DNA of 64,000 nucleotides from Thamnaconus septentrionalis (lineage: Eukaryota; Chordata; Actinopteri; Tetraodontiformes; Monacanthidae). Below are positions 1 through 64,000 of the stretch, piece by piece. The stretch covers positions 5,294,501-5,358,500 of the forward strand of contig CM020503.1 in NCBI GenBank assembly GCA_009823395.1, written 5' to 3'. The notes under the pieces were generated by a model that was not told the DNA's origin, made no database searches, and saw only the letters and a list, made by a program, of their open reading frames with translations. Each line of letters starts with the position of its first letter. Within the stretch, counting starts at the first letter, position 1. The position numbers and the translations under genes are program-made.

Positions 1-318
1 CTGCTGAGATGTGACACGACTGTGGTAGAGAACTCATCAACTTTCATAAGATAAGAAAGGGTTTGCAAAGAGATCCTGAAGATTGAGCCGAGGCACGAAA
101 GCACTGCGCCGCTGAAGATGGGCAAATAAAAAAATATAGCAAGAAAATATACAAGAACGCTTGTTCTATTTCTGATACACTTTTCTTCAATAACTGTACA
201 TTGTTTGAGGTTCACGGTCATCATCTCCACTCAGTCAGAAAAACACCTGGCGTGTTATTAGAGTTCAGGTGCCTCTCTTAATAACCAACTCAACGTTCTG
301 CATTACGGCCAAACGCAC

Positions 319-2703
319 CTCAATATCGTCGAGCAGCTCCCTCTTCCTCCGTCGGATATTGGAGAGCTCATCCCTCTCCTCCAGGGACAGATCCTCCGGC
401 ACTGGAAAACACAAGATGGGAGGGAAAGAAGAAAAAGGAAGCGTTCACATCACTCGTGGTTGCAAAAGTCGGCTGTAAACACAGTCAAGGATCCGGGAAC
501 GGTGAAAATCACGACATTTGTTTTATTTTTAAATCAAAACAAACGCATCCTCCGCACGCAGTCGAGTGAAAGTGCGGCCGTCGCAGCGCCGACCGATGAC
601 TGTTCATCTGGAGCAACACATACTGGGGGTGTGCACGTTCGTCTTAATTAACCAGAGCGAGAGAGAAGAGTCTTAATTATTCCACTTGAAAGTGTTTTGC
701 CCCCTACTCCTCCTCATCCTCCCCCTCCTCCTCCTCCTCCCCCTCCTCATCTCTGCCTCCGGGGGGGAGTGCCTATTAATAAAACCAATCCAGATTAACT
801 TTCCTTTCATTTAAAGTGCATTTGGTAATTTTACATGGCCGCGGCCCTGATCCCCCGGCCCGGGTCTTTCCTCCCCCGTATTCTTTTCTCGTTAACACTC
901 TGTCTGATTCTAGAAGCCTCTACACGCTCCCTCCACCCCCATGCTTCATCCTCACCCCCATTTTATTTCTCAATTTTCTTCATCTGAGCTCAGTGACTTT
1001 GCTTCATTAAGCCAGCTTAAAGACAGAAAACGAAGAACAAAAAAAAAAAGAAATCTCTCCACGAGAGGGGGGAAGAAATGGCACATCTCATATTGCAGCA
1101 GCAGCTTTGTGCCCACATCTTTCAACAGTGGAGATAAAGAAAAATATTCACTTGTTGTTTTTCCTTGCAGGCGGGAAAGTCGAGCCAATTAGATGAAAAC
1201 AAGGTCACTGTGCTCAAGAGGAGGCGTTCAACCCGGTTTTTAATTTGCCAACTTTGCATTCAGGGAGCCGAGTGTTAATCTGGCTCCATGACAACAGTGC
1301 TTCGAATTTTTTTGGGACAGCCAACCAAACCTCAGTATAGACAGTTGACTCGTCAGTGCTGGGGGATGTAAACAATGGGCTAACTGTGCCTTTTTCTTTT
1401 GCAAATGGGGCAGAGAAACATTTTGATAGTTTTCAGTTTTTTGTCCAAACATTCCTATAAAGCGTCAGTTTTAGCATCAAATCCAGGGGCTTTGCAGGAG
1501 GCAGTAAACAGAGGGCTAAACACAATGTTTTCTGGAGCTCAGGATAGTTTACTGGATAAATGGCCAGGCTGAGGCTACTAGTGCGGAATGAAAAGTAAAG
1601 ATCTGACAACGGGAAAAATATGGGGCGAGTAAAACAATAAACTGAGCAAATCACCGGCTAATTATTCAACAACAAGGGACAAATCTGTCGCCGTACTTAT
1701 GATACTGCAATTAGCCAGCTACAATGTCGTGTTTGTGTTGCTGGGAGGCAGATGATGTAGCAGCAGGCGGTGCCGTGTCTGCCGCCGGCCAGGGCGTGCA
1801 TTAGCTAATGAAGATAGCCGCCGGCTGCAGCTACATGGACGATCCCAATCTCCATTCATTACAAATCTAATGAAAGACAGAAGATGCTCCTCTAAAAAAA
1901 AAAAAAGAAACAGAAAGAGATGGCTCACCGCCATTAACGGCCGTGTCCACCTCGCCCCCAACTAATAGTGGATGAGACATAATGGATTTCAGAGCTCACA
2001 TTTGATCGCAAGGGACGATAAGGCGCGAGCACACGTGGCTGTTCCAGCGGATAATCCTGTTTTGCGATGGGGCGGCATTGCGAGGGAAGGGAGGGGTTTC
2101 CCACCGAGGTGGTCCTCCAATTACATTATTAACACTCTTCCCTCCCCCCTTCCGTGACCTTCTGTGACTCACTCAGGAAATGAGTGTAGTGTCTTCGACG
2201 AGCGCCGAGGGAAAAAAAAAAAAGCTGTCCGCTGCCTTCGCATCGGCCCCCAAACCAAAACACGGCCGCGCTCCGGCGATCGCTCACTAAAATCAATCAC
2301 GGTGTGACTCACCGCTTTGTCACAAACCACGGCTCATGCTACAGTCATACCATGGCTGGGAGAGTTGGGGGCAGTGGAGGGTCGCTGTAAGTGGCGAGGC
2401 GCTGCTTTTAATTTGCGTGCGAGCTGAGCCCGACTCGTTTTTAACCCCTGTGGCCTCTGTGATAAAAATCTGCTCTATCACAGCTCAGAGCTCCGCTGCA
2501 TCTCCGGATGGGCCGACAGGGTCCAGCGGGTTTAAACTCCGAAACGTGTTCATAACAACTGAGGCTCCAGTAATTTCCCCCTCCTCACACACGAAATCCC
2601 TTCAAATCTACTTTTAGGAGAAAATCCCCTGCTGCCGCTCCTCACACCCAAAACTAACAACTGTCCCCTGAAAGCAGCGGCTTTGACAGCACCCAGGCCA
2701 AAG

Positions 2704-2741
<38 letters not shown>

Positions 2742-3170
2742 CCTCCTTTAACCTTCACTTTCACATCCTCAATGTTAATTGTTTGAGTTGGAGTCAATCC
2801 AGAGGCAACATAAAGACTCAGTTCCAGCTGCACACAGGAAGCGGCAGCGTGCGGCGCAGAGGGTGCAAAACCTCACACTCGCTCAGCGCCGTCCACACTC
2901 TCACTTTTCACCCGTTCGCGCGAAGAAGAGAGGATTTATGCAGACCCGCCGGCTCCGGAGCTGCGGCCCGAGCAACCTCGTGTTCCGTAAAGTGGGTGAG
3001 ATTTGTGTAAAGCCGGTCCTGTTGCCCCCGCGGCAAAGGCGCGCACGTGCAAGGAAGCAGGAAGACAAACTTCCCGCCGGATTGGACTCTAATCTGAAAC
3101 CTGCCACTCCCAATCCGTCCAGCCGTTGATGATGACATGCTCTGCGTTAAGACCCGGGTCACACATGGAC

Positions 3171-3201
<31 letters not shown>

Positions 3202-4055
3202 GGCGTGGATGGGAGGGCACACGAGCACACGCACGGTGGAGGCCAGCTGGCGCTAATCCCGCACGCTCACCCTCCCTGACGCTCCGTAAAACCCCGGCGC
3301 GAGTCTTTCAGAGCGCCAGTGTGATGTACGGCAGCGCGTGTGAGCAGATGTTGCCTCCGGTCGGGCCGGCCGCACACCACCTTTAACCTACTTTGGCTCA
3401 CCACCGCTGGATAAAATAATGGCGCGATGCGTAGCCTGCGATCTGGAGCGGGATTCTGATGACACAGTTTGGCTCGGAGCCAAAGGAACCAGCGGATCGT
3501 CGGGGTGGAGGGAAAGCCAACGAATAAAAACCAACCAAAACATAACAGGTTGTGATGCAGCAGGTGAAAGGTCACGCGCATTGTCAGGGACACACATGTG
3601 TGAAAAGCGCAGCGCTGTGTGACAGTGAGGTGACACTGGAGCTGGCAAGGAAAGGAGCGAGACAGACACATTCAGGTTGGAGTGCGCTGGTGGTGATGAT
3701 GATGATGGTGTTGGTGATGATTGTGGTGATGATGATGATGTTGGTGGTGGTAATGATGATGATGATAGTGATGATGATGATGGTGGTGATGATGTGGTGG
3801 TGGTGATGATGATGATGATGATGATGAAGATGATAGTGATGATGAAGATGATGATGATGGTGATGATTGTGGTGATGATGATGATGTTGGTGGTGGTAAT
3901 GATGATGATGATAGTGATGATGATGATGGTGGTGATGATGATGGTGGTGATGGTGATGATGATAATGATGATGATGATGAAGATGATAGTGATGATGAAG
4001 ATGATGATGATGGTGATGATTGTGGTGATGATGATGATGTTGGTGGTGGTGATGA

Positions 4056-4089
<34 letters not shown>

Positions 4090-4193
4090 GGTGACTATGA
4101 CAATGATGGTGATGATAATGATGATGATGATGGTGGTGATGATGATGGTGGTGGTGATGATGATGGTGGTGGTGATGATGATGATGGTGGTGG

Positions 4194-4230
<37 letters not shown>

Positions 4231-5271
4231 GATGACAGTGATGATGAAGATGATGATGATAGTGATGGTAATGATTGTGGTGATGATGATGAGGATGAGA
4301 ATGATGGTGATGATAATGATGGTGATGATGATGATGGTGGTGGTGGTGATGATGATGGTGGTGGTGGTGGTAGTGGTGACGATGATAATGATGGCGGTGG
4401 TGACGATGATAATAGTGGTGGTGATGATGATGATGAGGATGAGAATGATGGTGATGATAATAATGATGATGATGATGATGACGATGCAGCGGAAGATGCT
4501 GAGTGTTGCTTTTCATTGTGAACTTGATGCATTCACTCTGCTGCCACTATACTGACGTCTTTCCTGTCTGTGCCGGTCGGTCAACTTCCCCACAAAAGTC
4601 AACATCACACTTCTTTTGTTAGCTCCACTTTTAAGAAATTTCTCTGAGAATTTATTATGAAAACACACAAGAGGAACATCTCGTCTCAACCAGTTAACTT
4701 CCTTTCAAATGGACATTTCTGCCATCAGCCAGTATTAATGCCCCCTGATGTTGCGTGAGAAGAGGGATTTGGGGATCTAATGGGGTTTCTGGCTTTAAAC
4801 TGGTCCTGGGGTCACAAGGAGAGGTTGATGCTGCTGCTGCTGCTGCACTGATTACACTGGTTAATCTGCACTTTTTTGGGGGGAGACCCCCTGCTATGAG
4901 TGCATTTGTGCTGGATTTTGACTGCATAGGAGGTGGTCTGCAAACTATGTCCTCCTTATATCACACATCTGCTCAGCATCAGCTCTGTGTCAACATGGGC
5001 TTCAGTGAACACAGTCCGAGGGGCTTCCACACTCGTGTTCTGCCGGCCAAAGTAACTGTGATCTGATGATCTGATGGGCCTGGGGGGTGAATTGGACGGA
5101 TGCTGTTTCTTCTGGCATCCTCTCTGGATGGTAGACTTTCACAGAGAGAGCGCACTCCAAGAAGCCTCCTAATCCACCACTGCAAAGGGTCTTCCAGGTT
5201 CAAACGGAAGGGAGGCGGCTGCAGGACTGAACACTCTGATTGTTTTTGTGCTGCCGAACATCCATCCATCC

Positions 5272-5310
<39 letters not shown>

Positions 5311-5351
5311 ATCCATCTATCTATCTACCTATCTATCTATCTATCTATCTG

Positions 5352-5417
<66 letters not shown>

Positions 5418-8400
5418 CATCCATATTTATATCAACTATCATCCATCTTGACAAGCTCTGTTCAAATAGAGCAGTTTTCACTTTAAAATTATAACATTAG
5501 AACCTCACAGAAGGCTTTACACAGTTTCCAGCAAACACCTTCCAATCACTATCCATGGGCTCTTGAAAATACAATGGATTTTTGGAACATTCATATATGG
5601 ATGGTAAAGAGGATAAAAAAAGCACTCGTCAAGATGTACAAATTGATTTTGATTCATGGCTTAGAACTAAGGTTCAATGGTCACACAATTGTGTGCTTCA
5701 TATTAACCAGCTAAATTTACTATGCTAATTGTGAAACTATGCTATGTAATTAGCTAAACTATGACGGCGCCGTACTCTTATAATAACCCTTATGATTTTC
5801 TTTTTGAGGCTGAATAACTGAAGTGCCTAACTGCTGTTTCTTTAATTGATCCTTCAAATTCAAACCACAATCTAAAAAGAATTCTTCCCTACAAATTCTC
5901 TCATTCTCTAAAAGCAATGCCTCTGGGTTCCAATGTATCGACACGTGTCCAGCTGAACGGCTTCCTGTGGGTGTTGGTGATTGACAGGAAGGAGGATAAG
6001 CGTAAGGTTTTGTACTCGTGATGATTCGAAGAAAATCTCCATTATTTTGACAAGCTCGCCAGCATTTTCTTCTCTTTTGAAACGTGGATGTTTTCATTCC
6101 CTCAGACGCCAGTGAGCGTCACCAGTGAGATGTTTTGACATCGCCGGCGAGGTCGGCTGCAAACAGACGGCAGCAGTGAGAAGGTCAGCAGTGGGGATGA
6201 TTGACACCACCTCCAGGATGTGTTGATCTGCTGCCGGCCTGTTGTGTTGTGTTGTGTACAACCATCAGTCCTGCGATGGTTGTGCGCACACACCGACTTT
6301 TGGCAAAATAAATAAATAGATTTGAAAAAAATACTTGAGCACACACACACACACACACATTGATCAAAGCATGGCAAAGCCAGCTGATGTGTGGTCTCCT
6401 GGTATCGACCCAGCGGGTCCTCACAGGTTGATCTCAAATATGAAATACCTGGCCCGTTCCCTGGTTACCTGCCGGATCAAAGGCTTCCCGTTAAAAAGGC
6501 TGCCTTGTGCTGCCTGAGTCTATTTGAAACGGAGGATGAAAATAAACACTCCGTTTTGGAGAGAGTGAGTGAGAGAGAGAGTGCAGGATACAAAATGAAA
6601 CAGAGTCAGCCGGCGTTATTAAGGTGAGGGACGAGCTGCTTCTTTATTTCCTTTCAGCCGAGAGCCGTGGAAAAAGATAAAACAACAGCACTCCGGCTCC
6701 CTTTGAAGCCTCCGTCCTCCGACTGCACGCTCTTGGCTCCTCCCTGACGCTCTCCTCACTAAATTACGTGGCGATTACGGGAAGACAGCGTGTCTGCGAC
6801 GGCCGTGATGTGCGTCTGCCGCCCCTCATTTCATTTGCCTCCTTCTTTTGTCTCCCGTCTGCTCCCAGCCAGCGGCATGGTGATGGGACCGCGTCGGGGA
6901 GCCTCTGCGGTCTCGCCGCCTCCGCTAATCAGGTCCATATGTAGCCCTCCACCGCCCCCACCCACCACCACCACCACCCACCTACCCGCCTCCGACACCA
7001 CCACCAGAAAACAGGCGCGGTTTGCAACAAGTTGGGCCGTCGGTCCCCTCGACGCTGGCTCGTCTCTGTTTGTCTACAACGAAGCGCAGTTTTAATCTTC
7101 TAACTTGGTGCCGCAGCAACCCCATAATCTCGGCAGTCAAAATTAATTTCTGTTCTCTCCCAAATCTGACACCCCTCCCACCTCCCACCCTTATAAGCCT
7201 TTTAACAACAACAAGGCCGGCCTGCCAGGATAACCAATCACACTGCAAAAGAGCACATTCTGGCACCTATCTGCCTTTTCTTGGAGACGCACATAAAGGG
7301 GACAGTACTTTAATTATTTATTTATTTATTTTTGTCTGAACCTGTGCACACATTGACTTCTGGGTTGTTGGGTAAGAGGCAGGGGAAGAGGCTGGCTCCC
7401 GGTCCTAGCTGCGTGTTTTCATTAGAGGGATTCTTTGTGCTGCTTGGTGGATAAAAAGACAGACATAAAGTACGCCGGACATTTAAATGGAGCAAAGGCT
7501 TTAAAAGCTTTACAGCTCAGGAAAGGCCTGTTTAACGGCAGGCAGCAGCAGTGGCGCTTGTGTGGGCCACTTAGAGAGGACTCGTTTCATTTCTTTCTAG
7601 AATGTAGAGAGTAAAGAAAAATGATAAATTCAATTGTTGCGTTTGTAATGTAAACCCAAAAACTACCACTGACAATAGACTTTGTGGATTATTGTTCCTA
7701 AGAACTGTGGCGACCCAGAGTTAGTTGAGTGAATAATCAGAAGTAAATTGATCACATGCAGTTTTGTTATTTTTTGCTGCTAATTGTTTCACGGTAAAAG
7801 TTCCAGTGTTGATTTGCAAGGATTCAATGGAAAGAAGTAATGTCAATTACATATGTTAAATACAAACTAACTGTTTTCTCTCATTAATACATTCATCCAT
7901 CATCCATTCATCTATCCATCCATCCATCCTCTATCGCAGCTAATGGTTGCGGGGGTGCTGGAGGCCACTCCAGCTGTCTTGGGGGTGGGGGCGGGCTTCA
8001 TCCTGGACAAGTCGCCAGTTCATCACAGGGTCACAAGGGGGACAAACCACCATTTACACTCACGTTCACACATGCAGACGTGTGCGTGCGCACGCAGCTG
8101 TCAGTCGGCACAGCGGCGTGTGCGTCTTTGGACTGGGGCGCGAAGTCAGAGTGCCGGGGGAGGAGCCACACAGGCATGGCGGAGAACATACAGACTCCTG
8201 CTGACCGCTAGCTGATGCCTGTCGCCGTCTTCAGGTCTACATGGTGCCGCTTATGTACCTCATTTCCTGTTTTGTTTTGATAGTGTGGTTTCCCCTCGTG
8301 TCTTTGCTACGCTCACTTCCTCCCATTGTGTGATTACCTTGTGTGTTTCACCTGTGTCTTGTCGTCCCACCGTCCATTTGAGGAGCTTAAATCGCACAAA

Positions 8401-11400
8401 CCCTCATTTCTAGTTTCCTGGTTTTTGATGTTTGTCTCTTGATTCGATACCTCTGCCCTTGATTGATTCTTTACCTGACTTTCAACTTCCTGGACTAATT
8501 AAACAACCCCGCAGCTACATTCTGTGCACGCTGCTGCTTTTTTTGTGTCCGTCTGCCCTGAAGTTGGCGACGTCTCTGCAGTGTGGTGACTGTGTGAGGA
8601 GCGTCGGGCTGCCGTCTCGCCGCTCAACAGGCCAGCCTCCAGTGTTTGGTGAGTTTAGTGTGAAAACAGCCGCAGTGCCAGCGACTGTCTGAGGTCCTCC
8701 CACACACTCGGTCACAACAGACAGCACCAACTTCCCCTTGATGCCAGCTAATCCTCCGCTGCCCCTAGACTCCTAAGAAAACCACGCGCCGAGACTCCAG
8801 CGGCGTCGACTCAGGATTTCCAAACGCCAGCGCATCCTTCGTGCGCGGCGCAGGAATGTGACACGACATTATTGACGCATGTGGCCTGTCTAGTTTGAAG
8901 CTGACTGCGCACAAAAAAAAAAAAAAAAAAAAAACAAGAGAAAAAGGCGAGGAACTGTTGTTTTCGGCTGGAGATTTTCCCACTGCGAGGATAGAGCGAC
9001 CAGCCAACGTGCGAAAACAGACACTGCCATGTGTGCACCATTAACAGGCGCGCACAGACATAACAGTCGGATGGGGTTTGTTGTTTCAGCACGCGCTCGC
9101 ACGTTTCATTCCAAGGAAAGTAGAAGAATGGGAGGAAAAGACTCTCCGACTCAGCTTTTCCCACGGTCGCACAGAGAGGAGGCTGTTCGCTCACACGCTG
9201 AGGTTATCGATGCACTTGCGCAGGAAATATATTCAAGGAAGCCTTCCAGGACCCCGTTAGCAAACATTTGCGGCAGCTAATCTTTGCAAAGCTAGCCGTG
9301 TTCCATGAACTGCAACAGTTTTCCACCTCCTGCCTCTCAAAACAGCCATTTATTCAGCCTGTATTAATCCCCTGACAGAAGCCCCAAGTCACAAAGCACC
9401 TATAAATAGGAGAAAGTACCGGAAAGCCAAGTGTTAATATTCATGGCAACCATCCAGCTGCTCACTGAGCTGCTCCCCACCTAATTTCTGCCTCTTGTTT
9501 TTTCCACTTCTCCATCCAGCTATACAGTGATGCTAAAAAAAGATGCATGAGTAAGAAAAAAAAACAACACATTTTGCAAGGCTGTTGCAGACTTGCAGTC
9601 GTTCCTGGGCCAGGCCCTGTCTGCTCTGTGGTGCGTAAACTGAGCAGAGGAGGGTGGCTCTGATTAGTCAGCTCTGCAAACACGTCCTAATGAATTCCAT
9701 GATATAGCTGCATCCCACTTTTTTTTTTTCATCTCAGTTTGTATTGCGTTTTAGCTAGGTTGAACACCGCTTCAGTCCAACGCCAGTTCGAGTTAAAACA
9801 AATGAAGACATTATCCACCTACAATAAAAGAGCAGTGCAAGTTTTTATTTGACAAATTAAACTGTTCTTCTTAGTGACTGACTAGACTTGGCCAATGGAA
9901 CATTTTCCAGGCTCTCTGGATTAACTTCAGAAAGTGTCTGGAAACGGGAGAATCTTATAAAAAAAATACATGACTAAAACAAACCGAATAAACCCAAAAT
10001 AAACAAACCCCAATAAAGTTCAATGTGAGCCATTCAGACTTTTCATGTGCCAGATTATCCACTTGGAAAATTGGGTAAAACTTCATTCTTGCCCAAGTTG
10101 TCAGTCACCCGGCCTGATAAAACTGCAACGACTGCACTGTCCATGCAAATAACATAAGTGGCAGACAATAGACGCAATATCTTGATTGCTTCTTCTTCTT
10201 CTCTGTCTTTTTTAAGGTGTCATGGCCCGCTTGTAGCAGTCATTCCCTTTCTTAATTCCGATTGTTTAATGCTAACATCCACAAAGAAAACACTTCCAAC
10301 GGGAGCTTTTCAGGATGAATGTGTTAGACCTTCTAACCGCTTGTAATTGCTGCACCACTTTCACCAGCGACCCGCTGTGCCTGAGCTCTACGGTGGTTTG
10401 CAGGTATCAAAACATCTTTTATGTGAGGACTAGCCGCCTGCCTGCCTGCTGCATCTGGACACAATTGCAATGAAAGCAATGAACCAGAACAGAACAGTAA
10501 CAGTGTGGTCTTTTTTCACACCAATTAGCTTGCAGAACTGAATGTGGCCCTGAAGCAGTTCTTACCAGTAAGCAGGAACTGTTCACTTCAGATCGACTCG
10601 ACCCATTTCCCACTGAAAATGGTCAACTTTAGTAATTGTAGAAATACAAGTTCTGAACTTGTCTCCGTCACCGTACCTTCTACATGATGAGGCATCAAAA
10701 ATCAATCACCTATGTAACTCCTGAGATACCGTCACTGCCTATGCCACTGCATATGTGGAAGCTTGCTCATTGCTCATTGTGCATCAAATATTTTTACCCG
10801 CAAGAGTATCAAAACATCTGTTGCCTCTATTTTCTCCCGTTCGCAAGACTGGTTCGCTGGAGCGCAACAAATTCTAGCCCCAACTTTGAACATATGCTGC
10901 ACAGTCTGCATGTATAGTGCACACACAGGCGTGAGAACATTGTCCCTAATAACATACAAATATGGGACATTTAAACTGAGAAACTGAAATTAACACATAA
11001 GATGTGTTAATTTCAGTTGGTGTAGGAGAGACGTAAGCAGAAGTGGGTCTAGTGTAGACTCCCCTTTCATTGGGGAAGAAATTTCTGCTTCATCATGTGC
11101 AAACAACAAGAGATAAATTTAGAGGCTAAAAGAGTGAGGCGTGAGTGTGAAATATGTTAAGTGAAAAATGCGGGATGGCAAGACCCGACAAGGGAGGGCC
11201 AGGACTCTTATTGACTTCAACATTTAATGCAAATTAGTCTAATAATTCACAAGCTCGTCAGCATTGTTTGTTTCCAGCCTGATTGCAGACACACAATGTT
11301 GGGCATCGTTTCACAAAATCCAGAGCTTCTTTAACCGGCCTCATGCGTGACCCGAACATGGTAGTGACGGTCAGTTCACGAGCCGCAAGTTAGCCGAGCT

Positions 11401-13247
11401 CACAGCCGAGGATCACAACATTGCACAAAGCTGCACTCATGGAAACAAAAGTAGAAATTTAGTTTATCCCCTGTTGGGCATTAGCATGCAATGGATTTAC
11501 CAAAATCCATTATCCATAAAAAAGAAAACAATATGGAACTTGGTCGCTGAGTAAATAAACAGGGGTCTAAATGGTGTAAGGCCATATTTTAATCAGACAG
11601 GGAATCAAGCTTTGCACAAAGAGAACAAGTTTAGAAGCATCACAGGAAATCGCAGGCTGATCAGAGCAGAGATGCAGCTGCCGTTTTCACACATGAAGCT
11701 GAGCAACGATGCTCTACACTGGTGATAAAGCCTGTAGACGTCTTTAACACTGGACTGTTTTTCCTCCTTTTAGCATCAGCAAAATATGATACTGTCATTC
11801 TAATTCACTGAAATAGGACAAATTGGTTTGTTTCCACTTTTGTTTACCCATAGGACAAAAAGAGGTCCTCGTGAGTGTGTATTTACAGCCCGGGGTGAGG
11901 AGGGGGTTCAGTTCAGATGAGGGTCTCCTCCGGCGCTGTTGATCCCTCACAGTTTAACCGACACACTGTTATCGGACTCGCCCGTTTGTTTACACCACAG
12001 CGGCTCCAAGGGCTTCGGAGCGCGAGGCGGCTCGGAGGATTATCAGCTCAGGAAGCCGCTGCATGTGTTTTCGGCTCCCTCACTCTATAGTTGATATGAG
12101 ACGAGGAGGCTGCTGCAACACACACGGCGGCCAGGCGTGCTCAGGTGCAGTTCACTCAGCTGTATCACATCCAGTCCAGTTTGCCATCGGGGGCTCCACC
12201 TTGTAAAAGGCTGAGCACTCACCAAGACTTTCCTCCCCTGCGCTCCACTTCTTCCCTCATCTCACCGACTGCTTTCTCCCTGAAGATCCATCGTTAGCTT
12301 GCAACACTTGTGATTCTAAGCTTACTAACGTGTTTCCATCGATTGTTTTCCTCGCATGTAAGATAGGTTCTTACTGTTGTATTTATCTTAAATATTACTT
12401 TTCATGTGTGTAAAGCACACTGTGATCCACTTGTCTGGCTCGGACACGTTTTTCCAATCAATTGGTTTCAAGCCTCTCAGCAAACTCTCCAGAACAGAGA
12501 AACGTCCACGCTTTGCATCTTTTGCTTGCCCCACTCTTCTAAAAAAAAACTAACAAAAAAGACAGTGTACTCTGAGTGTTTTGAGAGTTGACCCTTTGTG
12601 ATGTCACCAAGGGCACTTGATCCTTCAGCGATACCACTACCATGTTATGTCCCAGCCAGGTGGTCATTCCTCCCTCTGAGAAGGCCATGTATCTATTTCA
12701 ATTCGAACATGTGGAAGGTCTAAAATAGCAGTGATTTTACACTGAGCGTTATTTGCTGGACACTGCAAACAGAGGGATAAATATGCCGCTTTTCTCACTA
12801 ATAGTGTGCATGGCTGCTCCACTGGAGTCAGGATGAAAAACAAAGCTCCAGACACCTGTTTAACTCAATACCTTGAGAACTGAACAAGAATGGTGGGAAA
12901 GTGGATTTAGTGACAAAATCAGAAGGTTTCTGCCTCTTTTTTTTTCTGTCTTACTTCCCCTTTTCTGCAAACCACTCTGGTAGGTTCCCTTTAAACTGCA
13001 GTAAACATGCAGCGAGCACAGGCAGGTTTCAAGAACACGACAACACAGGTAGAATGCACAACACCCTGCTGCCGAACACCTCCGTGCGCTCTGACTCATC
13101 CATCCATCCATCCGTCCGTCCGTCCGTCCGTCCCCCCTCCATGCATCCATCCATCCATGCAGTCCATCCATCTCGGCGCACGGGCTTCGAGGAGGAGGGG
13201 GAGACGGGAGAAAAACAGCCTTGCTTACCGTGATTGTCTTCGTCCAT
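319..13247 (-). CDS. cyth3: Cytohesin-3-like Arf GEF, first two coding exons (5' part only)
   Basis: Cytohesins are guanine-nucleotide exchange factors for Arf GTPases, with an N-terminal coiled coil, a Sec7 domain and a phosphoinositide-binding PH domain. Two exons are visible on the minus strand. Exon 1 (13247..13229) encodes MDEDNH plus one base and ends at a consensus gtaagc donor. Exon 2 (401..319) starts after ttttccag and ends at a gtgcgt donor. Joined, they read MDEDNH, then VPEDLSLEERDEL, then NIRRRKRELLDDIE: the start of the cytohesin coiled coil. The segment resembles human CYTH3 (VPEDLSLEE) more than CYTH1 (VPSDLTAEE). The phase-1 junction makes the Val codon. The rest of the coiled coil, Sec7 and PH domains must lie left of position 1; nothing in 1..318 resembles the next exon. 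Proximity to rac1 matches the human CYTH3-RAC1 neighbourhood. Very sure of family, fairly sure of paralogue. Confidence 0.88.
706..756 (+). repeat. CCT-rich polypyrimidine tract
   Basis: About 50 bp made almost entirely of C and T as repeated ctcctc and ccctcc units, in cyth3 intron 1. Confidence 0.7.
2706..2740 (+). repeat. (CA)n dinucleotide microsatellite
   Basis: About 17 uninterrupted CA units in cyth3 intron 1. The cysteine/valine-rich antisense frame here is a translation of the repeat. Confidence 0.95.
3170..3202 (+). repeat. (CAGA)n tetranucleotide microsatellite
   Basis: About eight consecutive acag/caga units, in cyth3 intron 1. Confidence 0.9.
3689..4486 (+). repeat. 800-bp imperfect GAT/GGT trinucleotide satellite with higher-order structure
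   Basis: Nearly 800 bp built from gat and ggt triplets, interrupted by ttg, aat, agt, gaa and gac variants. The variants recur in order: the block beginning ttgtggtgatgatg occurs near 3721, 3867, 4020 and 4275, and the aagatgatagtgatgaagatg block also repeats. This implies segmental duplication of units of about 150 bp on top of triplet slippage. The long His-rich, Met/Val-rich and Ser/Pro-rich frames across it are repeat translations, not genes. Confidence 0.97.
5260..5424 (+). repeat. (CTAT)n / (CATC)n tetranucleotide microsatellite
   Basis: About 160 bp of ctat units with catc units at both ends and a few single-base interruptions. All three forward frames are open and give Tyr-Leu-Ser-Ile repeats, which are artefacts. 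Confidence 0.97.
6339..6359 (+). repeat. Short (CA)n microsatellite
   Basis: About ten CA units in cyth3 intron 1. Confidence 0.85.
7890..8205 (+). repeat. Degenerate interspersed repeat, common teleost LINE-tail type
   Basis: The block begins with catcc units, continues with ggtgctggaggccactccagc and the landmark gtcgccagttcatcacaggg, then acactcacgttcacacatgc, and ends with ggagaacatacagactcc. This order of landmarks is widespread in teleost genomes as a truncated non-LTR element or SINE tail; I recognise it from general familiarity, not from a search. It carries no intact coding frame. Confidence 0.6.
8229..8515 (+). repeat. Probable interspersed repeat with TTCCTGTTTTGTTTT-type motif
   Basis: The stretch has the pattern cctcatttcctgttttgttttga, then tgtgtttcacctgtgtcttgtc, a short gc-poor spacer and ggactaattaaac. 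This resembles a family common in perch-like fish genomes. A related sequence in opposite orientation is seen at about 45.3-46.1 kb in this window. The class is unknown. Confidence 0.4.
8911..8934 (+). repeat. Poly(A) tract
   Basis: A run of 23 A in cyth3 intron 1 without a recognisable retrocopy upstream. Confidence 0.85.
10982..11018. repeat. Perfect 17-bp inverted repeat (hairpin) with 3-nt loop
   Basis: The arm AACTGAAATTAACACAT (10982..10998) is followed by AAG and then its exact reverse complement (11002..11018). It is isolated in cyth3 intron 1. No pre-miRNA-length stem extends beyond the arms, so a collapsed palindromic transposon remnant is more likely than an RNA gene. Confidence 0.9.
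13098..13168 (+). repeat. Compound (CATC)n/(CGTC)n microsatellite
   Basis: Runs of catc change into cgtc units and back again within about 70 bp, only about 60 bp downstream of the cyth3 exon 1 donor on the minus strand. The catc to cgtc change is a single-base variant of the same unit. Confidence 0.9.
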
Positions 13248-13650
13248 GTCGGTTCGCAGGAGCGCCAGGACGGTCCGGCGGTAGGTGTGTCCGGCCGAGA
13301 AGACGCCTGGTCGCGGGCCGATTCCTCTATTCCGACCGCGATCGTCTCCTCTTTTCCCCCCGCGCCGCTTGACAAGCCGGCGTGCGCGCTGACAGACAGA
13401 TGGCAGAGTCGCTCTGCTGTGATGCTGGTGTCAGAGGCGGTATCGACGGTATATGACGCGGTTTAACACGCGGGCAAACAAGGAGGTGAGACCGTGAGAA
13501 GAAGCGGGACGGGGCTCCTCAGTGGTGGGAGAGATGTTTCGGATGCGTCCGGAGAGTCGACTGGCTGCTCCCTCTGCTCCATCCTCAGGCTCCTCCGTCA
13601 CAGTAGCTACACTGCAACGTCATCAAGCCCCGCCCCTGCCAACTGCACCC
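13248..13650 (-). promoter_or_regulatory. cyth3 5'UTR and CpG-rich promoter region
   Basis: This stretch lies immediately upstream of the cyth3 start codon on the minus strand. It is visibly richer in G+C and CpG than its surroundings (for example around 13260..13400, with gcgggccg and cgaccgcgatcg), as expected for a CpG-island vertebrate promoter. It ends near a CA microsatellite at 13660. No TATA box is obvious, and the transcription start cannot be placed from sequence alone. Confidence 0.5.
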
Positions 13651-13659
13651 CCATACCTA

Positions 13660-13687
13660 CACACACACACACACACACACACACACG
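13660..13687 (+). repeat. (CA)n microsatellite
   Basis: About 13 CA units just upstream of the cyth3 promoter region. Confidence 0.9.
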
Positions 13688-14375
13688 AAACGCAGCTTCT
13701 TTGAATGACTTCTGTATTCTTTATTTCCACATATTCGACAAGAATACTCGAGTAGAAAGAATGCAAAGAAAAAGAAGAACTGGAACAAAACATTCTCAAT
13801 CTATTTTCCAGGTTGCTTTCCTTAGAGTATACTTAATATTACGCACTGGTCCTGTAAGAGCTTTTTTGACCCTTTTAATCACATGATTTATTTTTTTTTT
13901 ATGGAATTGCTATTACATTGACGTTTTCCTTAGTAAAAGCCAGAAAAAATACCATGTTTTATTGTAGATTTGATGGAGATGAATAATCATTTGTAAAGAA
14001 GGGCAATAAATTCTGACTCTGATGTCATCGTTTTTAATTCTTTTTTTCCCACCCTTGTTCCAAAGTTTACTGCTGCCCTGTGACCCCTACAGTCCAAAGA
14101 GAAACCGTGTGAGAAAATATTTTTCCTTGAATAGTCTGTAGTTGGTAACTATGAAAGAGCTATTTACAGAAGGGCGGTGTTAGTCATACTTTCACTGTGA
14201 CGTGTCCCTTCTTCCTGTAAAACAGAGTCAAAAAGTGAATGTGTTAAATGAATCCCCATTTTCTAATACAATTATTTAGAAGGACAATGTGAGTAGAAAT
14301 AGGAGTAGGCTTTGTCACGTTTCAATTTTGTTGAAAAATATCATTAGTTTTTATTGATCATATTGCCTATATAGT

Positions 14376-14432
14376 TTTAAAGACTCAGTGTATAAGATGT
14401 AGCAGCCTCTAGTGGTAAGACAGCATATTTCA
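14376..14432 (+). repeat. Short interspersed repeat (CTCTAGTGGTAAGACAGCAT type), copy 1
   Basis: The segment cagtgtataagatgtagc followed by ctctagtggtaagacagcat closely matches the reverse complement of 44428..44486. Similar phrases (cagtgtgtaagattta, catctagtggt) recur in many fish genomes as a short non-autonomous element. Only a fragment is present. Confidence 0.5.
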
Positions 14433-15653
14433 AACAACATTATTGATTATCCCTTTTCTCTGATGTCTCTCTTGATCTCACATCTTCATTAGGCCAGTTG
14501 TCACACTGGGGTAAAACTCTAAAACCCCAAACAAATCTACATCATGTGCAATTGTAGATAAATAATATGATTTGTCCGTGCGCTCTTGTTTTTGTTTCAT
14601 TGCAATCAATCACTGGAAATGTTGCATATAGGACCACAAACTGGTTTTAATCAGGTAATATCAGCATTTCTCAGGGTCAGGGTGAAGTCATCATAATAGG
14701 GACGAATTACTGCAGAACAACCCCTCCATTAGAGGATTAAAGATGACCTAGATATTGATTTTTTTCATCTGATGTTGTGCACTGGAGGTTATCCATTACT
14801 CTGACCGAAACAATTAAATTGTGAGCACACAAGCCATTATTTTTATTTATATACACAAACGCACCATGTTTGTGTACACCCTGTTATTATTAGCATCAAG
14901 TGTCCATTTCCCACTATTTGTTGTGACACAGTGGTGATCGTAAAGCAGGGTTTTAAAAGCAACAAGGCAGAGGGAATTCAGATGCGTTTATATGACTGCA
15001 CAACAAAAAGAGGGCGCATTGATGTCATTTTCTACTATACATATCATACTGCTGCATGTTTTTTACATAGCAAAATTAGATTTCCTGAAATTTAATAAGC
15101 TGAATTTTGCAGAAAGCTCATTCAAATCATAATTAAAACATGACTTTCTGGCTTTGTCTCTTTTTTAAAGCGTGTAACAAGGTATTTAAGGTTTATTTTA
15201 ATTTCTAATCTTGAATTATTCATACTCTGAACTATTTCAAGTTCGAACTTCTTCCTAAAGTCGAGTGCAAAGTATGTTCATCCAATATTGGTGCAGGCAT
15301 GATTATAAATATGTAATATGTAAGTAGATATGGCCTTTAGTGGTAATCCAGCTTCCTGATTGTTGGCGGCCCTGTGAACCAATGAACCCACTGAGTCTTT
15401 TTCTGGGAAGATCTGGGCCACCCCAGCAGTGATGCACTGCAGGGAGGAACACGTAGTGAAGGCACAGCGTGGTGTCCTCTGCTCAGGAAGGGAGTTGTGT
15501 CCAGGACTCATTATAGCGCGCTGCATGGGAACAAAGGAAAGGAAGGGATGGGATCATTCTGCCCTTCCTCACCCTCATTGGATTACAAAAACTGAATGTG
15601 ATCAAATGTAGTCATCTACCTCCTACTGCATAGACATCATGGTAGGTAATCTA

Positions 15654-15758
<105 letters not shown>

Positions 15759-16619
15759 TATATAATCTCTGTGCTTCAAGTTCAGTACAAATTAGATCCC
15801 TCTGGGAGTTAAACAGGAAGATCCAACCTTCTCATTAAATTTTAAAGTTCGTATGTGTTGAATTTTCCCTTCCAACTTACGTAAAGCTCCAACTGTTATG
15901 CAACAAGTCTGGAAACTGCTCCATGGCCACAATGTGTCCTTAGTTTTTCCTCCCTTTTACGCAGACTAACAACACCTTTTCCTGCTTCGTAACATCCACT
16001 AGTGGCGCAGCCAGGCTGACATAACTGGTGCATTTGTCCATTGTTTCATACACTGGGACTGACCTCAGCGTTACTGGAAGCAGGAAAGCCCAGTCTAAAT
16101 TTGGCCTACAGATTTCCATTTCCATTCAGTGGAGATATTCCTTTGCTTATAATAATCAAACAACCAAGATGCCAAGATCATTAAGAGCCAATGATCTATT
16201 GAGCTTTAGGCATCACTTGGTTCAGGTCAGAGATCATCTGTCTTGTGATGCGATCTCATGTTGCTCATACAAGCGCTCCCTTCTCTGGGAACAATGTGCA
16301 CATAGTTATGCTTTTCACTTACATGTCCTTTGAATATTTGGAAACATACAACCATATGAGAACTGTACTACAAAAACAAGAACAACAGCAAAATCAATAG
16401 TTTGATGTTTGTCCACTGAAAATGCTCAGGGCATAAACAAATATCAATTTTAAAGGACTGTTACAATTTATCTGCAGCTTCTTCTCGTAAATTTCCACAT
16501 GCACAGCCCTGAAGGCCGGCCTCCAGTGAAGCACTGGGAGTGTCACATGATGACTCCATCAAATCTCCACTTTCACCAACTCTGCTGTAATGTGCAGATT
16601 TTTTTTTAAATTTTTTTAT

Positions 16620-16662
16620 TAATGTGTGTGTGTGTGCACGCATGCATGCGTGCATGCGTGTC
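16620..16662 (+). repeat. GT / GCAT-GCGT alternating purine-pyrimidine tract
   Basis: A short GT run passes into cgcatgcatgcgtgcatgcg. Every step alternates purine and pyrimidine over about 40 bp, the sequence type that most readily forms Z-DNA. Confidence 0.75.
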
Positions 16663-17916
16663 TGCATGAGAAAAGAAGAGAACTTCCTTAGTACTCTGAA
16701 TAATTCTGTCTGAGTGACAAACTGCTGCACGCCCACTGCAGAGAAGGAAACGCTTCAGTTTCCAGCTTCAGTGGAACCAGTAGGGGGGAGTTCATGTCTT
16801 TCTTCTTTATATAATTCACTTATGTGCAGCCAATCAGTGTAACGGTGGAATTAATCCATTAGCCATTCACAATGACAGGGAGCACTGCCAGCCTCAACAA
16901 ATGAAGCCATTGTCTTGTGACTGCACCGGAAGTCAATCCGGCAACACCAAATTTCATTTAAGGGGAGTTCTCCCTTACACTCGCACATCAAGTGAATTTC
17001 AAAATAGGCCAAGAACATAAATGACACAAGACCAAAGACTCAGCCACTCTGATTAATATTTAACCCGTAAACTTTGCCCGAGTCGGACATCATCGTACCA
17101 TCCGCTGAAATGATATTCGCTGCTTTCCACTGACAAGCCTGCAGAGAAGAAACACTGCATGGATGCGCTTCACATTTTACTGGGAGCAAGAGGGTCTAGG
17201 GGGCGCCATATGTCGGCCACATTAGAGACGTGGACCGCCTGACCTCCTGGTCCATCCACTTGCTTTATAGTCTGATTATAACACAAGTGGTATAAATACA
17301 CTGTGTACGTGTTCCTCGACTCTTTTGAAGTTTTATTGGATGTTTTATGTTTTTTTTGCAACACAAACTTATATTTTCAAGGATTAGGAGAAATGCAGTT
17401 ATTATTAAATTCACATTAATGAACTTTTTACTAACAGCATTTCTACACTGCCATGAATGCATCCGTCATCTGCTACGTGCAACAAGTCAACATGCAGAGG
17501 CTGATATAAAAATGTGTCCCAGGGTTCAAATATTATGCAAATTTTCAAATCTTGATGCATTTGGATCTGCAGTGGCACACCCTTGCATGATTTTTAATCT
17601 CCTGAACTGATGCAGATTTGCACTTGGAGATAAAAACAAGCTGGCCAAGATGTTGATTGTCAGAGTTTTTCATACCCCTCTGCAATAAGTAGATTGATGA
17701 CATTTTACAAAATTTTGCCTCGGGGTTCTTCACTAAAGATCATTAATCCATGACAAATATGGTCACATTTTAGTCATTTTATGACTATATGAAATCACTG
17801 CGAACAGACCTGATCCCTTGCCCCACTCTCCCTGAGGAACCACACTGCAAGCCACTCCCACAGCAAGAACGTTTGTTGCCAGGTCTTTTGTGGACAAGTG
17901 GTGATCTCAGACTTTT

Positions 17917-17918
<2 letters not shown>

Positions 17919-17947
<29 letters not shown>
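17919..17947 (+). repeat. Poly(A) tract
   Basis: A run of about 29 A in the cyth3-rac1 spacer. No clear element body is attached upstream. Confidence 0.85.
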
Positions 17948-17950
<3 letters not shown>

Positions 17951-18198
17951 GGAGCAGTTAAAGAAAATCTGTCTACCATTGAATCACGTGCACTGAGCTT
18001 GGACAGGGACATTCTTCACATCAGACAATCACAAACTGGCACCCCTGTGAGAATCTGGATACACAACTTCAATGTCAGAGATTTCTGCACAGCAACTCCC
18101 TTTTAGCGGCAGTCAGACGTGGTTTCCTTCTTTCAAACAAGCGTAGCCGAGACTGTGAGAGTGCCCGGAACTTTTTCTGCTCCCATCCCAAGGAACCA

Positions 18199-18292
18199 CA
18201 TCCATCCATCCATCCATCCATCCTTCCACCTTTCAGCCATCCATCCATCCATCCATCCATCCTTCCACCTTTCAGCCATCCATCCATCCAGC
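18199..18292 (+). repeat. CATC minisatellite duplicated as a 43-bp unit
   Basis: A run of catc units followed by cttccacctttcagc appears twice in direct tandem, so a unit of about 43 bp was duplicated after the tetranucleotide array arose. A third, partial catc run follows. Confidence 0.85.
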
Positions 18293-20824
18293 GGCTCTCT
18301 TGGCTTCTTTTCAGCAGGGATGTTGCAGGCGTCTAAGCCGCTTGCTGACCCATGCTGTTATAATGAGGTGAAGGCCGAGCCACAGAACCTCAATGTTTCA
18401 GCCGTCTGCATGAAAATCTGAACTATTCTTAATTGGACACACTGATTATTCACTGTCTACTTAATCGTCTCTTGACTCTGCTCTGCGATTAGACTTATTA
18501 CATCACCTCTGTGCCGCGAAAGAGAGTCTCCTGCTATTATCACTTACTTCTCTTGGAGATGTGCTAATAATCTCCCGCCTAGCAAAGCTTTGGGCTGAGC
18601 GTGGATGCGTGTGTTGAAGGAATTCCTTCCTCTTGAAACCACAGCAGAGAAAATTCTGCAGACACAAACTCGCACTTCCTTCCTCACAATGCCGAATGAG
18701 GCAGGTTGTGTTAGAAAGAAAGAAGAAGAAGCAGAAAGTACAGAAAAAAGAGAAAAGGCGAAGGGCCGTATCTTTTTGACAGGAAATACAGAGCTGTGAT
18801 CAGGCAAAAACTTCCTGTCACATCAGCAGCGGCAGCATGTGACTCATGTCACAGTTGTGGTCGCAGGGATGACTCATGGCCTGATCGGTCGGACATCATC
18901 ATAAAAAATGACCTGGCTAAAAGGCAGGCAAGCTGGATGGTTCCACTGTCATACAGCGTCTCTTTGAAAGGGATGCACATCTGCTGCTTTTTGCAGATAA
19001 ACACGCTGCCTGAAACCCACCAATTAATCCACATTAAAGGTCCCCCAGTACGACCATTTTCAGATCTTCCATCCCAGGCCACAGTGGAGCAATCTTGAAT
19101 AATTCATTATCCAAACAAATCATAGCTAAACAGGAAATGGGCCTCTTTAGCCCAAAGTTGATGGTGTCTTACAAAGTCCTAGTTTTTGGTTTCCTGTTTA
19201 TTTTTTCCCAATTTGTTTATTAAAAAAGTGAAAATGCATGTTAATAAATGTTAATAAATAATAGACAAGCTGTAAATGAGCCAGAATTCTAGAATGCAGA
19301 CAATTCAGAATGGATAATGTAACATAATGTAACAATGACAAAACAAAAACAGAACAGATAACTCAAAAAGCAAACAACAAAACAGAATAATTACTTACAT
19401 ATTGTCATACTATGTTAGTTTCAGTTATCCAAAAAATGTATATTTGCATACCCAATGTACTTATTGGTGCCTTTTCTTCTGTGTCAAACTTTAATTTCAA
19501 ATTCTCACCTGTGACATCTTATTTCCAGATTTCATGTTTTTTCCTGCAAAGTTGAGCAAGGTGAGGACAAAAAAAAAAATTGAAATTCTCTGGGGGAGTT
19601 CACAAACTGGTTAGAGAGTGGTGTGCCAGAAAACATGAGTATGGTCACAGCCTCTCTGAGTTGTTCATGCAGTGCCGCTTTGGATGCAGAGCTTGCGCAA
19701 GACATCCAGCTGTGACACAAAGCAAAACACTGTAAGGTTATTCTGTTATCGAAACAACCAATCGGCAACCCATGCAATTAACAGCTAGAGAAATCAATTT
19801 GAAAAAAAGTGCCGCAGTTGGAGCCACTGATAATACTGAACATATCAAAACCAGATCAGTCATACTGACCTGTGTAGAAAAGCGGCAAAACAAAACCAAA
19901 CCTACAGGCCTCGCTTCGCTAAAACTGTGAGATAACAGGAGTGTTGAAACATCAGCACCCTGCAACTGGCACGTGAGTCGAGCCTGAACCACATTATGTG
20001 ATTGCTCATCTCCTCCTGAGGGCATTTTCAATTCAATGCCATTTGGTTTTGATTGCCTGCAGGCTGTCAATCTGAGGGCTGCCCAAAATGTGTGCGCCGC
20101 GTTGGGTCATTAAATCTGGGTGATTATTCAGAGAGCTAATGATCTGATAAAATGGCTCTTTAAACCACGACGTGGAGGAAGGTGTCCGCAGACTGAGAAT
20201 GAGGGGGAGGACAGCGTGACCAACGGAGCTTCGACGTTGAAAGTGATCCGTCCTGCAAAAACACACTTCTATGTCATTAGTGAACTCATCAAAAACAGTT
20301 GTTGCAGCAAGATAACACAGAGACACGGACAATCACAAGTCGCCTCCATGTCTCCTCAAATTAGCGACTTCAGATAAAAAGTTCCTCCAGGACCTTCCGG
20401 TCAGGATGATGCAATCCAGATGCTTCTCTAGTTCTAGTTTGCAATTTTATATTCTGGACAAGATAGTTTCAAGATAGTTTAGTTTAGCTCTAATTAAAGA
20501 CATTTCACAAACCTTTGTGTCCTAGGACGGCTAGATTTTAACCAACTTGCTGGCCTGGCCGTTGCTGGTAAAAAAAGTCTTTTAGAATAATTTCCATCAC
20601 CAGCTTCGACTATGGTCAGATGGTGGTCAGAGATGTCCTGTTTTAGCCGGACACAGCTACAGAAACAAAATCCAGACCATCCTTGTTCAACAAGAGGAAG
20701 AATTCAATTTACACATCTCAGCCAGCAGAGATACTGGGCACACTGTAGAAAATGTATGTGTGACAGTGGTTGATAGTGGTCCTGTCACTATGCCTCCAAT
20801 AGATCATGCGCCCTGGCTACTTGG

Positions 20825-20990
20825 CCAAAGGGTTATCCCTTTGGCTGAATGGTTAAGTGTGCATGGCTATTACCTGGGAGTCTGGGCTTTGAAGCCCGCC
20901 CGGGCTCTCTGCGCCTTTCCACATATGGATGAACGATTAATTATTGCTGTCCAGTTAAAGGCTTAATTCTCATATTGGACCTGAGTTGAG
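20825..20990 (+). repeat. Possible tRNA-derived SINE fragment
   Basis: The segment tttggctgaatggttaagtg resembles a tRNA D-arm/A-box, and gggctttgaagccc about 45 nt downstream resembles a degenerate B-box. The spacing fits a Pol III internal promoter, but a full cloverleaf does not fold and the B-box is imperfect. A real tRNA gene is unlikely; a decayed tRNA-derived SINE head is the best guess. Confidence 0.35.
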
Positions 20991-21809
20991 TAAATGTTAA
21001 AGTTCTTCTGGAAGAAACACTCAATGTCACACGAGTCAACACACTTTTTTTTAATTAATTTTCTTGTATAACTGACAGTGATCACCGGTTCAGTTATCTT
21101 AATGTCCCAAGAATTTGATTTGTCAAAAGATATTAAGGCAGATAAAGTTTTTTTTTTTCCCATTATCCACACATTTAATCTGACAAATGTGGCTAATTAA
21201 CTTTAAAAAGTTTCAGGAAAACCATTTGGCTCATATCAAATTTGAATAGCAAATATATTTTATTTTTCCCTCCTGCTGATGTTCCCCTCCACCTCAGTTT
21301 GTCACAGCGATGTCCCACAGCGTGGCCTCGCAGCATTTTACAGCCTCCCTGCAGATGTGCGTCGACAGGCCTGTTTATCCTTCATTAATCTCTCTCCTCT
21401 GCTTTTTACCCCCCCTGCACTAATGGTGATGTTCATCCTATTAATGTGTTGTTCGCTGGGAAAATCCCCAATAACATAATCCACAGTCGGCGTTACTAAT
21501 GCGCGGGCCTCCCCTGTGTGCTCGTTTGCCTGTGAGTGTTTGTCAGGACAGAGCTGGTGGTGGTGCAATCAACGGGCGGTGCTTACAAGACAGAAACCTG
21601 CAAAGAAATGCCAAGGTTGTGAGTCATAATCCCCCGCTAAACCATTTTTGACCTCTTTTCTTGTTCTTCTGTGTTTTAACACCAAATGAAAACAATATGG
21701 TGCGAATGTGGATGACTCTGACTCATTGTGTGTGTATTGCTCAGTATTACGTTGGGTCCAAAGCGTTGATTTGCAAGTGAACATGAGTGTATTTTGTTAG
21801 AATGATTTA

Positions 21810-21842
21810 ATTTATTTGTTTGTTTGTTTGTTTGTTTGTTTA
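21810..21842 (+). repeat. (TTTG)n microsatellite
   Basis: About six to seven ttg/tttg units in the cyth3-rac1 spacer. Confidence 0.85.
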
Positions 21843-22579
21843 TTTTACAATTTCTACCCTGATTGGCAATTAAGAGTGGAGCAATGTTTTGCAGTTATTA
21901 CTACAAATACTTGACAATGCTGCCCTCTCCTGTACAAAAGCAAAACCGCAGAAAGGTTGACCAAACTTAAAACATTATTGACAAAAAAACGTAAGTCAAA
22001 GCTAAAGCTAAAACGCTAAAATGTAATAGCAGCACGTAAAGCATTTAATTTGATGACTGAAAATTTTCTGGATGTGTGACTATTCTAGTGAGCAAAACAG
22101 AGAGTAATGCTGGACAACAAGCAGAAACCTTTCTTTTATTTACAGTTAATCAGCCAAAACAAAAATCTCTAAATATACTGTACTTAATAATAAATTTAAA
22201 AAAAATTCAACAAAAAGTGTTGTATAGTGGTAAATAAATGTAATTTATTTAAATTAGAACTGAATCGGCGAGTAAATAATTGTCCATTTTGTGTATGCAA
22301 ATAAAATATTTTCAAACAAGTTTTTATTCATGCAAAACCCTTGATGGTTTCCTAGATGTTGCCTTTAATATTTTCCTCATTCCTTACACGATTTTATATA
22401 TATATATATTTATATTCAGTTTAATATTGTGGGAATCATTTTATTTGTTCTCAAATTAACATAATTTAGTTTGTTTGTTCTCAGTCGTCTTGTTTTCAGT
22501 CAGGACATTGGCTGTACAAACTTGCCAGAAATCAATATGCAGTATTTCGTCAATCACTTGCTGCATGTGATGTACATAA

Positions 22580-22937
22580 CCACTGTGTGTCGCTGTTTAG
22601 CCGCCTTTCACTAACCGGATGTGGACCTGCAGTCTTCCAACTGTGGGCGTTTTTTCCCTTCAAATTAACTCCAGAGTATTTTTTTTCCTGGGTGTTGCCT
22701 GCCTGGATTACAACTTTGGAGTGTCACCGGGTGTTGCTAATAAGAAGAGACTCGACCAGTTTTTGTTCCCCACAAACATTTTCACCCGCTTAGAGTTAAA
22801 AGTGTTGCTCGCCCGCTTTAGCTTAGTTCACGTTTTTGCCTCTTTGAAGCTCCGCGGGAGTGGTTGTCTCAGCCGCCGTTAGCCTGCTAAGCTAACCGAG
22901 TTCGAGTTGCCTGGGTTGCTGGCGAGGAAGCCGTCCA
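22580..22937 (+). promoter_or_regulatory. rac1 promoter / 5'UTR region
   Basis: This is the sequence directly 5' of the rac1 start codon. It becomes GC-richer toward the ATG (gccgccgttagcctgc, ctggcgaggaagccgtcc). The initiator context is gtccaATGc, a moderate Kozak match. No TATA box stands out. The transcription start is not determined. Confidence 0.45.
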
Positions 22938-27168
<4,231 letters not shown>

Positions 27169-27478
27169 AGAAAGAGCGGCAGGGAGAATGTAGTCCAGTT
27201 ATGGTCACAACTCACTCCTCCTCCCCTTCAGTCGGGCCCCCTCGCCCCACACCCCACTCAAAAACATCTGTTCACCACGTCTCTTCTCTCGCTCTCTCCC
27301 TCGCTCTCTCACTGAAGCTCTGGTAGGTCAGACTTCCCTCTGAAAGAATTCGGCAGATTTAAGGTTTCCTGACCAATCTGGTTGCTTTCATCTGCCTTCT
27401 TCTTTCAAATCAATAGGAAAAAGTTGACTTGGCCTTAGGGGGGTTGTAAGGAAAGGGCGTGAATTTAAACAAGAAGGA

Positions 27479-27503
27479 TTTTTTTTTTTTTTTTTTTTTT
27501 TAA
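27479..27503 (+). repeat. Poly(T) tract in rac1 3'UTR
   Basis: An almost unbroken run of T about 310 bp after the rac1 stop codon, within the presumed 3'UTR. Confidence 0.8.
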
Positions 27504-28357
27504 CGGTTTCTTAGATATGTGAACAAAAAGAAAACACTACTTGAAGGTGATTATATCTAGAAGTAATCCTCAGTTTTAAATTCATGAGAGAAGGATTAAC
27601 CACACTGCACTATTTCCCCTACACATGAGATTCCTGCTGCCTTGATGAAATTTTGCTTAGTATAAAACCTGTTTTTTTTTTCTTTTTGTTTTTAAATAGA
27701 AGTTGATTTCTCCTTTTACATTAACTGCTTTGACTGACCGTTTTGTTTACACGTCACCCGACTTGACGGAGGCGTCGCCAAAGCCCCGGTCAACGGTCCA
27801 CACACTGCGTTGAGTTGAACACTAGAACTTTTTAGTTCTCGTCACTTTGTTTTTGAAGCTGAGCACGACCGCCCGCAGTCGTTTGGAAAACGGTTGCTCC
27901 TCAGGCGACTGGGTTGTAGCTCGTCGCTGGAAGGAAGTAGAAATGACTGCAGTGAACTAGCGTTTCAAACCAAGTCCCCGCTAGATGTCTTTAACAGGAA
28001 GTTCTCTTCTTTTCCTCCCTAATGCGCTCCAGATGGATCCATTGCTTCACTCTCCAAAGTTATTACAGAATACTGACAGTATTTTCCTGACTCCACGTCG
28101 AAGGTCCAACGTTGTGCGATGTGATAATTGAATCTGAAAAGTCTGTCATGATAGTCGGTGCTGAGAAAAGCGCTCGTTGACATTCTGGTGTTTTTCTCGC
28201 TGTTTAATCTCCATATTGATGTTCCAAACCCTGTCAGTGACTGTGCTGCATATTGAAGGCGTTGGGCCTCAAGTGCTTGGAGTGATTCAGTCGTGTTGTT
28301 TTGCACGATGTAATCCCACGAGAAGCAACTCCTCAACAAACGCTCGGTGTAGGAAAT

Positions 28358-28363
28358 TTTATT
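28358..28363 (-). terminator. Candidate crym polyadenylation signal AATAAA (minus strand)
   Basis: TTTATT on the plus strand reads AATAAA on the minus strand, about 565 bp after the crym stop. If both this and the rac1 signal at 28500 are used, the two convergent 3'UTRs overlap by about 150 bp. Confidence 0.4.
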
Positions 28364-28499
28364 GGTGCCCCAGTGAGCCACGATAAATCTCAACTTATTT
28401 TCATCAGTGTTTTAATAGCAAGTGCACTCTCTTGATTTCATTTTAGTGTGGTCTCATCTAATTTCAATTAGCAGTGAAAGTCCTTTTTTTTTTTAAGCA

Positions 28500-28505
28500 A
28501 ATAAA
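28500..28505 (+). terminator. Candidate rac1 polyadenylation signal AATAAA
   Basis: The first clean AATAAA on the plus strand after the rac1 stop codon that I could find lies about 1.3 kb downstream, which would give a long 3'UTR as in mammalian RAC1. It is embedded in an A-rich run, so it may be fortuitous. Confidence 0.4.
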
Positions 28506-28927
28506 AAAAAAAGTTAAAACATTTTGTTTTGTGTCTTCTTTTGAAATTTTGCATTCCAGACGTTCAAATTGTTCAGCAAGCATTTTCTCTAGATTTTCAC
28601 AAGAAAGAAGTAGTGGAAGTGTGATTCTATTAAATGATCTGAACTCAAATTTAAATCATATCTCCACTCACCAAACAAGAAATATTCCCACATTCATTAA
28701 TATTTCTGCATATTAAAAAAATGGCTTGATTATTTGGGGTAACTTGAGAACTACTGGTGTTTTTCCTTCAGCTTAACTGGCTCAGCAGTGTTCCTTCACA
28801 GCACTGCTGGGTAACATTTGAATTTTCAAAGCTGCTTCACAGTGAAGGACTTCATGTCCTGGAGGCGGTTTTCATGCTGCGATGTATTATGGCTATCAAA
28901 GGAGAAAAGAAAGCTGAAGTCACAGCT

Positions 28928-32031
<3,104 letters not shown>

Positions 32032-32320
32032 GGCACAGCACAGAGAAGTGATTCGGTGATGACGAGTTGCGTTCCTCGTGTTGGTCAAAGTTCGAGTGAG
32101 CAGCGAGCAACCAGCTCCAAGCTGCGTTCAAGAGCAGCAACAGCAAACAAGTGACTAATTTAAGTGTGACTGTGGGTCTTCCTGAATGCTGCAGAAGCTG
32201 ACATCACATGTTCTAGAGGCAGGTCCGAAGATAACTAACAGGCGGTCCGTGTATATTAACTTTATACCGACCAAAACTCGTTTTGTGTTTGACATCGTTT
32301 TTAACTGTTGACAAGAAATG

Positions 32321-32341
32321 TTAAAAAAAAAAAAAAAAAAA
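32321..32341 (+). repeat. Poly(A) tract
   Basis: A run of about 20 A between crym and snu13. The rest of 32,100-32,930 is AT-rich with no recognised gene. Confidence 0.85.
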
Positions 32342-32938
32342 CTAATGACAGAATATCATGGTGGTAAAATTACAAAACATAGACATTAGGTTTTAAAATT
32401 TGGGATTTGAGGTTTGTAGTCTTTCTAAACATGTCACGGTAACATGGCTTTGAATTAAGAAAATGTAGACTTTGATCTAGAAAGTGTCTCTTGTAAATAA
32501 GATATTTAGTACATTTGTAAATCAGTAACTCAGAGTTTGTAGCGTGCTAACCATTTTTCATTTCATTTTTTGGATGGAATTGTCTGGGCCTAGCACCTCT
32601 TTAATATTCTACTTTCTGAAAGTGTGTTTCTATTTACTTGAGTTACTCAGAATTGGGCGAAAGTCTGATGAACTCCAGTCATTTTCATACAAAGTATTTT
32701 AGTTGAATTTTTTCATGCATCCATTCACTGTGCAAGATTCTCAATTTTACAATTTGGAAGGTTGTAAATGCAGCTCTAGCGTAACCAGTGTGTATTGTTG
32801 CCTCAAACAAAGTTACACAATTTATTACTGCAGTGAAAAAACGTTTGAGTTGTCTAAAAGTGATAGGTGTCAGCATTCATGAGACACATTTTAAGAAGTA
32901 TGAAAGATGACCACAACACATGGTTTAAATAAAAAAAC

Positions 32939-32944
32939 TTTATT
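32939..32944 (-). terminator. snu13 polyadenylation signal AATAAA (minus strand)
   Basis: TTTATT on the plus strand, about 185 bp downstream of the snu13 stop codon, gives AATAAA in the transcript. Confidence 0.65.
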
Positions 32945-33125
32945 CGCAATCAAAACAATGCCAGGAGAAACTACGGCACTCGTGCATAAGACGCACAGTC
33001 ATGACGTTTTTTTTTTTTTAATAACAAATAAAAAAAATCTGATAGAAACATAAAGTCACAGGAAACAGAAGACAATATTCTTCAATTGGAAACTTGTGAC
33101 TCTCTTTACATCAGTGCAACAAAAA

Positions 33126-34114
33126 TCACACCAGCAGTCTCTCAATAGCCAGCTGGACCGACTGGATCTGCGGTTTGAGCTGAGAGCCCTCCTTTATGGT
33201 GACCGAGGTAGCGATGACGGGACGCGACACTCCACAGGCACGTCCCAGCGCCTGCTTGGAGCGGACAAACACGTACGGCACATTCTTGTCCTCACAGAGG
33301 AGAGGCAGATGGAGGATGATCTCCAGTGGTTCAGCATCAGCTGCCATCACAATAAATTCAGCAATGCCTCTGTTCAGGGTTTTAGTGGCTGGAAGATAAG
33401 ATCACAATAACGACAATGTATTCAGAATCATCAGTCCATCATCAATAAAGTTTATCTAATTTGACAATTTAATTTGAACATGGGATTACAACTTGAAGAT
33501 ATGACAAATAAAATAGCTTATTTTTAATAGTGGATTTTGGAATGGCCCATTGTGATATTTACAGCGCATTAGCAGACAGATGTTACAATTTCACTTTGAG
33601 TCATGATTTACAACTACAACTATATCCAATCTACATGTACTCCATACATCTTGCCCACAGTCTCTGGGTCAAATGACTTAGCATGCCTCAAAGCACACAT
33701 GGGGCCAGCCTCAGTGAAAGCTGCTCCAACACATCTGGAGAACAAGCAAACCACCGGCTTGCGTGTTTCGCCTCGAGTAACACATCAGTACCGGCCAATG
33801 TCTATATTTTCAATCCGTACCTTCATTTGCCCCCTTCCTTAGTTGTTTGTAGTTGGAAGCCTGCTGCACCAGGTCCAGGATGGTCTTGGTCAGCGTGGCG
33901 TCGGCCAGTGGGTAGGCCTTTGGATTCACCTGAGGATCAGTCTGTCGAAAGAACATTAAATACACGTTTATTCGTAAGATGTAAGCAGAATAAGGCAGGA
34001 CTATACCCGGCAGCGAAGCTGGGTGATTTAAATTTCACTCTTGCTGTCTTGTTTCGTTGGGTCGCTAACAGTTAGCCGTGCCGCTAGCTAATGCAGGCTT
34101 CAAACACTCACCAT
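33126..34114 (-). CDS. snu13: SNU13 / NHP2L1 (15.5K) K-turn RNA-binding protein, complete
   Basis: SNU13 is an L7Ae-family protein that binds kink-turns in U4 snRNA (tri-snRNP) and box C/D snoRNAs, nucleating spliceosome and rRNA-modification particles in the nucleus. Exons on the minus strand are 34114..34112 (the ATG alone, followed by gtgagt), 33941..33821 and 33388..33126, giving 128 residues, the exact family length. The product reads [91 protein letters not shown] and ends ERLLV. Compared with human, TEAD is TDPQ, GISEF is GIAEF, and Cys is Thr in VIATS. Such near-identity is normal for this protein. It is divergent (head-to-head) from uqcrc2. A vertebrate paralogue suffix (a/b) cannot be assigned. 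Confidence 0.96.
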
Positions 34115-34767
34115 CTTGAAGAAATTTGTATTCCTTAAATCTCTCCCTCTCGGCGAAATGCTTCACGGAGGATTATCGGTTTCCTCGCGGTTGTAAATGC
34201 ACCGAAAGCAAAAAATAACCCCAAAGTAATTGTGTTTAGTAGCGCTAGGTTCTCCGTTAGCCCTGGTACATGCACTCACTCTTTGCGTTCACCGCACGTG
34301 TGTGGAATCGACACATGCGCAGTAGTGCGCACTGGCGAACCCCGCCGTAACCGACCGGAAGTGACCCCCGCCACATGTTATTTTTCTTGTCGGATGTAAA
34401 CAAATACTTAGTGAATTGTTTTGGGCATACCAGAACACTGAACAAAAAAAAAAGTGACAATTAAAAATTTTTTTGGGCTAAAGCATGACGTGTTACTGTA
34501 TTTTGAAACGTTCCATATTTCTGCTTAACAAAACAAGGTAAAAGACACACTGTCTAAAGCAAAAAGAAGCACATTTTGAAAATGTTTCATTTTGCTCAGT
34601 TATGTGAAATCACAACGTAACGTGTAATTCTACTCCGAGTCAGCAGGGGGTGCACGCCACTCGGTCCCTCCTGTGGTTTGACAAGCGTCGAAGCCGCTGT
34701 GCACTCTGGGTAGGGCACTTTCGCCGGCCATATTGCTCCATCGTCCTGCCTGAAGGAGAGAGGGGAG
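34115..34767. promoter_or_regulatory. Shared head-to-head promoter of snu13 and uqcrc2
   Basis: Only 653 bp separate the two start codons, which face away from each other. At 34313..34331 the sequence catgcgcagtagtgcgcac contains two TGCGC-type half sites resembling an NRF-1 motif, a factor known to activate nuclear genes for respiratory-chain subunits. At about 34729 ggccatattg contains a YY1-like CCAT core close to the uqcrc2 start. CpG density is highest near both starts, with an AT-rich middle (34,400-34,600). Confidence 0.55.
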
Positions 34768-37700
34768 ATGAAGGGGATTCGGGGAATCAGTCAGCTTTCG
34801 GTAAGGAATTAGCCAACAAGTCACTCATATTCACGAGTCGGAAGAAGCGTTTCTGTAGTAGGCGTTCGTTAAAAATATAAAAGAGTGCCGGAAGGTCAAG
34901 TGTCAAGCGTATCTAGATACGATGCTGTGAAAAGCTAACAAGGAAGCAGTCAGCTGAGACTAGTCGGATCATACAAACCAGCAACGTTGCATAACATTGA
35001 CAGATAAACACAGACTGGCGCTCTGGACGGTTCTGCTATCTGTACATTTATATAAACACATTACAGACAGCATATACTCAACCTTACTGTATGACACTAA
35101 ACGATCAAGCGACCGTTAGCTTGAAGACTAGGCTTAGCATCTTTCCCTCATAACTGACGATGGCTTGAGCTAAACCACTACCTGTGATAATATCAAAGTT
35201 ATAAAGCAATCGTAAGATCTATTAAAAATATATAACACGACAATGATGAGGAAATGCTTGCAGAAGTGATTGTCAAACTTCCACGTAGTAGTGTATTCAA
35301 GTAATTTGTCAAATAATGATAATTAGCAGATGGAGCTGACATTACTATATTATACTGTTGTTTGGATTTCTTCTATGTAAGAATAATTTAATTGTAAGAG
35401 CAAACCAATCACTTATCTATAATGTGTTACCACGTGATATCCTCTCTTCAAACATCCCCTCACCCAAGACAACTACAGAAAAACACATTACTTGTAATAT
35501 CCCGGCTTCCCGTGTTTTCTATTTTTCCAGACAAGACTTTACGCGGCGCAGGCAGCCCGTAAGGTGGAATTCACTGGGGCCGCCGAGCGTGTAAAGTTTC
35601 AGCCCCAGGATGTGCAGGTCAGTGTCGGTTGACGTGTCTTTCTCCTCCACAGAGACGCTTCTATGCGGCTGCCAGAGCAGGCCAGTCCCTTGCACAGCCC
35701 CTGGCTGGTCTGAGTCTCTCTCCGCGTGCTGCCCACTCCTTCCAGGACGTCCATGTATGTTTGGAAGTGATGAGGATGGTGGTGCCGGGGGTTGACGGAC
35801 AATAAATGAATCTGCATCTTCTTTGAATTTCAATTTTACCCATCAGACATTTGGACCTTCCAGTGTTATTTTTTTAAAATATTGTATTGATGTTCCATCT
35901 TTTTCTAATAATCTATTTTGCTGGATACCTTGGTGATGATAAAACTGTTTTTGTGTGTGTGTCCTCAGGTGTCCAAACTGCCAAGTGGACTGGTGATTGC
36001 CTCCTTGGAGAACCACTCCCCTTCCTCCAAGATCGGAGTGTTTGTCAATGCTGGCTGCCGTTATGAGACCCCAGACAATCAGGGGGTCACTCATCTCCTC
36101 CGCCTGGCCTCCAGCCTGGTATGATGCTCAGGAGTGGCCTTAACCTTTTAGTTGTCGCAAAAAATGAAACGTGACTCAGTCTCTTTACCTCTTATTTTTC
36201 AAGACTACCAAAGGAGCTTCTGCTTTCAAGATTTGCCGTGGTGTTGAGGCCGTGGGAGGCAGCCTGAGGTCAGTCAGTTAGAACTAATAATGTTAACTGC
36301 ATTGTTTGGAAGCGGCTTGCCACTTAACTTAATATTGAACCTGCATTTTTTGACTTTTGATCACTTCTTGAGCATTTTATTTTTTAATAAAATGTGAAAC
36401 ATCAGGGTTATGTGCTGTTGTCTAAATAAGTAGAACAATTTGGCTCTGTGAGGTTCTCAAGAACAGTTTCTGCATAAATTAAAAACAAGAAACAGACGGC
36501 CACAGCATTCTTTTTCTGCAATACGTCCAGTTTTTGTTAAAGGCATCTGTAGGATCCATTTTGTAGGAAATGAAATCATCACAGAAGACTGCACTGGATC
36601 TAACTTTTCTTAATGTACTACTCAGGCTTCCTGTGTGGATGATTTTGTGTTTTTCTCCACAGTGTGACTTCAACTAGAGAGAACATGATCTACACAGTTG
36701 ACTGCCTGAGAGATGACATGTAAGTTGTGCAGAAATCGTTGTGCAGAAAGAAGAACCTTTGATGAAGGGAATGCTTGTACTGTACTTGTGTGGAATAGTG
36801 GCAAATTCTCATCCACTCACGTTTCTCTCCTTTCTCCTCATCTGGTTTGACGGCAGTGATACAGTGATGGAGTATTTGATCAACGTGACAACGGCTCAGG
36901 AGTTCCGGCCGTGGGAGGTGACCGACCTCACCGCCCGAGTGAAGCTGGACAAGGCTGAGGCTGCCAGTAACACTCAGATAGGTGGGCTTCTGTTCTTCCA
37001 TTCAGTTGTCATGCTCTCTCTGTATCTACTGCAAAAGATTTCAAATGTTGCAAGACTCGTCAATAAACTGTACAGTTGTTTATAATGCAATTACAAGCCT
37101 CTTATTACCAGCTACATGCTAATTAGCCTGAACAGCCGCAGTTATGAGAGCAGACATCTCTTTAAGCCCAGGGTTGTGTGTGTCCTCTGCAGGTGTGGTT
37201 GAAGGTCTGCATTACGCTGCATACAAGAACACCCTCTGCAACTCTCTGTACTGTCCCGACCACATGGTTGGCAACATCGAGTCCGATCATGTAGGTGATT
37301 CTCCAGCCGTCAAAACTGATCTTGCTGTTGGACACGTTGTTTTTAATGAATTGTTTTTGCATTTTTTTCCTCCTGCAGCTACACCACTTTGTACAGAACA
37401 ATTTTACAAGTGCAAGAATGGCACTGGTCGGACTTGGTATGAAAACATTTGTTACTCTTTAGTATACAATGGCATTAGGGCTGTGCGATTAATTGATTTT
37501 AATACCTTTGAAGACCCAACATGTAACAGTTGTAGTTGCTCACTGAAATGAGTCAAGTGAGTCCATTTGGACGAGTCAAGGGCTCAAGTCCTGTGCGAGA
37601 GAGTTTCTAAATATAACTCTGTATTAAGTCGTCATTTTCTATTCAGGTGTGGACCACGCTGTGCTGAAGCAAGTTGGGGAGCAATTCCTCAACATCCGCA

Positions 37701-39074
37701 GCGGCTCAGGTGCCACTGGGGCCAAGGCTCAGTATCGTGGAGGTGAGCTCAGCTGGCGCAAAAAAAATAACAACTTCATATTAATCTCACACCACTTGAA
37801 TATTTGCTGTTTTTACTTGCTTCCTCCCATTTCCCCTCATGCTTGCTCTGCCTCCCTCCAGGTGAGATTCGTCTGGCCAGCACCAGCGGCTTGGTCCACT
37901 CAGCAGTGGTGGCCGAGTCTGCAGCTGCAGGCTCCAGTGAAGCTCTGGCCTTCAGCGTCCTGCAGCAGCTACTGGGAGCCGGCCCGCACGTCAAGAGGGG
38001 CTCGTGTGCCACCAGCAAACTGGTGCAAGGTGTGGCCAAGGCAACAGCCGAACCGTTCGACGTGAGTGCGCAAAGAGTCGCTGTCTCGTCTGTGGTATGT
38101 ACAATCCAAATAGCCTCAAGGCCTTTGAATTTCTTTTTTTCTTTTTTCCTGACCAGGTCAGCGCTTTCAGTACAGGCTACTCTGACTCTGGTCTGTTTGG
38201 AGTCTACTCCATCTCCCAAGCTGCAGTTGTTGGTGATGTAAGTGTCCTACGGCCATAACAAAAAGCTATTCAACATTCAGTTCTTTGACTGTAGTGCTGC
38301 GAGCAAGTGAGGAGCCCTGACGTATTCTGTCCTTTCCAGGTGATTAAGGCCGCGGTTGCCCAGATCAAAGCTGTTGCTGATGGCGGAGTCACAGCCGCTG
38401 ACCTCAGCCGAGCCAAGTAAGACAAACATTTCTTTCAGTGTTAAATCTTCCTTGACATTTTGTCAAATATTACCATTTAACATACATATTTTACCTGCCT
38501 GACACTTCTGATTTTCTTCATCATAAAATCAATTAGAGCAAAAAAAGAAAAAACAAAATAGCATAGGGAAAATCTGGAGAAAAACTAAATGCCAGTCAGT
38601 CCAGTTCAACCCCTTTCATGTCTTATGTTAACATTTGGTGTCAAAATGTTTCTCTCCTCCTGCTTTGCTGCCCTCTGGTGCATAAGTAACTCATCTTTGT
38701 GTTTTGTTCTGCAGGGCCCAGCTGCAGGGCCAGTTCCTGATGTCTCTGGAGACTTCAGAGGGTTTGTTGGAGGAAATGGGCACTCAGGCTCTGGTCACCG
38801 GATCTTACTGCCCGTCAGCGGAAATCTCCAAAAAGATTGACAACGTGTCCTTGACCGATGTCAGCAACGTAAGTCATTCATTTCTTTTCACTGTCACTTT
38901 GGTGTGGGATAGTCAAAAATGAGTTGCTAAATGTTAAAAAGATCTATTTTTTTTGTGATGTAACCGATGTTTTCTCATGTTAATTTGCAGGCGGCCAAGA
39001 AATTTGTGTCTGGCAAGAAAACAATGGCTTCCAGCGGAAACCTTAAAAAGATGCCCTTTGTGGATGAGATCTAA
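34768..39074 (+). CDS. uqcrc2: Ubiquinol-cytochrome c reductase core protein 2 (complex III), with alternative exon 2
   Basis: UQCRC2 is a non-catalytic MPP-like M16 subunit of mitochondrial complex III, on the matrix side. Exons: 34768..34800, 35531..35617 (2a) or 35653..35754 (2b), 35969..36118, 36204..36268, 36663..36719, 36857..36981, 37193..37290, 37379..37436, 37647..37742, 37862..38061, 38157..38237, 38340..38416, 38715..38868 and 38991..39074. With 2a the protein has 454 residues (human 453); with 2b, 459. Recognisable blocks: [178 protein letters not shown] and the C-terminal FVDEI. The start is the first ATG and matches the family. Head-to-head with snu13, tandem with mosmo. Confidence 0.96.
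35531..35617 (+). CDS. uqcrc2: uqcrc2 exon 2a (canonical N-terminal exon)
   Basis: This 87-nt, phase 0-0 exon starts [14 protein letters not shown] and ends QPQDVQ. It aligns with the human segment SRFYSLKVAPKV through QPQDLEFTKLP, so it is the ancestral form. It is preceded by tatttttccag and followed by the donor GTCAGT. Confidence 0.88.
35653..35754 (+). CDS. uqcrc2: uqcrc2 exon 2b (alternative tandem-duplicated exon)
   Basis: This 102-nt, phase 0-0 exon begins [16 protein letters not shown] and ends SFQDVH. It has a strong acceptor (ctttctcctccacag) and a GTATGT donor. Its ends match those of exon 2a (R-L/F-Y-A-A and Q-D-V), so it looks like a diverged duplicate, although the middle differs. 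It is 35 nt from exon 2a, too close to be joined to it. Reading through those 35 nt meets an in-frame TGA five codons after exon 2a. Use in vivo is inferred, not shown. Confidence 0.72.
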
Positions 39075-39306
39075 ATTTCTCCCCATCGACTCATTCAGTA
39101 ACTTAACTATGGCAGCAATGCATATTGTTTTTCTTGTAAAGACAAGCCATCATCACCTCTTCAATTCTGTTATGGGAACTATGTGCTAACACCACTGGGA
39201 ATGTATTGGTGTTGTAACAGAACATTTTGTTCAGGTGATGCTGGCCACAGTGCGTCGCAGTGCCGTGCTCCATCTGTCCACATTACCTGTATAGCTGATG
39301 TAAAAT

Positions 39307-39312
39307 AATAAA
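39307..39312 (+). terminator. uqcrc2 polyadenylation signal AATAAA
   Basis: AATAAA lies 233 bp after the uqcrc2 stop and is followed within about 20 bp by a T-rich and TGTTGG-rich downstream element (ttttttgttggttgtgag). Confidence 0.75.
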
Positions 39313-39329
39313 GACTATCAACCTCACTT

Positions 39330-40645
39330 TTTTGTTGGTTGTGAGCTTTCAAGTTTTTTTCATTGCAAAAAGATAAATAATTCTTATTAAGATCAACGTG
39401 TTTCCTTTTTGGAGTTTTGATGTTAAGTTTAAATAATGGAGGGCTGTGCATAATGACACAATTGCAATAGTAAAGGTCCCATACACTGCTTAATTCACGA
39501 CAGCATTTTCCAACAACTTGTCTATAGCCTGTTGAGAAAAAGGGCCATCAATTTTTGGCTAATGCAACGTTTCAAAGAGTGTATTTAATTAGCCCTTTGT
39601 TTTTGTCATTAAGTGCACAGATAACCTCTCCCGGGTTAAGGATGTAATTGTTGTGGGCCCTTTCTTGTCATGTAAGGGAAGCAGAAATAAATATTTTTGC
39701 TGACGTGCAAACGGAGGGCTCAATATGCTGTGATGGAATATGGAAATAATTCATCTAAAAACGCTTATATTGGACATTTAAAGTGCTGCCCGCCTTAAGC
39801 CCTCAAAGTTCTTCCATCTGCTGACGAGGGTGAGTGTGAGGAAGTTAAAACCGACAAAGTCTCCCTTAAATTGAGATCTATGTGGCCAGAAAGTGGAACT
39901 TTATCGTGTCGTCGGTTTGTTGACGCATTCCGGCGGCAGTCACTTCATCCTCGGCGGCGCGTTGATGCGAAAGTATCGGGAGTGTCGTCTGTTTACGTGT
40001 GTTCTCGCGAGAGTTGCCCACTATAAACATGGAGATATGAGCAGTCAAGGCTCCAAGTGCAGGAGAAAGCAGCCTTCTTCTCGGGATAAACACTAAACGC
40101 GTAAATCTCTCGTCTGTCGGGTGTTTCCTTTTAAAAAAAAAGAAAATCGAGCTGAGCCTTTTGCTCGCTCCGGAGCTTGTCGGGGTTTTAAATCTTGGGG
40201 AGAAGCGTTTCGGGACGCGATCATGGGCGGCGCTTGTGTTCCGTGTCACTCCGAAGAGAAGAGAAACCCGTAGCATGGGAAGTAGAGAGAACGCCTGATC
40301 CCTGGCATCCTTGGCAAAATAAGTTCGCTGCATGCAAGATTTATTTATTTTTTGTTGCCTCGCTGACGCGGAAAGTGTCTTGGTGAGAATGCACAGCGTG
40401 CTAACATCACCGGGATGGTGAGGAGCCCGTGAGTCCCCCCGGACCGGAGGAGGGATCGCCGAGCTGGTCCTGCATGATGAAGAAGTGGTGAGAAGAAGCG
40501 AGAGAAAGAAGTGACAGCTGCCTCTGCTGGGCTCGACCGCGATGTACTCCGCCCTGCGGGCGCCGGCTCGGGTGACGGGACGGCAGGAAGGGGCATAGGT
40601 CAGCGCCCTGGAGCCGCAGAAGCCCGCCACCTGTGCGCACCCGAC
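39330..40645 (+). promoter_or_regulatory. uqcrc2-mosmo spacer, mosmo promoter and GC-rich 5'UTR
   Basis: The first half is AT-rich and empty. From about 39,890 the sequence becomes CpG-rich (ggcggcgcgttgatgcg, gggacgcgatcatgggcggc, gaccgcgatgtactccgccc) up to the mosmo start, fitting a CpG-island promoter and long 5'UTR. The 250-residue antisense frame across it is a by-product of CpG richness. An upstream ATG (40511, frame continuing through mosmo) exists, but the conserved start is at 40646. Confidence 0.5.
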
Positions 40646-43600
40646 ATGGATAAACTCACCGTCATATCAGGATGCCTCTTCCTCGCCGCGGACATCTTCG
40701 CCATCGCCAGCATCGCCAACCCGGACTGGATCAGCACCGGAGACTCAGCCGGTACGTTTCTGGTCGATTGGGATACAACTTTGCATGTCTTGAGGTGTGG
40801 AAGGAGAGAGAGAGAGGGGGGGGCGGTTCATTTGTTAAATTCTTACCTGTCACCCTGCTGGTTTGCATGCACTCAGTGTGTTTAGGAAGGCGAAAGACAT
40901 TTCAAATAGACACATAGATGTATATAATTAATCATACATACATACATACATACATACATACATACATACATACATACATACATACATACACACATACACA
41001 GTGTTGTTGGGATTACTCCATAAAAGTAGTTCAACTACTGATTACTGATTACACCTTTAAAAAGTAATCTAATTACTTCTTTAACTACTTTGTTTCACAA
41101 GTAATCAATTACTAATTACTTTAGTTAAAACAATTGAGTACAACAAACCACAATATTCTTTGATTTCGACGAGATGAACTCAAAATGTTTGTATTTCCAG
41201 CTATCAAACGCAGTTGCTGTTTTTTCCGCCATGCTTGTTTTGGTGCGTCATCACACGTCATCGTTGCATGCACAGCTGCAACATTGTTTTCAGTTGTTTT
41301 TCTAAATTTCAAACATTTTGTGGAAGACATTTTTAGATTGCAGAAAATTTCAGAAAAGTAACTTGATAAAGTAATTATGATATAATTACCAGTTTTGCCA
41401 CAGTAATCCAGTTACATTACTCCGTTACTAAAAAGTGTACAAGTGTACAACACTGTACATACATGCATACATGATTTTTAAAGTCATCTGACTCTGATTT
41501 CCATGTGGATAAACACAATATTTGCACAAAAAAATCAGTCACTGAAGCGCCAGAGTTGTTGTGTCTGCAGCGATGGCCCTTGCATTCGTACCTAAACTTT
41601 CCAAGAGCCAGTGCCAGGTCCTCAATTGATGAATGAGAGGTAAAGGCGTCGACAAAATAAAATTACTGCTGAGCACTTGAGCTGAAATTTAAGTGCACTG
41701 AAGAAACTCCGTGCTTGTAGTGTTAACACTGCAGGATGTTATATTTTATCTTTGGCAAGTTCCCAGACTAACTCCAACGTTAACTGTTACCCCCCCTTAC
41801 TTTTTTTCCATTTGGAAGTAAAACTCCAACTGATGCTGACTCACGAGTTATCACCCAAGGCATTTCATCTGATTCAGGCTTTATGTAACACTTGCTTCTG
41901 TATTGTGTACAGAACCTCCACCCTCTTCCCCCCAAGCAATTTTGAGTACTCACATTTTTTTTCTTAATTCTTATGTCAGAGAGCTGCCACTGTAACTCCA
42001 TCCTGATCAAGAGATAACAGCAGTGAGGGGAAATGTTCATTATGAGGCCTTGAGAGCGAGCCAATCATACAGGCAGTTTCAATGTGTCAGCACTAATCAC
42101 ACATATCGTATGTTGATGTTTCCTGTGGAAAAACATGGATGGCCGTTTCACTCCCTGAGCTGGCATTCTGCTGCTGCTGCTCTCACCCGCTCGGCTGAGG
42201 TCACTCTGCAGGAGTGTCTCCCAGCAGGGCGGGGGTCTGCAGGCGGTCTGTTGTGCAACATTTCTGCACACTTTCCTGGTGTGTTTTTAAGAAACGGACA
42301 GTGTCAAACATTCCACCTACTGACAAACTTTCAAGCGAGCGTGTGTTTGGCGCTGTTTTGAAGATTTCTACCAGTCTAAAAGTGAAAGTGTTGATTAATT
42401 GCCGCTGCATGATGCACAGACTTGACCTCCCATATGAGGTCTATTTATATAAGAAATGCCAGAGTCCGAAAGCTAAACTCAAACGGATGCAAGACAAACC
42501 ACTCGATGTAGACGGCTGCCTCAGGCTCTTGACAGCTTCTGTCTTTGTGCCAGACTGGAGGAGAGATAAGCACATGGCAGGAGTTCAGTGTGAGTATTAC
42601 AAGATTTGATCATGCAACCCCGCCAAAAAAAACAGTTGCTGCTACAGGTTTAGCTTTTATTTCTCAGTTTCAACGCTTGCGTGGAATGGCTTCACTAATG
42701 GCCTTTAATTAACTGGAAAGGAATTACATGGAGGCCGGAAGTGTTGTTTGTTCATAAGGATGTGTGACTTTTAATTGGGCCCCCAGTGAGAAGAATGTTT
42801 CCTACCTGGAGAATTAAAAGTCCCTCATGGTCACACCTGACGCACTTCATTTTTGACCAGACGGCCTAAACTGAGGGATACACGATGTTGTCCACAGCAG
42901 GGGACACTGATAGATGAGAAGATAAAATAGATCATATAAAAGAGGCCAGTAAGTGCTTTAAAAAAAATAACAAATTACAACATAGAAAGCAAAGAGAAGT
43001 TAAATATGTTGTTTTGTGTATTTAGCCCCACCCTCCCCCTTACGCCCCCAAAAAATACAGAAGTGGTAAAAAAGTTGTTGGATAAATTACACAATATCAA
43101 ATAGCAAGATATGCAGGAAATATTTGCAGGAAACCTTTTTGCATTTTAGTTCAATGTTGCTGCATCAAACAGTCAAACAAATGCATTTTTGTTTTGTGTT
43201 CTTAAAATAAAAGAAAGTCTTGCTTGGGTGCTGAAACACCCAGGATGCATGTGGGTTGTGGGTGACAAATGTGGCGTGTAATTAAATGACTGGGTTGTCT
43301 GAATGCTTTTTCCACCACTGTAAAGCATCACTGTCTAATCCATTTATTATCCAGTTATGAAAAAAATACATAGAGACAGCACCTGTCAAACCTTGTGTTT
43401 CTGACAGTTTGGAACAACCTATGCAAAGTATGAAAAAACCCCACTAAATCTATTCAAGTGCCCCATAAAACCCCAGTTACACCACAGCAGTATAGCAGCA
43501 TAGTGGCACAAACAGCATGGAGAGGAGAGAGCAGCAGGCAGAGTGTTGCTCCAGGCTTTTACAGTCCTTGTTGCTGAAAACTGGAGGTGCTGCAAGTCAT

Positions 43601-46600
43601 ACAGAAAAGGGGGGGGGTATTAGGGGCTGGGGTGCTGAGAGACGTGCCTGTGACGTCACATCGAGTGCATCTAAAACATGCAGTTTACTTTCGGTCCTAC
43701 GACACATTCTGCCACCACGGTGAATTCAATGCAGCAGTACGACCAACGCGCTTGTTTTGGCTTCTTCAGCAACTTCCGCTGTTTGGATTTTATGGTCCTC
43801 GCCATGACCCGCGCAGCGTGCGCTGGGAAATTTCTGCATTCTTTACATTGTCCCCCTCACAGCGGTGTGAGAGGGTGTGTTCTGAGGGAACAGGATGTCC
43901 TGTGTGTTTCGGGTTAGAGGAGAGGGAGGGCCTGGGGGGGCTGCAGGAGGATGTGGTTCAGCCTCATGTTTCCCTCATCCTTCAAGCCAGGATCAGGAAT
44001 GGAGGTCATTTGCACCACTGTGAATATGATAATATTTTCATGGAACATTAGATGGATGAGCATGAATTAATTTTTGTTTTGTTTTTTTTCCAGAGCAGGA
44101 ACTTTTGTTTGCAAGTCATCACCTAACTCTGAATTGATTAGGGGATCAGTGACTGCAAGTCCAGTGTTAATGCAAAAGTAGTTTATTTAGATTCATTTTC
44201 CATCAGTAAAACCTTTCCACGACTACCTGGACCTGCTTTTTATTATGGGATGCTTAATGATGATGACATAGATTAACAGTGGATTTTTTTCCAGATGGAA
44301 TTTGTTTATGAGAGAAAAAATGTCTTTATTGTTTAATAGCTGAGGCTGATGTGACATCACAGCCACAGGCAAAGGGCTATGCTAATGCTAAACTGTGCTC
44401 AGTGAATCACCAGAAATGCCTTTTTTGCATGATGCTGTCTTACCACTAGATGTTGCTATACTTTACACACTGGAACTCTAAGGTGAATAGTAATAAAAAA
44501 AAATAATGACCCAGACGTTTCTTACATATTGTAGCGACAGGAGCAGCCAACTCATAAATGATGAAGCTGAAATCATCCAATGCCGCCATCATCTGATGTG
44601 CTTCAAAAAGCTCCCAGAGTGTGAGCCATCATTTCATCTATGAAAGTAGAAGGCGTGGGAGGATTTCATTTCTGCACAAATGCTCTCTGCATTGAACCAG
44701 ATGCAGATCTGAGCAAAAGGGTGTCTGTCATACCTGACATCTGCAAATACCCAGCAGCCTTTGCGAGACAGAAAGTCATGAAAAGATGAATTATGATTAT
44801 CATTAACGTCTGGACTGACCATGCAAGTCTGAGACATCGTGCAGGATGTGAACGCAGCACAGCTAATGCTTCATGCATGAATCATCGCATCTCCTGGAGG
44901 GAAAACACAGGATCGGAGCGTTTTCCCCACTAATGGGGTTCTGCTCCTGCTGCTCCTTCAGTGGCTGCAAGATCTCAGCGAGACTCCTGGGAGGTCATTT
45001 TCATGTCTTCTGGCCACACATGATCAAGTGACGCAAGCGTGTGGGCTGAAACATTCTGTTGGGGGTGTGCGATAGCAAGTAATCACAGAGCCCGTTTTTT
45101 TTTTCCACCTGTATTTAACCAGGGAAGACAGATTTAGGACAAATCCTTAATTGCAACTGATGTCTGTACCGATGCTTTTTACCTGTGACACCAATGGTTC
45201 CATGTTGTCGCAAAGATGTTTGTAACGGTTTTAGTAAAACATGTTTTCTGCTTAATTTTCCTTTCCTTCCATCAACTGCTGAACATCCCTCTTTGTGAAT
45301 GTCAGGCCGGGACTCAAGGCAGTGCCTCAGAGCTCTTAGATAAATCTGTTTTTATTAGAATCACCAATGACCTCTTAACAGAGTGACAGATTAAAGGGCT
45401 AACTCTTATGCTAACCTGGCTCTCAGAATAATCTAAAAAGGAACAGAAAATCACTCCAGGAGGAGGATGATGATGATGGTTTGTAATCCAAGGCTAAGAA
45501 AATAAAGCAAACAGAAAACACTCCGACCGCAGGAATAAGGCTAAGGACTATCGCTAAGAAAAAATATATACAAATCAAAACGCTCCGACAGGAGGAAAAC
45601 CAGACTTGATGGAAAATTATCTAAAACAGAAATACAGCTCTCGCCTGAAAATGGATGACCTAAAGAAGACTATGAAACTTTAACAATGAAATCAAAATAA
45701 CTCTCAAAGAGGAAAAAGAGGCTATGAAAAGAAACAAGGACAAGAAAATCTAAACTTTGCTATAAAAGATACAAACAAAAAAATCACTCATTTCGAGGAA
45801 CAATGGCCTACTTGCAGTGATCTCTATGGTAGTGGCCGAGTTCGGGTGACTGAACAACGGCTAAAGACACTCTGGCACAAGGTACGGGAGACGTAGACTA
45901 TTTAAGCACATGGAGGGTAATGGGGAACAGGAGAAGACAATAGGTAATTAGGTCAGACACACAAGTGACACATGAGGACGGGTGAGTCCTCTGAAATGAG
46001 AGGAGAGTTAGTTTCTTTTCAAATCAAGACAGGAAATGACAGGGCTAAAAATAAACCAAGACAAGACAAACCTCACCACAGTGTGACAGTGAACTGGCTG
46101 ATTTGCTGAGTTCAAGACTTCAATAAAGCAAAGCAAAGGGGGATGTAGAAGCAGCGCTGTTCACCTGGACGTGACATCAACTGGTGCACCAGCACCAGCA
46201 CCAGCACCAGCACGGCGGCATCGATCTGATACCGACCCTGCAGTTGATATGTTACAGGATCATCTGGAGCGATCGACCCCCCCCCCACCACCACCACCTC
46301 TAATCCGCCCTCCTGCGTCTCCCTCCAGGCTCTCTGACTGTGGGCCTGGTCCAGCAGTGCCAGACCATCCATGGCCGGGACCGCAACTGCATCCCCCCGC
46401 AGCTGCCCCCCGAGTGGATCACCACGCTCTTCTTCATCCTCCTGGGCGTGCTGTCACTCACGGTCACCTGCGTGCTGATGGTGATGTCCCGCTGGCGGCG
46501 CGAGGCCGCCCGCTACGCCCGCTGGATCGCCTTCACAGGGAGTAGGTGCCCCGTCGTTACCTTCTCGAACGCAGAAACGGCAGGCTCGCTCTCTGTTGTC

Positions 46601-47919
46601 ATGCCAACGCAGGACGAAAACCTGCTCCATTAATAACCCCAGCTTGAATTAAAAAAAAAAGAAAGAAAAAAAGCAGCCGTTGATTAGCTGGTGAGAGATG
46701 ATATTTTGGGCTCTTCCAGTAATAAACAAGAACTCTGCCAGCGCGTTTCATTTCAGCAGAAAAGCTTTTAGCCGTGTAATTCTGAACATCTTGACAAAGT
46801 GACAGTGGAGGAGCTCTAATTGATGGAGCGGCTTCTATTTTTACAGCCGACAGACAGACGGGCAGAGTTTATCTGTAAAAGGGGACCAGAGCAGGAGATG
46901 AGTGTCACTCGTGGCTATATTTAGAGCGATAACACAAGGCAGGTTCACATGAATGGGCCCCTCAATCCTCGCCTCTGTTTTCATTCCAAGGACAGTGTTT
47001 TTGCACATGCCTGAAAAAAAGGTGTCTGGTGTTTTTAAGATAAATATTCAAACCAATTAGCTGTTCTGTTTGCCATTTATGCTGTACAGATATTGGTGAT
47101 TCATTTTATTTCAGTAAATTCTTTCTTTCTTTTTGCTGCCTGCAGCCAAGTTCTTTGCCTGCTACACATTCAATAACTTTTGCATGTCAAGCTGTTTGTT
47201 CAAGTAACAATTCAAATTAAATGTCCCCAGATCTGGAAGCAGCCTTGTATGATTAATTACATAAGAACAACTCTTTAGATTTCTAGAAAACAACATGCTG
47301 TGCTTGGCCCTCTGCCCTCCATCAGCCTCCTGCAAAAACAACAACTGATGTCAAGTGGTCTCAGAGGATCACCTGGCTGGGGGCGTCAACACTATCAAAC
47401 ACTATCAAAACATCAGTGCCCCTTGTGACATCACAATGGGCAGATCTCCAGAACTGTGTGATTAGGAAAACACTTGGAAAGTTGTGGCAACGTAAGAAGT
47501 CAAGGACAGACTTTTCTCAGTCCTGACAGTAAAGTGAATTTTACATATTATGGAACCTTTAAATATTTGCGTGCTTAAAAGCAGTGGGCATTTTTTATGT
47601 CCATCGATATAAAGAATGATGAAAATATGTTCTGTGCTCGATCAGCTTGATCTCTGCCAGCTGCAGCTTTCTTTGCAAATTGCATTTATTGCGGTGAAAT
47701 CACATTAACCCTCCTCCTCTCTGTGCCGCCACAGTGGTCCTCTTCTGCATGGCCGCCCTCATCTTCCCAATGGGCTTCTACATCAAGGAAGTTGGAGGTC
47801 AGCCATATAAGCTTCCCAACAACACCGTGGTGGGCTCCTCCTACGTCCTCTTCGTCTTGTCCATCTTCTTCACCATAGTGGGACTCCTGTTTGCAGGCAA
47901 GGTCTGCTTACCAGGTTGA
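40646..47919 (+). CDS. mosmo: Modulator of Smoothened (Mosmo/Atthog), three exons, complete
   Basis: MOSMO is a four-pass membrane protein that, with MEGF8 and the E3 ligase MGRN1, removes Smoothened from the ciliary and cell surface and so dampens Hedgehog signalling. Exons are 40646..40751, 46329..46541 and 47735..47919, totalling 167 residues, the family length. The product begins MDKLTVISGCLFLAADIFAI (TM1), continues SIANPDWISTGDSAGSLTV, CQTIHGRDRNCIPPQLPPEW, TM2 (about 65-87), WRREAARYARWIAFTGM into TM3, GFYIKEVGGQPYKLPNN and ends with TM4 and FAGKVCLPG. Near identity to the mammalian protein in the last two exons makes the call secure. The start was chosen by alignment; an in-frame upstream extension is present but unconserved. 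Intron 1 is 5.6 kb with a MITE and several repeats; intron 2 is 1.2 kb. The position after uqcrc2 matches human 16p12. Confidence 0.95.
40933..40990 (+). repeat. (CATA)n tetranucleotide microsatellite
   Basis: About 14 cata units in mosmo intron 1. It is the insertion target of the hAT-like element that follows, with remnants of the array on the other side near 41456. Confidence 0.95.
40999..41455 (+). mobile_element. Non-autonomous hAT-like MITE in mosmo intron 1
   Basis: The element starts CAGTGTTGTTGGGATTACTC and ends GTGTACAACACTG, so CAGTGTTG and CAACACTG are perfect terminal inverted repeats. The flanks CACATACA and TACATACA agree at 7 of 8 positions, but they lie inside a CATA array, so the target duplication is only suggestive. 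The interior is rich in gtaatc/gattac motifs. There is no transposase frame in 457 bp. Confidence 0.75.
44428..44486 (-). repeat. Short interspersed repeat (CATCTAGTGGTAAGACAGCAT type), copy 2
   Basis: The reverse complement reads ccagtgtgtaaagtatagc followed by aacatctagtggtaagacag, matching 14376..14432 on the plus strand across about 40 bp. A short fragment of a teleost non-autonomous element. Confidence 0.5.
45300..46085 (-). repeat. Probable interspersed repeat / decayed mobile element
   Basis: In reverse complement the block starts tgtcacactgtggtgaggtt, runs through tttatttttagccctgtcat and ttcctgtcttg, then cacttgtgtgtctgacc, and becomes A/T-rich. The pattern resembles the sequence at 8229..8515, suggesting the same family in opposite orientation. 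No coding frame survives; the class is not identified. Confidence 0.4.
46194..46216 (+). repeat. Short (CCAGCA)n repeat
   Basis: Three to four ccagca units about 110 bp before mosmo exon 2. Confidence 0.7.
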
Positions 47920-50195
47920 CCAGGTTGGGCGGGGGGGGGGCACTTTTGGAGGAACTGCTCGACCTGACTCATCCGAGGGAGAGTCCCATTACCTGCCGAG
48001 CTGAACAAAACTGAGGAGCGGATTTTTCTTTTTGTTTGTCCGGAACGTGAAAAAAGTCAAGAAGCTCCGCCCCAAAGCCTGCGATTTGTCCAAAGGTGAC
48101 GAGGGCTGAACTGGCCGCTCTGCGTCATCCGCTCTGAACAATGAGACTGACAAGCGGCAGTGCACAATGGCGAATGGATAAAAATATCCCGAGTTGGAAG
48201 GAGGCTTCGCTTTACTTTCCACTCGTGCTGAAACTCTGCCTGACGCGTTGTGGAGCGCAGCTGGAAGTGAGACTTGTTTCATGGGGCGTCGGTGAGGCGT
48301 CGCACCCTGCTGCACTGTATTTATTATTGGTTTATGTTCTCTCTTCTGCTGAGCGATTTTGTATGAAAATGGTCTAATTCATCCCAGATTCGTTGTTGTC
48401 ATCAGTTCAGCGCATCGCTTTGCCTTAATGAGCTGTTGAAGCTAAAATGTGCTTTGTTCTCTTTGAGTCCTCAATGTATGTATGAGATTGGCCACGCCCG
48501 TCCCTCACCGCTGATAGTCAACAGCCCAGGTCACCTCACTCACATCCTCCCATGTTCAACTTTGGGTCTCTGATATAAACCTCGACATGCATCAACCACC
48601 TGACTGGACTGCAGCGCGCCAACACTGGTCACATGGTCTCATCCTTCTCATGAAGGTTTAATTTTTCCGTAGCACTTCGCTTGCTGTTCATTTTTAAGGG
48701 CATTTCCCGTTGTTTAAACACTGTGTTGAGAAATGATTAAATTACTGATGGGCTGCTTCATTTTTTCCCCCCTGCAGCATTAAGCCTTCTTGTTTCGTGT
48801 ATATCTGAAGTGACAGCTGCTTTCACTACTACTTTTGAATGGGGATGTAGCCCTGCATGTCGCTTCATTCAAAACACTTTATTTTTCTTTTCTAAATGTC
48901 AGCTCTTTTTTTTAACTACATCAATCATTTATCACAGCATTTGCGTGGAGCAGCCTGACTAGTGAGATGGGATTTTACAGGAAATGAGGGAGAAAAACAA
49001 GAACCCTCCAGATGAACTAAAATGTTTATAAAAACACACACTACCACTATTAGCAAATACTGATTTCAAAGAGAAACATCAACACTGCTTCCTGTTTACT
49101 GGCAGAAGCTGACCCCCATTTACTGTCAAGGCGTACGTTCAGCCTGCAACCTCTTAGAACCGCATCTATTGACTGGAGGTTTTTCTGAATAGATCAGTCG
49201 GCTTGATGTTGTGGGTGACGGCAGAGAGAAACCAAGGTCACATCCACCACCACCGACGTCAGAAGTGTGACTATTTTAAGGGCAAAACATATTTTCTCTT
49301 GTTTGCTTTTCTTGTTCCTGTTGCTGTCAGTGATAAAAAAGAAAAGAAAAGAAAAGAAATGAACAGAGAAAAATTGGTCATTAAAACCCTAATCTCCCTT
49401 TAGAAGAATCAGACAATCACACAAATATATAAATTTTTCAATTTGGAGCTGAACCTTAAATAACAAAGATGAAAAAACTAGACAATAAATGCACTGATTT
49501 GCTTGTACAACTAGTCTAATATACAAAGCAGATTGAAATAGAATTTGATAAAAAAGGGAATAAGAATGAAATAGTGATTAAGTGTTTTTCAGTAGCCACA
49601 GGAGCTTCCTCTGCCTTACTGTTCCAAATGAATGTTTCATTGACACAACCATGAAATATTTACTAAAACAAAGACATTGGTCTTTAAATAAACAAACAAA
49701 TATTTTATTAATTTGTGTATGAATTTATGCAATGTATGATGGCTACAAGTGTCAAAGTTGAAAGTATCAATAAATAGATCACTTAATTTGTTAGTGAAAA
49801 TAAAATTGATACATAAATTATTAATAAGATATTTAGATGCCATTAAAATATGAGTTAATTAATTCGAAAACCTATTTATATTTTCAGTTCAGATGTAATT
49901 ATTTCATGGTTCTCTGTCAAGTAACAATGCAATTTATGATGCTTCAATTTGTTCTTACCAAAACAAAAAATATACAAGAAGGCATAAATAATTTCTTAAG
50001 TGAGATAATACTTTTATGAAGATAGCTGGATGGTTCAGTACCTACATGTTTTCTTTGCGTCATGCAAGTGAAGTTTCCCAGGTTGGGATCAATAAAGTAC
50101 ATATATCGATTTGAAATGATTTCGGTGTATAAATGTATGACTATATTAAAATCAGAAAACAACCCCAAGGAGAAAAAAGATTATTATAAAAACTG
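47920..50195. other. mosmo 3'UTR and convergent spacer to birc5
   Basis: No gene is recognised. The first part is probably mosmo 3'UTR; AATAAA candidates occur near 49,486 and 49,768 but none can be favoured. From 49.4 to 50.1 kb the sequence is very AT-rich. The phrase ttcccaggttgggatcaataaagtac at about 50,075 resembles the 3' end of a common fish SINE/LINE tail. Confidence 0.55.
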
Positions 50196-50196
50196 T

Positions 50197-50202
50197 TTTA
50201 AT
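50197..50202 (-). terminator. Candidate birc5 polyadenylation signal ATTAAA (minus strand)
   Basis: TTTAAT on the plus strand, about 96 bp downstream of the birc5 stop codon, reads ATTAAA in the transcript, the commonest variant signal. No AATAAA is closer. Confidence 0.4.
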
Positions 50203-50297
50203 GAATAAAAACAGACAACATGAAAAAAGACAGACAAAGCAGGGAAGCAGAGATGAAGGAAGGCTGATCTGAAAGGAACATTCGTCATGACTCTCCG

Positions 50298-51822
50298 TCA
50301 CTCTTCACCCATGGCTGTCCTGATGATCGCTGCTTTTCTCAACTTGGCTGCTTCCTCAAACTTGGTGACAGCTTCATTACAGGATTTGTTCTGCGATTGA
50401 AAGGCAATGAAATCAGGATCATGGTCACTTGGTCACACAGGGATACCCACTAGCATCATGTAGGTGTTGTAAGAGATATTTAAAAAAAAAAAAAAAAAAA
50501 AAAACAACAACCTGAGATACTATCACAAAAGAAGAGAGTAGGGAAAAGGTTCATGCTTGCATTTTCTTCACAGTCAGCTGACACTGTTCCAGGAATACTT
50601 ACAACGACAAATTTGCATTGCTCCTTCTGTAAATTGAAGAACTCCTTCACGGTCAGCTCCTCCACTTTCTTCTTCAGGGTGATGAACGTGCAAGATGAAG
50701 AATGAGATTTGTGCTCTTCCCTGGAAAGTAATGTCAGAGGTTAAAATTAGTAAGATACTGTGTTTACAACACTGCGCGCTGGCATAAAGATTACACAAAT
50801 ATGGAGAAGGTAAAGACATTGAATTTTGATTTTTAACCCTACGAGAAGTCTTGGAAATATGATCTAGAAGGCAAACTTAAACCAGGACAGTGTTGGTTCC
50901 ACTTACAACATAACCAACTGAAACACAGCTAATGTGAATGGCATAAGAGTCTTACACTGGGTCATCCTCTGGCTGCCAGCCCTCCAGCTCTTTAAGGCAG
51001 AAGAAACACATGGCGACGTCTGGGCTGGTCTTGGAAGGGGTGTGGATGAAGCCAGCTTTGGCCATCTGGAGAAATTGGGATATTAATTGATGATTAATTC
51101 GAATTTTAATGAGAATTTAATCAATCAAATTACTCGCAATTAATTGAACATTTTTACACAGCTAGCTAATATCATTATAACAGTGTAGTGGCAGGAAAGA
51201 GCAATTGACCTGTAGATACTGTGATGGTCATAATATACCTAGAACAAGTTACTATTAACCAACCTTAGGGGAAATAAAAAGAAGAAAAAAAAGGTTGAAA
51301 TGTGACCCATTAAGATCAATTCAAACCAACCACTGAATAAACCATGTATTGTTAGTTCGTGTTGTACGGTATGATGTCTGATATGGCACTGTACACAAAG
51401 CACGGTGACTATTCCATCTATGAATGTATCATGATCCAAGCAATAATAAAGAACAAGCTGACTTTTGAGTCAGGTTTGTTTTGACAACTTGACAAACAGT
51501 CGTTGTTACACTGTCACAGGAGCATCCTCGGGCAAGGTGTAAACTCTACATCGAGACATTATCACTGCATAGAGTAGGAATGTTGTCCTAAACTGAATAA
51601 ACTAGGATTTGAAATATGCTGCTATTACGCGAGCTGAACTGAATGCGCTAGCTGGCTAACGACTGGCTAAAAGAGCTCGCTTGTCCACCGATCACCGGCG
51701 GCGTAAACACTTACGTTCTCTGCATTACACGTACAGTCTTCGTCGAAGGGCCACCCCTCGAAGGTTTTCAGCCTGTTCTCATAAAAATACATTTTGATTT
51801 GTTCGTCATTGTGAATGTCCAT
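50298..51822 (-). CDS. birc5: Survivin (BIR-domain chromosomal passenger protein), four exons, complete
   Basis: Survivin is a subunit of the chromosomal passenger complex with INCENP, borealin and Aurora B, and a member of the IAP family. Exons on the minus strand are 51822..51715, 51065..50956, 50720..50603 and 50390..50298, giving 142 residues, as in human. The BIR domain shows [29 protein letters not shown], then [20 protein letters not shown], with zinc ligands Cys56, Cys59, His76 and Cys83. The helix [20 protein letters not shown] and the tail [18 protein letters not shown] follow, matching the survivin C-terminal helix. An in-frame TAG six codons upstream fixes the start. Odd: the mammalian Cdk1 site Thr34-Pro35 (CTPER) is replaced by CNAEN. 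Paralogue (a or b) is not resolved. Divergent from faap100. Confidence 0.94.
50479..50502 (+). repeat. Poly(A) tract in birc5 intron 3
   Basis: A run of about 23 A (poly-T on the birc5 sense strand), roughly 90-110 nt upstream of the exon 4 acceptor. Confidence 0.8.
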
Positions 51823-52406
51823 CTCGTTTATAGAGTCCTAAAACGACAGCAAACTGACTACAGACTCGATTTGGCGTCACCACTTTCTGGGTACTCGGGG
51901 ATTTTTCAAATATCAGCGGCGCTTCCTGTGTTCTTTTTTGATTGGCGCATGAAGTCACGTGTGTGTTCTTCTTCTTTTGCGATTATCGCATTTTAAGAGC
52001 TCCATCGCGCCATCTAGTGACGCCATGTTCGTGTTGCGCTATCGTCAAAATGTCTGACAAAAATATTATTACTTTACAAATTGGTTTGAACACAGAAACA
52101 GTGTAGGTGTAAGACACAGTTTGTTTTACTCATAATGCTTAACGATAGCGAACGCTAAACTCCTAAGACACATTCATCTTAAACACGTTGTGGGTATTGT
52201 AGTCCATACTTCTTATTGGTCCAAAGAAGCCGCGCGGAATTTTGCGACTGCTTCCTTCTCACGCCGTGTCAACAACCGGTCGTGAATTGATGATGACCCC
52301 TCCGCTAGAGAATCAGCAGCGTGTGACATATTACTTTTGTAGATAAATCCATTCATTAGATACTTACTTCTGTAACTATTATTCTTTCTCGTTGGTTTTC
52401 ATGGCC
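51823..52406. promoter_or_regulatory. Shared head-to-head birc5/faap100 promoter with cell-cycle elements
   Basis: The two start codons are 584 bp apart and divergent. On the birc5 strand a CCAAT box (plus-strand attgg at 51941..51945) lies about 31 bp upstream of a CHR-like TTTGAA (51905..51910), which is preceded by a GC-rich CDE-like GCGCCGC (51916..51922). NF-Y sites about 30 bp from a CHR are the hallmark of G2/M genes bound by DREAM/MMB, and the mammalian survivin promoter has CDE/CHR elements. Also present are CACGTG at about 51956, TTTGGCG at about 51871 (E2F-like) and a second ATTGG at 52215 toward faap100. Confidence 0.6.
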
Positions 52407-55400
52407 ATGGATCGTCGGTGCGTCGTGGAAACTTTGGCGGAGTTTGGCTTCACAGGACCAGCCGTCTCCCCGAGGATGAGGTGTTGTGGTGAGACAGACG
52501 TGCTCACCTGCTGCACCGGCCACGACGAGGTTTCCGTTTACAGCAAGAAGGAGAGGCGAGTCAAGGCAAGTGAATGATTTCCCGTTTATTGATCGCGGAT
52601 CCACACATTGATCCCTCTGCAACCGCAAGCAGAACCCCACTGGGTCTAAGTGCTTTCTCTTATTCTGCTCATGGATGCAACTCTACAGTGACTTGTTGCT
52701 TGGTTGCAGGCTGTCCTCCAGTTTCCACAGCCTGTGACTGACCTCCTGCTCGAGTGTCTCGATGAGCAACTCCTGTTTGCTGCCTGTTCGAGTGGAGTTT
52801 ATTCTATTCCTTTACAGTCTCTGTTACCCAGGTATGAATCCACTCAGATTTAGCAAAGAAACAAACAGGCACGCTTTGTAATTTGTTTGTTGTTCCTCAA
52901 CTTATTGACTCCTCTACACTTGTCATCTCTGTCTGCACATCCCAAAGCTTCCAGGTTGATGCATCCCCGTGTCCAGCTGAGCTTAAGATCTCTTCCGAGT
53001 TCCTGACTGTTGAGGAGAAAGATGTGTCGTCGCTGCTTCTCGTCGGCTCGACCCTGCTGACCCTCTCCCTGAGAGACACGGCCTGGAGGTTGACTCTGTA
53101 CAGATGGTCCGCACAGTCGGCTTGCAGCAGCTTTGAGATGCTCACTTCATTCAGTCTCCCGCTGGCCGCGGGGCTTCTTCACACTGATGGAGCCGCACGG
53201 AAGAGGAGAAAGCCTGTGTTGGTTTGCGTCCGTCCTTGTGATGCATCACCTCCATCGTCGGAAATAACTTTGAGCGCCGGCCACTTCCGCCTCCAGCCGA
53301 CCCTTTTTAAACTTCTGTTCGGGATCGATGCCGCACTTGCCAAATCACCCGTTGTCCTTTGCGGCCTCCCTGATGGCCGCCTCTATCACCTCCCTCTGCA
53401 CCTGCCAGCGTCACGGCTCCGAGTGCTGCACAGTCTGGAGCAGCCGATCGTTTTCATTGGAGCGTGCTCAGCTGAGGAAACAGATGCAGGGAAAACGTCG
53501 GCTCTGGTGGCAGTGGGCGTCATGGGCAGAGTGGTGTTGATCAGAACAGAGAGAGCAGGGCCAGGCAAAGAGGACTGCTCGGCTGGGTTTATTGAGACTT
53601 GTGTACCAGGGCCGGTGATATGTGGCTGCACACATGGAAACGTTTTGTACTACAGCACCGGGTCGGACCTTCTCAGGCTGGATCTGTCAGTGGGGTCATT
53701 TAGTAAAGATGATGCGGACAAAGTTGGGGAAGGATGCAGAGACGCAGATTCCTTCCTCCAAAGCCCCGTCAGTCTAAACGTCTGCAGAGTTGTCGCCTTC
53801 GCTGAGGCTTTGTCCACCGCTGCAGGTGAGCAGGACCAAGCCTGGCACAAATCACATGTCTCCTTGGAAATGTTCTCTCCTGGGTGCAGATCATGAAAAT
53901 AAGTGTGTTGCACAATAGATGTTAGATTGTTGTGAATCAGTTCAAGATTGTTTTTAATTTGATTTTAATTTGAAGTTAATGAACATGAGGATGAAACATT
54001 GAAAATAAATCAAACATAAAAGTTAAAAATGCATGTTTGTTTTTAGTTGGAGGTCACAAAAACGAATAATGTAAAAGTGCTTGAAGTGACTTTATATTAT
54101 TATATTAGCCATGTATTTCTTAACATGACTCTGTTAACGCTGAACTGACTTGGTGACTCTACCCACCCACAGCCACCCAGTGCTTTTATTTTTTGAAACT
54201 CTTCAGCTATGTGCCTTTTGTTTTTGCACCCTTTTCACCCCAGGTGAGGTTCAGCTGCTGGGCCTCTCTGTCAGGGGGAGCCTCCAGAGAATCACTGCAC
54301 CTGTGAGCAGAGAGGAGGCTGCCTCGCTGCAGGGGTCCTCAGCACCGGTGGGCCGCGGTGTCCGGGAACTCCTGTCTGCTATTGGGGATGTTTGTGAAAG
54401 GTAGACACAGCAGGATTTCAAAGAATATTAACTACTTCCTGTTTATGTGTACAAATCAATGTAGAATTGTTTGTGATATTTTCCTTGGTTTTTTTTCCCC
54501 GTGACAGAGCTTCGGAGCTGAAAACCGCCATCAGATCCAAAAACCAGATGCTGAAGCACCTGAATCAGGTGCTCAACATCTGCTTCCTCCTGACAGGTGG
54601 CTCGCAGGACAAGCCAATCAGATGCCATGGTGTGACAGAGTGGAGGAGGCTGCTTCGAGAAGACTCCCTGGAGCTGACCTGCGTCCTGGAGAACTCGAGC
54701 CCCTTCGCCTTCGAGCAGGGCTGGACGCTGAGCGTCACCGCGTTCCCTCCGTCCGGCCCTCCAAGCCGAGGAGGAGGAAACGCCTCCCGCAGTTTTTCAT
54801 TCCCGTTCCACAGCGTCCAGCCGGGAGAGACCTTTGAAGTCGTGCTGCCCCTGGCGGCCGTAGGCGACGCGTCCTTCCCGATGACCATTAGCTGCTCCCT
54901 CGTCTTCTCCTTCTTGGGCCTCCTGGCTGAGGAGGCGGCTGCGAACCTCCCCGACTCGCAGAGGAGCTTTGCTTTGCCCCTGAACACGCTGACAGTGGAC
55001 TGGCTGCACGCCCTGCAGGGCGGCGGCAGCACGGCCACTCACAGTGGGGCTGCGTCTCAATGCGGCGACTCCAGAACGGATGCCGTTCGGGCTTTTCTCA
55101 ACTCACGTCGAATTGGATGGGAGGCGGGAGGGACGTCGGCCTCGGGGCCCGAGGCGGAGCAGTTCTCAGCCAGCGTGCGGCTGTCCTCGGAACTGGTCGG
55201 GAGCGCCCTGGCGTGGGAGCCTCGGGGGGAGAAGTCGGCTCGTCGGGACGTCTGCGGCCCCCTGCTGGACTGGCTGCTGGCTGCCGGCTGTGGAGGAGTG
55301 AGGCCGGGTCACCACAGAGACCAGGTCGACGGCTCAGTGGTCCGCACTCAGTGTCCCGACGGGCATCCGGTCAAGCTGAGTGCAACAGAGGTAAAAAAAA

Positions 55401-56491
55401 ACAAACAAAAAACGTCGGACTTGGTGGAAATTGTCGCTTTGGCGGTTCTTATTTGAAGGAAACAAGTTGTTTTCGTTGGCAGGTGGATTTGGAGGGGGAG
55501 GAGTCTCTGACCACAGTGGTGCTTCACATGGAGAGCCCATCCATAGCGGCGGTGTGTGGGCTGCACCACGCCGTCCTGCTCCGTGTGCAGGTAACTGCAA
55601 ACACACAGATTTGTTTTTTTTCCTTTTCTTTGAGAATTAATAAAGAAACCACGTAGTATAGACATCTTGATAGTTTGGCTTTATTTCACCATTACAAGTA
55701 GGCATACATACATTATATTATTGATTTGATGAAATTTATGCAATCTAAAATCTCAGTCTGTCCTCTTCAATGTCCCACGAACAGTTATGAGAAAGGCATC
55801 CAACAAACATCCATAAAAGCTGCAACGCAGCTCACATTCAGTTTTGATAGTTATGTTTTCCTTTGCTTGATGGCAAGTTTCCCCTGATTTTTTCCCCCAC
55901 TGTTGTTTTCCTGCTCTGTTTTCTCAACAGACATTGTTGCTGAAGGCTCCTCAGAATGCTGCCGCCACAAGACCTGTCCAGAGTTTAGGCCTGAGAGAGA
56001 CGCTGCACCGGGTTGAGGTAATTGTACTGCAATTGACTAATCTGTCTATTTTTTTGGAAGTTTTTAAAAAGTAACAAATATTTACCCAGCACACTTCCTG
56101 AGAAGCACTGATTTTGATATAAGCGAAGGTAAAGAAAGTCAGTGTGGAGGTTAATCAAAAAGTCCTGATAAACAGCATCAGTGCTTTTAACACTTTCTAC
56201 TATGAAGTTGTTTCTCTGCGTTGTCTTTGCCATCTTTGCACATGATTGTGCTTTGATTTAAACTCTGTCACTCACGCCTGTCTGCTCTACCTCTCAGTGT
56301 GTCCTCAGTGCAGTGCTTAGTCCAGTTGTCTCACCTCTGTCTCTCTGCTCTACCTCCGGCGTCAGCACCTGTTGCAGCGGATCCAGCAAAGTCGAGTCTC
56401 GCAGGCCTTCGCCACGTCCGCGGGCCAGACGAGCCGATCTCTCCTGGACATTTACAGAGACCTGAGGGACAATCCTCTAGTTGTGGTCTAG
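52407..56491 (+). CDS. faap100: FAAP100, Fanconi anaemia core complex 100-kDa subunit, eight exons, complete
   Basis: FAAP100 forms with FANCB and FANCL the catalytic ubiquitin-ligase module of the Fanconi core complex that monoubiquitinates FANCD2-FANCI at interstrand crosslinks. Exons: 52407..52565, 52710..52831, 52948..53825, 54244..54400, 54508..55390, 55483..55590, 55931..56017 and 56366..56491; about 839 residues (human 881). Blocks matching human: SPVVLCGLPDGRLYHL, LEQPIVFIGA, VPGPVICGCTHGNVLYYST, SPVSLNVCRVV, GVRELLSAIGDVCER, a coiled-coil-like SKNQMLKHLNQVLNICFLL, LTCVLENSSPFAFEQGWTLS and the C-terminal SLLDIYRDLRDNPLVVV. The start at 52407 has a better context (gccATGg) than the in-frame ATG at 52401. 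Intron 1 uses a GC donor. The exon 3 acceptor (cccaaag) is weak but the only one keeping frame. Neighbours birc5 and fscn2 match human 17q25. Confidence 0.92.
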
Positions 56492-56552
56492 TGGCTCCTC
56501 CCATCTTCACAAGAGCCCATGCAGTGGTCCGTGCTGAAGTAGTGAGAGCATG

Positions 56553-56558
56553 AATAAA
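56553..56558 (+). terminator. faap100 polyadenylation signal AATAAA
   Basis: AATAAA lies 61 bp after the stop codon. If it is used, the CAG tract that follows would fall outside the short 3'UTR; a second AATAAA lies near 56,926. Confidence 0.55.
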
Positions 56559-56612
56559 ATGCGGCGGCTCCTCTGCGGTGGGACCTTCTGAAGAATCAGG
56601 CTGGTGAAAAGC

Positions 56613-56613
<1 letters not shown>

Positions 56614-56654
<41 letters not shown>
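56614..56654 (+). repeat. (CAG)n trinucleotide repeat after faap100
   Basis: About 13 uninterrupted CAG units, 120 bp after the faap100 stop codon. The poly-Ala antisense frame is an artefact. Confidence 0.95.
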
Positions 56655-56659
56655 TTGTT

Positions 56660-58116
56660 TCAGCAACAAGGTGTGAAGTTTTGTTCTCCGCGTCCAGCTG
56701 CAGGTCCTGACCTGCAGACCACCAGCTCACAGCTCTCTTCCGCCTTGCAAAATCATAATGGATGATGACTTAAAATGATACGTACCAGCGCAGTACTAAC
56801 ACACTCCTACAGATGTCGTGCTCGAGCATTATATTGTTCATTCAACCTAAGGAGGTTTAAATTGTGCTGCCAAACCAAAGCTACAGCATAAATACATTGT
56901 TTGTTACAAGTGACATGTAAAGGTGAATAAACACGTCAGCTCTCTCTGTCTACTAATCTCAAAATTTCAGAAAAAAATAAGAAATCTGGAGTAAGAAGTG
57001 TGAGAAACTATTTTTTGTTTAAATTCAAGTGTTTCTTTGGGGACACTGAGGCGATACTGTAACTGTGTTCACCCTTCTGTTGTCTCCAGGCCAAAATCCA
57101 AACAAAGATTCAATTATTTATCAGTATTTTATACACTTAGTAATAAGCTTCTCTGGGCATGTGTAGCATTGTGATGAGTATTTGGATTTTTAAAATGTGA
57201 AAAAAGTGCACACATCACTTATTGCTTTAATAAAATTTATGCTGAAATATAAAGAAAAGAAAGAAAGAAAGGAGGAAAGAAAGAACAAATGCAGCTAAAA
57301 GACAGGAGGTGGGAAAACTGTTGGAATAATTTTGTTACCACAAATTTGAAACCCAAGGTAAAGTGCAAAAATGCCTGTCTGCGGTTAAAGAGAAGACACA
57401 ACATTTGAAGTCCAAACTTCCAGAACTAGACCTACTAAGACACAATGACACATTCCAAATCTAACAGTTTCTCAATCTGCATTTTTGAAAACAAGGAACA
57501 TTCAAGTTTTAAAGGGTAATCAGTGCTAAGACTGCTGCTGCTAACTTAAAAAAAAAATATGCTGAGAGAAGTTGACAGCCCGTTTTTTGTTGTTGTTTTT
57601 TTTTTTAAAATAAAAGCAAAACTCCAGCCAGTCATTACTGTGTGCTATAACTAACCATGACGGTGCTGCTGACCGTTAAAGGTGACCTCAAATACAATGA
57701 CTAAGCATGTTTGTGCAAACGCCTGGATGAGGGTGTTTATGAACCTGCACTGCTAATTCTGTCACTGTGAAGAGAGCTGGCTGGCTGGTTGTGCGTCAGG
57801 CTGGTGCTTGTGGTTTAGGCTTAATGGTTTTCAAACTGCTAAAACACTGTGGGGAAAAAGCAGACAAATTGTGCAGCAAAGAACTAAACATAGCAAACCT
57901 TTCATGACGATATTTCGTTTTGAATTCTGTGTTTTGCAATTAAGCGGCGACCCAAAACGTCACGCCATCAGGACCCCTGTTGGCTCAGCTGAGAGTTCCT
58001 TCTCCCATCCGCTCCCCATCAGCCACAACCAGGGAGGTGTTCATGCAACTATAAGACACTTCAGTTCTTTGCTGGTGACCTGGTGTTGGGTGAACTCCCA
58101 GAACTCCCAGAGGTGT
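56660..58116. other. Convergent spacer between faap100 and fscn2
   Basis: No gene is recognised in these 1.4 kb. Present are an (AAAG)n patch at about 57,250-57,285 and several homopolymers. Part is presumably fscn2 3'UTR on the minus strand; a TTTATT (AATAAA on minus) occurs near 57,115. Confidence 0.55.
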
Positions 58117-59130
58117 TTAATACTCCCAGAGGGCGGAGCTGCTCGGCCCGAGTCCGTCCCCCTTCAGCGTGCCTCCCTGGTCTCCACGCAGGTATTTTCC
58201 GTTGCGGCCGCGGATGGCGAGCCGGCCGTGTTCGTGCAGCTCCAGGGAGAAGTCCTCGGGCACCTCGCCATCAGAGCACACCAGCCCGGCGCTGTTCACG
58301 TACCAGAAGCGGCCGTTGACGCCTGCAGGGCAGGATGGACAGGGTCAGGATGGACAAGGTCAGGCACAAGGCGTGTCCGCCTCACGTGTGATGTTGTCAA
58401 CAGGGGACCGAAGCAAAGATAAAATCAAAACCTCCACCACCCGACCTTTAATGTGGTAGGCCCCGTTGCTGAACTGCAGGCTGAAAATGTCATAAATTGA
58501 TCTGCCGGCGTCCAGCGTGTTGGATTTCCTGTGGTGGCAGATGAAGCCGTTCTCCCCCCTCAGGATCAACATGGGCCGGTTGATGAGTTTCAAAGTGAGC
58601 CGTTCGTCCTCGCCTGGTGGGTGGAGGATGACAGCAGCAGTGATGAAGACGCCAGCAGCAGTGCGGGTTCAGAGGGACAGACTTGGAAATGACCTGAGAG
58701 GAAAACCTGGAGCTCTCAGTTACCTGAGGAATCACTGACTGCCAGCAGCTGGCCGTTCTTCTTGGTGCAGATGTATTTTCCATTACTGGCCTTTAGTGCC
58801 ACCTTGTGGCCGAGCCACTCCACTGAGAACATGGCATCTGCTGACCTACACGGAGTTACATTAGTTTGAGCATCAGGATTAGAAACCAGCCATCCATCCA
58901 TTTCAATACCTGCTTCTTTCTGAGCAGATACAATGTTTTAGCTAATTAAATAATTGAGTTTTATTAAAGTATCTACCTACCTACCCACCTTAATATTGTG
59001 TAGAAATCTTGTCAGTAACCTACATTTGAATGTTATTTTTTCTTGAGTGCTGACAACGTTCTGACTACCTTTTCACAAATGTGTATTATTTGTATTTTTA
59101 AAAAATGAAAAACAAATCTTTTTTTTCCTG

Positions 59131-59162
<32 letters not shown>

Positions 59163-59519
59163 AACTAATATTTAATTGGACAGAAAGGCTGCATACAATT
59201 AGAAAGGAACACTTATATGTCTAAAATGATATGATGATGATGCTGCATAATATAATATAATATAATATAATATAATATAATATAATATAATATAATATAA
59301 TATAATATAATATAATATAATATAATATAATATAATTAACATCACTCAGGAGATGAACTCACACTTCAGTGGCAGTGCTCTGGATGCCTCCGTGGGCCAC
59401 CAGAGCCCAGTAGTTCCCTTGGCTGGTGCGGAACGTGCACTTCCTCGTTTCCTTGTCGATCTCCATCTGAAACGTCTCCATGTCTGTCTCATCATCCTGA
59501 TTGGCTGCGAGACTCACTC
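58117..59519 (-). CDS. fscn2: Fascin-2, last four coding exons (3' part only)
   Basis: Fascins bundle F-actin through four beta-trefoil domains; fascin-2 is enriched in photoreceptors and hair-cell stereocilia. Exons on the minus strand are 59519..59363 (157 nt), 58845..58724 (122), 58613..58446 (168) and 58322..58117 (206 with stop), the fascin exon pattern. They encode about 217 residues covering the last two trefoils: [128 protein letters not shown] and the C-terminal [15 protein letters not shown] and LVCSDGE are Fscn2-like; Fscn1 has FIGCRKVTG at the first. Exon 1, encoding the first two trefoils, is absent and must lie beyond 64,000. Confidence 0.93.
59140..59162 (+). repeat. (TTTTC)n / poly(T) patch in fscn2 intron
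   Basis: Repeated ttttc units run into poly-T, inside the intron between the exons at 59363 and 58845. Confidence 0.8.
59246..59337 (+). repeat. (TATAA)n pentanucleotide microsatellite
   Basis: About 18 perfect tataa units in fscn2, only about 25 bp downstream of the exon 2 donor on the minus strand. Confidence 0.97.
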
Positions 59520-62122
59520 CTGGGAGAGGCACAGTGAGCACATCGCAGATGTGAACAAGTGTCTCGGCTCACTCACTCACAAAGGCTATTTTATCCCAAT
59601 GCTTACTTTTCATTTAGGGCATGTTTTAATGTGTAACAGTGGAATGTACTGTCTGTCTCTACAGAGAAAATGTCACAGAGGCAGCAGCAAAAACACATGT
59701 GATTCAGCAGTGGGGGGTCAGCCTTGGGTGCCAAAAAGGAGATTGTAATTGTACACTGAAGAAGTATGGAGTGATTTAAGAATTTGGGATTTAGGTGTTT
59801 GAAAAAAAAGTGAACTGCAAAAAAACAAGAACAGAAAATTGAATTGGTTTAGCAACAAATAGACAGAGACCATTATAAAAAAAACAGCTTGCTACTCCAT
59901 GATGTTTAGATGGGCCCAGCATGACCGAGTTGGTAATCATGTCTAATCCCAGGATGTTGCGTTATTTTTAAGTGGTTCGGTCTTAAACTGCTGTGACACG
60001 CAGGGCAGAAAGCTTCCTGCGGGTAAAAATATTTAACGCCTTGAGGGGAAAGTACTTGGGGGAGGAAACAGTAGGACTTGGTAATTATATAGCCTGCAGA
60101 TTAAAAAAAAATGGTAATAAGCAATATCAAAATATAGTCTTAAAATTGAAGCCATTTCACTGAAATGTTCTAAATCTACAGACATTGATTTAAATATCAA
60201 ATAATACAGAAATGTTTTGCACTGTAGAGGAACAGTTGTTATGATATTCCCGACAGTCGGCTCGGCTATTATTGCCGACATGAAAAAAGACAAGAGCAAA
60301 ACAAGCCAACACCACAAGAGAGACAGATTGCGGCGTGCTAAATCCCAAATTACATGCATCTCGGAATATCTCCAAAACATCGCCTTAATCCTCCGCCGAT
60401 GCAGATTTGCATGCTCAGCCCGTCCCTCCCTCCCCCGCCCCTCATCACTTCCTGCTCTCCTCTGTGGTCACCCCTCTCGTCACCCCCGCACCCTCTCACC
60501 CCACCCCTGAGGCCCTGCCTCTCTGCCCTGCACACAGCAGGGATCTGATATAATCAGCTTTCAAGTGCTGTGGGCTCTGCCCCCGCCGCCCCTTCATCCC
60601 TGAAAGAATAAAAAGACAAGAAAGAAACGGAGGATTTCACAGTCCACACTTAGCAGGATGCACAGATAATGACCAACTTTCTGCCGCTGAGTTAACTCAG
60701 CAAATGACCGCGCAAACAAATGAAGAGCATGCCGCAATGTTAATCCCAATGTTAATCCCGCTCAGTTGTGTTCCATTCATCTCACAAGACCAGATGTTTG
60801 GACTGCACCTTCAGAGGGCAGAGGGTTTATTTTTTTAATTAAAAGTACAAAGGCAGTTTTGAAAAGTGCACAAAACAACCAAAGAAAAGACAACAACACT
60901 GGGAGGAAAAATATGGAAAAGTATTAAGTGTTTTCTTACTTCAGAATTTTTTTTTTCCAGAGAAAAAAATCCCCAATGAATCCAGAGATTTACATTAATC
61001 CAAACAAATGTATTATGTTGCCACTTGTTGTACAGTGTGTATCTTATACTGAAGTTTTGTTTTTATGTCATAATAACGTTCTAAATTGCATGGTTGAATA
61101 TGTATTTGAATCAGGGTGAGGATTTGGACTGGTTTGATAATCTACATGAAAGCTGCAATGAAAATGAAATGTTTTCTAAATTCTCAGTGCTAAATGCTTT
61201 TTTTTAGTTTACACTTGAGTCAATATTTTATCTTAGAAAAGACAAGCAAGCGATTGTAGACAAAATCAAGTAACTCACCAAAAAAAACAAAACCCTTTAA
61301 CCTCCAAAACTTAAATAAATCTGAATCCCTACTTATGTCAGTTTATTTTAAAAACTACTCATCCAGCTGAGCATTCAGGCAAGGCAACAACTATGACCAT
61401 GAAGAACAGAGAATAATAAAGAAATGCAGGTCTTCATTCATAATGCGTTGAGGCCCACTGAATAAAATGGCCAATTTTGACTTTAGAACTCCCTAAAATC
61501 GGGTTTTAATTGCTATAAATCCGGCGGCAGTCGAGACGTTTCAAGCAGTGGATGAGTTTATGATGAGATATGGATGCAAAGAAAACATCTTACAGTGCAA
61601 ATGCTTGCAATAATAACAGTTTGAACTGCTTGTTTACCGCACAGTTATTTGATACAAAACGAAATACTGGTTTAATTTAAATTTTTCGTAGCGGTCGGCC
61701 CCTAGCTCGCCGCTCGCGGCCGCGTAAATCTGACCCATCAATATATTCTTTCGGGGAATTGCCTCTTGATTTGATATCTTGACCGTAGACGCTGGAGGAG
61801 GAAGAAAAAGAGAGTACAAAGATGTCACGGCTCCCGAGCTGCCGGGACGCTTTAATCACATTTTATACACCGCCGATAAACTAGGTATCATGAGGTCTTA
61901 CATCTGCTGAAATTATCATTGATCTTAAGTGCGTCTGAAGCACGAGTGTCTGGCCCTCCACTCCTGCACCTATGCCTGGGGGGCCCATCACTCTCATTCT
62001 CTCTCATCTCGACTCAATGTCATGCTTTGTCTGCCTATTCCATGTGTCCATTTCACACTAATTCAACCCAGAAATGATCTTGTGACAGGGCTCAGCTGGG
62101 ACCTCGTGGACGCTATCTGATG

Positions 62123-62425
62123 GATGAAAAGGCAAGAGAGGAGCAGGAGGAGGAGGAAGAGGAAGAAGAGGAGGAGGAAGAGGGAGAAGAGAAGGAAGAA
62201 GAGGTAGGAAGAGGATGAGGAGGAGGCAAAAGAGGGAGGCGAGGAGGAGGAGGAGACAGGGGAGACGGAGGAAGTGAAAGGAGAGGCGGAGGAGGAGGGA
62301 AAAGGGAAGGAGGAGGAAGAGGGAGAAGAGCAGGAAGAGGGGAAAGAGGAGGTGGAGGAGACGGGGGAGATGGAGGAGGAGTAGGAAGAAGAGGAGGAAG
62401 AGGGATGAAGCAGAAGAGGTGGTTT
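62123..62425 (+). repeat. 300-bp polypurine (GGA/GAA) tract
   Basis: About 300 bp are almost entirely G and A (gaggaggaagag, gggagaag, ggtggaggagacggggg), with only scattered C or T. The Leu-rich antisense frame is its translation. Such tracts with mirror symmetry can form triplex H-DNA. Confidence 0.95.
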
Positions 62426-62528
62426 GGGAGTACAAGACTTGATCCAGGCTGAAATTCAAGGTAGCGACCTGGGGATTCCAGTATTCACAATCAGACGTCT
62501 CGCATCTCGTCAGAACGGTAGAGGTAGC

Positions 62529-62553
62529 GCAGCAGCAGCAGCAGCAGCAGCAG
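62529..62553 (+). repeat. (CAG)n trinucleotide repeat
   Basis: About eight CAG units in fscn2 intron 1. Confidence 0.9.
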
Positions 62554-64000
62554 CGCCAGGGTTTTTCTTGCGCTTCCACATCCACTCCAGTAGCTGGAGG
62601 CCCGGCAGAACAGACCTAACTAATCAATCAGCGATAGATAGATGGCTCTGGCCCTGATCTATTATTGATGGTAAGCTAAAGCCGCTGCCTTCCCTCTTCC
62701 TCACTCTCGCCGCACCTCCATCATCACTCACGGCCTCGTTTTCTGTTGACTTTCATCTCACTCCATACACACCCTGCCCCCACCCCCGGCTAACTGTCCG
62801 TGCGCGCACACGTCACAACTGGCGCGTTAATGGAAAGTTGGTACCCGAGGAGGCAGTTGTGTCCCTGCAAAGTGGACCACTTAGAGCCGAGGGACGGTGG
62901 CGGAGCGGCGATAGACACGTTGGCAGGTGTGCACGACGCGCCGAGACAACACGCACAGACGCACAGGCGCACGCCTCGGGTAGTAGAAGATCAGCTCCAT
63001 CCCTCCCCGTTGCTGCTGATAATGAAAGCTCTTTGACATGCATCCATCTGCATTCACGCTCTCCCTACAGGTGACTTTCTTTTATATCCAAGAGCATTGA
63101 GCGCGCTCGCTGCGTGACTCCTCCTGCACTAAACCAAGCAGAGGCAAAGATGATCATTTATGTATGGAGGACAAAGGGGGCCCACCTTTTCCACCAATTT
63201 ATTTGAGAGCCATAGATCAATTCTTCTTGATCTCCGAATCTAATGCAAATGTTGAAGGCAACACGCTGTACATCTGTACTTCTGTACTGTATTTTATCAG
63301 TTTTCACTTTTTTCTTCTTCAGCAGAATGGACACCCAAGATGATTTTTTCTTTAATGTTGCGGTGAGTCATCAGCAACACATTTAACCATCTCACGTGGC
63401 TCTTCCCTCCAAAGAAACAGTCTCATGAACATATCCAAGCTTCAGGTTGACCTGCGTCATTAAAATTTCTACTTCCATTAGTGCGTCAGTGGCGACTGAG
63501 GCTTGGCTTAGCAGGCAGGAGCAGGACTCTGAGGGGTCGAGCCTTTGGCCCCAGGTGAGAGGCAGCTTGAGTTTCTGAAAGCAGACCCCCCACCTCCCCT
63601 CCCTTTCCCCCTCCTCTCCCCTTCCCCTCGACTTCCAGGAACAGAGGCCAACTTCATCAATAATTCAAAACACCATCTCACCACTTGTTCCATCCGGGCA
63701 GTGCTGGTTGTGTGTGGGCTAGTGTGTCGGAGAAAGGATGAAGCTTTTGTTTGTGTGGAACAAGGGGTCAGAGGAGAAGTGTAGGGGAGAGACATTAAAG
63801 GCAAAAATAACAAAATAACGTTAAACGATGAAATAATTCTCTTTGTGTGTGAACCACACCCCCCCACCCTCGTATGCACCACTCTATTAACATTACTTCC
63901 TTTGAACCAATCTGTTTGCAGTGGTCTCAGCTCTTTGGTTCCTGCATGAAATTCCCACTGCTAACCAGGAACAATAAGCCCACGATCCAGTTACAGCACC

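Follow-up and report, generated by a model that had tools for sequence, protein, structure and literature searches.

Two candidate mutually exclusive second exons in the uqcrc2 gene of the fish Thamnaconus septentrionalis

Introduction

The Core subunits of respiratory complex III are usually regarded as invariant structural parts. A stretch of 64,000 nucleotides of Thamnaconus septentrionalis DNA (assembly GCA_009823395.1, contig CM020503.1, positions 5,294,501 to 5,358,500 of the forward strand; hereafter the window) raises the question of whether one of them, Core protein 2, is made in two forms in this fish, as its gene appears to contain two adjacent versions of exon 2, here named 2a and 2b. 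A first-pass annotation of the window had proposed that the pair is mutually exclusive and is kept apart sterically. The present analysis favors the reading that 2a and 2b are genuine mutually exclusive exons by steric exclusion in fish uqcrc2, to which a probability of about 0.85 is assigned; steric exclusion, the use of both exons, and a function of the exchanged tail are what we infer from the sequence.

The uqcrc2 Gene and Its Surroundings

The gene occupies positions 34768-39074 of the window (+ strand), and its product is Core protein 2 of complex III. The best match in the PDB was 3cwb_B (E 2.7e-180, query residues 19-454), presumably the chicken chain, whose deposited name is Core protein 2, and both M16 domains (PF00675 and PF05193) were detected with Pfam; the identification as UQCRC2 is based on this full-length match and the two domains. 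Exons 1-14 were rebuilt, with 2a and 2b counted as alternatives for exon 2. The coding part of exon 1 (34768..34800, +) specifies 11 residues, which make up most of the mitochondrial presequence, and ends at a gtaagg donor with a score of 8.0. It is followed by exon 2a (35531..35617, +; 87 nt, 29 residues), a spacer (35618..35652, +), and exon 2b (35653..35754, +; 102 nt, 34 residues), an alternative exon for the N-terminal tail. Exon 3 (35969..36118, +; VSKLPSG...) is the common acceptor exon and the start of the conserved Core 2 body, while exons 4-14 extend to the stop codon (36204..39074, +) with introns of 88-394 nt among them.

Both 2a and 2b are phase 0-0, and each connects exon 1 to exon 3 in frame, so that the path 1-2a-3 yields an open frame of 454 aa and the path 1-2b-3 one of 459 aa, both of which are complete proteins. 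Recomputed splice scores and open frames thus bear out the first-pass annotation with regard to the coordinates, phases, and splice sites of the two exons and to its claim that either can join exon 1 to exon 3. A search of 35400-35900 as DNA against the same genome returned the region itself as the sole match, and a scan of viral contigs detected no relative.

Several other features were observed in the window. Head to head with uqcrc2 lies an exon at about 33821-33945 (-), of which 36 residues were read and which we take to be SNU13/NHP2L1; this SNU13/NHP2L1-like gene and uqcrc2 probably share the promoter region between them. An open frame at 40511-40885 (+) contains MDKLTVISGCLFLAADIFAIASIANPDWIS and presumably represents MOSMO (human C16orf52), a neighbor of human UQCRC2; no Pfam match was found for this frame. 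In addition, a long low-complexity tract at 3584-4555 translates into runs of His from one strand and runs of Met from the other.

Splice Sites and Composition of the Two Exons

With an approximate vertebrate splice-site matrix, not trained on fish, the acceptors of 2a and 2b scored 13.2 and 12.3 and ranked first and fourth among the 14 of the gene, and their donors scored 8.6 and 6.7 and ranked tied third and tenth among 14. The splice sites of both exons are of constitutive grade. Their GC contents (0.60 for 2a and 0.64 for 2b, versus 0.38 and 0.36 in the flanking introns) are also exon-like. No third alternative exon was found in 34801-35969 when segments of 30-400 nt were considered at relaxed scores, the in-phase open segments being 2a, a shortened version of 2a of 33 nt, and 2b. 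A further acceptor-like site (score 8.8) is present within exon 2b at 35746 (+) and is in phase by distance, which would give a 9-nt micro-exon encoding DVH. A role of 2b as a poison exon was ruled out, as it contains no stop codon.

The Spacer and the Predicted Mechanism of Exclusion

The spacer measures 35 nt, versus 85-730 nt for the other introns on the 2a path, and holds the 2a donor, the motif TTGAC (A at 35632), a pyrimidine tract, and the 2b acceptor. It is predicted that exon 1 is spliced to either 2a or 2b and that whichever exon is used is then spliced to exon 3, with the 35-nt spacer being too short for removal as an intron. Within these 35 nt, U1 bound at the 2a donor would be forced to overlap with U2/U2AF bound at the branch site and tract of 2b, so that the two would compete and recognition of one exon would block the other. 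Retention of the spacer causes a frameshift and a TGA; the gap length and the in-frame TGA are as given by the first-pass annotation. A transcript with 2a joined to 2b would stay in frame, with no stop codon in the stretch that was read, and the frame is also kept when both exons are skipped; as joined exons would be translatable, the spacer itself, and not decay of the transcript, would have to keep the two apart.

The motif TTGAC is the sole yUnAy match in the spacer, and its A, intron nucleotide 15, is separated from the 2a donor by approximately 14 nt and from the end of the spacer by 20 nt. A donor-to-branch threshold of ~50 nt has been used for mutually exclusive exons, according to the available text of two reports (PMC7969005; PMC5740500), and this candidate branch site lies inside it. 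Exon 2a itself contains two more yUnAy matches, with their A at 35541 and 35573, which might act as branch sites for 2b in place of A35632, while none was found upstream of 2a in 35460-35528; hence, the branch sites given here are guesses, and the branch point proposed earlier holds as the only match in the spacer but has competitors inside exon 2a. Splicing has also been reported for short human introns (43, 49, and 56 nt; PMC4463651), and that of the 43- and 49-nt introns implies that the ~50-nt limit is not absolute. The proposal of alpha-tropomyosin-type exclusion is thus upheld in its sequence elements, namely two exons, an apparently unspliceable spacer, and a candidate branch site inside the limit.

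With regard to regulation, the RNA fold of 35531-35780 was no better than that of shuffled sequences (z -0.17; 82/200 shuffles as good), and RNA structure was rejected as the switch. The Rbfox word GCATG is absent from 34801-35968; short words of PTB-like, CELF-like, and other types do occur but may reflect chance.

Predicted Consequences for the Protein

Residue 4 of 1be3_B (439 aa), a chain that presumably begins at the mature end of Core 2, aligned to query residue 19. If the chain does start at the mature end, cleavage of the presequence would, by this offset, fall behind R-L-Y at four residues into exon 2, so that exon 2 would supply the last 4 residues of the presequence. Both exons retain a cleavage site for the presequence as well as the QDV junction, and the swap affects the mature N-terminal tail. 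The two products would have the cleavage site and the folded body in common and would differ only in the last presequence residues and the tail. The tail comprises 25 residues from 2a and 30 from 2b with a net charge of +1 in both, and that of 2b has 2 His, 4 Ser, no Lys, and no Glu. Exon 3 begins at query residue 41 of isoform a, and the Pfam M16 match of isoform b begins at residue 55.

The N-terminal tail of mature Core 2 faces the matrix. Among the 23 highest-scoring Core 2 structure chains (taken from the best 60 of 85 matches), 11 are without most of the exon 2 tail, with the first aligned query residue at 35-37 and the chain start at query 30-37, and the other 12 comprise 5 that start at the mature N-terminus and 7 that are longer and precursor-like. 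Since depositors often omit residues that are not seen, the mostly tail-less chains suggest that the tail is probably flexible. As for its function, the tail would probably tune import and processing or a matrix contact of complex III.

Neither the 2a nor the 2b peptide alone matched any solved structure at E up to 10. In four MPP-alpha chains (8bep_A, 8e73_B, 7jrg_B, and 8zno_A), the alignment of isoform b reached deeper into the N-terminal portion than that of isoform a, with a gain of about 2 to 5 bits, which faintly hints that 2b might be the older tail. An extension of the match to MPP-alpha tails by 2b was considered and rejected as too weak (8bep_A, 236.1 bits for b versus 231.4 for a; E 1.1 with the short query), and two other Alpha-MPP chains reverse the order (9g9t_E, 169.1 for b versus 170.5 for a; 9fq7_3B, 146.8 versus 148).

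Likeness and Origin of the Two Exons

Exons 2a and 2b start alike (RLY|AA in one and RFY|AA in the other) and end alike (Q-D-V-Q/H, before the V-S-K-L-P of exon 3). Their peptides have a global alignment score of 16, which was reached by 7 of 20,000 shuffles. The 264 kb contain 8609 open AG-GT segments with lengths of 75-120 nt, and five of these reached the score: exon 2a in three different readings, 2b, and a single unrelated segment. Judged by these alignments, the likeness is real but short. The ends are alike, as had been described, while the middles gave no convincing alignment; since a possible origin by duplication is read only from the ends, which sit at functional sites (presequence cleavage and the junction to the body), the middles cannot be called homologous. 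When ten pairs of end codons were compared, the residue was kept in seven, and five of these seven differed silently, a pattern expected if both exons are under selection at the protein level.

Two other accounts of 2b must be weighed here. In the first, 2b arose by independent exonization of intron sequence and converged on 2a at the cleavage site and the junction, in which case the pair would still be either-or without 2b being a duplicate of 2a. Such an origin would fit the shortness of the likeness, which covers a few initial residues and the last three, both functional sites, and a DNA identity of 11/18 nt at the start and 9/12 nt at the end. However, both ends match at equal distances from the splice sites, which duplication accounts for in fewer steps, and the two end motifs occur together in only 2a and 2b among the 8609 segments (the motifs having been picked after the exons were seen). 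Independent exonization is accordingly regarded as unlikely.

In the second account, 2a is used in nearly all transcripts, and 2b is a rare exon or a functionless duplicated relic that has not yet decayed. The resemblance of 2a to other Core 2 sequences accords with this view: the tail of 9cg3_K, which we take to be the human chain, aligned globally to 2a with a score of 50 (reached by 0 of 5000 shuffles) and to 2b with a score of 12 (5/5000), so that 2a is, on these alignments, the form more like mammal Core 2. The middle of 2b does not resemble 2a, which points the same way. On the other hand, the splice sites of 2b are still strong, its frame is open, its GC content is that of an exon, and both the cleavage and junction motifs are retained, and the silent changes at five of the seven kept end codons suggest that more has been retained than would be expected of a relic that old. 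This second account is thus considered improbable, more so than independent exonization.

Frequency of Comparable Segments by Chance

The frequency of exon-like segments was estimated by scanning for open phase 0-0 segments of 60-200 nt, with the splice scores of 2b itself as thresholds, in the window and in a control of twenty 10-kb stretches (200 kb) of the same genome, both strands, which together make 264 kb. In the window, the + strand yielded three segments, namely 2a, 2b, and exon 11, while the - strand yielded none, and the control gave one segment on its two strands, which, judged by eye, reads like an exon of protein disulfide isomerase. None of the four matches in 264 kb resembles a false exon, three being uqcrc2 exons and one disulfide-isomerase-like. 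It is extremely improbable that 2b is an open run lying between splice-like sites by chance, for although one unrelated segment among the 8609 equals its alignment score to 2a, no unexplained stretch in 264 kb reaches the same splice thresholds and no other segment carries both motifs. The exon architecture, open frames, splice-site strength, spacer length, and shared end motifs are, taken together, far beyond chance.

Relation to Known Exon Pairs and to Previous Reports

The mechanism proposed here is known from other genes, and the uqcrc2 pair, as adjacent exons of the same phase that each join the same neighbors in frame, is very probably a further member of that class, for which no report in uqcrc2 was found among open-licence PMC papers. 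For the mutually exclusive exons of alpha-tropomyosin (TPM1), exclusion was reportedly proven by Smith and Nadal-Ginard in 1989. In both genes, the alternative exons lie next to each other, and a branch site, in uqcrc2 a candidate one, is so near the upstream donor that splicing of one exon to the other would be prevented. In alpha-tropomyosin, however, the spacer is an intron of greater length whose branch point is remote from the acceptor, whereas the uqcrc2 spacer has 35 nt in all, its candidate branch site lies at an ordinary distance from the acceptor, and exclusion is predicted from these features.

Exons 4a and 4b of OGDH, also a mitochondrial energy enzyme, are mutually exclusive, and their branch points fall under the donor threshold of ~50 nt; the intron measures 118-131 nt in birds and mammals, and the human branch points lie 25-41 nt from the donor (PMC7969005). 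The OGDH switch gains a calcium-binding motif (PMC7969005), while that of uqcrc2 would exchange an N-terminal tail. Tandem duplicated exon substitution events (PMC9741552) and mutually exclusive clusters (PMC5740500) of human genes, as presented in the accessible sections of both papers, belong to the same class as the uqcrc2 pair, and N- and C-terminal regions are enriched in them (PMC9741552, PMC5740500). Potential steric interference was reported for 57 (9%) human mutually exclusive clusters (PMC5740500).

Searches by gene name among open-licence PMC papers brought up no account of a second version of exon 2 in uqcrc2. This agrees with the first-pass annotation, which knew of no described exon switch in the gene, except that two splicing studies name the gene without giving the event in their available text. 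In one, which compares winner (W0) with loser (L0) brains of Betta splendens, uqcrc2b, a possible ortholog of the Thamnaconus gene, is named as differentially spliced, with the event type not stated in that text (PMC9150285); in the other, on chicken, UQCRC2 is named among oxidative-phosphorylation genes in the discussion (PMC8678468). In rainbowfish, expression of uqcrc2b was higher at raised temperature, and the words 'splic' and 'isoform' are absent from the main text of that paper as available (PMC4831457). Likewise, 'uqcrc' is absent from the available main text of a stickleback paper (PMC12159805) and from those of PMC9741552 and PMC5740500.

Possible Implications for Complex III in Fishes

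It is a more tentative suggestion, held at somewhat less than even odds, that fishes select the N-terminal tail of Core 2 through a regulated switch between the two exons and that this choice affects complex III. The 35-nt spacer offers a clean natural test of how closely two splice sites can lie and still compete without being joined, because transcripts that include both exons would keep the frame and would not be lost to decay. If the suggestion is true, the tail would alter the processing of the presequence or a contact that complex III makes on its matrix side, and it would shift with tissue or metabolic state, and uqcrc2 would join OGDH as a respiratory-metabolism gene tuned by a sterically forced exon pair. 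A switchable tail of this kind would give a simple nuclear handle on complex III.
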